From: Sanguibacter hominis ATCC BAA-789
Lineage (GTDB): Bacteria > Actinomycetota > Actinomycetes > Actinomycetales > Cellulomonadaceae
Length of the DNA: 62,986 bases
Direction: 5' to 3'
Assembly (NCBI RefSeq): GCF_012396185.1
Contig: NZ_JAAXOW010000006.1
Coordinates: 1-62,986, forward strand
Positions 1 to 62,986 of the stretch are shown one piece after another. How positions within the stretch are numbered: position 1 is the first letter of the stretch; every line of letters starts with the position of its first letter. Under the pieces are notes generated by a model, which saw nothing but the letters and a program-made list of their open reading frames with translations, was not told where the DNA came from and did no database searches. The position numbers were made by a program, and so were the translations under genes.

Positions 1-5
1 GCCGA

Positions 6-40
6 GGGCCGGCGGACGTCGTGACGAAGTCCGCCGGCCC
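6..40. terminator. Stem-loop at left edge, before pstC
   Basis: Perfect 12-bp inverted repeat (6-17 with 29-40) and an 11-nt loop, GC-rich, with no T tract. It probably ends the gene to the left, which by family context would be pstS (outside the window), or it attenuates read-through into pstCAB. A second smaller hairpin (83-90 with 93-100) lies in the pstC leader. Confidence 0.6.
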
Positions 41-118
41 GACGCCGTACCTGCCCGCCACGCGGGCGAACATCCCCCCACCGCTGCGTCCTGACGCAGC
101 ACCAGAATTGGAGTCGAC

Positions 119-1177
119 GTGGCCGTGACCAGCTCACCCACATCGTCCGAGACGTCCGCCGAGACACCAGGCGGAGAGGTCCGGACCGGCGCAGACCGCG
201 CACCGGCAGCGCCCGACGGCGCCACCGTCGCCGCCGAGGTCTTCCTGCGCACCTCGGGAGCCCGACGGCTCGCCGACAAGATCTTCCACGGCGTCTCGGC
301 AGCCGCCGGCGTGACCATCCTCGTGGTGCTCGCCGCGGTGGCCGGGTTCCTCGTCCTCCGCGCCTGGCCCGCACTGACCGCCTCGGACGACGAGCTCGCC
401 AAGATCTCCTGGCTCAAGGGCGCCTCGATCCTCGAGTACGTCGGGCCCCTGATCTTCGGCACGCTCCTGTCCGCGTTGCTCGCCCTGCTGATCGCGGTGC
501 CGCTCTCGGTGGGGATCGCGCTGTTCATCTCGCACTATGCGCCGCGCCGGGCGGCGCAGGCGCTCGGCTACGTCATCGACCTGCTCGCCGCGATCCCGTC
601 GGTCGTGTACGGCCTGTGGGGCGCGCTGTGGCTGTCGGGCGTGCTCGACCCCGTCTTCCGGTGGTTCACCGACGTCCTCGGGTTCGTGCCGCTGTTCGAG
701 GACTACACGGCCCCAGCCCGCAACGTCCTGATGGCCTCGACCGTCCTCGCCGTGATGATCCTGCCGATCATCACCGCGGTGGCTCGCGAGGTGTTCCTCC
801 AGACGCCGGTCCTCCACGAGGAGGCGGCGCTCGCCCTGGGCGCCACCCGCTGGGAGATGGTCCGCACCGCGGTCCTGCCCTTCGGCCGGTCGGGCCTCGT
901 GAGCGCGTCGATGCTGGGCCTGGGACGCGCGCTCGGCGAGACGATGGCCGTGCTGATGATCCTGTCGCCCGGCTACCTGTTCTCGTTCTTCCTGCTCAAG
1001 CCCGGGCAGCACCAGACGATCGCCGCGAACATCGCGGCGAAGTTCCCCGAGGCCTCGGGGCTGTCGGTGAGCGTCCTCATCGCGACCGGCCTCGCGCTGT
1101 TCGTCATCACCTTCGCGGTCAACATGGTGGCCCGCTGGATCATCTCGCGCCGCGCCGAGTTCTCGGGAGCCAACTGA
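119..1177 (+). CDS. pstC: Phosphate ABC transporter permease PstC
   Basis: Inner-membrane permease of the high-affinity phosphate importer PstSCAB. The 352-residue protein has an Ala/Gly/Thr-rich cytoplasmic N-terminal extension of about 60 residues, then about six membrane segments. The binding-protein-dependent permease signature is near residues 230-290 (EEAALALGATRWEMV, then GLGRALGETMAVLM), as in PstC. The GTG start has GGAG just upstream and precedes the first membrane segment by a normal distance. The stop shares one base with the pstA start (TGATG), so translation is probably coupled. Phosphate-responsive control by PhoP is usual for this operon, but I see no clear PHO box in the 118 bases available. 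Confidence 0.95.
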   Translation: MAVTSSPTSSETSAETPGGEVRTGADRAPAAPDGATVAAEVFLRTSGARRLADKIFHGVSAAAGVTILVVLAAVAGFLVLRAWPALTASDDELAKISWLKGASILEYVGPLIFGTLLSALLALLIAVPLSVGIALFISHYAPRRAAQALGYVIDLLAAIPSVVYGLWGALWLSGVLDPVFRWFTDVLGFVPLFEDYTAPARNVLMASTVLAVMILPIITAVAREVFLQTPVLHEEAALALGATRWEMVRTAVLPFGRSGLVSASMLGLGRALGETMAVLMILSPGYLFSFFLLKPGQHQTIAANIAAKFPEASGLSVSVLIATGLALFVITFAVNMVARWIISRRAEFSGAN

Positions 1178-2247
1178 TGACTGCCATCGACACGAACGAG
1201 CCCACGACGGCGGCCCTGCTCAGCTCGGGCGGGTACCGCTCGCTGCCGCGCTGGGCGCCGTGGAGCGTGGCTGCCGGCTCCGTCGCGGTCGCCTTCCTGG
1301 TCCTGCTCGTGACGGGCACGCCGACGATCGTCTCGGTCGTGGCGTTCGGTGCGCTCGTGCACCTGGTGGTGCTGACCGTGCTGTCGCGGACGCTCGAGGG
1401 GCCGCGCCGCTCGGCGGACAGGCTCGCGACGACGCTCGTGACGTTCGCGTTCGCCCTCGCGCTCATCCCGCTCGTCTCCCTGCTGTGGACGGTCGGCTCC
1501 CGCGGGATGGGACTGTTGTCGGCGGAGTTCCTCACGACCGACATGGTCGGCGTGTTCGGCGACATGACCTCGGGCGGCGTGGTCCACGCGATCATCGGCA
1601 CGCTCATGGTGACGCTCACCGCGACGCTGATCTCGGTGCCGATCGGGCTCCTGACGGCGATCTACCTCGTCGAGTACGGACGCGGCCCGGTCGCACGCGG
1701 GATCACGTTCCTCGTGGACGTGATGACGGGCATCCCGTCGATCGTCGCGGGCCTGTTCGCCTTCGCGCTGTTCACGCTCATCATGGGGCCCGCGTACCGG
1801 TCGGGGCTCATGGGTGCGGTCGCGCTCGCGGTCCTCATGACGCCCGTCGTCATCCGGTCGGTCGAGGAGATGCTGCGGCTCGTCCCGAACGAGCTGCGCG
1901 AGGCGTCGTACGCCCTCGGGGTGCCCAAGTGGCTCACCGTCGTCAAGGTCGTGCTGCGCACGTCGATCGCGGGCATCGTCACGGGCGTGATGCTCGCGAT
2001 CGCCCGCGTGATCGGTGAGACGGCGCCCCTGCTGATCACGGTGGGCATCGTGACCCGGACCAGCTGGAACGTCACCGAGGGCCGGATGGCGACGCTGCCG
2101 GTGTTCGCCTACAACCAGTACCACCAGGGCGGTGTGGGCGTGGACCGCGCCTGGGCTGCGGCCCTGACGCTCATCCTCATCGTCATGCTCCTCAATCTCG
2201 TGGCCCGCGCGATCAGCCGCCTCTTCTCCCCGAAGACCGGCCGCTGA
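1177..2247 (+). CDS. pstA: Phosphate ABC transporter permease PstA
   Basis: Second permease subunit of the phosphate importer, 356 residues from the ATG that overlaps the pstC stop by one base. A variable N-terminus with three hydrophobic segments is followed by the conserved permease core: [20 protein letters not shown], then [11 protein letters not shown], and the EAA-type loop [17 protein letters not shown] with [12 protein letters not shown] after it. These match PstA rather than PstC. The open frame extends further upstream inside pstC, but the overlapping ATG is the sensible start. PstA and PstC form the transmembrane channel energised by PstB, which follows 38 bases downstream. Confidence 0.95.
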
Positions 2248-2285
2248 GCCGCTGCCCGGCCATCCCCCGAAAGGACCCTCCAGAC

Positions 2286-3065
2286 ATGTCCAAGCGCATC
2301 GACGTCTCCGACCTCAACGTCTTCTACGGCGACTTCCTGGCAGTCCAGGACGTCAACATGGTGATCGAGCCCAAGTCCGTGACCTCGCTCATCGGCCCGT
2401 CCGGCTGCGGGAAGTCCACCTTCCTGCGGACCCTGAACCGCATGCACGAGGTCATCCCGGGTGCTCGCGTCGAGGGGAAGGCCGTCATGGACGGCCAGGA
2501 CCTCTACGCCCCGGACGTCGACCCGGTGCAGGTGCGGCGCCAGATCGGCATGGTGTTCCAGCGCCCGAACCCGTTCCCGACGATGTCGATCGCGGACAAC
2601 GTCCTCGCGGGCGTCAAGCTCAACAACAAGCGCATCTCGAAGAGCGACGCGTCCGACCTGGTCGAGGAGTCGCTGCGCGGGGCCAACCTGTGGAACGAGG
2701 TGAAGGACCGTCTGGACCGGCCGGGCTCGTCGTTGTCCGGCGGGCAGCAGCAGCGCCTGTGCATCGCCCGGGCTATCGCGGTGAAGCCGCAGGTGCTGCT
2801 GATGGACGAGCCCTGCTCGGCGCTCGACCCGATCTCGACGCTCGCGATCGAGGACCTGATCTCGCAGCTGAAGAACGACTACACGATCGTCATCGTCACG
2901 CACAACATGCAGCAGGCGGCGCGCGTGAGCGACTCGACCGCGTTCTTCAACATCGCCGGGACGGGGCAGCCGGGCAGGCTCATCGAGATGGGCGACACCG
3001 CGACGATCTTCTCGTCGCCGACCGTGGCCGCGACCGAGGACTACATCTCGGGCCGCTTCGGGTGA
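2286..3065 (+). CDS. pstB: Phosphate ABC transporter ATP-binding protein PstB
   Basis: ATPase of the phosphate importer, 259 residues, the usual PstB length. Visible motifs are Walker [10 protein letters not shown] (about residues 38-46), the Q-loop FQRPNPFP typical of PstB, the ABC signature [14 protein letters not shown], Walker [14 protein letters not shown], and the switch histidine in VTHNM. The ATG has AAGGACC about 10 bases upstream. It is the last gene of the pstCAB run and is followed by a strong hairpin. No phoU follows it here. Confidence 0.97.
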
Positions 3066-3146
3066 CCTGTGCGCCTGCCAGGCCCGTGCTCGTCCGGGTC
3101 GTGGTGCAGGCCGTCGAGACGCCCGCCCGGCTCGCCCGGGCGGACG

Positions 3147-3186
3147 ACGAAGGCTCCGCTCCCGTGGGGGGAGGCGGAGCCTTCGT
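3147..3186. terminator. Bidirectional terminator between pstB and lipoprotein gene
   Basis: Perfect 13-bp inverted repeat (3147-3159 with 3174-3186), arms ACGAAGGCTCCGC and its complement, 14-nt loop. It lies between two convergent genes and can serve both. Confidence 0.8.
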
Positions 3187-3225
3187 GCGTTCGCGCGACG
3201 CCGAGCTGGGCGCCGGTCCGGGGTC

Positions 3226-3684
3226 TCAGCTCGCGGCGGGGACCAGGTCTGCGTACTCGGGCAGCGTGCCGTCGAGGACGGGCACGAACACGGTCTCGCC
3301 CGTCGCGCCGTCGAGGCCGACGGTGAGCTGGGCGTTGGCGCCGGGTGCGGCGGTGGTCTGGTCGATCACGAGCTCGTCGCCCGTGCTGCCGCCGAGCAGG
3401 ACCGTCGCGCCGGCGGGCACCTCGACGGTCACGTCACCGATCACGACGGACGCGGGCTCGGCGCCGTTGTTGACGACCCCGCCCTGCAGGGCGCCCGGGG
3501 CGCCCTCGGCGGCGGCGATGATCATGAGGTTCTGCACGCTGACGGTGTCCGAGACCGCGACGCGCACGCCGTCGGACGCGGCGTACTGGATCTTGGTGGT
3601 GATGGGGGAGCAGGCGCCGAGCCCGGCTGCGACGGCGAGGGCGATGCCGACGGCGAGGCCGCGGCGGGTCTGGTGGCGGTTCAC
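3226..3684 (-). CDS. Putative secreted lipoprotein, function unknown
   Basis: 152 residues from a GTG start preceded by AGGAGAG. Residues 1-26 form a lipoprotein signal peptide: an Arg-rich start, a hydrophobic core (LAVGIALAVAAGLGAC) and a lipobox LGAC, so the mature protein should begin at the lipidated Cys25. The rest is rich in Val, Ala, Gly and Asp and looks beta-rich, without recognisable catalytic motifs. Similar small actinobacterial lipoproteins carry a DUF4352-like or copper-chaperone-like beta fold, but I cannot assign it. It is a single-gene transcript, convergent with pstB and divergent from carD. A direct repeat upstream (3757-3776) may be an operator. Confidence 0.8.
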   Translation of the reverse strand: MNRHQTRRGLAVGIALAVAAGLGACSPITTKIQYAASDGVRVAVSDTVSVQNLMIIAAAEGAPGALQGGVVNNGAEPASVVIGDVTVEVPAGATVLLGGSTGDELVIDQTTAAPGANAQLTVGLDGATGETVFVPVLDGTLPEYADLVPAAS

Positions 3685-4032
3685 GTGCTCTCCTGTGGTC
3701 GGGCGGGCCTGGAGGCCCTGGGGTCGTCGTGCCTCAGAACCGACGCCGTTGCGCACAGGTCCTACGTGAGGTCCTAGGTTGCGAGGTTCGCGCCGTGGTA
3801 TCCGAGAGCCGAGGCCCACTCTAGTGGCTGAGGGTGCCGGAGGACGACCGTCGTTGCCGCCGTACGTGGCCGTTGCGAGCGTCGGCGGCGACCGCGCGGC
3901 ACGCGCGCCAGCGCTGGTCGGGGAGGTGCGGGGGCGCAGACTACGCCTCCTTGGCCCAGATCGGCCAGATCCCTGGGAGAGTTGAGAACTTCGCATGATA
4001 AGATAAGGGTCCGCGAAAGGGGAATTTTGCCG
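3685..4032. other. Intergenic region between lipoprotein gene and carD
   Basis: 348 bases with no convincing gene; the short open frames here lack coding character. It holds a direct repeat AGGTCCTA at 3757-3764 and 3769-3776 (12-base period), upstream of the leftward lipoprotein gene. At the other end is an AT-richer patch (3982-4010) that should hold the carD promoter. Confidence 0.6.
3982..4009 (+). promoter_or_regulatory. Candidate carD promoter
   Basis: TTGAGA (3982-3987), a 16-base gap, then TAAGGG (4004-4009), within the only AT-rich stretch nearby. An alternative -10, TAAGAT (3999-4004), is spaced too closely. The assignment is tentative. Confidence 0.35.
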
Positions 4033-4515
4033 ATGACTTTCACAGTTGGGGAGACGGTCGTCTACCCGCACCACGGAGCAGCTCTGATCGAAGAGATCAA
4101 GGTCCGGACGATTCGCGGAGAGGAAAAGACCTACCTCAAGCTGAAGGTCGCCCAGGGCGACCTCACGATCGAGGTCCCGGCTGAGAACGTGGACCTCGTA
4201 GGCGTTCGTGACGTCGTCGGGCAGGAAGGCCTGGACCGCGTGTTCGAGGTCCTGCGCGCGCCGTACACCGAAGAGCCGACCAACTGGTCGCGCCGCTACA
4301 AGGCGAACCTCGAGAAGCTCGCGTCGGGCGACGTCATCAAGGTCGCCGAGGTCGTGCGCGACCTGTCGCGCCGCGACGCCGACCGTGGCCTGTCTGCAGG
4401 CGAGAAGCGCATGCTCGCCAAGGCCCGCCAGATCCTCGTCTCCGAGCTCGCGCTCGCTGAGCACACCGAGGAAGAGAAGGCCGAGGCGATCCTCGACGAG
4501 GTCCTCGCCTCCTGA
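4033..4515 (+). CDS. carD: RNA-polymerase-binding transcription factor CarD
   Basis: CarD/CdnL binds the RNA polymerase beta subunit and stabilises open promoter complexes, notably at rRNA promoters. The protein is 160 residues (mycobacterial CarD is 162). The N-terminal RNAP-interaction domain ([13 protein letters not shown], then a Tudor-like beta fold to about residue 60) is followed by the helical DNA-binding domain, with the conserved tryptophan in [13 protein letters not shown] and the helix [20 protein letters not shown]. The start is the ATG after GAAAGGGG; an in-frame upstream start at 3982 would lie within the promoter. A near-perfect hairpin follows, so ispF is probably transcribed separately. 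Confidence 0.96.
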
Positions 4516-4531
4516 GCCGCGCACGCCCGTA

Positions 4532-4566
4532 CCGCGAGCCTCCACCCTCTGGGTGGAGGCTCGCGG
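4532..4566 (+). terminator. carD terminator
   Basis: Perfect 16-bp stem (4532-4547 with 4551-4566) with a 3-base loop, 16 bases after the carD stop. No T tract follows, as is common in high-GC genomes. Confidence 0.85.
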
Positions 4567-4702
4567 CACGTCCGGGTGCCGGTCGAAGCCTGTCGCCCGG
4601 CGGCGCAGGCTGGCGCGAGCGTCGCAGCCGCGCGATAACCTTCGAGCGTGACGCGCGCTGCCCCGCCGCGCGGCGACGACCAGACCCGTCCGAGGAGCGC
4701 TC

Positions 4703-5200
4703 ATGACCCTGCCCCGCACGGGGATCGGCGTGGACGTCCACGCCCTCGCCCCCCAGGACGCACCTCGCGAGCTCTGGCTCGCCGGCCTCCACTGGCCCGG
4801 TGAGCGCGGCCTCGCAGGCCACTCCGAGGCCGACGTCGCCGCCCACGCCGCCGCTGACGCCCTGTTCTCCGCATCCGGTCTCGGCGACCTCGGCTCGAAC
4901 TTCGGCACGGCAGCCCCCGAGTGGGCCGGAGCCGCAGGGGCGACCCTCCTCGCCGAGGCCGCTCGTCGGGTCCGCGAGGCGGGGTTCGAGATCGGCAACG
5001 TCGCCGTCCAGGTGATCGGCAACCGCCCGAAGATCGGGACGCGTCGCGCCGAGGCGCAGGACGCCCTGAGCGCCGCCGCCGGCGCACCCGTCACCGTCAC
5101 CGCGACGACCACGGACGGGCTCGGGCTCACGGGCCGCGGCGAGGGGGTCGCCGCGATCGCGACCGCGCTCGTCGTGCCGAGCAGCGCGCCCGGCCGCTGA
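4703..5200 (+). CDS. ispF: 2-C-methyl-D-erythritol 2,4-cyclodiphosphate synthase IspF
   Basis: MEP (non-mevalonate) isoprenoid pathway enzyme that cyclises CDP-ME 2-phosphate to MEcPP with release of CMP. The protein is 165 residues, a normal length. Metal-binding residues are visible in GIGVDVHAL (Asp and His, residues 9-11), followed by [16 protein letters not shown] and GDLGSNF, and [14 protein letters not shown] near the C-terminus. The ATG has GAGGAG at a good distance. A TAACCT box at 4636-4641 may be its -10. Commonly in actinobacteria ispD lies between carD and ispF; here no ispD is present in the window. Confidence 0.94.
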
Positions 5201-5208
5201 CCCCCGCC

Positions 5209-5625
5209 TCAGTGCGTCATCGGACGTCGTGAGCGGGGCAGCCCGCTCACGACGAGGTCGTACGCATCCTCGACGAGCTGCTCGAGCAGCCCGGGATCCA
5301 GGTCCGGGTGCAGCACGACCGACACCCAGTGCTTCTTGTTCATGTGCCAGCCCGGTAGCACGTCGTCGTGCGCCGCGACGAGGCCGGGCACGAGCTCCGG
5401 CTCCGCCTTGAGGTTCACGTGCCAGTGCTCGCCCCCGACCTTCGGGTTCCGGGTGAGCAGCGCGAAGATCTTCTGCGCGACACGGAACGTCTCCGCCCCG
5501 GGACCGAACGGGAAGTCCGACGTCGCGTCCGGCAGGTCGAGGCACAGCAGACGGCAGGCGCGCGCCTCGGGCGACAGGTCGTCGGTCACGAGGTCGCCGG
5601 GCACCGACGCGTCGTCCGCGCTCAC
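5209..5625 (-). CDS. MmcQ/YjbR family protein
   Basis: 138 residues from a GTG that overlaps the stop of the upstream oxidase gene by four bases (GTGA), so the two are probably translationally coupled. The sequence shows the YjbR/CyaY-like fold pattern: a Cys/Leu-rich first helix (ACRLLCLDLPD), FPFGPGAETFRVAQKIFALL, VNLKAEPEL and the typical C-terminal HMNKKHWVSVVL. The family has a double-stranded-DNA-binding-like fold but no settled function. It is co-transcribed with the lactone oxidase 5622-6992, though nothing in the sequence explains why. Confidence 0.85.
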   Translation of the reverse strand: MSADDASVPGDLVTDDLSPEARACRLLCLDLPDATSDFPFGPGAETFRVAQKIFALLTRNPKVGGEHWHVNLKAEPELVPGLVAAHDDVLPGWHMNKKHWVSVVLHPDLDPGLLEQLVEDAYDLVVSGLPRSRRPMTH

Positions 5626-6992
5626 CGGCCGAGCACCCGCTCGAGGTACCGGTTCGTGAAGACCCCGTCCGGGTCGACGGCGTCGCGCACCGCCAGGAAG
5701 TCGTCGAACCGCGGGTAGAGCTCGCGCAGCCGCTCCGCCCCGAGCGTGTGGACCTTGCCCCAGTGCGGCCGCCCGTCGTACGCGGACGCGATCTCCTGCA
5801 CCGCCGCGAAGTACCGCGACGCGTCGGTCCGCCAGAACTGGTGGACCGCGACGTACGCCGTCGGGCGGCCGTACGACGTCGACAGCCACACGTCGTCCGC
5901 CCGTGCGAAACGCACCTCGACGGGGAAGGACACCCGCTCGGCCGTCCGCGCGAACCAGTCCTGGACGTCCCGCAGCACCTCCCCGACCGTGTCGAGCGGT
6001 ACCGCCCACTCGGACTCGACGAACCGCACGCGGCGCCGCGACACGAACACCTCGTACGACGGCGCCGTGAAGCGTCGCGCACCGAGAGCGCGCGACGACA
6101 CCCGGTTGATCGTCGGGATCGCTGCAGGCACGGCGTGCGCGAGGCGGTTCGTCAGCTCGAAGACGCCGTTCGACAGCAGCTCGTCGTCGACCCAGCCGCG
6201 CAGCGCGTCGAGCGGGGCGTCGTCGAGCGCGCGCCGGGCGTTGCGCTTCGTCAGCGCGGTGCGCGTGTGCGGGAACCAGTAGAGCTCGGCATGGTCGCTC
6301 GCGAGGAACGAGCCGTCCGCGACCGCCTCGAGCGCGCGCTCGAGCGGCCACGGCTCTTCGCGCGCCTCGAGCACGTACGCGGGCTCGGCGCCGACCGTCA
6401 CCGCGACGAGGATGCCGAGCGCGCCGAGGCCCAGGCGCGCGGCCTCGAACAGCTCGGTGTTCTCGTGGCGCGACGCACGGACGACGGACCCGTCGGCGAC
6501 GACCACCTCGACCGCGCGCACCTGCGCCGCGAGGCCTGCGCCCGTCCCGGAGTCACCGCCCGTGCCGTGCGTCCCCGTCGAGATCGCGCCCGCGACCGAC
6601 TGCCGGTCGATGTCGCCGAGGTTCGACAGCGCGAGCCCGTGCGACGCGAGCGCGTCGTTGAGCGCGTGCAGCCGGATCCCTGCGCCGACCCGCACCTCGT
6701 GCGTGACACGCCCCTCGGGCGTGGGCAGCCGGACGGGCTGGTCGACGTGGTCGAGTGCGTCGATCGAGAGCATCACCCCGTCCGTCGTCGCGACCGGGGA
6801 GAAGGAGTGCCCCGCGCCGACCGCACGCACGGTCAGACCCAGCGTGCGCGCGCGCTGCACGACCGTCACGACGTCGTCGACCGAGCGTGCCGCGAAGCGG
6901 TGCGCAGGGCTGCAGGACGCCGAGCCGCCCCAGGTCGTCCACGGCTGCTGCGGTGGGCGGGCGACGTCGCCCGCGCGGGAGGAGATGGCCAC
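5622..6992 (-). CDS. FAD-linked oxidoreductase, D-arabinono-1,4-lactone oxidase family
   Basis: Flavoprotein of the vanillyl-alcohol-oxidase superfamily, 456 residues. The FAD_binding_4 domain fills the N-terminal half, with VGAGHSFSPVATTDG (about residues 60-74) and AGAISTGTHGTGG (about 135-147); the ALO domain follows, ending in the hallmark PHWGKVHTL near residue 410. Relatives oxidise aldonolactones (gulono-, arabinono-lactone) or alditols, but the substrate cannot be read from sequence. The GTG start at 6992 gives a normal N-terminus. It is divergent from the PLP protein at 7050 with 57 bases between them, suggesting shared control and perhaps a shared pathway. Confidence 0.9.
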   Translation of the reverse strand: MAISSRAGDVARPPQQPWTTWGGSASCSPAHRFAARSVDDVVTVVQRARTLGLTVRAVGAGHSFSPVATTDGVMLSIDALDHVDQPVRLPTPEGRVTHEVRVGAGIRLHALNDALASHGLALSNLGDIDRQSVAGAISTGTHGTGGDSGTGAGLAAQVRAVEVVVADGSVVRASRHENTELFEAARLGLGALGILVAVTVGAEPAYVLEAREEPWPLERALEAVADGSFLASDHAELYWFPHTRTALTKRNARRALDDAPLDALRGWVDDELLSNGVFELTNRLAHAVPAAIPTINRVSSRALGARRFTAPSYEVFVSRRRVRFVESEWAVPLDTVGEVLRDVQDWFARTAERVSFPVEVRFARADDVWLSTSYGRPTAYVAVHQFWRTDASRYFAAVQEIASAYDGRPHWGKVHTLGAERLRELYPRFDDFLAVRDAVDPDGVFTNRYLERVLGR

Positions 6993-7049
6993 ACCGCACT
7001 ATCCGCGCACGTCGCCGCGTGAGTCAATGGTCCGGGAGAAGGAGGAGCC

Positions 7050-8249
7050 ATGGGCCTGAGGGAACGTCTCGACACCGCGACCGCACACCTCGCCGGACCG
7101 CTCGTTGTCGTCGACCTGGACGCGTTCGAGGCGAACGCCGACGACCTCGTGCGGCGCGCCGGCGGTACGCCCGTGCGGCTCGCCTCGAAGTCGGTGCGCG
7201 TGCGCGGCCTCGTCGACGCGGCGCTCGCCCGGCCGGGGTGGGCGGGCGTCATGGCCTTCTCGCTCGCTGAAGCGTGCTGGCTCGTCGAGCACGGGCACGA
7301 CGACGTCCTCGTCGGCTACCCGACGGTCGACCGCGGCGCCCTCGCCGCGCTCGCGGCCTCACCGGCCGCGCGTCGTGCGATCACCCTCATGGTCGACGAC
7401 GTCGCGCAGGTCGCGCTGGCCGCGCACGCCGTGCGGGAGCACTCGCGCCTGGGCGGCGCGGACGGCTCCCCCGTGCGGCTGTGCCTCGACGTCGACGCGT
7501 CGCTCCGGCTCGGCGTCGGGCGGTGGCGCGCCCATCTCGGGGTGCGGCGCTCGCCCGTGCACACGCCTGCCGAGGCTGCCGCGCTCGCCGCGGCCGTCGC
7601 GGCGTACGACGGGGTCGACGTCGTCGGGCTCATGTTCTACGAGGCGCAGGTCGCCGGGCTGCCCGACTCGAGCCCGGCCGTGCGGCTCGTGAAGCGCATG
7701 TCCGTCGCGGACCTCGCCGTGCGCCGCGCACAGGTGCGTCGCGCGGTCGAGGCCGCCCTCGGGCGCGCCGTCACCCTCGTGAACTCCGGTGGGACCGGCT
7801 CGCTCGAGACGAGCGCCGCCGACCCGACCGTCACCGAGGTGACGGCCGGCTCCGGCCTGTACGTGCCCGGCCTGTTCGACGACTACCGCACGGTCGCCCG
7901 ACGTCCCGCCGCGTTCGTCGGGCTCGACGTCGTGCGCCTTCCGCGCGACGGCATCGCGACCGCGTTCGGCGGTGGCTACGTCGCGTCCGGCCCCGCGAGC
8001 AAGAGCCGCCTGCCGCGGCTCGCCTTCCCCGCGGGCATGCGCTACGTCAGCACGGAAGGCCCGGGCGAGGTGCAGACCCCGCTGCGGCTCCCGCGCGGCA
8101 CCACAGCCCGGGTCGGGGAGCGCGTGTGGATGCGGCACGCGAAGGCCGGCGAGGTCATGGAGCGGGTGACCCACGTCCACCTCGTGCGGGGCGACCGCAT
8201 CGAGCGGACCCTGCCCACCTACCGGGGAGAGGGCAGGGCATTCGCCTGA
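7050..8249 (+). CDS. Alanine-racemase-like PLP protein (amino acid deaminase/aldolase family)
   Basis: 399 residues. The N-terminal alanine-racemase-type barrel carries the PLP lysine region RLASKSVRV (about residues 46-54), with [16 protein letters not shown] and VLVGYPTV after it. The C-terminal D-serine-dehydratase-like domain has [16 protein letters not shown] and the metal-site region around [11 protein letters not shown]. This domain order is that of D-threonine aldolase/D-serine deaminase relatives, commonly called amino acid deaminase/aldolase. The ATG has a very strong Shine-Dalgarno (GGAGAAGGAGG). It is divergent from the lactone oxidase. Substrate unknown. Confidence 0.85.
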
Positions 8250-8298
8250 ACGCGCTGCCAGCGGGGGCAGATGCCCCGCGGACGGTAGCCTTGGAGCC

Positions 8299-9741
8299 GT
8301 GACCCTACGCCTGTACGACACAGCGACGCGCCAGGTGCGCGACTTCCAGCCGCGGACACCCGGCAAGGTCGGCATCTACCTCTGCGGCGCCACCGTGCAG
8401 AGCGCACCCCACATCGGGCACATGCGCTCTGCCGTCGCGTTCGACGTGCTCGTCCGCTGGCTGCGCCGCACGGGACTCGAGGTCACGATGATCCAGAACG
8501 TCACGGACATCGAAGACAAGATCATCGCGAAGGCCGCCGAGGCGGGCCGACCCTGGTGGGCGCACGCCTACCTCAACGAGCAGGCGTTCACCGAGGCGTA
8601 CGACTCGCTCGGCGTGCTGCGCCCCACGTACGCGCCGCACGCGACCGCGCACGTGAGCGACATGGTCGAGCTCATGGAGCAGCTCGTCGAGCGTGGCCAC
8701 GCCTACACGACGACGCCCGGCAACGTGTTCTTCGACGTGCAGTCCTGGGCCGAGTACGGCTCGCTCACGAACCAGCGCCCCGAGGACCTCACGGTCGCCG
8801 CCGACTCCGACGGTGACGAGCTCGGCAAGCGCAACCCGCACGACTTCGCGCTGTGGAAGGCGAGCCGTCCCGGCGAGCCCGAGACGGCGTCGTGGCCGAC
8901 CCCGTTCGGCCGTGGCCGCCCCGGCTGGCACCTCGAGTGCTCCGCCATGGCACGCCGCTACCTCGGCTCCGCCTTCGACATCCACGGTGGCGGGCTCGAC
9001 CTGCGGTTCCCGCACCACGAGAACGAGCAGGCGCAGTCGCGAGCCGCCGGCGACGAGTTCGCCGGGCTGTGGATGCACTCCGCGTGGGTCACCCAGGGCG
9101 GCACGAAGATGAGCAAGTCGCTCGGCAACGGGCTGCTCGTCACGGAGCTGCTGGGCCGCGCCCGCGCCGTCGTCGTCCGCTACGCGCTCACGGCGGTCCA
9201 GTACCGCTCGATGATCGAGTGGAGCGAGGACACGCTCGCGGACGCGGAGGCGACCTGGGCGCGACTCGAGGGCTTCGTCGAACGGGCCTCCGAGCATGTC
9301 AGCACGGTGACCGACGACGAGGTGCGCACGGCCGAGCTGCCCGCAGCGTTCGTCGACGCGATGAACGACGACCTCAACGTGTCCGTCGCGCTCGCAGCCG
9401 TCCACGAGGCCGTGCGCGCCGGCAACTCGGCCCTCGCCGCCGGGCAGGTCGCGGAGGTGCGCGAGGCGCTCGTGCAGGCCCGGGCGATGCTCGACGTCCT
9501 CGGCCTCGACCCCGTGTCGGGCACCTGGGCGAGCAGCACGACCGACGACCGCGCAGCGCGCGCGCTCGACGCGCTCGTCACCGCCGAGCTCGAGCGGCGG
9601 GCCGCCGCACGCGCCGAGCGAGACTTCGCGACCGCGGACGCCGTCCGCGACCGCCTCACCGCCGCCGGGATCGTGGTGGAGGACTCCCCGAACGGAGCCC
9701 GCTGGTCCCTGGCCGCCGACACTCCGAAGGACGAGAACTGA
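8299..9741 (+). CDS. cysS: Cysteinyl-tRNA synthetase
   Basis: Class I synthetase that charges tRNA-Cys, 480 residues. Zinc ligand and HIGH motif lie in [18 protein letters not shown] (about residues 28-45); the ERGHAY region, GWHLECSAM and [15 protein letters not shown] follow, and KMSKSLGN is near residue 273. The C-terminal DALR-type anticodon-binding helices end normally. The length and insertion pattern fit CysS; the mycothiol ligase MshC is shorter. The GTG start lies 7 bases after a TAGCCT -10-like box (8286-8291) with no good Shine-Dalgarno, suggesting a leaderless mRNA. The stop overlaps the rlmB start by one base. Confidence 0.95.
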
Positions 9742-10715
9742 TGGCAGGCAACTCCCAGCGCCGAGGCGCGACCCGCAAGCCGGGCTCCAAGAAGGGCGCC
9801 CGCGTCGGCACCGGCGGCCACAGCCGCAAGGCTCTCGAGGGCAAGGGGCCCACGCCCAAGGCCGAGGAGCGCCCGTACCACCCGGCCTACAAGGCGAAGG
9901 AGGCCGCGGAGCGCCGCGGCGCCGCGCAGCGTCGCGGCAGCCAGGCCGGACGCCGCAGCGGCGGCGGACGGTCCTCGACCCACGAGATGGTGGCCGGGCG
10001 CAACTCGGTCCTCGAGGCGCTGCGCGCCGACATCCCCGTGACGACCGTCTACATCGCGTCCCGTCTCGAGGCGGACGACCGCACCAAGGAGATCCTGCTG
10101 ATCGCCTCGGAGCGACGCATGAACCTCCTCGAGGTGACCAAGCCCGAGCTCGACCGCCTGACCGACGGCGCCGTGCACCAGGGTGTCGCGCTCCAGGTCC
10201 CGCCGTACGAGTACGCGGACGTCGACGACCTGCTCGACGCCGCAGCCGCGTCCGGTCGGGCCCCGCTCGTCGTCGCGCTCGACTCGATCACCGACCCGCG
10301 CAACCTCGGTGCTGTCCTGCGCTCCGCGGGTGCGTTCGGCGTGCACGGCGTGCTCGTGCCCGAGCGGCGCGCCGCGTCCATGACGGCTTCGGCATGGAAG
10401 GTGTCCGCCGGTGCCGCGGCGCGCGTGCCAGTCGCCCGGGTCACCAACCTCGTGCGCGCCCTCGAGACGCTCCGCGAGGCCGGCTGCTTCGTCGTCGGGC
10501 TCGACGCCGGCGGCGACGTCTCCGTGCGCGACCTCCCCTATGCGGCGGACCCGCTCGTGCTCGTCGTCGGGTCTGAGGGCAAGGGCCTCTCGCGGCTCGT
10601 CCGCGAGACGTGCGACGTGATCGCGTCGATCCCGATCGCGTCCGAGACCGAGTCGCTCAACGCCGGCGTCGCGGCGGGCATCGCCCTCTACGAGGTCGCA
10701 GGCCAGCGCGACTGA
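9741..10715 (+). CDS. rlmB: 23S rRNA (guanosine-2'-O-)-methyltransferase RlmB (TrmH family)
   Basis: SPOUT methyltransferase expected to 2'-O-methylate a guanosine in 23S rRNA, 324 residues. The first about 75 residues are a Lys/Arg/Gly-rich, probably disordered, extension common in actinobacterial homologues. The SpoU substrate-binding domain (MVAGRNSVLEAL) comes next, then the SPOUT knot motifs DSITDPRNLGAVLRSAGAFG, VVGSEGKGLSRL and IPIASETESLNAGVAAGIAL. The ATG overlaps the cysS stop (TGATG), so the pair is one operon, as is usual. A hairpin 15 bases downstream ends it. Confidence 0.94.
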   Translation: MAGNSQRRGATRKPGSKKGARVGTGGHSRKALEGKGPTPKAEERPYHPAYKAKEAAERRGAAQRRGSQAGRRSGGGRSSTHEMVAGRNSVLEALRADIPVTTVYIASRLEADDRTKEILLIASERRMNLLEVTKPELDRLTDGAVHQGVALQVPPYEYADVDDLLDAAAASGRAPLVVALDSITDPRNLGAVLRSAGAFGVHGVLVPERRAASMTASAWKVSAGAAARVPVARVTNLVRALETLREAGCFVVGLDAGGDVSVRDLPYAADPLVLVVGSEGKGLSRLVRETCDVIASIPIASETESLNAGVAAGIALYEVAGQRD

Positions 10716-10730
10716 GGGCTGACGCAGAGC

Positions 10731-10763
10731 ACGAAGGGCGGGCGCTGAGCGCCCGCCCTTCGT
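10731..10763. terminator. Terminator of cysS-rlmB
   Basis: Perfect 15-bp stem (10731-10745 with 10749-10763) with a TGA loop. It lies between the convergent rlmB and DUF4032 genes and may act for both. Confidence 0.85.
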
Positions 10764-10830
10764 TGCGTCCGACCCCCTGCGGCCAGGGATGCGGTGCGGT
10801 CCAGGCCTCTTCGGGCCGGGCACCGGGTGA

Positions 10831-12099
10831 CTAGCCTCCGAGCAGCGCCGCCTCGTCGCGACGGTGCCGCAGGACGTTCATGACATAGCTCGCGGTCGCC
10901 TCGCTCATCGGGACGTCACGACGCTGCTGCTGCGAGATGTACCAGCGGTGGTCGAGGATCTCGTGGAACATCTGCGCCGCCTCGAGCTTCCCCCGCATCT
11001 CGCGCGGGACCGCGCGCACGGCAGGCTCGAAGACGCTGGTGACCCAGTCGTGCGCGACGAACTCCTCGTCCTCGTCCTGGCGCCCGCCCGACGCGCGGTA
11101 CTCGTCGAGGTCGTTGAGCAGGCGGCGCGCCTGGTTCTCCTGGACGTCGAGACCGGTCAGGTGCAGCAGCCGGCGCGAGTGGTGGCCAGCGTCGACCACC
11201 TTGGGCTGGATGCGGACCGTCGTGCCGTCGTCGTGCGTCGAGATGCTCAGCTCGCCCACGTCGAAGCCGAGCGCGTTGAGCCGCTCGATGCGCGCCGAGA
11301 CACGCCAGCGCTCGTTCGAGCCGAACGACTCCTCGTCCGTCAGCGCCGCCCAGAGCTCGTTGTACCGGGCGACGAGCGCGTCACCGATCGCGACCGTGTC
11401 GACGGAGTCCTCGAGCAGCTCGCCAGCGGCGAGGTCCATGAGCTCGCCGATGATGTTCGTCCGTGCGAGGTCCACGTCGTAGTTGCGCTGGCCGTCGGTC
11501 AGCTTCTCGTGCATGTCGCCCGTCTCGGCGTCGACGAGGTAGGCCGCGAAACGGTCCGCGTCTCGCCGGAACAACGTGTTCGACAGCGACACGTCACCCC
11601 AGTAGAAGCCGACGAGGTGCAGACGCACGAGCAGGACCGCGAGCGCGTCGATCAGACGCGTCGCAGTCTCCGGGCGCAGCTCCTGGCTGAAGAGCGCGCG
11701 GTACGGGAGCGAGAACTGCAGGTGCTTCGTCAGGAGCACCGCCTCGAGCGGCTCACCCTCGGGCGACCGTCGGCCGGTGATGACACCGACCGGCTCGACG
11801 CACGGCACGCCGCCGATGCGGTTGAGCTGACGCAGCAGCTCGTACTCGCGGTAGGCGACGGACTCGCCGATCTCCTTGATCGCGATGACGCCGGAGTCGA
11901 CACGGACGAACCGCACGATGTGCCGGGAGAGGCCGCGCGGGAGCGCGGCGATGATCTCCTCCGGCCACGACTCCAGCGGGATGTGCCACGGCAGGTCGAG
12001 GAGCGCGGGGTCCGGGGAGACGGCGGAGATGGTGAGCTGCTGCTGCACGGTGGCCTCGAGACGAGAGGAGGGGCGAGAAGAGATGGCTGTCACCAGCAT
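10831..12099 (-). CDS. DUF4032 domain protein with kinase-like N-terminal half
   Basis: 422 residues. The N-terminal two thirds resemble a lipopolysaccharide-kinase/protein-kinase-like fold: IAIKEIGE suggests the beta-3 lysine (about residue 75), AVLLTKHL a hinge, and LVGFYWGDVSLSNTLF a catalytic-loop-like motif with Asp and Asn, followed by AYLVDAETG as a DFG-like segment. The C-terminal DUF4032 part (from about residue 250) includes HDWVTSVFEPAV and ILDHRWYISQQQRRDV. No substrate is known. Start uncertain: no good Shine-Dalgarno precedes the ATG, and a GTG (Val18) is an alternative. The sugar ABC ATPase lies just upstream on the same strand, separated by a hairpin. Confidence 0.85.
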   Translation of the reverse strand: MLVTAISSRPSSRLEATVQQQLTISAVSPDPALLDLPWHIPLESWPEEIIAALPRGLSRHIVRFVRVDSGVIAIKEIGESVAYREYELLRQLNRIGGVPCVEPVGVITGRRSPEGEPLEAVLLTKHLQFSLPYRALFSQELRPETATRLIDALAVLLVRLHLVGFYWGDVSLSNTLFRRDADRFAAYLVDAETGDMHEKLTDGQRNYDVDLARTNIIGELMDLAAGELLEDSVDTVAIGDALVARYNELWAALTDEESFGSNERWRVSARIERLNALGFDVGELSISTHDDGTTVRIQPKVVDAGHHSRRLLHLTGLDVQENQARRLLNDLDEYRASGGRQDEDEEFVAHDWVTSVFEPAVRAVPREMRGKLEAAQMFHEILDHRWYISQQQRRDVPMSEATASYVMNVLRHRRDEAALLGG

Positions 12100-12116
12100 A
12101 GGAGGGTGCTGGTACG

Positions 12117-12158
12117 CCCGAGGGGGCGGACCCGGACGAGCCGGACCGCCCCCTCGGG
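12117..12158 (-). terminator. Hairpin between ABC ATPase and DUF4032 genes
   Basis: Perfect 13-bp stem (12117-12129 with 12146-12158), 16-nt loop, 25 bases beyond the ATPase stop. It probably terminates the ATPase transcript before the DUF4032 gene. Confidence 0.75.
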
Positions 12159-12182
12159 GTGCAGCGGGAACCGATCAGGTGA

Positions 12183-13307
<1,125 letters not shown>

Positions 13308-13489
13308 AGCTGTCGCCAATCCCTTCACCGGCAGGTACGTGCCGGACGATCCGAGTGAAGAGTGCCATGTAGCTGCGGGTCCAGTAGATGTCCTCGCTGA
13401 CACGACGTCTGCCGACGGTGGCAGGCGCTACGGGTCATCCTGCCACATCAGACGGGTGCCTCGGAGAGACCCAGGTCACAGACGTCCGG

Positions 13490-14329
13490 TCAGGTGGCCT
13501 GCACCGGCCCGGTCAGCAGGTCGGCGAGGCGCGCCAGCACGTGCGCGGCCTCGTCAGGTCCGGCGACGCGATGCCGGGCGACGGTCTCGCCCGGCCCCAC
13601 CCTGACCGACACGTCGTCGTCGCGGAGGACGGCGAAAGCACGCTCGTCCGTCACGTCGTCGCCCATGTAGAAGACCGCGCGCGCCCCTGCCTCGGCGCGC
13701 AGCGCGTCGAGCGCCTGTCCCTTCGACGTAGCGACGACCCCCGTCTCCACGACGTCCTTGCCGCGCATGGCCGGTAGGCCGAGCGACCCGGACGCCGCGA
13801 CGGCGTCCAGAGAGGCACGTGCCGCGTCGTCGGGCGAGGCGAGGCGGACGTGGAGGACCGCCGCGGTCGGCTTGTGCTCGACCCACGCCCCCTCGGCGCC
13901 CTGCGCGATCGCCTCGAACGCGGCCGTGAGACGTGCCAGCCGCTCCGCCTTGTCCGTGTCCAGGGTGACAGGCGAGTGCTCGAGGCCCTTGGCGGTCATG
14001 TGGCCCCGCTCGGCTCCGTGGCTGCCCACGAGCAGCGTTCCCGCGGGGACGCGGGACACTCGCGCCAGGTCCTCGAGGCGGCGCCCGCTCACGAGGGCGA
14101 GGCGTGCCACCTCAGGAGCGCACGCCGCGAGGCGCGCGAGCGCGGCCGCAGCCCCGGGGGTCGGGCGGGACGCGTCGGGCTGGTCCACCAGCCTCGCGAC
14201 GACGCCGTCGAAGTCGGTCGCGACGAGCACGGGGCCGCTCGCGGCCTCGGGAACGCCGCGAGCGTCGCCCGCGAGGCGGGAGAGGTCGCGCTCGAGAGCG
14301 TCAGGGAGCTGGCGTGCAGGGTCAGGCAC
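13490..14329 (-). CDS. otsB: Trehalose-6-phosphate phosphatase OtsB
   Basis: HAD-superfamily phosphatase that dephosphorylates trehalose 6-phosphate, 279 residues. Motif I is VATDFDGVVARLVDQPD (nucleophile Asp in DFDG, where the second Asp of the usual DxD is also present), motif II LALVSGRRLEDL, then GSHGAERG, and motif IV YMGDDVTDERAF. The C-terminal VRVGPGETVARHRVAGPDE is typical of OtsB. The GTG start overlaps the otsA stop by eight bases, giving an otsA-otsB operon read leftward. Confidence 0.93.
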   Translation of the reverse strand: MPDPARQLPDALERDLSRLAGDARGVPEAASGPVLVATDFDGVVARLVDQPDASRPTPGAAAALARLAACAPEVARLALVSGRRLEDLARVSRVPAGTLLVGSHGAERGHMTAKGLEHSPVTLDTDKAERLARLTAAFEAIAQGAEGAWVEHKPTAAVLHVRLASPDDAARASLDAVAASGSLGLPAMRGKDVVETGVVATSKGQALDALRAEAGARAVFYMGDDVTDERAFAVLRDDDVSVRVGPGETVARHRVAGPDEAAHVLARLADLLTGPVQAT

Positions 14330-15992
14330 CGGCGTGCTCCAGCGCTTCCTCGGTCGTCGCCTCCGGGTCGGGCGCGCCGAGCGACTCGGCTGCGAGCTCG
14401 CGTGCTGCAGCGGGGGAGCCCGGCTCGGGGACGGCCCGGAGCGTGTCGAGGAAGCTGCTCGCCCACGCGGCGACGTCCTTCTCCATGACGACGCGCCGCA
14501 ACCTGCGCATCCGGCGACGCATCTCCCGCGGGTCCATCTGCGCCGCGCGGACCAGGATCTCCTTGAGCCCGTCGATGTCGTGCGGGTTGCACAGGAGCGC
14601 CCCCTTGCCGAGCTCGTCGGCGGCACCCGTGAACTCCGAGAGCACGAGCACGCCGCGGTCGTCCGAGCGCGCGGCCACGTACTCCTTCGCGACGAGGTTC
14701 ATGCCGTCGCGCAGCGACGTCACGAGGAGGACGTCAGCAGCCAGGTACAGCGCCGCCATCTCCTCCGCGGGGTAGGAGTGGTGCATGTAGTTGATGACGC
14801 TGTGGCCGATCTCGCCGTAGTCGCCGTTGATGCGGCCGACGAGGCCTTCGACGTCTTCGCGGAGCTGCTGGTACGCGTCGACGTTCTCCCGGCTCGGGCT
14901 CGCGACCTGCACGAGGGTCGCGTCCTTGACGTCGAGGCGGCCGTCCGCGATGAGCTCCCCGTACGCCTTGATGCGGTGGCGGATGCCCTTCGTGTAGTCG
15001 AGCCGGTCGACGCCGAGCATGACCACCTTGGGGTTGCCGAGCTCGGACCGGATCTCGCGGGCGCGCTCCTGGACCTCGGGGGTGCGGGCGAGCGCGTCGA
15101 ACCGGGCGGAGTCGATCGAGATGGGGAAGGCCTGGACGTGGGCGAGGCGGTAGGCCGGGCCCGGGAGGGGGCCCGACGAGCTGCGCGGGGCCTTGGCCGG
15201 GACCGTGACGACCCGACCGCGGACGTTGTGCCCGGTGAGCCTGCGCGCGACGCGGAGGAAGTTCGCGGCGTCGCCGGCACGCTGGAAGCCGATCACGTCC
15301 GCGCCGAGGAGCCCTTCGATGATCTGCGTGCGCCACGGGAGCTGGCTGAAGATCTCGAGCGAGGGGAACGGGATGTGGTCGAAGAAGCCGATGCGCAGGT
15401 CAGGGCGCAGCGTCCGGAGCATCGCCGGGACGAGCTGGAGCTGGTAGTCATGCACCCACACCATCGCCCCCGGGGCGGCTGCGGCCGCGGCGGCGCGGGC
15501 GAACCGGTGGTTGACGCGGCGGTAGGCGTCCCACCACTGACGGTGGTAGGACGGCGTCTCGATGACGTCGTGGTAGAGCGGCCACAGCGTGTCGTTCGAG
15601 AAGCCCTCGTAGTAGCTCTCGACGTCCTCGGAGGTCAGCGTGACCGGGACGCAGCGGATCCCGCTCGCGTCGAACGGGTCGTGCTCGACGTCGGCCGTGC
15701 CGGACCAGCCGACCCAGGCGCCGTCGGCGCCCTCCATGACCGGCGCGAGCGCGGTCACGAGGCCGCCGGGGGACCGCTTCCAGGAGACGGAGCCGTCCTC
15801 GGCGGCGGTGAAGTCGACGGGCAGGCGGTTGGCGACGACGACGAGGTCGTACTCGCCGGGCTCAGCGACGTCCGACGGGGACGGAGCAGAGCGGGGCGTC
15901 AGGGCGGTGCGCGGGTGCCCGGGGGTCGCCGGACCGCTCGGGGAGTCTCCCAGCGGGGTGGCGTTGTCGCTCGGGCTCGGGCGGGTCGGCAT
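14322..15992 (-). CDS. otsA: Trehalose-6-phosphate synthase OtsA
   Basis: GT20 retaining glycosyltransferase that makes trehalose 6-phosphate from UDP-(or GDP-)glucose and glucose 6-phosphate. The protein is 556 residues with a Pro/Ser-rich 45-residue N-terminal tail before LVVVANRLPVDF. Active-site landmarks are WKRSPGGLVTAL, VWVHDYQLQLVPAMLR, FFDHIPFPSLEIF, GVDRLDYTKGI, and TSLRDGMNLVAKEYVA with SEFTGAA after it. The ATG has GGGAGAG upstream. Together with otsB it gives the complete OtsAB route to the compatible solute trehalose. Confidence 0.96.
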   Translation of the reverse strand: MPTRPSPSDNATPLGDSPSGPATPGHPRTALTPRSAPSPSDVAEPGEYDLVVVANRLPVDFTAAEDGSVSWKRSPGGLVTALAPVMEGADGAWVGWSGTADVEHDPFDASGIRCVPVTLTSEDVESYYEGFSNDTLWPLYHDVIETPSYHRQWWDAYRRVNHRFARAAAAAAAPGAMVWVHDYQLQLVPAMLRTLRPDLRIGFFDHIPFPSLEIFSQLPWRTQIIEGLLGADVIGFQRAGDAANFLRVARRLTGHNVRGRVVTVPAKAPRSSSGPLPGPAYRLAHVQAFPISIDSARFDALARTPEVQERAREIRSELGNPKVVMLGVDRLDYTKGIRHRIKAYGELIADGRLDVKDATLVQVASPSRENVDAYQQLREDVEGLVGRINGDYGEIGHSVINYMHHSYPAEEMAALYLAADVLLVTSLRDGMNLVAKEYVAARSDDRGVLVLSEFTGAADELGKGALLCNPHDIDGLKEILVRAAQMDPREMRRRMRRLRRVVMEKDVAAWASSFLDTLRAVPEPGSPAAARELAAESLGAPDPEATTEEALEHAGA

Positions 15993-16284
15993 CAGTTCTC
16001 TCCCTGTCTCAGGTTCACGGGTGGCGCGGCGGCGCTCCGCGGCTGATCTGCTTTGCGTGAAGTTGACCTGACTTTGCTCGCTTTTGGCGCTCCACGAGCA
16101 TACCGGTGCCCTGTCGCCCCCGCCCGGCGAGAGGAGGAGGAAGCGGGGAGCGTCACACCCCGAGACGCCTGCGCGTCCTCTGGCAGTAGCTCACCGGCGT
16201 TTACCCGGCAGGAGACGCGACCTCGCCGCGAGCCGCAGCGCGCGCCGCCCCGCGGGTGCCCGAGGACTCGACTACCGTGCCGTT

Positions 16285-18276
16285 ATGGAGCGCAGCGAGA
16301 GGACTCCCGGCGACGACGTAGGCGGCTACACGATCGTGCGGCCGCTCGGCACAGGTGCGACCGGGACGGTGTACGTCGCCGAGGACGGCGGCGGCACCCA
16401 GGTCGCGCTCAAGGTCCTCCACCCCGCGTACGCGGCCACGCCCGACTCCCGCGACCGCCTCCTGCGCGAGGTCGCCTCGATGCGCAAGGTCCGCGACGAC
16501 GCGTTCGTCACCGTCCTCGACGCCGAGGCGGACGGCCACGAGGCGTTCATCGTCATGGAGCTCGTCGACGGCCCGAGCCTCGAGGACGAGGTCCTCGGCG
16601 GCGGCCCTTTCGATGCCGAAGACCTGCTCGAGCTCGCCGAGAAGCTCGCGCGAGCACTGCGGTCGGTCCACGCGGCGGGACTCGTCCACCGGGACGTCAA
16701 GCCGTCCAACATCCTGCTCGCCGAGCACGGCCCCGTGCTGATCGACTTCGGCATCGCGCAGGCGACCGCCGACTCCCGGCTCACCTCGCACGGGTTCGTC
16801 ATGGGTACCCCGGGCTACCTCGCGCCGGAGCTGCTCGACGGCGCCGAACCGTCCCCTGCCGGGGACTGGTGGGGCTGGGCCGCGGCGCTCGCGTTCGCCG
16901 TCACGGGCCGTGCGCCGTTCGGCGTCCGCCCGCTCGAGGCCGTCCTCGGCCGGGTACGTGCCGGTGAGGTGGACCTCGCGGGAGCAGGGCCCCTCACCGC
17001 GGAGGCGCTGCGCGGCGCGCTCGATCCGGACCCCGCCCGGCGGACCTCGCCCGACGAGGTCATCGAGGCGTTGCGTGACGCCGTCGGCACCGGCGAGGAG
17101 CACGAGCTCGTCCCGACCGCCGCGCCCGGCGTCCCCCGCCCGGTCGTCGTCACCGTCCCCCTCGACGCGGCTTCGGACCTGCCCGCGGACCTCGTCGAGC
17201 GCGAAGGTGTCGGCCCGTACGGCGAAGGGGTCTCCCGCGCCCCTCTGACGGGCGACGTGCCCGTCGAGCGGACCGCGGTCCTGCGCGTCCCCACCGGCGT
17301 GTTCGAGCAGCCCGCGGCCGACGACGAGGACGCGGCCGAGCCCGCCACGGTCGGCGCGCTGCCGCCCTGGCAGGACATCGTCGACCGCGACCGGGTCCCG
17401 ACGACCGCGCTCCCCGCAGACGGCCCCGGGCGCACGCTCGCCCTCCCGCAGCACGACGACACGGGTGCGGTCCCGCCCCCCGACCTCGGCGCGGCCGCTC
17501 GCCGCGAGCCGGACCCGGACGAGCACGGCTCCGACGAGCACGGCATGGTCGAGCCCGAGCCCGAGCCCGAGCACGAGCTCGAGCACGACGGGTACGAGCG
17601 GCCGCACCACGGGCGCCGCCCCGTCGCCCTCCTGGCGCTCGCCGCCCCGCTCTGCGCGCTCGCGGGGCTGTTTCCCGTCGCGACGTTCATCGGGATCGCC
17701 ATCCTCGTGCTGCTTCTACGGTCGGTCTCCGTCACGACCGACGCCCTGCACACGCGCCGCGAGGAGCGTGGCGTGCGCCGCGGCGACGCGCTCCGGGCCG
17801 CAGGCGCCTACCCCTGGTACCTGCTGCGCGCGCTGACGACCATGATCCCCGGGCTGCTCGTCGCGGCGAGCGTCACCGTGACCGTGCTCGGCACGCTCTG
17901 GTGGCTGCTGCAGACCAACCGCTGGGTGCCCGTGCCGCGCGGTGAGGCGCCCGCCGCGGTGCTCACCGGCGGTGTGCTGCGCGGCCCGGACGGAGAGGTG
18001 GTCGCGGCTCTCGGCACGCAGAACGCGAGCTGGGTGTTCGTCGTCGCGCTCGCGGTCACCGCGCTCGTGACCCTGCTCGTCCTGTGGTTCGGACCCATGT
18101 CGTGGCCTGCGCGCGACGGCGCCCGCACGCTGCTCGGGCACCTCGCGCCCGGCCGCGGCGGGACGGTCTTCGCGGTGCTGGTCGGTATCGCGCTCACCGC
18201 CCTCCTCGTGCTGTGGGCGGTCGTCGACAAGCCGATCGTCTGGTGGCCGTTCGGCGGACCGCCCGACCTGTCCTGA
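16285..18276 (+). CDS. Membrane-anchored serine/threonine protein kinase
   Basis: 663 residues. The kinase domain occupies about residues 14-270 with all key motifs: glycine loop GTGATGTVY (22-30), Lys43 in VALKVL, HRDVKPSN (135-142), DFG (154-156) and GTPGYLAPE (174-182). An acidic, Pro-rich linker of about 180 residues follows, then a C-terminal region with four to five hydrophobic segments ending at FGGPPDLS. Unlike PknB there are no PASTA repeats; the C-terminus is a multi-pass membrane domain. The ATG lies six bases after a TACCGT box (16273-16278), a leaderless pattern. Substrates unknown. The next gene also encodes a small membrane protein. Confidence 0.92.
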   Translation: MERSERTPGDDVGGYTIVRPLGTGATGTVYVAEDGGGTQVALKVLHPAYAATPDSRDRLLREVASMRKVRDDAFVTVLDAEADGHEAFIVMELVDGPSLEDEVLGGGPFDAEDLLELAEKLARALRSVHAAGLVHRDVKPSNILLAEHGPVLIDFGIAQATADSRLTSHGFVMGTPGYLAPELLDGAEPSPAGDWWGWAAALAFAVTGRAPFGVRPLEAVLGRVRAGEVDLAGAGPLTAEALRGALDPDPARRTSPDEVIEALRDAVGTGEEHELVPTAAPGVPRPVVVTVPLDAASDLPADLVEREGVGPYGEGVSRAPLTGDVPVERTAVLRVPTGVFEQPAADDEDAAEPATVGALPPWQDIVDRDRVPTTALPADGPGRTLALPQHDDTGAVPPPDLGAAARREPDPDEHGSDEHGMVEPEPEPEHELEHDGYERPHHGRRPVALLALAAPLCALAGLFPVATFIGIAILVLLLRSVSVTTDALHTRREERGVRRGDALRAAGAYPWYLLRALTTMIPGLLVAASVTVTVLGTLWWLLQTNRWVPVPRGEAPAAVLTGGVLRGPDGEVVAALGTQNASWVFVVALAVTALVTLLVLWFGPMSWPARDGARTLLGHLAPGRGGTVFAVLVGIALTALLVLWAVVDKPIVWWPFGGPPDLS

Positions 18277-18358
18277 CGCCGACCGCCCGCCAGTCCGTGC
18301 CGGGTCGCGCTGGCGCAGGGGAGTGCCGTCTCCCAGCGCCGTGGGCTACCCTCGGCGC

Positions 18359-18889
18359 GTGGACCTGCGACTGCTCTCGACCGCGACGCGCGCCGTGCGC
18401 GTCGTGACCGCTGCGGTCTTCGTGCTGGTCGTCGTCGGGCAGACGTGCGCGAACGTCGGCGTCGCCCTGTCGCAGCGCGGCCTCGCCCTGACGAGCGGCT
18501 GCCTCTCCGACCAGCTCGGTCTGGGCTGGTGGGGTACCCACCTCGCGATGGTCCGGACGTCGGCCGAGTGCCCGGAAGGAACGCTCGCGGTCGGCGGCGA
18601 GCCTGGCGTCGCCGCCGCGGTCGTCGTGTCGGTCGCGCTGCCCGCCCTCCTCGCCCACGCCCTCGCCGCGCTCGTCAGCGCGGGAACGCTCGGCGCCGTG
18701 CGCTCCGCCCTCCACGCCGTCGGGCACCTCCTCGGGCGCGCCACGGCGCGCCTCCCGCGCCCCGCCACCGTGCCCGACGTCGAGGCGCGGCCCAGCTTCG
18801 TGCGCACGGTCCACGAGCAGACCGCCCACACGCTGCGGCTCGCGCTCGCCCCGGTGCGCCGAGGCCCCCCGGTGCTCGTCCCCGCCTGA
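18359..18889 (+). CDS. Hypothetical membrane protein
   Basis: 176 residues from the GTG that follows a TACCCT box (18347-18352) by six bases; a GTG at 18323 is a less likely start. One hydrophobic segment near the N-terminus (VVTAAVFVLVVVGQTCANVG) and a second at about residues 90-115 (AAAVVVSVALPALLAHALAAL) bracket an extracytoplasmic-looking loop with two cysteines (about residues 48 and 70) that could form a disulfide. That is notable because the next gene encodes a DsbA-like thiol protein. The C-terminal 60 residues are Arg/Pro-rich and probably cytoplasmic. No family recognised. Confidence 0.75.
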   Translation: MDLRLLSTATRAVRVVTAAVFVLVVVGQTCANVGVALSQRGLALTSGCLSDQLGLGWWGTHLAMVRTSAECPEGTLAVGGEPGVAAAVVVSVALPALLAHALAALVSAGTLGAVRSALHAVGHLLGRATARLPRPATVPDVEARPSFVRTVHEQTAHTLRLALAPVRRGPPVLVPA

Positions 18890-18954
18890 CGGCCCCGCCG
18901 TCCCGGACCGACCACCCCCGCGCCGTCCCGGCGCCCCCAGACCTGAGGAAGATC

Positions 18955-19794
18955 ATGGCCAAGAGCTCCAGCAACACCAACAAGCAGACTGCGCGCCAGC
19001 TGTCCGCGCAGATGCGCCAGGACGCAGCCCGACGCGAGAAGAGGTTCCGTCTCATCTCGATCGGCGTGCTCGTCGCCGCAGTCCTCGGCCTCGGCATCGC
19101 CGCCGTGCCGATCGTCAAGGGCTACCTCGACGAGAAGAACAAGTCCGCGCCCACGCTCGGCGACGTCACGCGTCCTTCGGTCGTCAACGCCGACGGCGGC
19201 ATCACCGTCGGTGCTGACGGCGCCGCAGGCTCGACCGGCGGCGCGGACGCCGTCGAGGTGGCGACGTACGTCGACTACATGTGCCCGGCGTGCGGTGCGT
19301 TCGAGGACGCGACGGTCGGCCAGATGGACCAGCTCCGCGAGGCAGGTCTCGTCACCCTCGTCGTGCAGCCCGTCGCGATCCTCAACCGCTACTCGCAGGG
19401 CACCGAGTTCTCGACGCGCGCAGGTGCCGCTGCCGTATACGTCGCCGCGAACGCCCCGGAGCAGTTCCTCGCGTTCCACACGGCGATGTTCGCCAACCAG
19501 CCCGAGGAGAACTCCAAGGCGCTGACCAACAAGGAGATCGGCGCGATCGCGCTGACCGCGGGCGTCCCTGCCGAGGTCTCCGACGCGATCGCCAGCGACA
19601 AGGCGGAGGACGAGTACGCCGACTGGATCGACGCGCAGACGGCCGACGTCGCGGAGCGTCCCGAGCTCCAGTCCGAGCGGGGCTTCTCGACGCCGACCGT
19701 CACGATCGCGGGCAAGCGCTGGGACGGTAACTGGACCGTCGAGGGTGCGCTCGTCCAGGCCGTCAACGAGGCCTCCGGCTCGACCGAGGGCTGA
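18955..19794 (+). CDS. Membrane-anchored DsbA-like thioredoxin-fold protein
   Basis: 279 residues. A charged cytoplasmic N-terminus is followed by one membrane anchor (about residues 32-55), a linker, and a thioredoxin_4/DsbA-type domain with the redox motif Cys110-Pro-Ala-Cys113 (VDYMCPACGAFED). The helical insertion and the cis-proline strand (RGFSTPTVTIAGK) are visible. It should act outside the membrane to form or isomerise disulfides. The ATG has TGAGGAAG upstream and is preferred over the long upstream open frame, which overlaps the preceding gene. A 12-bp stem-loop follows the stop. Confidence 0.9.
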   Translation: MAKSSSNTNKQTARQLSAQMRQDAARREKRFRLISIGVLVAAVLGLGIAAVPIVKGYLDEKNKSAPTLGDVTRPSVVNADGGITVGADGAAGSTGGADAVEVATYVDYMCPACGAFEDATVGQMDQLREAGLVTLVVQPVAILNRYSQGTEFSTRAGAAAVYVAANAPEQFLAFHTAMFANQPEENSKALTNKEIGAIALTAGVPAEVSDAIASDKAEDEYADWIDAQTADVAERPELQSERGFSTPTVTIAGKRWDGNWTVEGALVQAVNEASGSTEG

Positions 19795-19812
19795 CGCAGG
19801 AGGGTCCCGCCC

Positions 19813-19840
19813 GGAGGCGGTGGTGCCGACCACCGCCTCC
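19813..19840 (+). terminator. Terminator after DsbA-like gene
   Basis: Perfect 12-bp stem (19813-19824 with 19829-19840), GCCG loop, 18 bases after the stop codon. Confidence 0.8.
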
Positions 19841-19875
19841 GTGCGGGCTCGCCCGTTTGGTAGTCTCGGCTCCGC

Positions 19876-19948
19876 GCCGCCTTAGCTCAGCTGGTAGAGC
19901 ACCGCTCTTGTAAAGCGAAGGTCGTCGGTTCGAACCCGACAGGCGGCT
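19876..19948 (+). tRNA. tRNA-Thr (anticodon UGU)
   Basis: A 73-base cloverleaf: acceptor arm GCCGCCT pairs with AGGCGGC, followed by discriminator T; the D arm is GCTC/GAGC, the anticodon loop CTTGTAA with TGT at 19909-19911, and the T arm GTCGG-TTCGAAC-CCGAC. The top pair of the anticodon stem is a C-A mismatch. CCA is not encoded. A TAGTCT box just upstream (19861-19866) may be the promoter -10. It reads Thr codons ending in A (and by wobble G). Confidence 0.95.
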
Positions 19949-19957
19949 CCGACACGA

Positions 19958-19996
19958 GAAGACCCCTGACCTGCGGCGACGCTGGCAGGGGTCTTC
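19958..19996 (+). terminator. Terminator after tRNA-Thr
   Basis: 11-bp stem (19958-19968 with 19986-19996), 17-nt loop, ten bases after the tRNA and followed by TTCG. Confidence 0.75.
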
Positions 19997-20042
19997 TTCG
20001 CACGACGTCGACCGTTCCCGCCGCACCCTGAAGGAGCACACG

Positions 20043-20612
20043 ATGGCTACGACCGCACTCATCGTCGTCGACGTCCAGAACGACTTCTGCGAGGGCGGCA
20101 CGCTCGCCGTCGCGGGCGGCAACCAGGTCGCGGCCGACGTCGCCGAGCTGCTCCGCACGAGCCGCTACGACCTCGTCGTCACGACCCAGGACTGGCACGT
20201 CGACCCGGGCTCCCACTGGTCGACCGAGCCCGACTATCGCGACACGTGGCCCCGGCACTGCGAGGCAGGCACCCCGGGGGCTGAGCTGCACCCTGCTCTC
20301 GCCGCCGCCGTCGCCGAGCTCCCGACCGCGCCGGTCGCCGTCCGCAAGGGCATGTACGAGGCGGCCTACTCCGGCTTCGAGGGCACCACGGCGACCGGCC
20401 GGTCTCTCGCCGACGTGCTCAGTGAGGCAGGCGTGACCGACGTCGACGTGGTGGGTCTCGCGTTCGACCACTGCGTGCGGGCGACAGCGATCGACGCGGT
20501 CGACGCGGGCGTTCGTAGCCGCGTCCTGACGAACCTGACGGCTGCTGTCGCGCCCGAGACCGCCGCGCTCGCCCGCGACGAGCTCACGGACAAGCACGTC
20601 GAGCTCGTCTGA
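20043..20612 (+). CDS. pncA: Nicotinamidase/pyrazinamidase
   Basis: Isochorismatase-fold cysteine hydrolase that deamidates nicotinamide in NAD salvage, 189 residues. The catalytic triad is Asp10 (VVDVQNDF), Lys102 (VRKGMYEAAYSGFEG) and Cys144 (FDHCVRATAID). The metal ligands expected for PncA are Asp50, His52, His58 (TQDWHVDPGSH) and His72 (WPRHC); together these favour PncA over a generic isochorismatase. The ATG has GAAGGAG upstream. The gene sits alone between tRNA-Thr and the leftward response regulator. Confidence 0.9.
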   Translation: MATTALIVVDVQNDFCEGGTLAVAGGNQVAADVAELLRTSRYDLVVTTQDWHVDPGSHWSTEPDYRDTWPRHCEAGTPGAELHPALAAAVAELPTAPVAVRKGMYEAAYSGFEGTTATGRSLADVLSEAGVTDVDVVGLAFDHCVRATAIDAVDAGVRSRVLTNLTAAVAPETAALARDELTDKHVELV

Positions 20613-20675
20613 CGACACGATGCTGGCAGGCAGGTCGACGCCCGTCCAGGCCAGTACCGTGTCGGTGCAGCCGCC

Positions 20676-21341
20676 TCAGGCGGGGCCCGTCTCCTCGATC
20701 AGCCGCAGCGCCGCGCTCACGCGCGGGTTCCGCTCGGGCGAGGCGTCGATGCCGAGCGTCGAGTAGATCGCGTTGACGTGGTTCTGCACCGACTTCTCCG
20801 CGATGCCCAGCTCGTGAGCGATGCCGCCGTTCGAGTAGCCGGCCGCGAGCAGGCGGAGCACCCCGTACTGGCGGTCGGTCAGCTGGGCCACCCGTGACCC
20901 CGCACGGGGCTTCATCCGGTTGAGCAGGGCGGGGTCGAGCGTGGACCCTCCCGCGGCCGCGATGTGGATGGCCCGCAGCAGTGCGGCCGAGTCGTTCGTC
21001 GACGTCTTGGACAGGTAGCTCCAGCCACCGGCGATGTCCCGCGGCAGGTCGAGCATGAGGTCCATCGCGTCCTGCGCGCTGAGCAGCACGACCTTGATGT
21101 TCGGGTCGGCGCGGCACAGGACCACGCCGAGACCGATGCCGTTGCCGTCGGGGAGGTCGACGTCGAGCAGCACGACGTCCGTCGAGCCCGGCGTGATGCG
21201 GGCGCGAGCCTCGGTGACCGTCGCTGTCGAGCACGTCAGATCGAGGGCGTCGTCGTCCCCCAAGATCTTCTCGAGCATGCTGCGGAACAGGGTGTGGTCC
21301 TCGACCACAGCCACGCGAATCCGTGCGTCATCACTCGTCAT
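20676..21341 (-). CDS. LuxR/NarL-family response regulator
   Basis: 221 residues. The receiver domain has the acidic pocket VVEDH (Glu14, Asp15), phospho-acceptor Asp60 (VVLLDVDLPDGNG), Ser in VVLLSAQ and the conserved Lys in YLSKTSTND. The LuxR-type helix-turn-helix spans about residues 145-205 (LTDRQYGVLRLLAAGYSNGGIAHELGIAEKSVQNHVNAIYSTLGI, given in pieces: YSNGGIAHELGI, EKSVQNHV). The ATG has AGGAAG upstream. It is divergent from its probable kinase at 21381, with only 39 bases between the starts, and that gap carries a palindrome. Confidence 0.92.
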   Translation of the reverse strand: MTSDDARIRVAVVEDHTLFRSMLEKILGDDDALDLTCSTATVTEARARITPGSTDVVLLDVDLPDGNGIGLGVVLCRADPNIKVVLLSAQDAMDLMLDLPRDIAGGWSYLSKTSTNDSAALLRAIHIAAAGGSTLDPALLNRMKPRAGSRVAQLTDRQYGVLRLLAAGYSNGGIAHELGIAEKSVQNHVNAIYSTLGIDASPERNPRVSAALRLIEETGPA

Positions 21342-21347
21342 CTTCCT

Positions 21348-21374
21348 AGTATTGCCGAAGATCGGCGCAATACT
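21348..21374. promoter_or_regulatory. Palindrome between divergent two-component genes
   Basis: Perfect 8-bp arms AGTATTGC (21348-21355) and GCAATACT (21367-21374), 11 bases apart, with an inner repeat GCCGA/TCGGC (21354-21358, 21362-21366). It fills most of the 39-base gap between the start codons and overlaps both ribosome-binding regions, so it could be an operator controlling both genes or an mRNA hairpin. Confidence 0.65.
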
Positions 21375-21380
21375 GGGTGG

Positions 21381-22742
21381 ATGGACAGCACGCGCGGACT
21401 CGCGGCTTGGATCCGGCAGTCTGACGAACGCCAGGACAAGTGGGCGCTCACCGCCTCGACGTTCGCGATACTCGCGCTCTTCTTCGTCGTCGGCGGGTTC
21501 TACGTCGCCACCGTCGGGGGGCTCGCGGACCCGAGGACGCTCGTGGGAGCGAGCGTGCGCGCGCTCGCCAACCTCGTCGTCTCGCTGTTCTTCTGCGGCC
21601 TCCTGTGGTTCAGCGGCGTCGTCAGGTTGCGGGCGTCGTGGCGCTCCGCAAGCCGGGTGATGACAGCGGCCGCTATCGCCGCCTTCGTGCGCAACTGGGC
21701 GTTCGTCGTGACGGGCGTCGTCGACGAGCACAGCGGGCAGCTCCACGTAGCCGAGCTCGTCGCCGGGGTCGCCTTCTTCACGACGTCCGCCCTGCTCGGG
21801 CTGCGCTACATGGTCTCGCAGCACCGGCTCAGACTCGAGGAGCGTCGGCGCGCCCACGAGAACCTGCAGCGCGAGCTCGCCCTGCGCGCACTCGAGAAGG
21901 AGGAGATCAAGGTCCGCCGGTCGATCGCCGAGGGGCTGCACGGGAGCCTCCAGCAGCGGCTCGTCATCCTCGCGGTGCGGCTCGACCAGCTCATCGAAGC
22001 AGCGGCGGAGCACGACGCCCCACCCGGGGTCGTGCAGCAGCTCGCAGAGATGCGCGCCGACCTCGACCGCACCCGCGAGGACGACGTGCGCGCCATGAGC
22101 CGCATGCTCTACCCCGAGGGGCTCGAGATCGGCGTGGTCGCCGCCGTCCGCATGCTCCTGCGCCGGCTGCCGACGGGTATCGCGACGCACCTCGAGGTCG
22201 GGGAGGCGCTGCGCGAGATCGACGAGTCCGGCAACTCGATGATCAGCGAGTCGGACCGGCTGCTCGTCGTGCGCATCGTCGAAGAAGGTGTCACCAACGC
22301 GCTGCGGCACGGGCACGCCACCCAGTTCCACCTTGAGCTCGACGTCGTCGACGGGGCGGTGCTCGTGCACCTGTCCAACAGCGGCGACACGGTCGACAAG
22401 GCGCGCCTCGGTCAAGGACCCGTGCTCGCACGCCTCCGCGAGCGCCTCGAGCTCGTGGGGGGGACGGTCGTCCTGACGGACGACCTGCACCGGCCGGGAG
22501 CCGACCTGACGCGCACCGAGAGGCTGCACGTCCACCTGCGTGGCGTCGTCCCGCTCGACCTCGAAGGGCACGACCGCCTCACGGCGCTCGAGGCGATCGA
22601 CGTCCTCGAGGGCTGGACCGTGCGCGGCTTCCTCGACCCGGCACGGCGCGACGCCGTCCCGACGCCGACGAGCCCGAGCGAGCCGGCCGCGGAGGCGCCG
22701 GAGGTCACGCGGGCCGACGACGCCCGGGAACCGCTCGCATAG
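21381..22742 (+). CDS. Membrane sensor histidine kinase, NarL-partner type, atypical DHp motif
   Basis: 453 residues. Four membrane segments fall within residues 22-147, followed by a coiled-coil-like linker and a HisKA_3-like region with His187 (RRSIAEGLHGSLQQRL). The usual acidic residue right after the histidine (HD/HE) is Gly188 here. The HATPase domain follows, with the N-box VEEGVTNALRHGHAT near residue 300 and a recognisable G2-type LGQGPVLARLRERL. The C-terminal 80 residues are extra, Asp/Arg-rich and without a known domain. The divergent response regulator at 20676-21341 is the likely partner. Confidence 0.85.
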   Translation: MDSTRGLAAWIRQSDERQDKWALTASTFAILALFFVVGGFYVATVGGLADPRTLVGASVRALANLVVSLFFCGLLWFSGVVRLRASWRSASRVMTAAAIAAFVRNWAFVVTGVVDEHSGQLHVAELVAGVAFFTTSALLGLRYMVSQHRLRLEERRRAHENLQRELALRALEKEEIKVRRSIAEGLHGSLQQRLVILAVRLDQLIEAAAEHDAPPGVVQQLAEMRADLDRTREDDVRAMSRMLYPEGLEIGVVAAVRMLLRRLPTGIATHLEVGEALREIDESGNSMISESDRLLVVRIVEEGVTNALRHGHATQFHLELDVVDGAVLVHLSNSGDTVDKARLGQGPVLARLRERLELVGGTVVLTDDLHRPGADLTRTERLHVHLRGVVPLDLEGHDRLTALEAIDVLEGWTVRGFLDPARRDAVPTPTSPSEPAAEAPEVTRADDAREPLA

Positions 22743-22756
22743 TCCGGGCGCTGCCG

Positions 22757-23593
22757 CTAGTCCTGGGAGCGGCGCACGGCACCGGGCACGGGCTGCTTCG
22801 CGACCCGGGAGTCTCCCGACGACTGGTGGCGCACCCGCCGCTGGACCCACGGGTACGCGTGCTCGCGGACCCACTGCGCGTTCTGCCGCACGCGGTCCGC
22901 CCACGCCGCGGCGTCGGGCGGCGGGAGCGGCGTGTCCCACTCGGGGTCGTCAGGGACGAGACCGAGCGCCTCGAGCGCGCCCTGCGCCATGCGCCGGTGG
23001 CCCTCGGGGGTCAGGTGGATGCGGTCCTCCGACCACATCCGCCAGTCCTTGAGGAACCGCATGCCCCACAGGTCGAGGACGTACGCGTCGTGCCGGCGGG
23101 CGATCGACCAGATGTGCGAGTTGAAGATCGCGGTCTTCGAGCGGGTGAGCTTGATGACGGGAGACTCGGCGGTGTCGACGCCTGTCGAGATCAGGACGTC
23201 GGCGCCGGTCTCCCGGATGCGCGCGACCGTCGACTCGAGGCGGTCGGCGAGGAGGTCGACGTCGGACCCAGGCCGCAGCACGTCGTTGCCACCGCCGATC
23301 ACCGAGACGAGGTCAGGCTCGGACCGCAGCGCGGCTGGGACCTGCTCGGTGAGGATCGGCCGCAGGAGCCGGCCGCGCACGGCGAGGTTCGCGTACTCGA
23401 GGTCGCCGCCGCGGCGAGCGTCGAGGATCTCCGCGAGCCGGTCGGCCCAGCCGCGGCAGCGGTCCTCGTCGCCGGGGGTCGGGTCCCACAGGCCTTCGGT
23501 GAAGGAGTCGCCGACGGCGACGTAGCGCCGCCAGCGCGGGGTCGGGGCGCTCTCGTGGGCGGGGACAGGCCGGGCGGAGTCTGCAGCGGTCAC
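22757..23593 (-). CDS. SGNH/GDSL-type hydrolase
   Basis: 278 residues from a GTG that overlaps the ung stop by four bases (GTGA). Block I is YVAVGDSFTEGLWD (Ser about residue 30), block II has Gly in ANLAVRGRLL, block III is VIGGGNDVLRP, and block V DRIHLTPEGHRRMA holds the catalytic Asp and His. This is the common actinobacterial intracellular SGNH family (lipase/esterase-like); no signal peptide is seen. It has a basic C-terminal tail with SSGDSR. Substrate unknown. It is co-transcribed with ung. Confidence 0.88.
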   Translation of the reverse strand: MTAADSARPVPAHESAPTPRWRRYVAVGDSFTEGLWDPTPGDEDRCRGWADRLAEILDARRGGDLEYANLAVRGRLLRPILTEQVPAALRSEPDLVSVIGGGNDVLRPGSDVDLLADRLESTVARIRETGADVLISTGVDTAESPVIKLTRSKTAIFNSHIWSIARRHDAYVLDLWGMRFLKDWRMWSEDRIHLTPEGHRRMAQGALEALGLVPDDPEWDTPLPPPDAAAWADRVRQNAQWVREHAYPWVQRRVRHQSSGDSRVAKQPVPGAVRRSQD

Positions 23594-24300
23594 AGGAGAG
23601 TCTCTCTCTGCTCGTGGGCGAGGGTCCAGTCGACCGGTGCGCTGCCTGCAGCCCGCAGGTGTGCGTCGACGGCGCTGAAGGGGTGCGACCCGAAGAACCC
23701 GCGGCGTGCGGAGAGGGGGCTCGGGTGCGCGCTCGTGAGGACGGGGTGCGGTGCGAGACGCGGGGCGAGGCGTGCGGCGTCGGCGCCCCACAGCACGCCG
23801 ACGAGCGGGGCGGGCCGCGCGGCGAGCGCGTCGACCGCGACCTCGGTGACCTCTTCCCAGCCGTGGCCGCGGTGCGAGCCGGCCTCGCCGGCGCGCACCG
23901 TGAGCACGCGGTTGAGCAGGAGGACGCCCTGGTCCGCCCAGGCTGACAGGTCGCCGTCGGGCGGGGGCAGCAGCCCGACGTCGTCGTGCAGCTCCGTGAG
24001 GACGTTGCGGAGCGATCGTGGCAGGGGGCGCACGTGGCGGTCGACGGAGAACGCGAGGCCGTGCGCGTGGCCCGGGGTGGGGTAGGGGTCCTGCCCGACG
24101 ACGAGGACGCGCACGTCGTCGAACGGACGGCGGAACGCCCGCATGATGTCGGCGCGCGGGGGCAGGACCTGGTGGCCCGCGCGTTCCTCGGCGACGAGGA
24201 ACGCGGCGACGCGGTCGAGCGCGTCCGTGGCCGGTGCGAGCGCGCGGGCCCAGCCGGGGTCGACGTCGTCGAGCAGGTGTGCCGCGGTGAGGTGTGCCAC
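23590..24300 (-). CDS. ung: Uracil-DNA glycosylase
   Basis: Family 1 UDG that removes uracil from DNA in base-excision repair, 236 residues. The water-activating motif is GQDPYPTPGHAHGLAFS (Asp71), with LLLNRVLTVRAGEAGSH holding the uracil-binding Asn region, and TSAHPSPLSARRGFFGSHPF carrying the catalytic His and the Leu-intercalation loop. I choose the GTG at 24300: longer in-frame ATGs (24366, 24384) fall in the promoter and palindrome of the divergent DUF3263 gene, and TAGCAT (24314-24309) sits eight bases before this GTG in the leaderless pattern. Confidence 0.94.
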   Translation of the reverse strand: MAHLTAAHLLDDVDPGWARALAPATDALDRVAAFLVAEERAGHQVLPPRADIMRAFRRPFDDVRVLVVGQDPYPTPGHAHGLAFSVDRHVRPLPRSLRNVLTELHDDVGLLPPPDGDLSAWADQGVLLLNRVLTVRAGEAGSHRGHGWEEVTEVAVDALAARPAPLVGVLWGADAARLAPRLAPHPVLTSAHPSPLSARRGFFGSHPFSAVDAHLRAAGSAPVDWTLAHEQRETLL

Positions 24301-24366
24301 GGTTTGTGATGCTACGGCGCCCACGGGGGAGGGGGCGAGGGGAGCGGGCGAAGTCCGGACCAGCAT

Positions 24367-24386
24367 GAATGACACGCGTGTCATTC
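24367..24386. promoter_or_regulatory. 20-bp perfect palindrome overlapping DUF3263 promoter
   Basis: GAATGACACG followed directly by its reverse complement CGTGTCATTC. It contains the -35 candidate ATGACA (24369-24374), which is 17 bases from the -10 candidate TACGAT (24392-24397). A repressor bound here would block that promoter, and the upstream side also faces the ung start region. Confidence 0.8.
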
Positions 24387-24397
24387 GCGCCTACGAT
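24369..24397 (+). promoter_or_regulatory. Promoter of DUF3263 gene
   Basis: ATGACA (24369-24374), 17-base spacer, TACGAT (24392-24397): a good housekeeping-sigma match, about 38 bases before the ATG at 24436. Confidence 0.65.
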
Positions 24398-24435
24398 TGG
24401 ACGTACGCATGCCGGAGACCAGGGAGGGGCGCGTG

Positions 24436-24732
24436 ATGAACGACGAGCACGAGACGCACGAGGCGGCGGCGCCGCCAGCGTCCGGCATGTCGGACCGCGA
24501 CCACAAGATCCTCGCCTTCGAGCGGCAGTGGTGGAAGTACGCGGGCGCCAAGGAGCAGGCCGTCAAGGAGCTGTTCGACATGTCCGCGACGCGCTACTAC
24601 CAGGTGCTCAACGCGATCATCGACACCCCCGAGGCGCTCGCCTCCGACCCGATGCTCGTCAAGCGCCTGCGCCGTATGCGCGCGAGCCGCCAGAGGGCGC
24701 GCACCGCGCGTCGGCTGGGCATGGAGGCCTGA
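24436..24732 (+). CDS. DUF3263 domain protein
   Basis: 98 residues. The conserved DUF3263 core is SDRDHKILAFERQWWKYAGAKEQAV, then LFDMSATRYYQVLNAIID and an Arg-rich tail (VKRLRRMRASRQRARTARRLG); given in pieces these are typical of small actinobacterial proteins with a helix-turn-helix-like centre (KELFDMSATRYYQVLN). It may bind DNA, but no function is established. The ATG at 24436 has AGGGAGG upstream. Its promoter is overlapped by the 20-bp palindrome, consistent with autoregulation (inference). Confidence 0.88.
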   Translation: MNDEHETHEAAAPPASGMSDRDHKILAFERQWWKYAGAKEQAVKELFDMSATRYYQVLNAIIDTPEALASDPMLVKRLRRMRASRQRARTARRLGMEA

Positions 24733-24762
24733 TCTTCCGCCGACGGCGGTAACCTGTCCACC

Positions 24763-25404
24763 GTGACCGACTACCCGTACCCTGCCGACGAGTTCGACGA
24801 GGCGCCGGCTGGCGGCCAGTCCGCAGGCATCCACCGAGCGCCCGTCTCGCGCTGGAGCCGTGTCTGGCCCTTCCTCGCTGTCGTGCTGATCTTTGCGGCG
24901 CTCGCCACAGGTCTGTACGTGTGGTTCACGAGCCAGTCCCCGTCGACGCCCGCCCCCGCGCCGACCGTCACGGCGCAGGAGACGACTCCTGAGGAGCCCA
25001 CGACGACCGAGGAACCCGCGACCACCGAGGAACCGACGACTCCCGACGAGACGACGACGGACGACGCGACCACGGACGACGCGACCACCGATGACGCGGC
25101 AGGCGACGACGAACCTGCCCAGGAGCCTGACCGCACGATCACGGTGCGCGTGCTCAACGCGACCCGCACGCAGGGCCTCGCCGCCGGGGCGGTCGCCGAC
25201 GTCAAGGCGCTCGGCTACACGGACGTCTCGGGCGACAACTACCGCGGCGCCGCCGTCAGCTCCTCGCAGGTCTGGTACAAGGGCGCCGAGAACGCCGCAG
25301 CGGCGAAGGAGATCGCCGACAAGCTCGGGATCGCCTCCGTCGACGAGGTCAGCTCTCTCGTCGGGCACCTGTCGGTCATCCTCGCCAGCGACTTCGCATC
25401 CTGA
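24763..25404 (+). CDS. LytR_C-domain membrane protein
   Basis: 213 residues. A short cytoplasmic N-terminus is followed by one membrane segment (about residues 36-58) and a Thr/Glu/Asp/Pro-rich spacer including repeated TTDDA units (encoded by near-perfect 15-base repeats around 25060-25100). A C-terminal LytR_C domain (about residues 122-213) starts at TITVRVLNATRTQGLAAG and includes GYTDVSGDN and VWYKGAENAAAAKEIAD. LytR_C domains accompany LCP cell-wall ligases or stand alone as here, so a wall-associated role is likely but unproven. The GTG follows TAACCT (24750-24755) by seven bases: a leaderless pattern. Confidence 0.9.
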   Translation: MTDYPYPADEFDEAPAGGQSAGIHRAPVSRWSRVWPFLAVVLIFAALATGLYVWFTSQSPSTPAPAPTVTAQETTPEEPTTTEEPATTEEPTTPDETTTDDATTDDATTDDAAGDDEPAQEPDRTITVRVLNATRTQGLAAGAVADVKALGYTDVSGDNYRGAAVSSSQVWYKGAENAAAAKEIADKLGIASVDEVSSLVGHLSVILASDFAS

Positions 25405-25449
25405 ACCCTCCTTCCCACGGGCTTTTCCAGCCCCTAGGCTGCGAACATG

Positions 25450-25465
25450 CCGTGCGACCGCACGG
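25450..25465 (+). other. Hairpin in cold-shock gene leader
   Basis: 6-bp stem CCGTGC/GCACGG with GACC loop (25450-25455 with 25460-25465), 50 bases upstream of the cold-shock start. A second GC-rich stem follows before the ribosome-binding site. It could be a structured leader of the kind seen in cold-shock mRNAs; the evidence is structural only. Confidence 0.4.
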
Positions 25466-25515
25466 TTCGTAGGTGCCGGGCCGCGGCTCGGCAGCAGCAT
25501 CTGCAAGGAGCATCC

Positions 25516-25719
25516 ATGGCCCAGGGCACGGTCAAGTGGTTCAACGCTGAGAAGGGCTTCGGGTTCATCACGCCCGAGACCGGTGGACAGGACCTCTTCG
25601 TCCACTTCTCCGCCATCCAGACCGACGGTTACCGCACGCTCGACGAGGGACAGGCAGTCGAGTTCGAGGTCGGCCAGGGAACCAAGGGCCCGCAGGCCGA
25701 GCAGGTCCGCCCCCTCTGA
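25516..25719 (+). CDS. Cold-shock protein, CspA family
   Basis: 67 residues, the standard length. RNP1 is KGFGFITP and RNP2 LFVHFSAI; the rest of the OB fold ([29 protein letters not shown]) is canonical. It binds single-stranded nucleic acid and melts mRNA structure in the cold. The ATG has AAGGAG seven bases upstream; the in-frame extension to 25447 is untranslated leader. A 14-bp terminator follows. Confidence 0.96.
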
Positions 25720-25730
25720 CATCCCCGCAG

Positions 25731-25764
25731 GTCGTCGTCCCGGCGCTGCAGCCGGGACGACGAC
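25731..25764 (+). terminator. Cold-shock gene terminator
   Basis: Perfect 14-bp stem (25731-25744 with 25751-25764) with loop GCTGCA, 11 bases after the stop. Confidence 0.85.
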
Positions 25765-25782
25765 GTGTGCGAGCATGAGCGC

Positions 25783-26682
25783 GTGAGCATCCTGAGCAGC
25801 GCCGCCGTCCTCGTCGAAGGGCCCGGCCGGTCCTCAGCCACCTACGGCCGCTGGCACGGCCCCGACGTCCCCGTCGTGTGGGGATCGGTCACGAAGCTCT
25901 TCCTCGCTGGAGCGGTGCGCGAGCTCGTCGACCGCGGCGGGCTCACCTGGGACACGCGAGTGTCGACGATGCTCGCCGCCGTGACGCCCGCCGACGTCAC
26001 CGTCCCTCCCATCACCGTCCGTCAGCTCGTCGAGCACACGTCCGGCCTGCCGCGGCTCCTGCCCGAGCAGATGAAGCTGGTGCAGGACCCGTACGGTCCG
26101 TACGACGACGCCCGCTTCGACGCCGAGATCCTCGGCCGGCTGGGCGACCTCCGCAACGAGTCGCTCGCCGACGGCGCGCCCCAGTACTCCAATCTCGGCT
26201 ACGCGCTCCTCGCGCGCGCCGTGACCGTCGCGACCGGCAAGCCGTGGATCGACACGGTGCGCGAGCTCGTCGTCGTCCCCGCCGGCGTCGACCCCGCCGA
26301 GGTGTTCGTCGCGAGCGGCGACGCCCCGCGGCCGCGCGCGCAGGCGCGCACCCTCCGTGGGAAGGCACAGCGCGACTGGAACCCCGCGTCCGGCCCGTTT
26401 GGCGGAGCGAGCGGCCTGTGGGCCAGCGCGACCGTCATGCTCGAGCTGCTGCGCAGCGCCCTCGTCGAGGGCTCGCCGCTCGACCCGCGCCGCACCCCGA
26501 ACGCGTGGGAGGGCAGCGCGCCCCGGCACACCGTGCACGGCGCCATCATGCGCCAGGGCGGATACGTCCTCGTCGACACCGACGAGCAGCTCGTCGCGGT
26601 CGGTCATGTCGTCGGCGGCACCCCCGGCCGCGGGTCGGAGCGCGCCGAGAAGCTCGTCCGAGCCGCGCTCAAGCGGCGCTAG
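25783..26682 (+). CDS. Beta-lactamase-related serine hydrolase
   Basis: 299 residues from GTG 25783 (a GTG at 25765 is possible). Class C beta-lactamase/DD-peptidase fold: the SxxK motif is Ser35-Val-Thr-Lys38 in VVWGSVTKLFLAG, followed by RQLVEHTSGLPRL, the second motif PQYSNLGYALLAR (Tyr-Ser-Asn), and a third region HTVHGAIMRQGGY with His-x-x-Gly-like residues. No signal peptide is seen, so it is probably a cytoplasmic esterase- or peptidase-like member (EstB/FmtA-like) rather than a resistance enzyme. Short terminator upstream; the leftward GH15-like gene ends just beyond. Confidence 0.85.
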   Translation: MSILSSAAVLVEGPGRSSATYGRWHGPDVPVVWGSVTKLFLAGAVRELVDRGGLTWDTRVSTMLAAVTPADVTVPPITVRQLVEHTSGLPRLLPEQMKLVQDPYGPYDDARFDAEILGRLGDLRNESLADGAPQYSNLGYALLARAVTVATGKPWIDTVRELVVVPAGVDPAEVFVASGDAPRPRAQARTLRGKAQRDWNPASGPFGGASGLWASATVMLELLRSALVEGSPLDPRRTPNAWEGSAPRHTVHGAIMRQGGYVLVDTDEQLVAVGHVVGGTPGRGSERAEKLVRAALKRR

Positions 26683-26696
26683 ATGGTGCGGTCGCG

Positions 26697-28013
26697 CTAG
26701 TCCTCGAGCGCGGCGAGGGCGAGCAGGACGTTCGACGCCGACCACGCGAGCGGTGCGACCGCGGCAGGCGACCCGTCGGCGAGGACCTTCTCCGGTATCG
26801 CGCCGGACGCCGTCCGGTGATCGTCGATCCAGTCGAGCCAGTGCTCAGCGGCGGTGCGGTCCCCCTGGGCGGCGGCAGCCAGCGCGTAGAGCGACGTCTG
26901 CGGCGTCCACGAGATGCCGTCCGTCTTCCACGACCCGCCCGGGGCGAGCCCGCCGGCCGGGCGGAGCATCTCCGCGACCGACGCCCGCCACGCCTCGACC
27001 GCGCCGTCGAGCGGCTCGTCGACGAACGGCGGCAGCACGAACGCCGTCGCCGCGTCCCGCGCCCCGCCAGTGACGTGGCGCGGGTACCCGCGAGAGCCGA
27101 ACTCCCGCTCGATCGCCGCACGCAGCCGCGCCGCGCCGTCGGCGGTCCGCGCTACGAGGTCCCTCTCACCCAGGACGCTGTACGCGTCCGACGCCGCCTC
27201 GAGCCCCGCGAGCAGCGGCGCGGCTGTGCCGAGCGTGAGGTGCTTCTCCTTGACCTCCCAGTAGTCCGGGGACGCGGGCGGCAGAGCCGAGCGGTTCGCC
27301 ACGAGCTCGAGCGTGCGCTCTGTCGACCGGTCGAGGAGGGGACGCAGGGTCGCGGCGGTCGAGCGCGCCGAGTCCTCGTCGAGCGTGTCGAGCACCTGCC
27401 CGATCGCCCACAGCGCCCAGCCCGTCCCGTCCGCCTGCGGCGCGCGGTCGTCAGGCGGGCCCGCGCCGTCGAGCGTGTACCGCGCCTCGAACGAGCCGTC
27501 CGCACCCTGCACCTGCTCGAGGTGCACGAGAACGCGCACGGCCTCCTCGAGGTGCCCCGTCCGGGCGAAGGCGACCGCCGCGAACGAGTTGTCGCGAGGC
27601 CACGAGTAGCCCCACCGGGGGTGCACGGCCGCGACCATCGCGCCGTCGTCGGCGAGCATCGCGCGCAGGTCCGACAGAGCCGCCGCCGCCATCGGCTCGA
27701 ACCGCGTCCCCGCGCCCGGCACGGTGCCCGCCGCGAGCCACGACGACTCCTGCGCCGCAAGCTCGATGAGCGCCTCCTGCTCCGCGGGCGTCGCCGACCC
27801 CGCGGGCGCCGGGACGCGCGTCGCCCCGAGATAGGCCTGGGCCGCACCCGGGGCGAGCGTCGCGACCCCCGCGGGCGTCACGACGAGGCCGTCCATGTAG
27901 AGGTCGATGTGCGCGTTGTCCGTCGGTGCCACGTTGGCGCCCCACACGACCGCGAGCAAGGAGAGCGCGGCGAGGGCCGCGCCGACGCGCGTGCGCCTGT
28001 GAGGCCTCGTCAT
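26697..28013 (-). CDS. Secreted GH15-like (six-hairpin) glycoside hydrolase
   Basis: 438 residues with an N-terminal signal peptide (RRTRVGAALAALSLLAVVWG, cleavage after about residue 28). The (alpha/alpha)6 barrel shows the GH15/glucoamylase-like segments GYSWPRDNSFAAVAFARTG (about residues 132-150), DGTGWALWAIGQVLD, PDYWEVKEKHLTLGTAA with a candidate catalytic Glu, and GGSWKTDGISWTPQTSLYAL near the C-terminus. Probably hydrolyses an alpha-glucan or trehalose-like sugar outside the cell; the substrate is not determinable. The ATG follows TAGGGT (28026-28021) by seven bases on the minus strand, the leaderless pattern. Confidence 0.82.
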   Translation of the reverse strand: MTRPHRRTRVGAALAALSLLAVVWGANVAPTDNAHIDLYMDGLVVTPAGVATLAPGAAQAYLGATRVPAPAGSATPAEQEALIELAAQESSWLAAGTVPGAGTRFEPMAAAALSDLRAMLADDGAMVAAVHPRWGYSWPRDNSFAAVAFARTGHLEEAVRVLVHLEQVQGADGSFEARYTLDGAGPPDDRAPQADGTGWALWAIGQVLDTLDEDSARSTAATLRPLLDRSTERTLELVANRSALPPASPDYWEVKEKHLTLGTAAPLLAGLEAASDAYSVLGERDLVARTADGAARLRAAIEREFGSRGYPRHVTGGARDAATAFVLPPFVDEPLDGAVEAWRASVAEMLRPAGGLAPGGSWKTDGISWTPQTSLYALAAAAQGDRTAAEHWLDWIDDHRTASGAIPEKVLADGSPAAVAPLAWSASNVLLALAALED

Positions 28014-28135
28014 GGCGACGACCCTAACGGCTCCCGGCGGAGGTATCGACACCGCCCCCGTGACCCGGCGCACGCGGGCGGCGCCGCGTGCGTGGTGTGA
28101 TGGACGCGATCCGAGGAACGCCGGGAGGAGCGAGG

Positions 28136-29653
28136 ATGCGAGACGTCGTCGTCGTGGGCTCCGGCCCGAACGGGCTCGCCGCCGCAGTGACGCTCGCACG
28201 CGCAGGCCTCGACGTCCTCGTCCTCGAGGCCCAGGCGACCGTCGGCGGAGGCGCCCGCACCGCGCCGCTCGGCCGCAACGTCGTCCTGCGCCCCGGCGCG
28301 GACGCGGACGCCGTCGCCGAGCTGCCGCACGACCTCTGCTCGGCCGTGCACCCGCTCGCCTTGGCCTCGCCCTTCTTCCAGGACCTCGACCTCGCCGCGC
28401 ACGGCGTCCGCCTCGTCTCGCCCGAGGCGTCCTACGCGCACCCGCTCGCGGCGGGCCCGCGCGGCCGGGCCGCTGTCGGCTACCGCGACCTCGGCCGCAC
28501 GCTCGAGCACCTGCACGAGCTCGGCGGCGCCCCGGCCGCACGGGCGTGGGCGCGGACGTTCCGCCCGCTCGTCGACCAGCACGACGTCGTCGCGCGGCTG
28601 CTGCTCGACGACCGCCGTCGTGCGCTCCGGGCGGGCGGCGCCGCCAGGTCGAGCCTCGCCGCGGCAGCGGCCGTCGCGCGCGGGATCGCCGCGCCGCCGC
28701 GCTCGGGCGTCGCGGGCGCGCTGTTCGCGGGCGTCGCCGTGCACGCCATGGCGCCGCTCGCCTCCGCCGCTGCCGCAGGCACCGGCACGCTCCTCGGAAC
28801 GCTGGGGCACGCGCGCGGCTGGCCCGTACCACTCGGTGGCTCCCAGGCGATCACCGACGCCCTTCTCGCTGACCTCGAGGCCCACGGCGGGACGGTCGTG
28901 ACGGGCGTGCGGGTGCGCACGCGCCGCGACCTGCCACCCGCACGCGACTACGTGCTCGACACGAACGTGCCGACCGCGCTCGCGGTCCTCGGCGACGACC
29001 TGCCCGTGCACGTCCGTGCCACCCTGCGCGGTTTCCGCGGCGGCCCCGCGGCCGCGACGGTCGCGCTGGTCCTCGACGGCCCGGTCCCGTGGGCCGACGA
29101 CGCCGTCGGGCACGCGGGGACCGTGCACCTCGGCGGGAGCGCCGCGGAGATCAGCGCCGCGCAGGCCGACGTGAGGGCCGGCCGGCACGCTGCGCGCCCG
29201 GTCGTGCTGCTCGGCGACCCGACCGTCGCCGACCCAGGCCGGGAGCGGGGTGGGCTGCGCGTCGTGTGGGCGTACGCGCACGTGCCCGCAGGCTCGGACC
29301 GCGACGTCACCGAGGACGTCCTCGCGCACGTCGACCGGTACGCACCCGGAGTGCGTGACCGCGTCGTCGCGACACGTTGCGTGCCTGCCGCGCGCCTGTC
29401 CGCGCACGACGAGAACCTGCACGACGGCGACATCGCCTCGGGTGCGATCACGACGTGGCAGATGATCGCGCGGCCGCGCCTCGCACGGGACCCGCACCAC
29501 CTCGGAGACGTCGGAGGCGGCACCCGCGCGTACCTCGCGTCCGCCGCGACGCCGCCCGGGCCCGGTGTGCACGGCATGGGCGGGTTCCTCGCAGCGCAGA
29601 GCCTCCTGCGGCGCAGAGGCGTCGGCACGGTCCTGGGCAGTGCTCGGACGTGA
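28136..29653 (+). CDS. Phytoene-desaturase-like FAD-dependent oxidoreductase
   Basis: 505 residues. The N-terminal FAD-binding Rossmann fold is [21 protein letters not shown] (dinucleotide motif GSGPNG, residues 8-13) with [17 protein letters not shown], as in the CrtI-like NAD(P)/FAD oxidoreductase family of actinobacteria. The middle includes [22 protein letters not shown], and the C-terminus [17 protein letters not shown] is the usual FAD-site end. No other carotenoid genes lie nearby, so the substrate is open. The start at 28136 has GGAGGAGCGAGG upstream. Divergent from the GH15-like gene. Confidence 0.88.
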
Positions 29654-29673
29654 TCTCGCCTGCGGCGAAATCT

Positions 29674-29690
29674 TGAGCCGGGGCGGCTCA
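29674..29690 (+). terminator. Small hairpin after oxidoreductase gene
   Basis: 6-bp stem TGAGCC/GGCTCA with a 5-base loop, 20 bases after the stop codon and just before the groEL promoter. A weak terminator candidate. Confidence 0.4.
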
Positions 29691-29695
29691 GCCGT

Positions 29696-29722
29696 CTTGC
29701 ACTCACCGGTCGCGAGTGCCAA
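29696..29722. promoter_or_regulatory. CIRCE element 1 (HrcA operator) upstream of groEL
   Basis: CTTGCACTC-N9-GAGTGCCAA, close to the CIRCE consensus TTAGCACTC-N9-GAGTGCTAA. It overlaps a promoter with -35 TTGCAC (29697-29702), an 18-base spacer, and -10 AATAAT (29721-29726). Confidence 0.9.
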
Positions 29723-29730
29723 TAATGGCG

Positions 29731-29757
29731 TTAGCACTCGGCTCGATCGAGTGACAA
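29731..29757. promoter_or_regulatory. CIRCE element 2 (HrcA operator) upstream of groEL
   Basis: TTAGCACTC-N9-GAGTGACAA; the left arm is a perfect consensus match. It lies eight bases downstream of the first element and at or just after the predicted transcription start. Two operators in tandem imply HrcA repression relieved by heat shock. Confidence 0.93.
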
Positions 29758-29833
29758 AGACTCCACCGGGCGGGCACGCCCGCCCACCACCCTGGGTCGA
29801 CCGGTGAGGCTCGAGCTCGGCGGCGTGACATGA

Positions 29834-31540
<1,707 letters not shown>

Positions 31541-31570
31541 GCCTGACTGACCACCGCACGCAGCACTGAC

Positions 31571-31605
31571 ACGAACCCCCTGGCCCGACGGGCCAGGGGG
31601 TTCGT
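31571..31605. terminator. groEL terminator
   Basis: Perfect 16-bp stem (31571-31586 with 31590-31605) with a 3-base loop, 30 bases after the groEL stop. Between convergent genes, so it can also end the WXG100 transcript. Confidence 0.9.
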
Positions 31606-31635
31606 GCATGCCTGGGTAGGGCGACGCGCCTGCCC

Positions 31636-31926
31636 TCAGCGGGCGAAGAGGCCCTGCGCCGCGGACTCCGCCTCCTCGTACGTCGTCGCCGCGCTCGACA
31701 GCGCGGTGGCGATCGACGTCAGGGCAGAGCGCACACTCGCCTGGGCGGTCAACCACTCCGAGTACGCGGAGTCGAACGCCGTCGACGCCGTCCCGCGCCA
31801 CGACGCCTTCAGCTCGGTCAGGTGCGTCGTCATCGCCGCCGTCTCGGTCTCGATCGACGTGCTGGTCGTCTGGACCTTCGTCGACGCTGTCGCGATCTGC
31901 GTGTAGTCGACCTGGAAGCTCGTCAT
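31636..31926 (-). CDS. WXG100-family (ESAT-6-like) protein
   Basis: 96 residues forming a helix-turn-helix hairpin with the central W-x-G (ELKASWRGTASTAF, about residues 38-51), the WXG100 hallmark. The C-terminal helix carries a possible YxxxE secretion signal (TTYEEAE, where Tyr is followed three residues later by Glu/Ala; imperfect). Family members are exported by type VII secretion as dimers. No EccC/EssC ATPase or other secretion gene is in the window, so it is an orphan here. The ATG has AAGGAGG. It is the last gene of a possible leftward run from the response regulator. Confidence 0.9.
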   Translation of the reverse strand: MTSFQVDYTQIATASTKVQTTSTSIETETAAMTTHLTELKASWRGTASTAFDSAYSEWLTAQASVRSALTSIATALSSAATTYEEAESAAQGLFAR

Positions 31927-32150
31927 GGGTTCCTCCTTGTCGCCGCGTCCGCGGCGTGCTCGCACAGCACCCCGGTGGCGCCGCGTGCCGACGACGCTAG
32001 GCAGGCGACGGGAGCGGCACGACGCTCGGCGGCAGCACGTGCGAGGCCGTCCGCTGGCGACGAGGCTGTGGGCAGGGCAGTCCAGGTGGCCGCAGCAGAC
32101 GCGGGCGCGACGACCGAGGGCCCGGCAGGGGAGCGGGCCCGGGACGAGGT

Positions 32151-33239
32151 CTAGAAGTCGTCCTCGTCGATGTCGACCTCCGACCAGCCGCGGACCGGGC
32201 CCGGTTCGCCGACCGTCGGAGGTGACGCCGGGGTCGCCGTCCGGATCGCTGCAGGGCCGGGGCGGAGCGGGGACGCCGTCGTGCTCGGACCGAGATCGCC
32301 CGCGCGCGCAGCGCCGGGGGACGCCCCGCCCCGCATCGCACCGGACGGACCTGCGTCAGGCGCCGCAGCCTGAGCGGGTGATGCTGGAGGGAGCGACGCC
32401 GCGAGGTGACCGTCGTCCCCGGCCCCGGTCGGCGCGGGACGCGCCGGCACCGCGGTGCCGTCCGTGCCGGTGACGCCCGTACCGGTGCTCTCAGCGACGA
32501 GCCGGAGCACGTCGTCCGTGCAGAGCAGGGCCGCGCCGTCGGCGTTGAGCTTCGCGAGCTCCTTCTTCAGCCGCATGAGCTCCGCCGCGACGTTCTGGCG
32601 AGCCGCGTCCTCCCACGCCGCGCCGAGCGGGCTCGAGAACAACGACGGGCGGCTGAGCAGCTTCGAGAGGATCGCGATACGTGCGCGGACGTAGTCCTCG
32701 GCGGGGATGTGCGCGTACTCCGCGCGGACGTCCTCGAGGTACGCCTTGTAGCGCTGCGGCTCCTGCGCGAGCATCCCCAGGTCTGCGTCGCACAGCACCG
32801 CGCAGTCGAAGTCTGCCGGGTCTGGGGCGTGCCGCAGCAGCGCCGTCACGAGCTGAGCGACGCGGTGCGCGCAGCGGTCTGGGACACCGAGAGCCGCGAG
32901 CTGCTCGTGCGCGAGCACCGCGCTCGCCGTCTCGTTCTCCCCGCCGCGCTCCGCGTACGCCGCCTTGCTCTCGGCGTCGAAGATCGCCCCGTGGTACCAG
33001 GCCGCGAGCCTCACGAGAGACGGTTCGTGCGTCTCCTCCGCGAGCTCGTCGACACGGCTGAGGACGTCGCACAGGTGGCGCAGGTCGTGGAAACGACGCC
33101 GCGGGTCCATCCAGCGAGCCAGCAACGCCTCGCCGGTCTCCCGGACGTCGTCCGGCGCAGCCGTCGCGCCTGCCTCTGCGCACGCGCGCATCCACGAGGA
33201 CAGGAGCCACTGCGGTGCGTCGGTATAGGAGACGCTCAT
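32151..33239 (-). CDS. HD-superfamily metal-dependent phosphohydrolase with Pro/Ala tail
   Basis: 362 residues. The N-terminal domain (to about residue 215) matches the predicted HD phosphohydrolases of COG4339: RRFHDLRHLCDVL (metal His residues), AAWYHGAIFD, ENETASAVLA with a conserved Glu, and FDCAVLCDADLGML (Asp-x-Asp-Leu). Substrate unknown; nucleotides are the family guess. The C-terminal 130 residues are Pro/Ala/Gly-rich, low complexity, probably disordered, ending in an acidic VDIDEDDF. That tail is unusual for this family. The gene lies 73 bases downstream of the histidine kinase and may share its transcript. Confidence 0.83.
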   Translation of the reverse strand: MSVSYTDAPQWLLSSWMRACAEAGATAAPDDVRETGEALLARWMDPRRRFHDLRHLCDVLSRVDELAEETHEPSLVRLAAWYHGAIFDAESKAAYAERGGENETASAVLAHEQLAALGVPDRCAHRVAQLVTALLRHAPDPADFDCAVLCDADLGMLAQEPQRYKAYLEDVRAEYAHIPAEDYVRARIAILSKLLSRPSLFSSPLGAAWEDAARQNVAAELMRLKKELAKLNADGAALLCTDDVLRLVAESTGTGVTGTDGTAVPARPAPTGAGDDGHLAASLPPASPAQAAAPDAGPSGAMRGGASPGAARAGDLGPSTTASPLRPGPAAIRTATPASPPTVGEPGPVRGWSEVDIDEDDF

Positions 33240-33312
33240 CGCTCAGCCTTCTGTGCAACCACCGGGGCGCAGGCCCCGTCGCGGTCCGCATGACCGCCGA
33301 CCGACCAGGCTA

Positions 33313-34980
33313 CTACCGCCCGGCCGAGTTGGCACGGTCGTCTGCGAGGGGCAGCGACAGGCGCAGCGTCGCACCTCCGCCAGGCGTCTCACGGACCTCG
33401 ACCTCGCCGTCGTGCACCGTGACGATGTCGCGGACGATCGCCATGCCCAGGCCCGACCCTCCGGACGACGAGTTGCGCGACGGGTCCACCCGGTGGAACC
33501 GCTCGAAGACCAGGTCACGGTGCTCGGCCGGGATGCCCGGACCGTGGTCGCGGACCTCGGCGACCGCGCGTCCGCCCACGACGCCGACCGCAACCTCGAC
33601 AGCCGACCCCTCAGGCGTGTGCTTGACGACGTTGCCCATGAGGTTGGTGAAGACCTGACGGATCCGAGCCGGGTCAGCCATGACCGTCACAGGCGGAGGG
33701 GGCACCGCAGGAGAGCCGTCGACCGTCGGGGGAACCCCGACGTCCGAGCCGTCGGGGGCGAGGGCGACCGACGCCGTCGGCCGCGTCGGGTCCATCGCGT
33801 GCAGGTCAGAGAGCGCGCCGCTCGCAACCTCCCGCAGGTCGAGCGCCTCGAGCGTCACCGGTCGCCCCTCGTCGAGCCGCGCGAGAGAGAGAAGATCCTC
33901 GACGAGCGCCCCCATCTGGACGGCCGACGACTCGATGCGAGCCATCGACTCCCTCGTGTGCTCCGGGGTCGTCACCGCACCCATCCGGTACAGCTCGGCA
34001 TAGCCGCGGATCGACACGAGCGGCGTGCGCAGCTCGTGGCTCGCATCCGACACGAACCGGCGCATGCGCGCCTCCGACGCGACCTGTGCGTCGAACGACT
34101 CCTCGATCTTGCCGAGCATGACGTTGAGGCTGCTCGCGACCGCCCCCACCTCGGTGTTCGGCGGCATCGGCGGGATGCGCTGGCTCATGTCACCGTCGGC
34201 GATCGTGCGAGCGGTGTGCTCGATCGTCCGCAACGGGCGCAGCGACCGACGCACAGCGAGGTAGCCGAGCGTCGCGCCGAGCAGCGCGATGCCCACGCAC
34301 GTGAGCGTCAGGATCTTCCAGAGCTGCGCCGTCGTCGCGTGGATGTCCGCGAGCGGCAGCGCGACGATCAGCACGGCGTCCTGCACCGCGAACGCCGAGC
34401 GGAGCTGGACGTCGCGAGCCACGACCCGCCACTCCGAGTACGCCTCGCGCTCACCCGACGACGTCGTCGCGCCCGGCACCGTGAACGGCACACCTTGCGT
34501 GGGCGCAGACGCCGGCTCGAGGGTGGGGATGCGCGGAGCGCCCCGCGACATCGTCGTGCCAGAGCTGACGGTGCGTCGCGTGCCGTCCTCGAGCTGGAGG
34601 AGGACAACGTAGTCGGACGGCAACGAGGGGTTCGAGCTCAGTGACGCGAGGTCCTGGACCTCGAGGATCGACTCCGCGGACGCGACCAGCTGGCGGTCGC
34701 GCTCGTCGAGCAGGTACTGCTTGAGCATCGTCGTCGCTGCGACCGTCGAGATCGTCAGGCCGACGACGAGGACGACAGCCGTGATGAGCGTCATCCTGCT
34801 GCGCAACGGCACGTGGTGCAGCCGGCCGCGCAAGAACTCCGGGAACTGCAGGAACCGTCGGCGCCGCGACGGCGTCGGCTCGGGCGGTGTCGGCTCAGAC
34901 GGTGCCGACTCAGACGGTGCCGTCGCGGGTGGCTCGGCTGCTGAGGGCGGTGGCGGCGGGGGCGGGGCGGGGGCGGTCAT
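33313..34980 (-). CDS. Sensor histidine kinase of OmpR-type system
   Basis: 555 residues. A Pro/Ser/Glu-rich cytoplasmic N-terminus (first 38 residues, including a run of ten prolines) is followed by membrane segment 1 (about 63-83), an extracytoplasmic sensor of about 135 residues, membrane segment 2 (about 222-243), HAMP, then HisKA with His315 (FVSDASHELRTPLVSIRGY). The HATPase has NLMGNVVKHTPEG, VRDHGPGIP, FERFHR and GSGLGMAIV. The layout resembles mycobacterial TcrY/PrrB-like kinases. It starts six bases after the stop of its response regulator, so the two form one operon. Confidence 0.94.
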   Translation of the reverse strand: MTAPAPPPPPPPSAAEPPATAPSESAPSEPTPPEPTPSRRRRFLQFPEFLRGRLHHVPLRSRMTLITAVVLVVGLTISTVAATTMLKQYLLDERDRQLVASAESILEVQDLASLSSNPSLPSDYVVLLQLEDGTRRTVSSGTTMSRGAPRIPTLEPASAPTQGVPFTVPGATTSSGEREAYSEWRVVARDVQLRSAFAVQDAVLIVALPLADIHATTAQLWKILTLTCVGIALLGATLGYLAVRRSLRPLRTIEHTARTIADGDMSQRIPPMPPNTEVGAVASSLNVMLGKIEESFDAQVASEARMRRFVSDASHELRTPLVSIRGYAELYRMGAVTTPEHTRESMARIESSAVQMGALVEDLLSLARLDEGRPVTLEALDLREVASGALSDLHAMDPTRPTASVALAPDGSDVGVPPTVDGSPAVPPPPVTVMADPARIRQVFTNLMGNVVKHTPEGSAVEVAVGVVGGRAVAEVRDHGPGIPAEHRDLVFERFHRVDPSRNSSSGGSGLGMAIVRDIVTVHDGEVEVRETPGGGATLRLSLPLADDRANSAGR

Positions 34981-34986
34981 GCGGGC

Positions 34987-35706
34987 TCAGCTGCCCGGCA
35001 GCTCGCGCAACAGGTAGCCCACGCCGCGCTTCGTCTGGATGAGCGGGCTGGGCTTGACGCCGTCGACCGGGGCGTCGATCTTCCGGCGCAGGTAGGAGAT
35101 GTACGACTCGACGATGTTCGCGTCGCCCGCCCAGTCGTACTGCCAGACGTGGTCGAGGATCTGCGCCTTGGAGAGCACCCGGTTGGGGTTGAGCATGAGG
35201 TAGCGCAGCAGCTTGAACTCGGTCGGGGAGAGGTCGATCAGCCGACCGGCGCGGCGCACCTCGTGCGTGTCGTCGTCGAGCTCGAGGTCCGCGAAGCGCA
35301 GGACCGCGTCGCCGTCCGCCGCGTCGTCGCCGCGCGTGCGGCGCAGCACCGCGCGGATCCGCGCGATGACCTCCTCGAGGGAGAACGGCTTCGTGACGTA
35401 GTCGTCGCCCCCGACCGTGAGCCCCGTGATCTTGTCCTGCGTGTCGTCGCGCGCCGTGAGGAACAGGACCGGCATCGTCTGGCCTTTCTCCCGCATCCGC
35501 GTCGTGACGGTGAAGCCGTCCATGTCGGGGAGCATGACGTCGAGCAGCACGAGGTCCGGGAGCACCTCACGGGCGAGCCGCAGCGCGCTCGCGCCGTCGG
35601 CAGCCGTATGGATCTCGAACCCTGCGAACCTCAAGGAGGTCGCGAGGAGCTCACGGATGTTCGGCTCGTCGTCGACGACGAGAAGTCGCGCCTCGGTCGT
35701 GGTCAT
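34987..35706 (-). CDS. OmpR/PhoB-family response regulator
   Basis: 239 residues. The receiver has VVDDEP (Asp12, Asp13), phospho-acceptor Asp56 (LVLLDVMLPDMDGF), Thr in FLTARDD and Lys in VTKPFS. The C-terminal winged helix includes LSPTEFKLLRYLMLNPNRVL, and ESYISYLRRKID with RGVGYLLRE after it. It resembles TcrX/MprA-type actinobacterial regulators. The ATG at 35706 is chosen because the receiver begins at once. Three CTGA half-sites in exact 11-bp phase lie 23-50 bases upstream, suggesting autoregulation. Confidence 0.95.
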   Translation of the reverse strand: MTTTEARLLVVDDEPNIRELLATSLRFAGFEIHTAADGASALRLAREVLPDLVLLDVMLPDMDGFTVTTRMREKGQTMPVLFLTARDDTQDKITGLTVGGDDYVTKPFSLEEVIARIRAVLRRTRGDDAADGDAVLRFADLELDDDTHEVRRAGRLIDLSPTEFKLLRYLMLNPNRVLSKAQILDHVWQYDWAGDANIVESYISYLRRKIDAPVDGVKPSPLIQTKRGVGYLLRELPGS

Positions 35707-35728
35707 GCCACCAGCATGCTCCGTGTTT

Positions 35729-35755
35729 CTGAGAACTGCCTGAACCAGTGCTGAG
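35729..35755 (-). promoter_or_regulatory. Phased direct repeats, probable response-regulator binding site
   Basis: CTGA occurs at 35729, 35740 and 35751 on the plus strand, each 11 bases apart (TCAG on the strand of the response-regulator gene). Head-to-tail half-sites in helical phase are what OmpR-family dimers bind. Confidence 0.55.
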
Positions 35756-35819
35756 TCGGCGGTGGGCGCGGCCCGCACCCGCCCGCCCCCGGAGGCTCCT
35801 CCGGTTCCTCTGTACCTCC

Positions 35820-35874
35820 GGTCCCCCTGGTCCCCCTGGTCCCCCTGGTCCCCCCGGTCCCCCCCGGTCCCCCC
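35820..35874. repeat. Tandem GGTCCCCCT repeat
   Basis: Three perfect 9-base units (35820-35846) followed by three with the last T changed to C or C inserted (35847-35874). A minisatellite-like, slippage-prone tract. Confidence 0.9.
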
Positions 35875-35880
35875 AGCCGA

Positions 35881-35925
35881 GAATGCGCATGATCTGCAGC
35901 AGATCGCAGCAGTTTGTGCGCATTC
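35881..35925. repeat. 45-nt palindromic element, upstream copy
   Basis: Ends GAATGCGCA (35881-35889) and TGCGCATTC (35917-35925), with an inner odd palindrome GATCTGC-A-GCAGATC (35891-35905). Same length and same terminal arms as the element at 36974-37018 on the far side of the DUF559 gene. Confidence 0.85.
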
Positions 35926-35928
35926 ATC

Positions 35929-35958
35929 GGGGACGGGGACGGGGACGGGGACGGGGAC
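35929..35958. repeat. Tandem GGGGAC hexamer, five copies
   Basis: Five perfect GGGGAC units directly after the palindromic element. Its G-runs could form a G-quadruplex on the plus strand. Confidence 0.92.
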
Positions 35959-36078
35959 GGCCTGGTGTCCCGGGCGTCCGCGCGCTGGAGGTCGTCCACA
36001 GGCAGTCGTCGGGACGTCCGTCATCGACAGAGCGTGCCGCGCCACCCGCCCGGCCGTTCGCTGCGGCACGGTGCGGAG

Positions 36079-36995
36079 ATGACTCAGCTGTCCCCTCGGT
36101 GGGTACCCCCCGACGCACGCGGCGGCGTCTTCACGGCCGCGCAAGCTCTGGCGGGCGGCGCCAGCGCCGGGGTGGTCCGCTACCGGCTGGGCGCGGGCAT
36201 GTGGGCCCGTGTGGTCGGAAGGGGGATCCGACTGGCCGACGACCCGCCGCATCGCCGCACCGACGCGTACGCGCGTGGCTGACCTGGCCGAGCGCCGTGC
36301 TCTGCCGCGAGTCGGCGTTGCGGTTTCACCTGCCGCGGCTCCCGGCGGAGCTGCGCGAGCGACCCGTGCACGTCTGGGTGTCACGCCCGATGCGCGAGGT
36401 CGGAGGCCTTGTACCGCACCGGTTCCGGCTTCCGGTGGACGACGTCGTGGACCGGGACGGAGGGCGTGTCACCACAGTCGAGCGCGCCGCTGTCGACACG
36501 CTCGCCGGGCTCGGCGCACACGACGCCAGACGTCTGATCGCGTGGTTGTTCACCCGGAACGTCCTCTCGAGGGAGCACCTGCTCGCTCGGCTCGAGACGC
36601 ACCCGAAGATGTGGGGCAACGTGCAGCTTCGGCGACTCGCGGAGCTGACCCGGGGCGGGGCGCTGAGTCCGGCGGAACAGATGCTCCATGAGATCTTGCG
36701 AGCCGCGGGGCTCACCGGGTGGCAACCCAACATGGCGGTCTTCGACGCGATGGGCGTGATCGGGTCGGTCGACGTGCTGTTCGACGCGGCGCGCGTCGCC
36801 ATCGAGGTCGACGGGCGTGCGTATCACGGCGTCGACCGGTTCCAGTCCGATCGTGAGCGGGACAACCGGCTCGTCGGTGCCGGCTACGTCGTCCTCCACT
36901 TCACCTGGGAGGACCTGCACAGTCGGTCCGATTATGTGATCCACCAGGTCCGCGCGGCCCTCAGCAGGAGCAAGAATGCGCAGTATCCGTTGTGA
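36079..36995 (+). pseudogene. DUF559 (Vsr-like endonuclease fold) protein gene, frameshifted
   Basis: The frame from ATG 36079 (GGAG just upstream) encodes an AbiEi-type N-terminal region (GGVFTAAQALAGGASAGVVR, RVVGRGIRLADDPPHRRTDAYARG) and stops at 36280-36282. The homologous continuation WLTWPSAVLCRESALRFHLP runs in another frame from 36276 to 36995, ending with the DUF559 domain: LSPAEQMLHEIL, GSVDVLFDAARVAIEVDGRAYH (Asp, Glu-Val-Asp core), FQSDRERDNRLVGAGYVVL, FTWEDL. A net gain of one base or loss of two (one CG of TACGCGCGTGG, 36268-36278) would restore about 305 residues. It could be a pseudogene, phase-variable, or a sequencing error. The last codons lie inside the downstream palindrome. 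Confidence 0.82.
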
Positions 36996-37018
36996 TCAGC
37001 AACAGATACTGCGCATTC
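36974..37018. repeat. 45-nt palindromic element, downstream copy
   Basis: Near-complete hairpin: arms of 15 bases (AGAATGCGCAGTATC at 36973-36987 with its complement at 37005-37019), then GTTG/CAAC, and a TGATCAG loop. It contains the last codons and the stop (TGA, 36993-36995) of the DUF559 frame, so it may also act as terminator. Outer nine bases match the copy at 35881-35925. Confidence 0.88.
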
Positions 37019-37070
37019 TCGGGAGCTCGGGAGCTCGGGATCCGGAACCCTGGGACCCGGGATCCTGGGG

Positions 37071-37646
37071 TCAGAGGTAGCGCAGCGGGTCGAACTCCTC
37101 GATCGGGATGATGCGCACGCGCGGGAGGAGCGTGTTGAACGCGTTGACGTCACCCTCGAGGTCGAAGAACTCGAGCCCGCGCTCGGCGAGCTCCGCCATG
37201 TGCGAGTTGACGAACTCGCGGAAGCACAGCAACGCCACGCGGCGCGTGCCGTCGAGCAGCGCGTCCACCTGCGGGATGAAGTCGCCGTCGTGGCTCGCGA
37301 GGATGACGTCCGCGTCGCGGGGGACGAGTGCCTCGAGGGTGCGCTGGATACCCATGTCGACGACCTTGAGGCCCGGACCGCCCGCGAGGGGGATCGGCCG
37401 GTAGCTCATCGCGAGCAGCGCCTGCACGAACGGCATCGGCATCTGGCCCGAGGTGGCGTTGAGGAAGAACAGTCCCTGGACCGGCTGGTCCCACACGCTC
37501 GCCGCGAAGTCGCTGATCCGGTCCCAGCGCGGCCGCTCGTCCGGGGTGGGCCGATGGCCCAGGACGTTGACGCCGAGAGTGGCGTCGATGTTCTCACCGT
37601 CGACGATGAGATAGGTCTTGCGTGGGGCCGAGCTCAGATCCGACAT
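37071..37646 (-). CDS. NYN-domain (PIN-like) protein
   Basis: 191 residues, a single NYN domain of the LabA/DUF88 type. Acidic metal-site residues are in YLIVDGENID (Asp and Glu near residues 16-18) and DADVILASHDGDFIPQVDAL (Asp pair). RRVALLCFREFVNSHMAEL follows, and the C-terminus is PIEEFDPLRYL. NYN proteins are predicted ribonucleases acting on RNA in turnover or processing; the substrate is unknown. The ATG at 37646 begins just before the fold. It stands alone, reading toward the DUF559 islet. Confidence 0.9.
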   Translation of the reverse strand: MSDLSSAPRKTYLIVDGENIDATLGVNVLGHRPTPDERPRWDRISDFAASVWDQPVQGLFFLNATSGQMPMPFVQALLAMSYRPIPLAGGPGLKVVDMGIQRTLEALVPRDADVILASHDGDFIPQVDALLDGTRRVALLCFREFVNSHMAELAERGLEFFDLEGDVNAFNTLLPRVRIIPIEEFDPLRYL

Positions 37647-37723
37647 GCTCCGATCCTAGTGGCCCTGGGCGTGCCGTCGGGCGGGCTGTGAGCGGGCGGT
37701 TTGCGCCGCAGAGCGCCGCCGCC

Positions 37724-37729
37724 TAGCGT
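37724..37729 (+). promoter_or_regulatory. -10-like box of a leaderless gene
   Basis: TAGCGT seven bases before the ATG at 37737, without a Shine-Dalgarno; same arrangement as several other genes in the window. Confidence 0.5.
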
Positions 37730-37736
37730 CGCTCCC

Positions 37737-38522
37737 ATGCCTGAAAGCCCTTCCACACAGGTGCGCCCGACGATCACGGTCGTCCAGAGCTGCGCGGACT
37801 CACCCCTCGGGGCGCTCGCCGCGCCGCTCGAGGAGCGCGCGCACGTGCGGATCGTGCGTCCGTTCGACGGCGACGCGATCCCGGACGCCCACGCGTGCGG
37901 CGCGGGTCTCGTCGTGCTCGGCGGGTCGACAGACGTGCTCGACGACGCGAACGCACCGTGGCTCCCGGCCATCCGCGCGCTGCTCGCCGACGCCGTCGCC
38001 ACGGACCTGCCCACGCTCGCGACAGGCCTCGGCGCCCAGCTGCTCACGGTCGCGTGCGGCGGCCGGGTCGCGCTCGACGCCCCGCCGGGGCTCGAGGCCG
38101 GCATCATCGAGGTCGCCTGGCGTCCTGAGGCCGCCGACGACCCGATGTTCGGCGAGCTCGCCCGCCGTGCCGGGGTCGACGACGGCGCGGGACCCGTCCG
38201 GCGCGGCGAGCCTACGCTCGTCGCGACGATGCACTCCGACGCGATCGTCGAGCTGCCTGCCGGCGCCACCTGGCTCGCGTCGTCGGCCATGTACCCGTTC
38301 CACGCATTCCGTCTCGGGGCTGCTGTCGCCGTGCAGTTCCGGCCCGAGGCTGACGCCGACCTCCTCGCGTCCTGGGCCCGTGCGGCGGGCCTCGACGCGA
38401 CCGCGATCGAGATGGACGCGATCGCCCAAGCTGAGCGTCTGAGCGACCTGACGTGCACGATCACCCGAACGTTCGTGGAACACGCCCCCGGAGTGTCGTC
38501 CGGGATGTCCACTGTTGTGTGA
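37737..38522 (+). CDS. Class I glutamine amidotransferase homologue lacking catalytic Cys and His
   Basis: 261 residues. The fold is clear by comparison with actinobacterial type 1 GATases: LVVLGGSTDVLDD (usual VVLGGPMSVYDD), TLATGLGAQLLTVACGG (usual GICLGAQLLA), MHSDAIVELPAGATWLASSAMYPFHAFRLG (shown as MHSDAIVELPAGA and LASSAMYPFHAFRLG), and VAVQFRPEADADLL (usual VQFHPE). The nucleophile Cys is Gly97 and the catalytic His is Arg202; Glu204 remains. It should therefore not hydrolyse glutamine, and is probably a binding or regulatory pseudo-enzyme. Leaderless-type ATG at 37737. Terminator follows. Confidence 0.85.
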   Translation: MPESPSTQVRPTITVVQSCADSPLGALAAPLEERAHVRIVRPFDGDAIPDAHACGAGLVVLGGSTDVLDDANAPWLPAIRALLADAVATDLPTLATGLGAQLLTVACGGRVALDAPPGLEAGIIEVAWRPEAADDPMFGELARRAGVDDGAGPVRRGEPTLVATMHSDAIVELPAGATWLASSAMYPFHAFRLGAAVAVQFRPEADADLLASWARAAGLDATAIEMDAIAQAERLSDLTCTITRTFVEHAPGVSSGMSTVV

Positions 38523-38577
38523 CACTTCTTCCGTTGCCTGCGGCGGCTGGCCCCCGACAGCCCGCCCGGTACGGCCG

Positions 38578-38612
38578 TGGCCCCGACGCGTCTGAAAGAC
38601 GTATCGGGGCCA
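38578..38612. terminator. Terminator between GATase homologue and pspA
   Basis: 16-base arms (38578-38593 with 38597-38612) pairing except one C-A mismatch and one G-T wobble, 3-base loop. Between convergent genes. Confidence 0.78.
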
Positions 38613-38634
38613 CGTTGCTCTGCGGGGCGCTTGC

Positions 38635-39399
38635 TCAGCCCTGCTCGGGCGCCTCGATCTGAGCGGCCTGGATCCCGCCGATCGCACCGCGGTTCTTGAG
38701 GGCTGCGAGACGCGCCTCGATCTCGATCTGACCGGCGTCGGCCTCGAGCTCGGCGAACTGCGAGTCGAGCGACGACGCCGCGAGCTCTGCGTGCCCCTGC
38801 GCGAGCGCCTCCTCGCGCCGCACCTTCTCCTCGAACCGCGAGAGCTCGCTCGTCGGGTCGAGCACGTTGATCGAGGAGATCGCGCCCTGGACGGCGTTCT
38901 GCGCTTGCGCCGACTTCTGGCGGGCGACGAGCTGGTCGCGACGGCTCTTGAGGTCGACGAGCTTGTCCTTCATGAGCGCGAGACCGCTCTTGAGCTTCTC
39001 GACCGTGTCGTTCTGCGCGGCGATCATCGGCTGAGCCTGCCTCGCCTCGGTCTCGGAGGCGATCTGCTTGGACAGCGCGACCTTGGCGAGGTTGTCGAAC
39101 TTGTCGGCCTCGACCGTGTTGCCCTGCGCGCGGAACTGGTCGGCGCGGCTCGAGGCGGCGAGCGCCTTGGTGCCCCAGTCGGCGGCTGCGGCGACGTCCT
39201 CCTGGTAGTCCTTCTCGGCGAGACGCAGGTTGCCGATCGTCTGCGCGACGGCCTGCTCGGCCTCGGCGATGTTGTTCGTGTAGTCGCGGATGAGCTGGTC
39301 GATCATCTTCTGGGGGTCCTCGGCCTTGTCGAGGAGCGCGTTGATGTTGGCCTTCGCCAGCTGGGTGACGCGTCCGAAGATGCTCTGCTTCTCAGCCAT
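38635..39399 (-). CDS. pspA: PspA/IM30 family membrane-stress protein
   Basis: 254 residues, almost entirely helical coiled coil. It starts with the amphipathic N-terminal helix (MAEKQSIFGRVTQLAKANINALLDKAEDP, seen as FGRVTQLAKANINALL) and the conserved MIDQLIRDYTNNI. Long heptad-rich helices follow to about residue 190, then an Ala/Glu/Ile tail. PspA binds stressed inner membrane and forms ESCRT-III-like assemblies. It lies 87 bases downstream of the TPM-domain gene on the same strand, so they are likely co-expressed for envelope maintenance. Confidence 0.93.
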   Translation of the reverse strand: MAEKQSIFGRVTQLAKANINALLDKAEDPQKMIDQLIRDYTNNIAEAEQAVAQTIGNLRLAEKDYQEDVAAAADWGTKALAASSRADQFRAQGNTVEADKFDNLAKVALSKQIASETEARQAQPMIAAQNDTVEKLKSGLALMKDKLVDLKSRRDQLVARQKSAQAQNAVQGAISSINVLDPTSELSRFEEKVRREEALAQGHAELAASSLDSQFAELEADAGQIEIEARLAALKNRGAIGGIQAAQIEAPEQG

Positions 39400-39486
39400 G
39401 GTGTCGCCTTCCTGATACGGGATGCTGCCGGTCTGTGCCTGATTGGTCTGTGGGGCCGGGGCCCGGGTGGATGCTCGCGCGCGTCG

Positions 39487-41505
39487 TCAGAAGCGGCCGC
39501 CGCCTCCGCTGAAGCCGCCGCCACCGCCGCCCCCGAAGCCGCCGCCCCCGAAGCCGCCGCCCCCGAAGCCGCCGCCGCGGTGCCCACCCCCGAGGATCTC
39601 GCCGAGGATGATGCCGCCCAGGAGGAGGCCGGCGTTGTTGTTGCCACCGCCTCCGAACGGGGTGTTCTGGTTGTTCTGCCAGCGGTCGACGTCCTGACGG
39701 GCCATCGTCTGTGCTTGCGTCGCGAGCTGCTGGGCGAGCTGCGCGGCCGCGAGGGCCTGCACCGGGTCCGAGGGGCGCAGCTGGTGTGCGTTGCCCAGGT
39801 GGCGGATCGCCTCGGAGAGCCGCGTGCGAGCCTCCGGCCCGACGGCGCCGCGTCGCGTCTCGATGAACTGGTTCGTCGCGCGGATCTGCGAGTCGACCTG
39901 CCCGAAGAGCGAGTCCAAGAGGGCATCGGCGCGACGGCGCTGCTCGTCCGCCTCCCGGTAGGTGGCCAGGACCTCGTCGATCTGCGCCTCGGCGTGGGTG
40001 AGCTCGGCGAGCGCGGCGAGCGGGTCGCCGCCAGACTGCGCGGAACGTCCCAGCGCCACGGCGTCGCGTGCACGCTCGACGGCCGAGCCCACCGCGGCGT
40101 CCTCCGGGGCGAGACGTGCGGCGTCGTCGAGGTCGGAGCTGATCGACGCGAGGGCCGCCTGGAGGCGCGGGCCAGCGCTCGCAAGGTCGTCGCCAGCCTG
40201 ATCGACGGCGTCGAGCAGGGCGGCGGCCTGGCCGATCGCCTGCTGCGCGCTGCGGGCGCGGACGACCGCCGTGGGCCGGTCGTCGCGAGCGAGGTCGCCG
40301 CGGGCGTTCGTGACGGACTCGGCAGCGCCAGCAAGGAGCGCCTCGACCTGGGCCGGGTTGGTGCTGATCGAGGCGAGCGCTGTGGCGGGGTAGCGGCGAC
40401 CGAGCTCGTCGAGCGCCGCACGTGCGGTCGTCAGCCGTGCCCGGACCTCGTCGCGCCGCTGGTCGAGCTCGTCGAGGAGCTGCGGTGCGCGCGCCTGCAT
40501 GTCGCGCAGCTCCTCGAACTCCGCCGTCTGCGCGTCGAGCGTCGTGGCGACCGTGCCGCAGAGGTTGATGATGTCGACGAGCATCGTGCGCTTGACGTTC
40601 TCGGGCTCCGGGATCTCGTCGTCGAGCTGCTGCTGGATCGCGAACGCACGCTGCGCCGTCGTGCGAGCCTCGGCGAGCGCCGCGGAGAACTTGTCGGTCG
40701 CCTGGAGCCCGAACTGCGCCTGTGCGAAAGCGAGCTCCTGCTCGGACGTCTTGACGGCGTCGTCCACCTGGACCAGTGCCGCGCCTGCGCGGCGCGCGAG
40801 CTCCTCCGTCGGCAGCGCCTCGAGGCCCTCGACCCGCGGGGCGGACTTCTTGGACCGCACGACTGCCCAGACGACGATCCCGACCAGCGCGAGCACGAAG
40901 AGGAACACGACGACGCCGAGGAAGCCGCCGGAGCTGGAGCCGTTGACGGCGTCCGCGGTGGCCTCGGCGAAAGCGACCGCGGCGCCCGACCAGTCATCGT
41001 CACCGAGCGGGCCGGCCACGGCCTTCTGGATCGCCGAGACGTCGGACTGGTCGAGCGGACCGTCGTTGGCGCGGCCCACGCCGTAGCTGCGTTCCTCGAC
41101 CGCGACCGCGAAGACGGCGTTCTGCGCGCCCATGTTGGACTCGCTCATGGTCGCGGCGGCCCACTCCTTGCCACTGCGCCCGTCGAACTCGTCCGTGAAG
41201 ACGACGAACGCCACGATGTCCGCCTCCTCGGCGAGCGTGTCGAGCGCTTCCTCGATCTTCGCCTCGTCGGCCACCGAGAGGACGTCCGCATTGTCCGTGA
41301 CGCGATCCTGCAGGTTGACGGGCGGCTCGGCGGGGATTGCCGTAGCAGTTGCAGCCGGTAGTCCGAGGAGCATCGTCAGGAGGGCGAGCAGCCCGGCGGT
41401 GGTCGCCGCCGCCAGCCGGCGCGAACGGCCGTGCCGCGCAGGCGCAGAGATGCGGCCGGTCCGCGAGGGCGCGGCGTGGTGGGAGCCTGGAGTCGTCGTC
41501 GTCAC
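39487..41505 (-). CDS. TPM-domain membrane protein with coiled coil and Gly-rich tail
   Basis: 672 residues. Signal peptide within the first 58 residues (LAAATTAGLLALLTMLLGLPAA); TPM (Psb32/Rossmann-like phosphatase-type) domain at about 62-185 starting VNLQDRVTDNADVLS; membrane segment about 193-217 (FLGVVVFLFVLALVGIVVWAVV); then about 390 residues of Ala/Leu/Glu-rich coiled coil on the cytoplasmic side; a hydrophobic patch (GLLLGGIILGEILGG) and a C-terminal run of GGGGF repeats encoded by three perfect 15-base DNA repeats (39524-39568). The pairing with pspA suggests an envelope-stress module. Function of the TPM domain here is unknown. Confidence 0.88.
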   Translation of the reverse strand: MTTTTPGSHHAAPSRTGRISAPARHGRSRRLAAATTAGLLALLTMLLGLPAATATAIPAEPPVNLQDRVTDNADVLSVADEAKIEEALDTLAEEADIVAFVVFTDEFDGRSGKEWAAATMSESNMGAQNAVFAVAVEERSYGVGRANDGPLDQSDVSAIQKAVAGPLGDDDWSGAAVAFAEATADAVNGSSSGGFLGVVVFLFVLALVGIVVWAVVRSKKSAPRVEGLEALPTEELARRAGAALVQVDDAVKTSEQELAFAQAQFGLQATDKFSAALAEARTTAQRAFAIQQQLDDEIPEPENVKRTMLVDIINLCGTVATTLDAQTAEFEELRDMQARAPQLLDELDQRRDEVRARLTTARAALDELGRRYPATALASISTNPAQVEALLAGAAESVTNARGDLARDDRPTAVVRARSAQQAIGQAAALLDAVDQAGDDLASAGPRLQAALASISSDLDDAARLAPEDAAVGSAVERARDAVALGRSAQSGGDPLAALAELTHAEAQIDEVLATYREADEQRRRADALLDSLFGQVDSQIRATNQFIETRRGAVGPEARTRLSEAIRHLGNAHQLRPSDPVQALAAAQLAQQLATQAQTMARQDVDRWQNNQNTPFGGGGNNNAGLLLGGIILGEILGGGHRGGGFGGGGFGGGGFGGGGGGGFSGGGGRF
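39524..39568. repeat. Three perfect 15-bp repeats in TPM gene
   Basis: CCGCCGCCCCCGAAG three times in tandem, encoding the Gly/Phe repeats at the end of the leftward TPM protein. In-frame copy-number change would alter tail length only. Confidence 0.9.
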
Positions 41506-41617
41506 CCCTCGATCATCGGGGTCGAGCGCGCAGGACGCAAAGAAAACGCAAAGCCACGGTGCACGCTCAGAGCGAAACCGCTCGCCGCCACGGTCACACG
41601 CGCGGCGTCAGTGCACG

Positions 41618-42232
41618 TCAGCGATGCGAAGGCTCGGTGGCCGACGACGGCGTCAGGACCGCAGCGATCGCCTCGACCGCAGGCGTGAGCTCCGCCCAGG
41701 AACGTGCGTAGAGGGCGTCGTCCCCGCGGTACGGGTCGATCACGTCATCCTCGGCTGCCCGCTCGGCGGGAAGGACCGCGCCAGGCGCCGTCCGGCTGGC
41801 CTGCGCACGCGCGATCAGCTCGACGACGCGTTCCGCAGGGTCGGCGGGCAGGCCCCCGAGGTCGGCGAGAGCGAGGAGCCGCGCGAGCTCGCGCAGCGTG
41901 AACGTGCGCCGCAACGCCGCCGGCTCGAGCCGCACGACCGCCGAGCGGTGCTTCCGCGTGAGCGCGAGCACGAGCGAGGCGTCACGGACCAGCTCACGGG
42001 TCAGCTGTTGGGCGACGAAGCCCCGCGTCGCGATCCCTGCTCCGTCGAGGAGGGTGGCCATCGGGGGGCTCACCGGCGCCCCGACGACCGCACCGACACC
42101 AGCGCTCGCCACGTCGACGTGCACCCCCAGACGGTCACGGAGCAGCAGCTCGACGGCGGGGGAGCGACAGATGTTGCCCGTGCACACGGCGAGAACGCCG
42201 GCGCGGCCCGGGCCGGAGGTGGACATGTCCAT
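41618..42232 (-). CDS. Low-molecular-weight protein-tyrosine phosphatase
   Basis: 204 residues. P-loop Cys17-x5-Arg23 in AVCTGNICRSPAVE, and the general-acid loop VIDPYRGDD (Asp-Pro) near residue 170. The region between is longer than in the 150-residue Wzb/PtpA core. Members dephosphorylate tyrosine kinases of capsule/exopolysaccharide assembly; the location directly after rmlD supports a polysaccharide role. Start is ATG 42232 or ATG 42226 two codons later. Arsenate reductase is an alternative for the fold, but the context and the intact DP loop favour phosphatase. Confidence 0.88.
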   Translation of the reverse strand: MDMSTSGPGRAGVLAVCTGNICRSPAVELLLRDRLGVHVDVASAGVGAVVGAPVSPPMATLLDGAGIATRGFVAQQLTRELVRDASLVLALTRKHRSAVVRLEPAALRRTFTLRELARLLALADLGGLPADPAERVVELIARAQASRTAPGAVLPAERAAEDDVIDPYRGDDALYARSWAELTPAVEAIAAVLTPSSATEPSHR

Positions 42233-42278
42233 AGTCTGTCTCACGTGACGGCAGGTCCGGCGGCGCAGGCAGCCCGGC

Positions 42279-43151
42279 TCAGGCGCCGAGCACCGCCGCT
42301 GCGAAGCCGTCCGACGCGCACGCCGCCGCCCAGCGCTCACGCCAGTCGCCGATGGGCGTGACGCCGACGCGCTCGAGCTCGTCGTGGCCGAGCACGGAGT
42401 ACGACGGTCGCGGCGCAGGGCGCACGAACGCGTCCGACGTCGTGCGGCCGACGATCGCCGGGTCCAGACCGGCCGACCCGACAGCAGCCTGAGCGAAGTC
42501 GAACCAGGAAGCGACGCCGCCGGACGTCGCGTGGAACGTCCCGCCAGGCACGTCCGCTGCGACGAGCCGCCAGACGAGGTCCGCGACGTCGCCCGTCCAT
42601 GTCGGTTGGCCGACCTGGTCGGTCACGACGCTCACGGCGCCGCGCTCGCGGGCGACCTTCACGATCGTGCGCGGGAAGCTGCCGCCGCCCGCCCCGTACA
42701 GCCACGCGGTGCGCAGCACGAGGTGCCGCCCCGCGGGGTCCTCGGCGCGCACCGCCCACTCGCCGGCTGCCTTCGTCCGTCCGTACGCCGAGCGTGGGGC
42801 GATCGGGGCGTCGGCGGCGTACGGCGTCGTCGCCTCGCCGTCGAACACGTAGTCGGTCGAGATCTGCACGAGGCGCGCTCCTGCCGCGGTCGCTGCCCGG
42901 GCGAGGTTGGCGGGGCCGACGGCGTTCGCCCCGAACGCGGCGCCCTCCTGCGTCTCGGCGTCGTCCACCGCGGTCCACGCCGCGCAGTTCACGACGACGT
43001 CGAAGCCCTCGACGGCTGACGTGCACGCGGCGGCGTCGGTGATGTCCAGGTCAGCCTGCGTGCTCACCGAGACGTCCTGGTCTGCGGCGCGCAGCCTCGC
43101 GACGACGTCCTGCCCGAGCATGCCCGCTCCACCCACGACCAACCAGCGCAC
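42279..43151 (-). CDS. rmlD: dTDP-4-dehydrorhamnose reductase
   Basis: SDR-type enzyme for the last step of dTDP-L-rhamnose synthesis, 290 residues. NAD(P) motif GGAGMLGQDV (7-16), DLDITDAAA, VVNCAAWTAVDDAE, STDYVFDG, catalytic Tyr-x3-Lys in YGRTKAAGE, and LRTAWLYG, all standard RmlD. It reads leftward into the tyrosine phosphatase gene 46 bases later, and is divergent from rmlC. With rmlC and rmlB here, only rmlA is missing from the window. Confidence 0.95.
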   Translation of the reverse strand: MRWLVVGGAGMLGQDVVARLRAADQDVSVSTQADLDITDAAACTSAVEGFDVVVNCAAWTAVDDAETQEGAAFGANAVGPANLARAATAAGARLVQISTDYVFDGEATTPYAADAPIAPRSAYGRTKAAGEWAVRAEDPAGRHLVLRTAWLYGAGGGSFPRTIVKVARERGAVSVVTDQVGQPTWTGDVADLVWRLVAADVPGGTFHATSGGVASWFDFAQAAVGSAGLDPAIVGRTTSDAFVRPAPRPSYSVLGHDELERVGVTPIGDWRERWAAACASDGFAAAVLGA

Positions 43152-43297
43152 GTTCCACCTCTGTCCTCGATGATGATTGCGACCATTGTGCCCCGCGGTG
43201 CGGAGCGCGCCCAGCGGGCGGCGGCGGGGCGGCCGATAGGGTTGCCCGGTACCGCCCAGCCGGCGCAGTGCCGGCCGACGACCGAGGAGAGACCCCG

Positions 43298-43921
43298 ATG
43301 GAGTACCGCGAGCTGAGCATCCCTGGCGCGTGGGAGATCACGCCGAAGCAGTTCGGCGATCCGCGCGGCGTGTTCCTCGAGTGGTTCAAGGACGCGCCGT
43401 TCGCGCAGGCGACCGGGCACTCGCTCGACCTCCGGCAGGCCAACATGTCGGTGTCCGCGGCAGGTGTGCTGCGCGGTATCCACTTTGCGGACGTCCCGCC
43501 CGGGCAGGCCAAGTACGTGACGTGCCCGAAGGGTGCGGTGCTCGACGTCGTCGTCGACATCCGTGTCGGGTCGCCGACGTTCGGGCAGTGGGACAGCGTG
43601 CTGCTCGACGACACCGACCGTCGCGCGATCTACCTCTCGGAGGGTCTGGGGCACGCGTTCCTCTCGCTCGAGGACGACTCGACCGTGGTGTACCTCTGCT
43701 CGACCGGGTACAACCCGGGCCACGAGCACGGCATCCACCCGCTCGACCCGGAGGTCGGCATCGACTGGCCGACGGTCGCGCGGGACGGCTCACCACTGAC
43801 CTACCAGCTCTCGGACAAGGACACGGCGGCGCCGAGCCTGGCCGAGGCCCGGGAGTCGGGTCTCCTGCCGACCGCCGAGGCGGTCGCGGCGTTCCTCGGA
43901 GGACTGCGCTCGCGCAGCTGA
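43298..43921 (+). CDS. rmlC: dTDP-4-dehydrorhamnose 3,5-epimerase
   Basis: Cupin-fold epimerase of dTDP-rhamnose synthesis, 207 residues. Key segments are FGDPRGVFLEWF, NMSVSAAGVLRGIHFAD (catalytic His in RGIHF), YVTCPKGAVLDVVVDIRVGSPTFGQW and EGLGHAFLSLEDDS, with a Tyr in VVYLCSTGYNPGHEHGI. ATG at 43298 follows GAGGAG. Divergent from rmlD, with 146 bases between them. Confidence 0.95.
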   Translation: MEYRELSIPGAWEITPKQFGDPRGVFLEWFKDAPFAQATGHSLDLRQANMSVSAAGVLRGIHFADVPPGQAKYVTCPKGAVLDVVVDIRVGSPTFGQWDSVLLDDTDRRAIYLSEGLGHAFLSLEDDSTVVYLCSTGYNPGHEHGIHPLDPEVGIDWPTVARDGSPLTYQLSDKDTAAPSLAEARESGLLPTAEAVAAFLGGLRSRS

Positions 43922-43963
43922 CGTCGGCAGGACCACGTCCTCGTCTGCCTCTACCCTTGGACC

Positions 43964-46066
43964 GTGGATACCCCTGTCAGCACGATCGAACGAACCCGAG
44001 AGACGCGAGAACGGCGGATCCACCCGACCAGCTTTCGCCCTGACATCCAGGCGCTGCGCGCCGTAGCCGTCGGTGGCGTGCTCCTCTACCACCTGTGGCC
44101 CAACCGCCTCACCGGCGGCTACGTCGGCGTCGACGTGTTCTTCGTGATCAGCGGGTTCCTGATCGCGGAGCACCTCGTGCGGGAGATCGAGCAGACGGGA
44201 AGCGTCCGGCTCGGCGCGTTCTGGGCCCGCCGCGCCAAGCGGCTCCTGCCGGCCGCGCTCCTGACGATCGTGGTGACTGCCGGGGCGACCCTGCTGTGGG
44301 CGCCGCGCGCACTCTGGGAGCAGTTCTACGGTGAGATGATCGCTGCCACGCTCTACGTGCAGAACTGGAAGCTCGCCGGGGACGCTGTCGACTACCTCGC
44401 CGCTGACAACTCGCCCTCACCCGTCCAGCACTACTGGACGCTCTCGGCGGAAGAGCAGTTCTATGTCGCCCTGCCGATCATCCTTCTGCTCGCCCTCCTC
44501 GTCTCGCGACGCATGCGCACCGAGTTTCATCGCACCGCGGTGACCTTCGTCACCGTCGTGCTGGTGTCCTCGCTCGTGTGGTGCGTGGTGCAGACCGGCT
44601 CAGCGCCCGGGACGGCCTACTTCTCGACGCTGACGCGAGCGTGGGAGTTCCTCGCCGGCGTGCTCCTCGCGCTGCTCGCGTCGCGGTTCCGGCCGCGCGG
44701 CCAGACTGCGACCGTCGGTGCCGCCGCTGGGCTGCTCCTCGTCCTGGCCGCGTTCGTCGCGTTCGACGACCAGACCACGTTCCCCGGGGCGATCGTCGCC
44801 GTGCCCGTGGTCGGGTCGCTCCTGATGATCGCTTTCGGCAGGACGACGTTCCTCGAGCGCGCCGGGGCGTTCGCACCGGTCGCGCACGTCGGGCGCGTCT
44901 CCTTCTCCATCTACCTGTGGCACTTCCCGCTGATCGTGCTGCTGCCCCACGTCACGGGGCACCCGCTGACGACCGTGGACAAGATCGGCATCGCGCTCGC
45001 GTCGCTCGCGCTCGCGACCGTGTCGACGCTGTGGATCGAGGACAAGGTGCGCTTCTCGCCACGCCTGCTCGGGACGCGTCGACCCGCCACCGTCGGGATC
45101 GTGTCCCTCGCGATGATGTCCCTCGCGCTGGTCTCGACGGCGTTGCCCCTGCAGGCGGCGCGAGAGACGTCGGCACGGCAGGCCGAGCTCGCCGCCGAGC
45201 TGCTCGCCGACCTCCCCGAGTGCTTCGGCGCGGCCACCATGGTCGAGGGCTCGGACTGTGCCGAGCTCGTGCACAGCGACGCGTACGTGAGCTCGTCGTC
45301 GCTCGCGGGCAAGGACGCGAACCGTGCCGAGTGCTGGACGACCGGCGGTGAGATGACCTTGCGGTCCTGCACGCTCGGGCCGCAGACCGGCTACACGAAG
45401 CACCTGATCGCCGTCGGCGACTCGCACAACAACGCGCTGATCGACACCTACGAGGCGATCGCGTTCCAGAAGGGATGGAGGATCGACGTCGCGGGGCGGC
45501 GCGGCTGCTACTGGACCGACGCCCACCCGGTCCACCCGTCGGACGCGATCCGCGAGGAGTGCGCCTTCTGGCGAGGCGAGCTGGCCCGGCTGATCGACAG
45601 CCTGGGACCGATCGACGGGATCGTGACCACGCACGCACGCTCGAACGGGCGGGTCGTCGCCGAGGCGGGGCGGACCTTCGAGCAGACCGTCGTCGAGGCG
45701 CAGGTGAGCGCGTGGGGACGCCGGGCGCACCCCAAGGTCCCGATCATCGCGCTCGTCGACAACCCGCACCTCCCGAAGCGCGCGATCGACTGCGTGACGT
45801 CCGGAACGCCGTCGCCGGCGACGGCATGCGCGGTGCCGCGGAAGAAGGCGCTCGCCGACACCGACGGGCTTGCCGAGGCCGCGGCCATCGACCCGAACGC
45901 CCGCACGGTCGACCTGACGGACCTGTTCTGCACCGCGACAGTCTGCTCGCCCGTGATCGGCGGGGCGCTCGTCTACTCCGACGGCAACCACCTGACGGAC
46001 ACGTACGCGCGCAGCCTCAGCCCCTATCTGGCGGAAGGCATCGAGCGCGCGCTGGCGGAGGGGTAG
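43964..46066 (+). CDS. OafA/YrhL-type acyltransferase with C-terminal SGNH domain
   Basis: 700 residues. The N-terminal acyltransferase-3 domain has about ten to eleven membrane segments and the family motifs FRPDIQALRAVAVGGVLLYH, GGYVGVDVFFVISGFLI, RRAKRLLPA, and HYWTLSAEEQFY. The last membrane segment (about 378-395) leads to an extracytoplasmic SGNH domain with LIAVGDSHNNALID and a C-terminal YSDGNHLTDTYAR (Asp-x-x-His). This two-domain form O-acetylates (or acylates) surface polysaccharides, with the SGNH part completing transfer. GTG six bases after TACCCT (43952-43957): leaderless. Probably modifies the rhamnose-containing polymer made nearby (inference). Confidence 0.92.
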   Translation: MDTPVSTIERTRETRERRIHPTSFRPDIQALRAVAVGGVLLYHLWPNRLTGGYVGVDVFFVISGFLIAEHLVREIEQTGSVRLGAFWARRAKRLLPAALLTIVVTAGATLLWAPRALWEQFYGEMIAATLYVQNWKLAGDAVDYLAADNSPSPVQHYWTLSAEEQFYVALPIILLLALLVSRRMRTEFHRTAVTFVTVVLVSSLVWCVVQTGSAPGTAYFSTLTRAWEFLAGVLLALLASRFRPRGQTATVGAAAGLLLVLAAFVAFDDQTTFPGAIVAVPVVGSLLMIAFGRTTFLERAGAFAPVAHVGRVSFSIYLWHFPLIVLLPHVTGHPLTTVDKIGIALASLALATVSTLWIEDKVRFSPRLLGTRRPATVGIVSLAMMSLALVSTALPLQAARETSARQAELAAELLADLPECFGAATMVEGSDCAELVHSDAYVSSSSLAGKDANRAECWTTGGEMTLRSCTLGPQTGYTKHLIAVGDSHNNALIDTYEAIAFQKGWRIDVAGRRGCYWTDAHPVHPSDAIREECAFWRGELARLIDSLGPIDGIVTTHARSNGRVVAEAGRTFEQTVVEAQVSAWGRRAHPKVPIIALVDNPHLPKRAIDCVTSGTPSPATACAVPRKKALADTDGLAEAAAIDPNARTVDLTDLFCTATVCSPVIGGALVYSDGNHLTDTYARSLSPYLAEGIERALAEG

Positions 46067-46068
46067 CG

Positions 46069-46113
46069 ACGACGCCCCCCGCCGGGCGTGGAGCACCAGG
46101 CGGAGGGCGTCGT
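46069..46113. terminator. Terminator between acyltransferase and rmlB
   Basis: 9-bp stem ACGACGCCC/GGGCGTCGT (46069-46077 with 46105-46113) closing a loop that itself can pair; between convergent genes. Confidence 0.65.
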
Positions 46114-46124
46114 GATGACGGCTG

Positions 46125-49008
<2,884 letters not shown>

Positions 49009-49012
<4 letters not shown>

Positions 49013-49935
49013 GCATGATGGCCACGGCCGTCGCCAAGTCGTCGCGCGCCCGCACGGACGCCGTACTGTCCGGCGCCGTCGACCTCGCGCGTGCTGCTGC
49101 CGAGGAGGTCGCGGACCGGGCGGAGCACGTCGGCGCGCACGAGGGGGCGACCATCGTGTCGGAGCGCCTCGTCGAGCACCGTTTCGCGTGCACGATGCCG
49201 GGCTACCGCGGCTGGTCGTGGACCGTGACGCTCGCGCGCGTGCCGCGCGGCCGCAGCGCGACGGTGTGCGAGGTGGAGCTGCTGCCGGGGGTCGACGCGA
49301 TCCTCGCGCCGGAGTGGCTGCCGTGGTCCGAGCGTCTGCGTCCAGGGGACATCGGACCGGGCGACGTCCTGCCGTTCCGCGCGGACGACCCGCGCCTCGA
49401 GCCGGGCTTCGTCCCGACCGGTGACGACGAGGTCGACGAGGTCGCGATCGGCGAGCTTGCGCTCGCTCGGGCTCGCGTCCTCTCCCACGACGGGATCGAG
49501 GAGGCGGCGCAGCGCTGGTACGACGGCGCAGCGGGCCCGCGCAGCCCGCACGCGGTCGCCGCGTCCGCGGACTGCCAGACGTGCGGCTTCCTGGTGCCGC
49601 TCCAGGGCGAGCTCGGGCAGATCTTCGGCGTGTGCACCAACCCGTGGTCGCAGGACGACGGTCGCGTCGTCGCGTTCGACCACGGTTGCGGTGCGCACTC
49701 CGAGACGGACGTCCCCGCTCATGCCGCCGACTGGCCCGAGCCGGCGCCGATCATCGACGAGATGAGCCTCGAGGTCGTCGACGTCGCTCCACGCACGACG
49801 GTCGCGGCCGCCACCGAGCCGCAGCCCGAGGCTGCGCGCGCTGACGAGACGCTGGTCGACGCCGTGGCTCAGGACGAGTCCACGCGCGCCGAGGTCGACG
49901 CGGCTGCGGCTGAGGACGTACCGGCCGGCGAGTGA
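49009..49935 (+). CDS. DUF3027 domain protein
   Basis: 308 residues. The DUF3027 core runs about residues 15-250, with RFACTMPGYRGWSWTVTLAR, LLPGVDAILAPEWLPWSERL and PGDIGPGDVLPFRADDPRL. A zinc-ribbon-like cluster follows: CQTCGFLVPL, then VCTNPWSQDDGRVV and HGCGAHSE, giving Cys-x2-Cys and Cys/His pairs. The C-terminal 60 residues are acidic and low complexity. Function unknown; its conserved place after a long cold-shock gene in actinobacteria and the possible zinc site suggest an RNA- or ribosome-linked role (inference). ATG overlaps the upstream stop. Confidence 0.9.
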
Positions 49936-49948
49936 TCGCAGCGCCGCG

Positions 49949-52900
49949 ATGAGCCCACACGCGCACGACCCGGCCGACCCGTTCGGGACTGCGCGCCTGC
50001 GCGCTGCGACGCTCGCCGCGTGGCTCGCCTCGCCCGACCGCTTCCGCGAGGACGCGAACACCGAGGAGGACCACGGCCGCGGCTACTACCGCGACCGCGT
50101 CGTCACCGAGCTGCTGCAGAACGCGGCCGACGCCGCGCAGTCGCCGTCCGCCTCCCTGGCTCCGGCTGGCCGGGTGCTCCTGCGGCTCGACCCGCAGGCG
50201 CAGGTCTTCGAGGTCTGCAACACCGGGGCGCCGCTGACCGCCGACGGGGTCCGGGCCCTCGCCTCGATGCGCGCATCGACCAAGTCCGCGCCCTCCGCGG
50301 CCGAGGGCCGCCGCGAGGGTTCGCCCGTCTCGCGGCCGGGTCCGGTCGCGTCGGTCGGACGGTTCGGCGTCGGCTTCGCTGCGGTGCGCTCGGTCGCCGA
50401 CGAGATCGAGGTCGTCACGACGGACGCCTCCGGTGGCTCGGCCGGAGTGCTGTTCTCGACCGTCCAGACGGCCCAGGTGCTCGCGGATGCTGCCGCCGGG
50501 ACGTGCGACGCCGACGACGAGCGTCGTCGCGCCCTCGCGACCGCCGTCGCCGCACGCCACGGCTCGCTGCCGGTGCTGAGGCTCCCGTTCGCCAGCCCTC
50601 CTCACGACGGGGGCGCCGCCGAGGCCGCCCTCGGGGGCGGCTGGACGACCGTCGTCCGGCTCGTGCTCCGTGACGACGACGCTGTCGCGTCCGTCCGGTC
50701 CCAGCTCGACGCGCTCGACGCCGTCACGCTCCTCGCGCTCCCGGCCCTCCACGACGTCCGGGTCGAGGACGGAGCGACGGGTCGGACGATCGAGCCGCCG
50801 CACGACTGGGACGTCGTCACGGTCACAGGCGAGCACGACGCCGCCGACCTCGCCGACCGACCCGTCGAGGAACAGAGCCGATCCTCGTGGGCCGTGACGT
50901 GGGCGCTCCCGCCCGGCGCCCGTGCGGGCGACGGCGGCCTGGCGACCGGTACGGACGGCTCCCGCGCGACGGGCGGGCTGGGACGCGTGCACGCGCCGAC
51001 ACCGACCGACGAGCCGTGCACGCTCCCGGCCGTCCTCGTCGCGTCGCTCCCGCTCGACCCGACCCGTCGGCACGTCGCCCCCGGGCTCGCGACGGACGCG
51101 GTGCTGCGCGCGGCGGGGGAGGCGTACGCGCGTCTCGCCGAGCGGGTCGCGCGGCGCGGCGGTGACGCGCTCGGTCTCGTGCCGACCGCCCTGCCCGCGG
51201 GTGCGGTCGACGCGGCACTGCACGAGCACGCGCTCGAGGCGCTCCGGTCAGCGCTCGTGCTTCCCGTCCCCGCCGCGGGAGACCCGGCCGCACGGCTCGT
51301 CGCGCCAGGGGACGCCGTCATGCTCACCGACGGTGACGCCGCGGACGATCCCGCGCTCGTCGCAGCGTTCGCGCGGCACGTCGACGGGCTCGTGCACGTG
51401 CCGCGCGCACGCCGTGCGGCGGCACGCCGGGCCGGTGCCCGGTCCCGCACGCTGACGGACGTCGTCGACGAGGTGCCGTTCGCGGACGGCCCGCTGCTGC
51501 GCGCGCTGCGGCCGCACGCTCGAGGCCGCGACGCGGAGGCGTTCGCCGGGCTGCGTGTCGCGCTCCTGGGCGGCGCGGTCGCGCCCGGACCGCGCGACGT
51601 GCTCCTCCCGCCTGACAGTCCTGCGGACGACGGGCGGCTCACCGACGCGCTGCACCTCCTCGGCGCGAGCGTCGCCGACCCCGAGCACGCGCCGGCGGAC
51701 GTGCACGACGTGCTCGAGCGGCTGGGCGTCGTCGTCGCGTCTCCTCGCGTCCTCCTCGACGGCGCTGCGGCGCGCGCAGCGGTCGCGACGCTCGACGACG
51801 CCCTCGACGAGGCGGTCGACCCGCAGGACCTCACCGCGAAGGAGACGGGGCTCGTCGAGGCGCTCCTGACGATCGTGGGCGCCGTCGCGGACGTGGACGG
51901 CGACGCGCGGTTCGCGCACCTCGACGGGCTGCCGCTCGAGAACGAGGACGGCGAGCTCATGGCCGCCCGCGACCTGTCGTTGCCCGGCTCGGTGGCCGAG
52001 GACCTGTTCGATGGCCTCGTGCCGGTCGCGGCGCACGTCGTCGCGCGTCACGGCGCGGCCGCGCTCGTCGCCGTCGGCGTGCGTGCGGACGTCGTCGTGC
52101 GGACGGTGCCCGACGTCGTCGCGACGCTCGACGCCGACCTGGCCGACGACGAGGGGCCGGACCGCTGGGGCGACTACCTCTCCGTGCTCGCGCACGCTCT
52201 CGGCGACGGGCAGGAGGTGGGCGACGTCGCCGTCGTCGCCGACCTGGACGCGGTCGCCGACGACCGCTGGGGCCGCCTCCTCGAACGCGTGGCAGGCGAC
52301 CGCGACCCGCGCGCGGCGCTGCTCGTGGGCCCGGGAGCGCTGCCGAGCTACACGGCGTGGTGGCTGCGCGAGCAGCACGGGGGACCGTGGTCCCGTGGCG
52401 AGCGTGCCGCGGGTGCGTCGCTCCTCCCGAGCGTCCCCGACGCCCTCGCGGATGCGCAGGTGGACGACGCCGTGTGGCGCGCGCTCGGCGCGGTCGACGG
52501 TGCCGGGGACCTCGCCGCGCTCGACGTCACCGCGTGGGCCCGCGTGCTCGAGGACCTCCCGGAAGCCGGGGCGGCAGTGCCGGCGGACGAGGCGACGGCG
52601 CTGTGGAAGGCGCTGGCCGACGTCGCGCAGCTCGGCGAGGAGCCGCCCGAGCGCGTCGTCGCCGCCGTGCCGGTGGCGGACGGCGCGCGCTCGCGCCCCA
52701 CGGACGCGTCCCTCGGGATCCGCGCAGTCGTCGTGCATGCTGCTGACGTCGTCGTAGGAGACGACCCCGCCTGGGCTCAGGTCCGCGCCGTCGTGCCCGG
52801 CGGTCCGGACGTCGCCGACCTGCTCGATGCGCCGTTCGTCGACGAGCTGCCTGAACCGGTGGTCCACGCCGAGGGGGCGCACCCTGTGCAGCCCGTCGCG

Positions 52901-53110
52901 GGACTGCCCGGCTGGACGCGCTGCGACAGGATCACCGTCGATGGCGTCGACGTCGCATGGTGGCCCGGCGACCCGGTCCTCGCGCGCGACGAGGCGGGCG
53001 CGGCGCGCGGCCTCGCGCTGGCGGCAGGCGACTGGGCGGACCGGCACCGCATCGAGGTGGTCCTGCGGGCCGCCGACCCCGAGACGCTCGCGCTCGAGGC
53101 CGGCTGGTAG
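49949..53110 (+). CDS. Large sacsin/GHKL-type ATP-binding protein
   Basis: 1053 residues. The N-terminal about 290 residues form a GHKL (Hsp90/sacsin-like) ATPase: N-box YRDRVVTELLQNAADAAQ (Asn58), G1 EVCNTGAPLTADGV (88-101), G2 SVGRFGVGFAAVRSVADEIE (about 135-154). The remaining 750 residues are rich in Asp, Ala, Val and Arg, have no recognisable domain, and are probably a helical-repeat client-binding part. Sacsin-repeat proteins are chaperone-like; this family is uncharacterised. It starts 13 bases after DUF3027 in the same operon. A long stem-loop follows the stop. Confidence 0.9.
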   Translation: MSPHAHDPADPFGTARLRAATLAAWLASPDRFREDANTEEDHGRGYYRDRVVTELLQNAADAAQSPSASLAPAGRVLLRLDPQAQVFEVCNTGAPLTADGVRALASMRASTKSAPSAAEGRREGSPVSRPGPVASVGRFGVGFAAVRSVADEIEVVTTDASGGSAGVLFSTVQTAQVLADAAAGTCDADDERRRALATAVAARHGSLPVLRLPFASPPHDGGAAEAALGGGWTTVVRLVLRDDDAVASVRSQLDALDAVTLLALPALHDVRVEDGATGRTIEPPHDWDVVTVTGEHDAADLADRPVEEQSRSSWAVTWALPPGARAGDGGLATGTDGSRATGGLGRVHAPTPTDEPCTLPAVLVASLPLDPTRRHVAPGLATDAVLRAAGEAYARLAERVARRGGDALGLVPTALPAGAVDAALHEHALEALRSALVLPVPAAGDPAARLVAPGDAVMLTDGDAADDPALVAAFARHVDGLVHVPRARRAAARRAGARSRTLTDVVDEVPFADGPLLRALRPHARGRDAEAFAGLRVALLGGAVAPGPRDVLLPPDSPADDGRLTDALHLLGASVADPEHAPADVHDVLERLGVVVASPRVLLDGAAARAAVATLDDALDEAVDPQDLTAKETGLVEALLTIVGAVADVDGDARFAHLDGLPLENEDGELMAARDLSLPGSVAEDLFDGLVPVAAHVVARHGAAALVAVGVRADVVVRTVPDVVATLDADLADDEGPDRWGDYLSVLAHALGDGQEVGDVAVVADLDAVADDRWGRLLERVAGDRDPRAALLVGPGALPSYTAWWLREQHGGPWSRGERAAGASLLPSVPDALADAQVDDAVWRALGAVDGAGDLAALDVTAWARVLEDLPEAGAAVPADEATALWKALADVAQLGEEPPERVVAAVPVADGARSRPTDASLGIRAVVVHAADVVVGDDPAWAQVRAVVPGGPDVADLLDAPFVDELPEPVVHAEGAHPVQPVAGLPGWTRCDRITVDGVDVAWWPGDPVLARDEAGAARGLALAAGDWADRHRIEVVLRAADPETLALEAGW

Positions 53111-53126
53111 AGCAGGCCCGGGGACG

Positions 53127-53166
53127 ACGAACGCGCGGCGCCACCGGTCGTGGCCCGCGCGTTCGT
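53127..53166. terminator. Terminator between sacsin-like and EAL-HDOD genes
   Basis: 12-bp stem (53127-53138 with 53155-53166), continued by GCCAC/GTGGC (53140-53144 with 53150-53154). Between convergent operons. Confidence 0.85.
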
Positions 53167-53182
53167 GGGATGGTCGTGCGTG

Positions 53183-54427
53183 CTAGTTGTTGGCCGTCGC
53201 GAGAACGGTCGACAACGCCCACGGGATCGCCTCGAGGTAGGCGAGCGCGACAGCCTCGGGGGACAGGCCGGCGAGCGCGACCCCGTCAGGGTCGTGGTGC
53301 TCGTGCGCGATGACCGCCTGGAGGATCCGACCGAGCGGGCCCTCGTGCAGGATGAGCGCTGCCGACGCCTCGCGCGAGACGCGCGTGCGCTCGGCGAGCG
53401 CACGCGGCGGGATGCCGGTCTCGTTCGCGAGCGCGGACAGCAGACCCACCGTGTACGCGGCGTCGTCGCCTCCGGCCAGCTCGCGGCACGCAGCGCCGCG
53501 GGCGATGAGCAGCCACAGGTTGTCGATGTTCTTGACGGTCGACGAGATCAGCGACGCCATGACGAGGCCCGTGATCTTGGTCGCGCCGAGCAGGACGATC
53601 GCCTGCTGCAGCGAGTCGACGCGGTTCGGCAGGCCTTCGGTCGAGGCGTTGACGAGGTGGAGCAGACGCATGACCATCTCGGGGTCCGTGCCCAGGACGG
53701 TCGCGATCTTGGACGGCTCGACGTCGTCCTCCGCGAGCAGGCGCACGGCCTCGAGGCACGCGAGCTCGTTCGGCGAGAGCTGACGCTCCGTCTCGTGCTG
53801 CTGCGCGCCGTAGCGCGCGTCCATGACGAGCTGTGCGCCCGTCGGCCAGGCCGAGCCCTGCAGCCCGCCCGGAAGACCCTCGGCGATGACCTTCACGCCG
53901 GCCGCAGACGCGCGCGCGACGAGATCCGCGTGGTCGAGGACGTCCGACCCGAACGAGACCTGGACGTGGCTCGCGAACGGGAGCAGCTCGTCCTGCCGCT
54001 CCCCGCCGCGGTAGTCGCTGAGCACGGTGAGCACGCCCTCGTTGCGCAGTCGGCGCATGTGCTCCCCCGCGCTGGGAGCCTTCAGGAGCTCCGGCGGGAT
54101 TACGAGGCCCAGGACGCCGTCGTGGGAGGGAAGCCTGACGCTCCCGTCGAGGAGGTTCATGGTGCCGGGCACGAGCAGCGGGCGCGTGTAGGCGAGCTTG
54201 TCGAGGTCGAGCTCGTGCAGCGCGATCTCGAGCTTCTCCTCGTTCCCGGCGCGAGTCTTCGTCGGGTCGACGACCGCGAGGCAGTAGCCCCACACCAGAC
54301 CGTCCGCCGCGATGAGCGGCATGCGGTTGAAGAACACGGCTGGCTCGTCTTCGAGGATCTGCGACTCGAGCTGCCTGAGGGCAGCGCTGAGGCTGTCTTC
54401 GCTGGTGGGGTTCTCTGAGTAGGCCAC
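53183..54427 (-). CDS. Degenerate EAL plus HDOD domain protein
   Basis: 414 residues, YuxH-type architecture. The N-terminal about 200 residues align with EAL-domain proteins of this type (FFNRMPLIAADGLVWGYCL, LDLDKLAYTRPLLV), but the E-A-L triad and metal-binding residues of active c-di-GMP phosphodiesterases are absent. The C-terminal HDOD domain (about 215-400) includes LSPNELACLEAVRLL, GTDPEMVMRLLHLVNAS, SLQQAIVLLGATKI and RGAACRELAGG. Probably a signalling or scaffolding protein. It is the last gene of the flgN-flgK-flgL-fliW run (36 bases after fliW), so a motility role is likely. Confidence 0.88.
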   Translation of the reverse strand: MAYSENPTSEDSLSAALRQLESQILEDEPAVFFNRMPLIAADGLVWGYCLAVVDPTKTRAGNEEKLEIALHELDLDKLAYTRPLLVPGTMNLLDGSVRLPSHDGVLGLVIPPELLKAPSAGEHMRRLRNEGVLTVLSDYRGGERQDELLPFASHVQVSFGSDVLDHADLVARASAAGVKVIAEGLPGGLQGSAWPTGAQLVMDARYGAQQHETERQLSPNELACLEAVRLLAEDDVEPSKIATVLGTDPEMVMRLLHLVNASTEGLPNRVDSLQQAIVLLGATKITGLVMASLISSTVKNIDNLWLLIARGAACRELAGGDDAAYTVGLLSALANETGIPPRALAERTRVSREASAALILHEGPLGRILQAVIAHEHHDPDGVALAGLSPEAVALAYLEAIPWALSTVLATANN

Positions 54428-54463
54428 AAGGTCTCCGTGGTCAGGCGTAGGAGTGGGCGAGGG

Positions 54464-54910
54464 TCAGGCCGCGTGCAGTGTCGCGCGCAGGGGCCAGGAG
54501 CCGTCGTCGAGGACGACCTGGAGCGCGTTGCCCGTCGTCGTGTCGATCACGACCGGTGCGAGCAGGTTCGCGGTGGTGTCCTGGGGCGCGGCGCCAGGGT
54601 TGAGCACGACGAGGACCGCGAGGTTCTCAGGCGTGGTGGGTGCTCCCGGCGCGCCGAGAGCGGCGAGGGTCTCGTCGCTGATCGTCGGCTCGTAGTCGGG
54701 GAAGTAGACGCCGGGGTGGATGAGGAACAGCCGCGGAGCGACTCCGCCGGCGAACGAGGCGTCCGCGCCCTTCGCGGTGAGCGAGAACAGGGCGCCCTCG
54801 GCGCTCAGCGAGCGCAGCGAGAAGTCGTGGAGGCCGTCGAGGCCGGGAGGGGCGACGACGAACGTGATCGAGCTCGGCTCGGTCTCCGCCTGCACCACGG
54901 GGTCTGCCAT
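54464..54910 (-). CDS. fliW: Flagellar assembly factor FliW
   Basis: 148 residues from ATG 54910, which has GGGAG eight bases upstream; ATG 54928 overlapping the flgL stop (ATGA) is the alternative and adds six residues. FliW pattern: ITFVVAPPGLDGLHDFSLRSL near the start (usual F-PGL-GF), PRLFLIHPGVYFPDYEPTIS, and ENLAVLVVLNPG with DTTANLLAPVVIDTTTG after it. FliW binds flagellin and antagonises CsrA in the organisms studied. No csrA follows here, which leaves its partner open. Confidence 0.9.
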   Translation of the reverse strand: MADPVVQAETEPSSITFVVAPPGLDGLHDFSLRSLSAEGALFSLTAKGADASFAGGVAPRLFLIHPGVYFPDYEPTISDETLAALGAPGAPTTPENLAVLVVLNPGAAPQDTTANLLAPVVIDTTTGNALQVVLDDGSWPLRATLHAA

Positions 54911-54924
54911 GCTCAGCGCTCCCA

Positions 54925-55821
54925 TCATCGGATGAAGTCCAGCAGCGTCGGCTGCAGGACCCGGCTCGTGGCACCGAGCGCCGCCTTGTAGGCGACCTCC
55001 TGGGCCTGGAGGTTGACGAGCGTCTCGGCGAGGTCGACGTCCTCGACCGCGGAGATGTCCGCCTTCACGGCGAGCTTCTTGCTCGAGTTGGCCTGGAGCT
55101 GGGCCTCGATCTGGTTGGTGCGAGCACCGATCGTCGCCGTCTCCTGGAGGATCGCGTCGTGGTGCGCGTCGATCTCGTCGATGTAGCCAGACACGTCTGC
55201 TCCTGCCCGAAGGTCTGCCGCGAGGCGGTCGAGCGTCGCGAACACCGAGGTGGCGCCGGTGCCGAACACGGCACCACCGTTCCCGTCGACGCGAACCGTG
55301 ACGTCCTCGGCGATGCGGCGCTCGACGGTGCCCGCGCTGCCGTTGTAGGTGTACGTCCCGGTGAGGGGGTCGCGCTCGAAGGCGGCGGAGGCGTCCGAGG
55401 TGCCGGCGAAGACGGCGCGACCGAGGTAGGTCGTGTTCGCCTGCCCGAGGAGCGCGTCGCGCGCTGCCTCGATCTCCTGGGCGATCGCCTCGCGCGACTG
55501 CGCGTTCATGGTGCCCGAGTTGGCACCCTGGATGGCGAGCGTGCGGGCGCGGGTGAGCTGCGTCGACGCGGTGGTCAGCGCGGTGTCGACCGTGTTGAGC
55601 CAGGCCGCGCCGTCGCTCGCGTTGCGGTCGTACTGGCTCAGCGCGCGGCTCTCGGAGCGCAGGCGCAGGGCCTGGGCCGTGCCGGCCGGGTCGTCCGAGG
55701 GCTTCTCGATGCGACGCAGGCTCGACGCCTGGCCCTGCAGCTTGGACATCGCGCGCAGGTTCGTCTGGATGTTCTCGAGCGACGTGCGCTGCGTCATCTG
55801 GTGCGTGATACGCGTGATCAT
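54925..55821 (-). CDS. flgL: Flagellar hook-associated protein FlgL (HAP3)
   Basis: 298 residues. Flagellin-like N-terminus MITRITHQMTQRTSLENIQ with NLRAMSKLQGQASSLRRIEKPSDDPAG (typical K-PSDDP motif), a central variable region, and the C-terminal flagellin-like helix AETLVNLQAQEVAYKAALGATSRVL ending in LLDFIR. Forms the junction between FlgK and the filament. The ATG overlaps the flgK stop by four bases (ATGA). Confidence 0.95.
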   Translation of the reverse strand: MITRITHQMTQRTSLENIQTNLRAMSKLQGQASSLRRIEKPSDDPAGTAQALRLRSESRALSQYDRNASDGAAWLNTVDTALTTASTQLTRARTLAIQGANSGTMNAQSREAIAQEIEAARDALLGQANTTYLGRAVFAGTSDASAAFERDPLTGTYTYNGSAGTVERRIAEDVTVRVDGNGGAVFGTGATSVFATLDRLAADLRAGADVSGYIDEIDAHHDAILQETATIGARTNQIEAQLQANSSKKLAVKADISAVEDVDLAETLVNLQAQEVAYKAALGATSRVLQPTLLDFIR

Positions 55822-57248
55822 CGGCCGACGACCCCCGTCCGGTTGATGAGCGTGTCGAGCATCTCGTCGACGGTCGTCATGACACGCGCGGCGCCCTGGT
55901 AGGCCCGCTGGAAGGCCAGCATGTTGATGGTCTCCTCGTCGATGTCGACGCTCGTCTGGGCGAGCTGGATCTGCTCGGCGGTCGAGCGAGCGTTCTCGGC
56001 GACCGTCGCGGAGCGGACAGCGGACTGGGTGTTCACGCCGAGGTCGACGACGAACCGCTGCCAGTCACGGTCGGGGCTGTCGACGGCGGTGCCGATCTGC
56101 GCGATGCGGTCGGCGATCGACCCGTCGAACGCGCCGTTGCCGGGCGCCGCGGCAGCGATGTTGCGGTAGTCGGTCGATGCGAGCGTGAGCGCGATCGACG
56201 GCGGGACGGCCGGGTCGGTACCGAGCGTGTAGAAGGCGCCTCCGGGGGCGCCCGTCGTCGTGACACCGGTCGAGTGGATCGCGTTGACCTTGGTCGCGAG
56301 CGACGTGGCGAGCGAGTCGTAGGCGCGTGCCGCCTCGGCGAGCATGCCGCCCGTGCCGCCGGCGTTCGCCGGGGCGAGCGCCGAGACCATGCCGGCGAGG
56401 GTGCCCCCGTCGAGGGAGACGGGACCGGCGGAGTCACGGTCCCAGGCGAGGAGCGGGACGTCGGACGCGGCGCCCGTCATCTTGGTCGCACCCTCGAGGT
56501 GCAGGCCGTACGCACGGTCGCCCGACACGACGGGGTTGCCGCCGATCGAGACGGTCACGGTGCCGTCGTCCATCGGGCGGGCGGTCGCGCCGGTCAGCTC
56601 GGACATGCGCAGGATCAGCATGTCCCGCTTGTCCATGAGCTCGTTGGCGTTGCCACCCGAGACGGTGACGGAGCGGATCGAGCTGTTGAGCTCAGCGATG
56701 CCGGTCGCGGTCGTGTTGACCTCGGTGACGAGGGCGCTGACCTGGGTGCGCATCTCGGTCCACTGCGTGTCGACGGCCTGGTAGCCGGCGCGGATCGCGT
56801 CGGAGAGCATGGTCGCCGCCTCGAGCACGACCTGGGCGGGTGCGGCCTCGCCGGGGTTGTTGGAGAGGTCCTGCCAGGACGCCCAGAACTGGGCGAGCTG
56901 TGCGCCGACGCCCTTGTCCGACGGCTCGGTGATCGTGGACTCGAGGCGCGTGAGCGAGTCGGCGCGGGCCAGCAGGTCGGAGGCGAGCGACGTCGAGGAG
57001 CGGACGCGGGCGTCCGCGAAGATGTCGCCGAGCCGGGAGACGCCGGTGACGGTGACGCCCTGGCCTACGGGGAGGCCGGAGGAGAAGCGCGAGGCGGAGG
57101 CGATGGCGGAGACGGACGCGGTCTCCGCTCGCTGGCGCGTGTAGCCGACGGTGTTGACGTTGGCGACGTTCTGGCCGGCGACGTCGAGCGCGGCGCGCTG
57201 GGTGGTCAGGGCGCTCAGGGCCGTGGACAGGGTCGAGAAGGAGGTCAT
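55818..57248 (-). CDS. flgK: Flagellar hook-associated protein FlgK (HAP1)
   Basis: 476 residues. Rod/hook signature at the N-terminus (TALSALTTQRAALDVAGQNVANVNTVGYTRQR; key NVANVNTVGYTRQ), long central region with GYQAVDTQWTEMRTQV and the D1-type helices, and the C-terminal EETINMLAFQRAYQGAARVMTTVDEMLDTLIN (seen as INMLAFQRAYQGAARVMT). ATG 57248 follows AGGAGA; the longer open frame upstream overlaps flgN. Caps the hook before filament assembly. Confidence 0.95.
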   Translation of the reverse strand: MTSFSTLSTALSALTTQRAALDVAGQNVANVNTVGYTRQRAETASVSAIASASRFSSGLPVGQGVTVTGVSRLGDIFADARVRSSTSLASDLLARADSLTRLESTITEPSDKGVGAQLAQFWASWQDLSNNPGEAAPAQVVLEAATMLSDAIRAGYQAVDTQWTEMRTQVSALVTEVNTTATGIAELNSSIRSVTVSGGNANELMDKRDMLILRMSELTGATARPMDDGTVTVSIGGNPVVSGDRAYGLHLEGATKMTGAASDVPLLAWDRDSAGPVSLDGGTLAGMVSALAPANAGGTGGMLAEAARAYDSLATSLATKVNAIHSTGVTTTGAPGGAFYTLGTDPAVPPSIALTLASTDYRNIAAAAPGNGAFDGSIADRIAQIGTAVDSPDRDWQRFVVDLGVNTQSAVRSATVAENARSTAEQIQLAQTSVDIDEETINMLAFQRAYQGAARVMTTVDEMLDTLINRTGVVGR

Positions 57249-57262
57249 CGCGGGCTTTTCTC

Positions 57263-57745
57263 CTAGAGCGTCTCGTCGAGCAGGGACGCGGAGCCGGTGG
57301 CCTGACCGGCGTGGCCGGTGGCGTCGTACGTCTGCACAGCCTCGGTGACCGCCATGAGAGTTTCCTGGGCGGCCCGGTGCGAGGCGGTGAGGAGGGTGCG
57401 GTTGTCCGCCGCGAGGCTCTCGATCTGACCGGTGAGGTCGATGAACGCGTCGCGGTGCTCGCGCAGGAGGCCGTCCCACGGGGCGGGGGCGGCGTCGGCG
57501 AGCTGGGCGAGGGTGGATCCGGGGGCGAGGCCGAGCTGTGCAGCGACCGCGTCGGACTCGACGGCGTGGCCGAGCTCGGTGGTGCGGATCTGCTCGAGGA
57601 CGCGCTCGACCTCGTCGGTGGCGTGCGCGAGCCAGCGGCTGCGACCGCTCGTGAGCAGGAGCTGCTCGACCTCGAGCTTGAACAGCAGCAGCTCGAGCAG
57701 CTGCCGCTCGCGCCACAGCATGGCGGACAGGCTCTGCATTCCCAT
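57263..57745 (-). CDS. flgN: FlgN-type export chaperone for FlgK/FlgL
   Basis: 160 residues, predicted all-helical. LSAMLWRERQLLELLLFKLEVEQLLL at the start is the FlgN-family coiled coil, followed by DEVERVLEQIRTTEL and a C-terminal amphipathic helix TLLTASHRAAQETLMAVTEAVQTY, usually the substrate-binding part. ATG 57745 has GAGGAG upstream. It is the first gene of the leftward flgN-flgK-flgL-fliW-HDOD operon, with a sigma-28-type promoter 58 bases or so upstream. Confidence 0.85.
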   Translation of the reverse strand: MGMQSLSAMLWRERQLLELLLFKLEVEQLLLTSGRSRWLAHATDEVERVLEQIRTTELGHAVESDAVAAQLGLAPGSTLAQLADAAPAPWDGLLREHRDAFIDLTGQIESLAADNRTLLTASHRAAQETLMAVTEAVQTYDATGHAGQATGSASLLDETL

Positions 57746-57802
57746 GGCGCTCCTCGGGGTTCTCTGTCGGAGGCTGCGTGCGCTCCGGGGGTCAACTGTG
57801 AT

Positions 57803-57828
57803 CATCGGGCAACAGGCAGGGGGGATGA
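57803..57828 (-). promoter_or_regulatory. Sigma-28-like promoter of flgN operon
   Basis: On the minus strand: TCA (57828-57826), 17 bases, CCGATG (57808-57803). The FliA consensus has TAA, 17 bases, CCGATAA. The CCGATG begins 63 bases from the flgN ATG. Confidence 0.65.
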
Positions 57829-57916
57829 GTGTTTTGCTGGCGCGATTCACCCGGCTGCCCAGGTGGCGTGGTCCGTGGCGCTGCGCCCGGCACGCCACAG
57901 GGCCGGGGTTGTCCGA

Positions 57917-57933
57917 GTTTGACCAGGTCAAAC
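57917..57933. promoter_or_regulatory. Palindrome GTTTGACC-A-GGTCAAAC
   Basis: Perfect 8-bp arms around one central base; operator-like, binding protein unknown. Confidence 0.6.
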
Positions 57934-58037
57934 GATTCGATCGCCGGTTTGCGGGGCTTCGCGCGGGTGTATCTGGCGCGGTTGTGGTGTCTCCACGATG
58001 CGCGCGGTGTGAGGTGGTGCACAAGTTCGGGTGACTC

Positions 58038-58047
58038 GAAACGTTTC
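58038..58047. promoter_or_regulatory. Palindrome GAAACGTTTC
   Basis: Perfect 10-bp palindrome of the kind bound by LacI-family regulators. Short, so chance is possible. Confidence 0.4.
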
Positions 58048-58064
58048 AATGGGGCTGAACAACC

Positions 58065-58080
58065 TGGGTGGTACCACCCA
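58065..58080. promoter_or_regulatory. Palindrome TGGGTGGTACCACCCA
   Basis: Perfect 16-bp palindrome, about 200 bases before the fliA ATG. Binding protein unknown. Confidence 0.6.
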
Positions 58081-58114
58081 TGTGCACGCGAACAAGTTCC
58101 GGCCCGATTGAGAA

Positions 58115-58130
58115 TGTGACGTGCGTCACA
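58115..58130. promoter_or_regulatory. CRP/GlxR-type site upstream of fliA
   Basis: TGTGA-N6-TCACA exactly, the core consensus of CRP and its actinobacterial counterparts (GlxR, Crp). It is symmetrical one base further on each side inward (TGTGACG/CGTCACA). Centre is about 160 bases before the fliA ATG. Confidence 0.7.
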
Positions 58131-58281
58131 GTGATTAGTTCAGCGACTAGACAATTGGGTGCTCTGACCTGGGCAGATGGAGGGGATGCGTCCGTTTGTG
58201 GCGAGTGTGTGGACGACTCATGCCTCAGAACGACTTAACACGGGATGGATCGTGAGGTTGTTCGCATGATGAGACTTGCCC

Positions 58282-59181
58282 ATGGCAGTCAACGACAACC
58301 GCAACGCCCTGGTGGAGGAGCACCTTCCACTCATCGGGTACCACGTCAACGAGATGATGGCTCGTGTCCCGCGTCACGTCGCTCGCGACGACCTCGCGTC
58401 GGCCGGCGCGCTCGCCCTCGTCCGCGCCGCCGAGGGGTACGACCCCGCGACCGGCGTCCCCTTCAACCGCTACGCGGCCATCCGCATCCGCGGCGCGCTC
58501 GTCGACGAGCTCCGCTCGATGGACTGGGCCTCCCGTGGCGCACGCACCAAGGTCCGCCGCCTCGCGGCAGTGACCGACGAGCTCACCGCGACGCTCGGCC
58601 GGGCGCCGTCCCGCGAGCAGCTCGCCGAGGCCCTGGGTGTCGACGTCGCCGAGGTCGACCAGGTCCGCGACGACGCCTCCCGCCGCGTGCTCAGCATCGA
58701 CGGCTACGACAACGCGATCGCCGACATCCTCCCCGACCGCGCTCCCGACCCCGAGGAGGCGGCGCTCAACGCCGAGCGCCTCACCTACCTCCACGCCGCG
58801 GTCGAGGCGCTCCCCGAGCGCCTGCGCGCCGTCGTGCGCGGCATCTTCTTCGAGGACCGCGCCGTCACCGAGATCGCCGCCACGCTCGGCGTCACCCAGT
58901 CGCGTGTCAGCCAGCTGCGCAGCGAGGCGATGTCGCTCCTCAAGGACGGCATGAACGTCCACCTCGACCCCGAGCTCGTCGAGACGCCGGCCAACCCCGC
59001 CGGTGTCGCGCACCGCCGCCGCGAGGCCTACTTCTCCGCGGTGCGCGAGCACGTCGAGTCCGTGGACGTCGCCGCGACCGCCCGCGCGGCCGCGACCGCC
59101 CTCTCCGGCACGATCGGCGCCGCCGCACAGCTCGGTGCCGCGGACGGTGTCCCCGCAGCACGCTTCGCCGCTCTCGCCTGA
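58282..59181 (+). CDS. fliA: RNA polymerase sigma factor FliA/WhiG (sigma-28)
   Basis: 299 residues. Region 2 has DDLASAGALALVRAAEGYDP and FNRYAAIRIRGALVDELRSMDWASR (given as FNRYAAIRIRGALVDEL and RSMDWASR), diagnostic of FliA/WhiG. Region 3 is VTDELTATLGRAPSREQLAEAL, and region 4 ends RLRAVVRGIFFEDRAV with TEIAATLGVTQSRVSQLRSE as the -35-binding helix-turn-helix. A C-terminal extension of about 65 Ala-rich residues follows region 4, longer than in E. coli FliA. In this motile organism it should direct flagellin and hook-protein genes. A 17-bp terminator follows. Confidence 0.95.
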   Translation: MAVNDNRNALVEEHLPLIGYHVNEMMARVPRHVARDDLASAGALALVRAAEGYDPATGVPFNRYAAIRIRGALVDELRSMDWASRGARTKVRRLAAVTDELTATLGRAPSREQLAEALGVDVAEVDQVRDDASRRVLSIDGYDNAIADILPDRAPDPEEAALNAERLTYLHAAVEALPERLRAVVRGIFFEDRAVTEIAATLGVTQSRVSQLRSEAMSLLKDGMNVHLDPELVETPANPAGVAHRRREAYFSAVREHVESVDVAATARAAATALSGTIGAAAQLGAADGVPAARFAALA

Positions 59182-59199
59182 GAGCACCTCGAACCCCCG

Positions 59200-59250
59200 A
59201 CGACGACGCCCGGCCCTCCCTGACTGCCATCAGGGGCCGGGCGTCGTCGT
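59200..59250 (+). terminator. fliA terminator
   Basis: Perfect 17-bp stem (59200-59216 with 59234-59250) with a 17-nt loop, 18 bases after the fliA stop. Confidence 0.85.
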
Positions 59251-59324
59251 GTCCGGAGCACCTCCGGGTGCCCGGCCTCCGCCGACCGGACCCGCACCGG
59301 GGTCGACAGCGGCGGTCCGGCCGC

Positions 59325-59350
59325 TCAGCATCGGCACGGAACGGACGATA
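59325..59350 (+). promoter_or_regulatory. Sigma-28-like promoter of glycosyltransferase gene
   Basis: TCA (59325-59327), 17 bases, ACGATA (59345-59350). The box begins 63 bases before the GTG at 59408, the same distance as for flgN and close to the flagellins' 66. Confidence 0.55.
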
Positions 59351-59407
59351 GGGATGGCTGACGGGCACGCGCGGACGCCCGGAAGAGCCTCAGGACCAGG
59401 AGACGAC

Positions 59408-60958
59408 GTGCAGAAGAACGCCCGGACCACCGTCAGCGTGGTGATGATCGTCAAGGACGAGGAGGCGGTTCTCGCCAAGAGCCTCGAGTCGACGACGTGG
59501 GCGGACCAGGTCGTCGTGTACGACACCGGCTCGACCGACGCGACGCGCGAGATCGCCGCCCGCTACTCCGACACCGTCGTCGAGGGCTACTGGGACGACG
59601 ACTTCGCCGGGGCCCGCAACCGCGCCCAGGCGCACGCGACCGGCGACTGGATCCTCGTGCTCGACGCCGACGAGGTGTTCCTCGGCGACGCCAAGCTCTT
59701 GCGCAAGCGTCTGGACCGAGGCCCCGAGGACACGTTCCTCCTGCGCGTCGAGGGCGAGGACGACGGCGTCGTCGTCCCGCTCACGAACCACTTCAGCGAC
59801 ACGGTCATCACCGGCGTGCGCATCTTCCGCCGCGGCACGCGCCAGTGGCAGGGCAAGCTGCACGAGCAGCCCGTGCAGACCGGCACGAGCACCGGCTCGG
59901 CACTCCTCCACACCTGCTCGATCCGGCACTCCGGGTACACCGCAGAAGCTGTCCTCGCGCACGACAAGGGCGCGCGAAACCTGCGCATCGCGCAGCGCAA
60001 CCTCGAGAACGTCGAGGCTTCGGGCACCCCCGCCGAGATCGCCGCAGCCAGGGTCCACGTCGCCCGGTCGCTCGTGCTCGCCGACGAGCCCACCGAGGCG
60101 CTGCGCTATGCGGAGCAGATCCTCCCGGACCTCGCCGACCGTCGGCAGCGCTGGCTGCTCGGCTTCGGCATGAGCGCCGTGGCCGTCAACTCCGGCACCG
60201 AGGAGCAGGTCCGCCTGTGGCTCACCGAGTGGGAGCAGCACGACGAGTCGCCCGTCTTCGCGCAGGCCCTGCGTGCCCGCTACGAGATGAGCCGCGGCAA
60301 CGCCGAGGCGGCGCTCGAGCAGCTCGAGAAGATCCCGTCGACCACCGTGACCAGCCAGGGGCAGCGCCTCGACCGGCTCGACCTCGCCCCCGTCGAGGTC
60401 GCCGCGCTCGCGAAGCTCGGTCGACGCCGTCCGGCGCAGCTCCTCGCGCGGCGGGCCGTCGAGCGGGACGTCGCCCCGGGCGCGCCGGCCATCCTGGTCG
60501 AGTGCTTCACCGAGGAGCAGCTCTCGGGGATCCTCGCCAAGGCGTCCCCGCGACTGTGGCGCGAGCTTGTCCAGGCGTGCGTGCTCGGGGCGCACCACGC
60601 CGCGGTGCGCGAGTTCCTCGGCGTCATGTATCGGACCCGGCCGGGGGACGTCACCGTGCTGTCCGCGGCCAGCATGCTCGCCCCGGTGATCGATCTCGAG
60701 GATGCCGCCTACTGGTCGGCCGAGCTGCGCCGCCACGGCGCCGAGGAGCAGTGCCTCCTCGTCGTGCTCGCGCAGGACGCCGAGCGCTCTGCCCGTGACC
60801 GCGCCGTCGCGGCAGCGCTCGCGATCAGCGCGTACGGCGACGAGCGCGCTGTCCCCGCGCTCGAGGACGCGCTCGCGCTCGTCGCCCCCGAGGACGAGGC
60901 CGCCCTGCTCGCCGAGCTCGACATCGTCGCGCCCGGGCTCGTCGGCACGAACGCCTGA
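59408..60958 (+). CDS. Family 2 glycosyltransferase with helical C-terminal region
   Basis: 516 residues from GTG 59408, which has CAGGAG upstream; ATG 59354 is less likely because it lies only four bases after the promoter box. N-terminal GT-A domain: TVSVVMIVKDEEAVLAKSL, VVVYDTGSTDATREIA, DDDFAGARNRAQAHATGDW, and the metal-binding LDADEVFL (Asp86-Ala-Asp88). The remaining 280 residues look like TPR-type helical repeats (AEIAAARVHVARSLVLADEP, ALEQLEKIPSTT). The position between fliA and the flagellins and the shared promoter type make it a good candidate for flagellin O-glycosylation (inference). A SunS-like or wall glycosyltransferase is the alternative. Confidence 0.88.
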   Translation: MQKNARTTVSVVMIVKDEEAVLAKSLESTTWADQVVVYDTGSTDATREIAARYSDTVVEGYWDDDFAGARNRAQAHATGDWILVLDADEVFLGDAKLLRKRLDRGPEDTFLLRVEGEDDGVVVPLTNHFSDTVITGVRIFRRGTRQWQGKLHEQPVQTGTSTGSALLHTCSIRHSGYTAEAVLAHDKGARNLRIAQRNLENVEASGTPAEIAAARVHVARSLVLADEPTEALRYAEQILPDLADRRQRWLLGFGMSAVAVNSGTEEQVRLWLTEWEQHDESPVFAQALRARYEMSRGNAEAALEQLEKIPSTTVTSQGQRLDRLDLAPVEVAALAKLGRRRPAQLLARRAVERDVAPGAPAILVECFTEEQLSGILAKASPRLWRELVQACVLGAHHAAVREFLGVMYRTRPGDVTVLSAASMLAPVIDLEDAAYWSAELRRHGAEEQCLLVVLAQDAERSARDRAVAAALAISAYGDERAVPALEDALALVAPEDEAALLAELDIVAPGLVGTNA

Positions 60959-61011
60959 CCTGCGATCTGCCGCGCCCCCGCGCGGCACGACGAGAACCTT
61001 CGCGGAACTCT

Positions 61012-61036
61012 TCAATCGGGCGGGGCCCGACCGATG
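61012..61036 (+). promoter_or_regulatory. Sigma-28-like promoter of flagellin 1
   Basis: TCA (61012-61014), 16 bases, CCGATG (61031-61036). The box begins 66 bases before the ATG. Confidence 0.65.
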
Positions 61037-61096
61037 TGCTGGATGTCGGCCCATGGACGGGCCGGTGTTTCGGGCCACGTCAAGGAGGAGAACATC

Positions 61097-61924
61097 ATGG
61101 CTCTCTCGGTCAACACGAACATCGCGGCGCTCAACTCGTACCGCAACCTGTCGAACACGCAGAACGACCTGAGCAAGTCCCTCGAGAAGCTCTCGAGCGG
61201 TCTTCGCATCAACCGTGCTGCTGACGACGCTGCCGGCCTGGCGATCTCCGAGGGTCTGCGTTCGCAGATCAACGGCACCAAGCAGGCTGTGCGCAACGCG
61301 CAGGACGGCATCTCCGTCGTCCAGACCGCGGAAGGTGCTCTCGCCGAGACGCACTCGATCCTGCAGCGCATGCGCACCCTCTCCGTCCAGGCGTCCAACG
61401 ACGGTGGCCTCAACGCGACCGCCAAGGGCAACATCCAGGACGAGATCAGCCAGCTCAGCACCGAGCTGAACCGCATCGCGGCCACCACGGAGTTCAACGG
61501 CAAGAAGCTGCTCGACGGCTCCTACTCCGGTGCGTTCCAGGTCGGCGCCAACACGTCGACCAACGACGTCATCACGGTCGCGCTGTCGACCGCGGTCGGC
61601 GTCACGGGCCTCTCGCTCACCACCGTCAACGTGACGACGCTCGCCGGTGCGACCGGTGCCATCGGCGCGATCGACACCGCGATCGACCGGGTCTCGAAGA
61701 TCCGTTCGACCCTCGGTGCCGTCCAGAACCGCTTCGACCACACCATCAACAACCTCAACGTCGCCGCGGAGAACCTGGCCGCGTCGGAGAGCCGTATCCG
61801 TGACACGGACATGGCCTCGGAGATGGTCTCGTACACCCGTGCCTCGATCCTGTCGCAGGCCGGCACGGCGATGCTGGCCCAGGCGAAGTCGATCCCGCAG
61901 AGCGTCCTGCAGCTCCTCCAGTGA
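61097..61924 (+). CDS. fliC: Flagellin 1
   Basis: 275 residues, a short flagellin with only the D0/D1 domains and a minimal centre. N-terminal domain: ALSVNTNIAALNSYRNLSNT, LEKLSSGLRINRAADDAAG and QAVRNAQDGISVVQTAEGAL. C-terminal domain: LGAVQNRFDHTINNLNVAAENLAASESRIRDTDMASEM (as RFDHTINNLNVAAENL and SRIRDTDMASEM) and the terminal AKSIPQSVLQLLQ. The middle (about 150-200) is Thr/Ser/Val-rich and surface-exposed, with many possible O-glycosylation sites. Strong Shine-Dalgarno AAGGAGGAG. Two hairpins follow. Confidence 0.97.
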   Translation: MALSVNTNIAALNSYRNLSNTQNDLSKSLEKLSSGLRINRAADDAAGLAISEGLRSQINGTKQAVRNAQDGISVVQTAEGALAETHSILQRMRTLSVQASNDGGLNATAKGNIQDEISQLSTELNRIAATTEFNGKKLLDGSYSGAFQVGANTSTNDVITVALSTAVGVTGLSLTTVNVTTLAGATGAIGAIDTAIDRVSKIRSTLGAVQNRFDHTINNLNVAAENLAASESRIRDTDMASEMVSYTRASILSQAGTAMLAQAKSIPQSVLQLLQ

Positions 61925-61929
61925 GCTGA

Positions 61930-61951
61930 GGGTCACCGGTCCCGGTGACCC
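61930..61951 (+). terminator. First hairpin after flagellin 1
   Basis: 10-bp stem GGGTCACCGG/CCGGTGACCC with 2-base loop, five bases after the stop. Identical copy after flagellin 2. Confidence 0.75.
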
Positions 61952-61963
61952 GCGCCCCTGCAC

Positions 61964-62007
61964 CGCGACAAGGCGGGCGGACCTGACGGTCCGCCCGCCT
62001 TGTCGCG
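61964..62007 (+). terminator. Second, 20-bp hairpin after flagellin 1
   Basis: Perfect 20-bp stem (61964-61983 with 61988-62007), TGAC loop. The strongest stem-loop in the window; it should stop any read-through from flagellin 1 into flagellin 2. Confidence 0.88.
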
Positions 62008-62038
62008 TCCCGGGCACGAGATGCTCAGGGCGGACGCC

Positions 62039-62064
62039 TACTCTTCGGCGGCGCGCTGCCGATG
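62039..62064 (+). promoter_or_regulatory. Sigma-28-like promoter of flagellin 2
   Basis: TAC (62039-62041), 17 bases, CCGATG (62059-62064). The box begins 66 bases before the ATG, exactly as for flagellin 1, although the surrounding sequence differs. Confidence 0.65.
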
Positions 62065-62124
62065 GGGGAGGTGTCGGCCCATGGACGGGCCGGTGTTTCG
62101 GGCCACGTCAAGGAGGAGAACATC

Positions 62125-62952
62125 ATGGCTCTCTCGGTCAACACGAACATCGCGGCGCTCAACTCGTACCGCAACCTGTCGAACACGCAGAACGACCTGA
62201 GCAAGTCCCTCGAGAAGCTCTCGAGCGGTCTTCGCATCAACCGTGCTGCTGACGACGCTGCCGGCCTGGCGATCTCCGAGGGTCTGCGTTCGCAGATCAA
62301 CGGCACCAAGCAGGCTGTGCGCAACGCGCAGGACGGCATCTCCGTCGTCCAGACCGCGGAAGGTGCTCTCACCGAGACGCACTCGATCCTGCAGCGCATG
62401 CGCACCCTCTCCGTCCAGGCGGCGAACGACGGTGGCCTCAACGCGACCGCCAAGGGCAACATCCAGGACGAGATCACCCAGCTGGCCACCGAGCTCGACC
62501 GCATCGCGGCCACCACGGAGTTCAACGGCAAGACGCTGCTCGACGGCTCCTACGACGGCGCGTTCCAGGTCGGCGCCAACACGTCGACCAACGACGTCAT
62601 CTCGGTGACGCTCAGCACCGGCATGTCGTCGGGCGACCTCGGTGTCGACGCCCTGGCCGTCGCCACGTTCGCGGGCGCGAGCGCCGCGATCGTCGCGATC
62701 GACTCCGCGATCGACGAGGTCTCCAAGACCCGCTCGAGCCTCGGTGCCGTCCAGAACCGCTTCGACCACACCATCAACAACCTCAACGTCGCCGCGGAGA
62801 ACCTGGCCGCGTCGGAGAGCCGTATCCGTGACACGGACATGGCCTCGGAGATGGTCCAGTACACCCGTGCCTCGATCCTGTCGCAGGCCGGCACGGCGAT
62901 GCTGGCCCAGGCGAAGTCGATCCCGCAGAGCGTCCTGCAGCTCCTCCAGTGA
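62125..62952 (+). CDS. fliC: Flagellin 2
   Basis: 275 residues, same length as flagellin 1. The first 82 residues and almost all of the last 75 are identical to it (one Ser-to-Gln change at MVQYTRAS). Differences cluster in the middle: ITQLATELDRIAATTEFNGKTLL and the exposed loop VISVTLSTGMSSGDLGVDAL, then VATFAGASAAIVAIDSAID. Same Shine-Dalgarno and leader. Whether both are co-assembled or differ in abundance is not visible from sequence. Terminated by a hairpin at the edge of the window. Confidence 0.97.
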   Translation: MALSVNTNIAALNSYRNLSNTQNDLSKSLEKLSSGLRINRAADDAAGLAISEGLRSQINGTKQAVRNAQDGISVVQTAEGALTETHSILQRMRTLSVQAANDGGLNATAKGNIQDEITQLATELDRIAATTEFNGKTLLDGSYDGAFQVGANTSTNDVISVTLSTGMSSGDLGVDALAVATFAGASAAIVAIDSAIDEVSKTRSSLGAVQNRFDHTINNLNVAAENLAASESRIRDTDMASEMVQYTRASILSQAGTAMLAQAKSIPQSVLQLLQ

Positions 62953-62957
62953 GCTGA

Positions 62958-62979
62958 GGGTCACCGGTCCCGGTGACCC
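62958..62979 (+). terminator. Hairpin after flagellin 2
   Basis: 10-bp stem, 2-base loop; identical to 61930-61951. Confidence 0.75.
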
Positions 62980-62986
62980 GCGCCCC

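What the first reader, a model, noticed from the sequence alone, without database searches (positions are those of the whole stretch)
35881..37018. Two 45-nt palindromes with shared ends bracket a DUF559 gene
Elements at 35881-35925 and 36974-37018 have exactly the same length and the same outer nine bases (GAATGCGCA ... TGCGCATTC). Their cores differ but both are palindromic and contain TGC/CTG and GATC words. The only gene between them encodes an AbiEi-like region plus DUF559, a Vsr/endonuclease-like fold. The downstream element contains the gene's last codons and stop. A nuclease-fold gene flanked by matching hairpins recalls REP/RAYT pairs and other small selfish units. I know of no such described unit for DUF559, so this may be undescribed.
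Basis: partly seen in the sequence, partly recalled or inferred. Interest (0 to 1): 0.75.

Follow-up and report, generated by a model that had tools for sequence, protein, structure and literature searches.

The report
Nuclease gene bracketed by cognate palindromes
A common but unexplained bacterial nuclease gene (DUF559) sits between two matching DNA palindromes; many of its relatives have their own private palindromes in the same places, and some of these are scattered through the genome, so this looks like a second, unrelated version of the known REP/RAYT partnership between a DNA-cutting enzyme and the repeats it spreads.

Summary
In detail: two 45-bp palindromes with identical ends bracket an AbiEi-DUF559 gene, frameshifted in this strain. 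The pattern is general. Of 42 homologue loci in the family, 25 share a repeat between their flanks (score >17; controls 15 of 984 ORFs) and 20 pass a stricter palindromic test (controls 2 of 984); of 29 distant loci in the class, 15 and 10. Each gene has its own palindrome; palindromes are shared in 5 of 6 gene pairs at >=60% protein identity and in 1 of 294 below. Palindromes are also dispersed, mainly intergenic: one family gives 165 and 148 half-site hits in two relatives carrying its gene, 0-4 in four others. Five of six genus genomes have no Y1 (RAYT) transposase. A close relative has an empty site. In one of five orthologous pairs the unit is far more alike than its surroundings (12 against 72 differences per kb), with edges at the palindromes. 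Best reading: a RAYT-like system whose enzyme is a winged-helix PD-(D/E)XK nuclease. That the nuclease spreads the palindromes is inferred; about a third to half of the loci show no shared element. Ten paper searches found no earlier description.

The parts
35881..35925 (.). upstream cognate palindrome (family P1), 45 bp; 153 bp before the ATG
   Evidence: matches the downstream one
36079..36282 (+). N-terminal AbiEi-like winged-helix part of the gene, ends at a stop (frameshifted copy)
   Evidence: aligned to residues 1-66 of homologue L006 at 53% identity; AbiEi_4 in 21 of 29 homologues
36270..36995 (+). rest of the gene in another frame, with the DUF559 (Vsr-like PD-(D/E)XK) domain at 36666-36962 and stop TGA 36993-36995
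   Evidence: D, E-x-D and H residues invariant in 29 aligned homologues (window gene not among them)
36974..37018 (.). downstream cognate palindrome (family P1), overlaps the last codons and stop
35812..35872 (.). GGTCCCC-type simple repeats between the upstream palindrome and the response-regulator gene; other G/C-rich simple repeats at about 35926-35960 and 37019-37070; role unknown
   Evidence: (D1, D5) and by eye

Best explanation
It is a nuclease gene with its own family of palindromes, working like a REP/RAYT pair but with an unrelated enzyme. Shown here: a ~300-aa AbiEi-like winged helix + DUF559 gene is, in many relatives, bracketed by two copies of a palindrome (roughly 35-70 bp) that is specific to that gene; such palindromes are also dispersed, mainly between genes, from a few to about 80 copies (half-site count), in genomes that carry the gene and in some where no cognate gene was seen; palindrome and protein change together. 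Inferred: the winged-helix part binds the cognate palindrome, as AbiEi antitoxins bind inverted repeats; the PD-(D/E)XK part nicks or cuts there or at a target; repair copies the palindrome to new intergenic places and occasionally copies the whole unit between lineages. The palindromes are then non-autonomous elements living off the nuclease. The copy in this window is frameshifted, so here the unit is probably dying, unless the frameshift is an assembly error.
For: Flank pairing: 25 of 42 family loci share a U-D repeat >17 and 20 of 42 pass the palindromic test, against 15 and 2 of 984 ORFs from samples of the genus; class loci 15 and 10 of 29. Layout in those 25: shared element starts a median 152 bp before the start and 2 bp after the stop, median 50 bp, 11 of 25 reach into the stop or last codons. 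Specificity: 5 of 6 gene pairs at >=60% protein identity share palindromes, 1 of 294 below; Mantel rho 0.22, 1 of 2000 permutations. Dispersal: CGATAGCSGATCSG (1 mismatch allowed) 165 hits in G128 and 148 in G130, which carry genes L044 and L046; 1, 4, 0, 3 in G000, G127, G129, G131. P5 only in G128 and P3 only in G131 in ~400-kb samples. Mainly intergenic: 9 of 47 half-sites in called genes though 82% is called coding, by a crude caller. Kept palindromic: 86% of cells paired in 18 P1-like copies against at most 51% when slid; covariation score reached by 0 of 500 shuffles. No Y1 transposase in 5 of 6 genomes. Empty site in G129. Unit exchange with edges at the palindromes. Nuclease residues invariant; 3hrl_A is a solved relative. 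Distant case: Pseudonocardia oroxyli, 67-bp palindromes on both sides, 64 of 67 bases alike.
Against: 17 of 42 family loci and 14 of 29 class loci fail the first measure; with 500-bp flanks 14 of 42 and 14 of 29 still fail, and there 38 of 965 controls pass. (Some misses are wrong gene ends in my script: L029 and L038 have palindromes on both sides.) The window's genome has only three P1 sites yet P6-like matches at seven other places although no P6-type gene was seen; G127 (9 sites) and G131 (6 sites) hold P1-like palindromes without a clear cognate gene. P3 was not found in the G127 sample although G127 has that gene. Families P9, P10, P12 have no known gene. Four of five orthologous pairs show no unit exchange in BLAST blocks. 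One control gene of another kind (EVE + NOV_C) is bracketed by P2. In the P1 copies the number of pairs with changes on both sides (10 of 20) was reached by 35 of 500 shuffles. No biochemical evidence that DUF559 touches the palindromes; operator or terminator roles are not excluded for the flanking copies.
Confidence: 0.62

Rival explanations
1. Autoregulation: the palindromes are operators of an AbiEi-type repressor fused to a nuclease; the downstream one doubles as a terminator, and dispersed copies are a regulon or by-products.
For: 21 of 29 homologues match AbiEi_4 and 28 of 29 a PADLOC AbiEi model. AbiEi binds inverted repeats in its own promoter (abstract of PMC7319586, start seen in the listing). 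In the 25 measured loci the upstream element starts 103-292 bp before the start codon.
Against: Does not by itself explain a second copy at the stop codon, about 80 dispersed copies with paired arrangements, or unit exchange with edges at the palindromes.
Confidence: 0.15
2. Homing unit: DUF559 cuts the gene-less or divergent allele and the unit is copied in by recombination; palindromes mark or protect the edges and are not mobile on their own.
For: Empty site in G129; a 1.1-kb block of near-identity bounded by the palindromes in F. marinus and isolate 3-424-3Z; Vsr-like nucleases are known as homing enzymes (recalled).
Against: Palindromes far outnumber genes: G128 has about 80 P2 palindromes and four DUF559 genes. 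Exchange in one of five pairs only. The window gene and L006 at the same site are sisters, which fits vertical descent.
Confidence: 0.12
3. The palindromes spread by another enzyme (an unknown transposase or replication slippage), and DUF559 genes merely sit among them or were captured by them.
For: Families P9, P10, P12, and P6 in the window's genome, exist without a known gene. A different gene (EVE + NOV_C) is also bracketed by P2.
Against: Gene-specific matching on both sides, co-divergence with the protein and rarity in control ORFs (2 of 984) are not expected from random capture. No Y1 transposase in 5 of 6 genomes.
Confidence: 0.08
4. Ordinary transcription terminators or chance palindromes.
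For: Both fold strongly, and terminator-like palindromes are common in these genomes.
Against: Sequence is shared between the two ends of one gene and rarely with other genes; control ORFs rarely show it.
Confidence: 0.03

Closest known systems
REP sequences and their RAYT / TnpA_REP transposases (REPtrons)
   Same: One enzyme gene flanked by palindromes that are also dispersed in intergenic DNA; palindrome and enzyme co-evolve (as PMC8266576 reports for TnpA_REP); copies often lie in pairs.
   Different: The enzyme is AbiEi-like winged helix + DUF559 PD-(D/E)XK, not an HuH tyrosine enzyme; I see no common GTAG/CGTC tag in the gene-linked palindromes; several different gene-palindrome pairs can coexist in one genome (G128: L029, L043, L044).
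IS200/IS605 elements
   Same: A nuclease gene between hairpin ends.
   Different: No Y1 TnpA; palindromes far outnumber the gene; exact insertion edges not defined here.
AbiEi antitoxins of type IV toxin-antitoxin systems
   Same: N-terminal winged helix; AbiEi proteins bind inverted repeats in their own promoter.
   Different: Fused to a nuclease; no AbiEii-type partner seen beside the window gene; palindromes at both ends and across the genome.
Vsr and Vsr-like DUF559 nucleases (for example VsrA of Caulobacter, PMC12907096)
   Same: Same nuclease fold family.
   Different: VsrA is tied to cytosine methylation; the word stem palindrom- does not occur in that paper's main text.
Freestanding homing endonucleases (recalled)
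   Same: A single nuclease gene present or absent at a site; one case of unit exchange.
   Different: Cognate palindromes spread without the gene; no target sequence known.

Membership tests
REP/RAYT (REPtron) | Y1 HuH tyrosine transposase gene (TnpA_REP) | tested here: not met
   Gene is DUF559 in 29 of 29 homologues, AbiEi_4 in 21; PF01797 absent (E <= 0.01) from 5 of 6 genus genomes, one hit on C7 of G000, another contig than the window's C6
REP/RAYT (REPtron) | enzyme gene flanked by cognate palindromes | tested here: met
   25 (20 by the stricter test) of 42 family loci and 15 (10) of 29 class loci, against 15 (2) of 984 control ORFs
REP/RAYT (REPtron) | many dispersed, mostly intergenic copies in the genome with the enzyme | tested here: met
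   P2 in G128 and G130, P6 12 times in a 400-kb sample of G129; 38 of 47 half-sites of P2, P3, P5, P9, P10 outside called genes (P6 not assessed there). NOT met for P1 in the window's genome, three sites
REP/RAYT (REPtron) | conserved GTAG or CGTC tag next to the stem | tested here: not met
   No common tag among the gene-linked palindromes printed, judged by eye; orphan family P9 does contain GTAG
REP/RAYT (REPtron) | enzyme processes its cognate palindrome | not testable with these tools
   needs purified protein
IS200/IS605 | Y1 TnpA between hairpin ends | tested here: not met
Type IV toxin-antitoxin AbiE | AbiEi-like winged helix | tested here: met
   AbiEi_4 in 21 of 29, a PADLOC AbiEi model in 28 of 29
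Type IV toxin-antitoxin AbiE | adjacent AbiEii nucleotidyltransferase toxin | tested here: inconclusive
   Window neighbours are a response regulator (34987-35706) and a 191-aa protein (37071-37646) without an NCBIfam hit, so none was seen here; neighbours of relatives were not surveyed
Homing endonuclease | occupied and empty alleles of one site | tested here: met
   G129 empty; G000, G131 and G128 occupied
Homing endonuclease | transfer of the unit into gene-less alleles | tested here: inconclusive
   One of five pairs shows unit-level near-identity; direction and recipient allele unknown

The most novel reading that the evidence does not exclude
A second, independently evolved class of REP-like system: winged-helix + PD-(D/E)XK (DUF559) nucleases across the Actinomycetes each maintain and spread a private family of palindromes, by cutting and repair rather than by HuH strand transfer, and this is what a large, unexplained protein family (DUF559) is for in these bacteria.
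Probability: 0.45. Interest if true: 0.9.

Novelty: new variant of a known kind. Interest (0 to 1): 0.8.

Why it matters
Proteins of this type are in most genomes searched (209 of 296 across the class at E <= 1e-10), yet Pfam still labels the domain as of unknown function. If each carries its own cognate palindrome, function becomes directly testable: every gene comes with its predicted substrate. It would also show that the REP/RAYT life-style arose twice with unrelated enzymes, explain dispersed palindromes in genomes such as these that lack a Y1 transposase, and supply many natural protein-DNA recognition pairs.

Tried and rejected
Rejected: chance or plain terminators; dependence on a Y1 transposase; the idea that the exact GAATGCGCA palindrome marks DUF559 genes in general. 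In 221 genomes the pattern gave, besides the window, one hit each in G208 and G217; the 3-kb loci around those two hold no homologue.

Led nowhere or weak: the first flank comparison with wide windows was blurred by conserved neighbours, replaced. The P4 row matched GC-rich sequence generally and is not used; the single P2 hit in G131 is judged noise, the single P9 hit in G128 uncertain. Only the first six hits per family and genome were printed there. P6 gave no half-sites in the count. The ~400-kb samples are about 12-14% of each genome and missed P6-like copies in the window's genome that one search found. The palindromic test gave 0 of 600 controls and 2 of 984; the larger set is quoted. 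Control ORFs are longest open frames, not all real genes. The second control ORF over 15 was not inspected. In one search the position for the window gene is measured from a wrong-frame start and is off by 24 bp. The structure prediction never finished, so no fold search was made; nuclease and winged-helix assignments rest on profiles. Identification of the 191-aa neighbour as NYN/LabA-like is recalled, from no call. Two papers holding both DUF559 and palindrom- (PMC8861277, PMC9454445) were judged from title and start of abstract only.

Full report
What is there. The window holds two 45-bp palindromes with identical nine-base ends at 35881-35925 and 36974-37018; no other match exists in the window, and the slightly shorter pattern finds no other in the genome. 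Both fold as strong hairpins. Between them lies one gene: an AbiEi-like N-terminus from ATG 36079 and a DUF559 domain ending at TGA 36993-36995, inside the downstream palindrome. The gene is frameshifted around 36270-36282: a relative (L006) aligns to it in two frames, residues 1-66 in one, the rest in the other. The genus contains Flavimobilis marinus: two contigs of G127 have the lengths of that strain's records.

Homologues and their flanks. A search with the DUF559 part found matches in 155 of 220 genomes of the family at E <= 1e-5. I examined 42 loci: the 41 hits with E <= 2.5e-30, the window's own included, plus L034. Many have palindromes upstream of the start and at or just after the stop, alike at one gene and unlike between genes. 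As a measure I took the best local score between 300-bp flanks, in direct and inverted sense; palindromes score well in both. Larger score >17: 25 of 42 loci against 15 of 984 open frames of 750-1200 bp from samples of the genus. Smaller score >15: 20 of 42 against 2 of 984. Of the 15 control frames above 17, one is plainly palindrome-bracketed: an EVE + NOV_C protein in G128 flanked by an abundant palindrome family. With 500-bp flanks 28 of 42 loci pass and 38 of 965 controls. Some misses are wrong gene ends in my script: L029 and L038 have palindromes on both sides. Layout in the 25: shared element starts a median 152 bp before the start and 2 bp after the stop, median length 50 bp; 11 of 25 reach into the stop or last codons.

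Beyond the family. The protein profile matched in 209 of 296 genomes of the class at E <= 1e-10. Of 29 loci examined (L237-L265; the window's own hit left out), 15 pass the first and 10 the second measure. Pseudonocardia oroxyli has 67-bp palindromes on both sides of a distant DUF559 gene, 64 of 67 bases alike, and one further place with a matching half-site. Weak DUF559 relatives show it too: L168 in the window's own genome and L172 (CGAGGTAGGGC palindromes; both under the Pfam cut-off), L174 (over) and L175 (under) with TGAGTGCA palindromes.

Gene-specific and co-evolving. 25 genes with a high flank-to-flank score were compared. Their own two flanks score 26.4 on average, different genes 8.1; the first number is raised by the way the genes were chosen. 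Not so raised: palindromes are shared (score >= 14) in 5 of 6 gene pairs at 60% protein identity or more and in 1 of 294 pairs below; Mantel permutations reached the observed correlation (0.22) once in 2000.

Dispersed repeats. The half-site CGATAGCSGATCSG of genes L044 (G128) and L046 (G130), one mismatch allowed, gives 165 and 148 hits there and 1, 4, 0, 3 in G000, G127, G129 and G131. In ~400-kb samples, P5 (gene L029) is found 5 times, in G128 only; P6 (gene L038) 12 times, in G129 only; P3 (L039/L040) 3 times in G131, not in G127, which also has the gene. Of 47 half-sites of P2, P3, P5, P9 and P10, 9 fall in genes called by a crude script although 82% of the samples is called coding. Neighbouring copies often lie 60-100 bp apart, as in REP clusters. 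The P1 palindromes of the window have a third site in the genome and 9, 6 and 4 relaxed matches in G127, G131 and G128; the four of G128 look like other families or chance and were left out below. In the 18 remaining copies, which were picked by a pattern that demands paired ends, 86% of cells pair against at most 51% for slid pairings; the covariation score was reached by 0 of 500 shuffles, the number of pairs with changes on both sides (10 of 20) by 35 of 500.

Results against a simple picture. P1-like palindromes in G127 and G131 have no clear cognate gene. The window's genome has P6-like matches at seven other places, five of them on both strands, without a P6-type gene among its Pfam DUF559 hits; the 422-kb sample had missed them. 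P9, P10 and P12 have no known gene. These may be orphans after gene loss, or evidence for another enzyme.

Empty sites and movement. The gene lies between a response-regulator gene and a conserved 191-aa gene. In G129, whose 191-aa protein is 96% identical, the spacer is about 95 bp with no gene and no palindrome; G131 and G128 have a DUF559 gene at the same place and orientation with other palindromes; G130 has two palindromes of another family and no gene. The window gene and L006 of G131 are sisters (support 100/98), so descent with losses is likely at this site; L029 of G128 is not resolved with them. The third P1 copy sits in a spacer of about 227 bp where G129 has 111 bp without it. In G131 and F. 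marinus (L228, L227) the stretch from the upstream to just past the downstream palindrome differs at 12 per kb while the rest differs at 72 per kb, and the lowest 1-kb window starting outside 4800-7000 has 37. That is recent exchange of the whole unit with edges at the palindromes. Four other orthologous pairs, compared by BLAST blocks only, do not show this.

The protein. DUF559 is found in 29 of 29 aligned homologues, AbiEi_4 in 21, Vsr in 1. Invariant D, E-x-D and H residues fit a PD-(D/E)XK nuclease (the motif reading is recalled). The one solved relative found is 3hrl_A, an endonuclease-like protein. Y1 transposases were not found in five of six genus genomes.

Mechanism. Shown: bracketing in many loci, gene-specificity, dispersal, co-divergence, an empty site, one exchange. 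Inferred: the winged helix reads the palindrome; the nuclease cuts; repair spreads the palindrome and sometimes the unit. AbiEi proteins are reported to bind inverted repeats in their own promoter (start of the abstract of PMC7319586, seen in the listing), which makes recognition plausible and also feeds the main rival, autoregulation.

Known relatives. REP/RAYT systems have HuH tyrosine enzymes and REPs of 20-50 nt with a tetranucleotide tag; the gene is usually single-copy with no evidence of its own mobility, and the mechanism of spread is unsolved (abstract and introduction of PMC8266576 read; passages of PMC3733652). The present system works like that but fails the defining enzyme test. 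VsrA of Caulobacter is a DUF559 protein linked to cytosine methylation (passages of PMC12907096). No description of palindromes at DUF559 genes was found in ten searches of the held library; most listed papers were seen as listings only, and the library lacks most subscription papers and preprints.

Noticed in passing
L193 (G128:C15:230000-249999), ORF at 13145-14060 of the reverse complement: An EVE + NOV_C (Pfam) protein gene bracketed by P2 palindromes, the one plainly palindrome-bracketed frame among the 15 control frames printed; may be a second kind of cargo or coincidence in a P2-rich genome.
   Followed up: partly
L098, L103, L051 (G130); L182, L185, L193 (G128); L120, L125, L131 (G131): Dispersed palindrome families P9 (CGACTCGTAG), P10 (ACGGATTGACG) and P12 (CGCGACTTCGTCA) without a known cognate gene.
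   Followed up: partly
window 35812-35872, 35926-35960, 37019-37070; L215 about 10050-10150: G/C-rich simple repeats of the GGTCCC/GGGACC kind lie next to all three P1 palindromes of this genome.
   Followed up: no
L168 (G000:C1:1347105) and L172 (G129:C1:1871327): A second DUF559-like open frame in the window's genome (under the Pfam cut-off) with its own GAGGTAGGGC palindromes on both sides, also seen in G129.
   Followed up: partly
L052 2108-2243 (G128); L050 1394-1451 (G131); L051 1380-1428 (G130): Different palindrome families have accumulated around the same conserved 191-aa gene in different species, as if this were a favoured site.
   Followed up: no
G000:C7:32335-32700: A single Y1 transposase gene in the window's genome, not found in the five genus relatives.
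   Followed up: no
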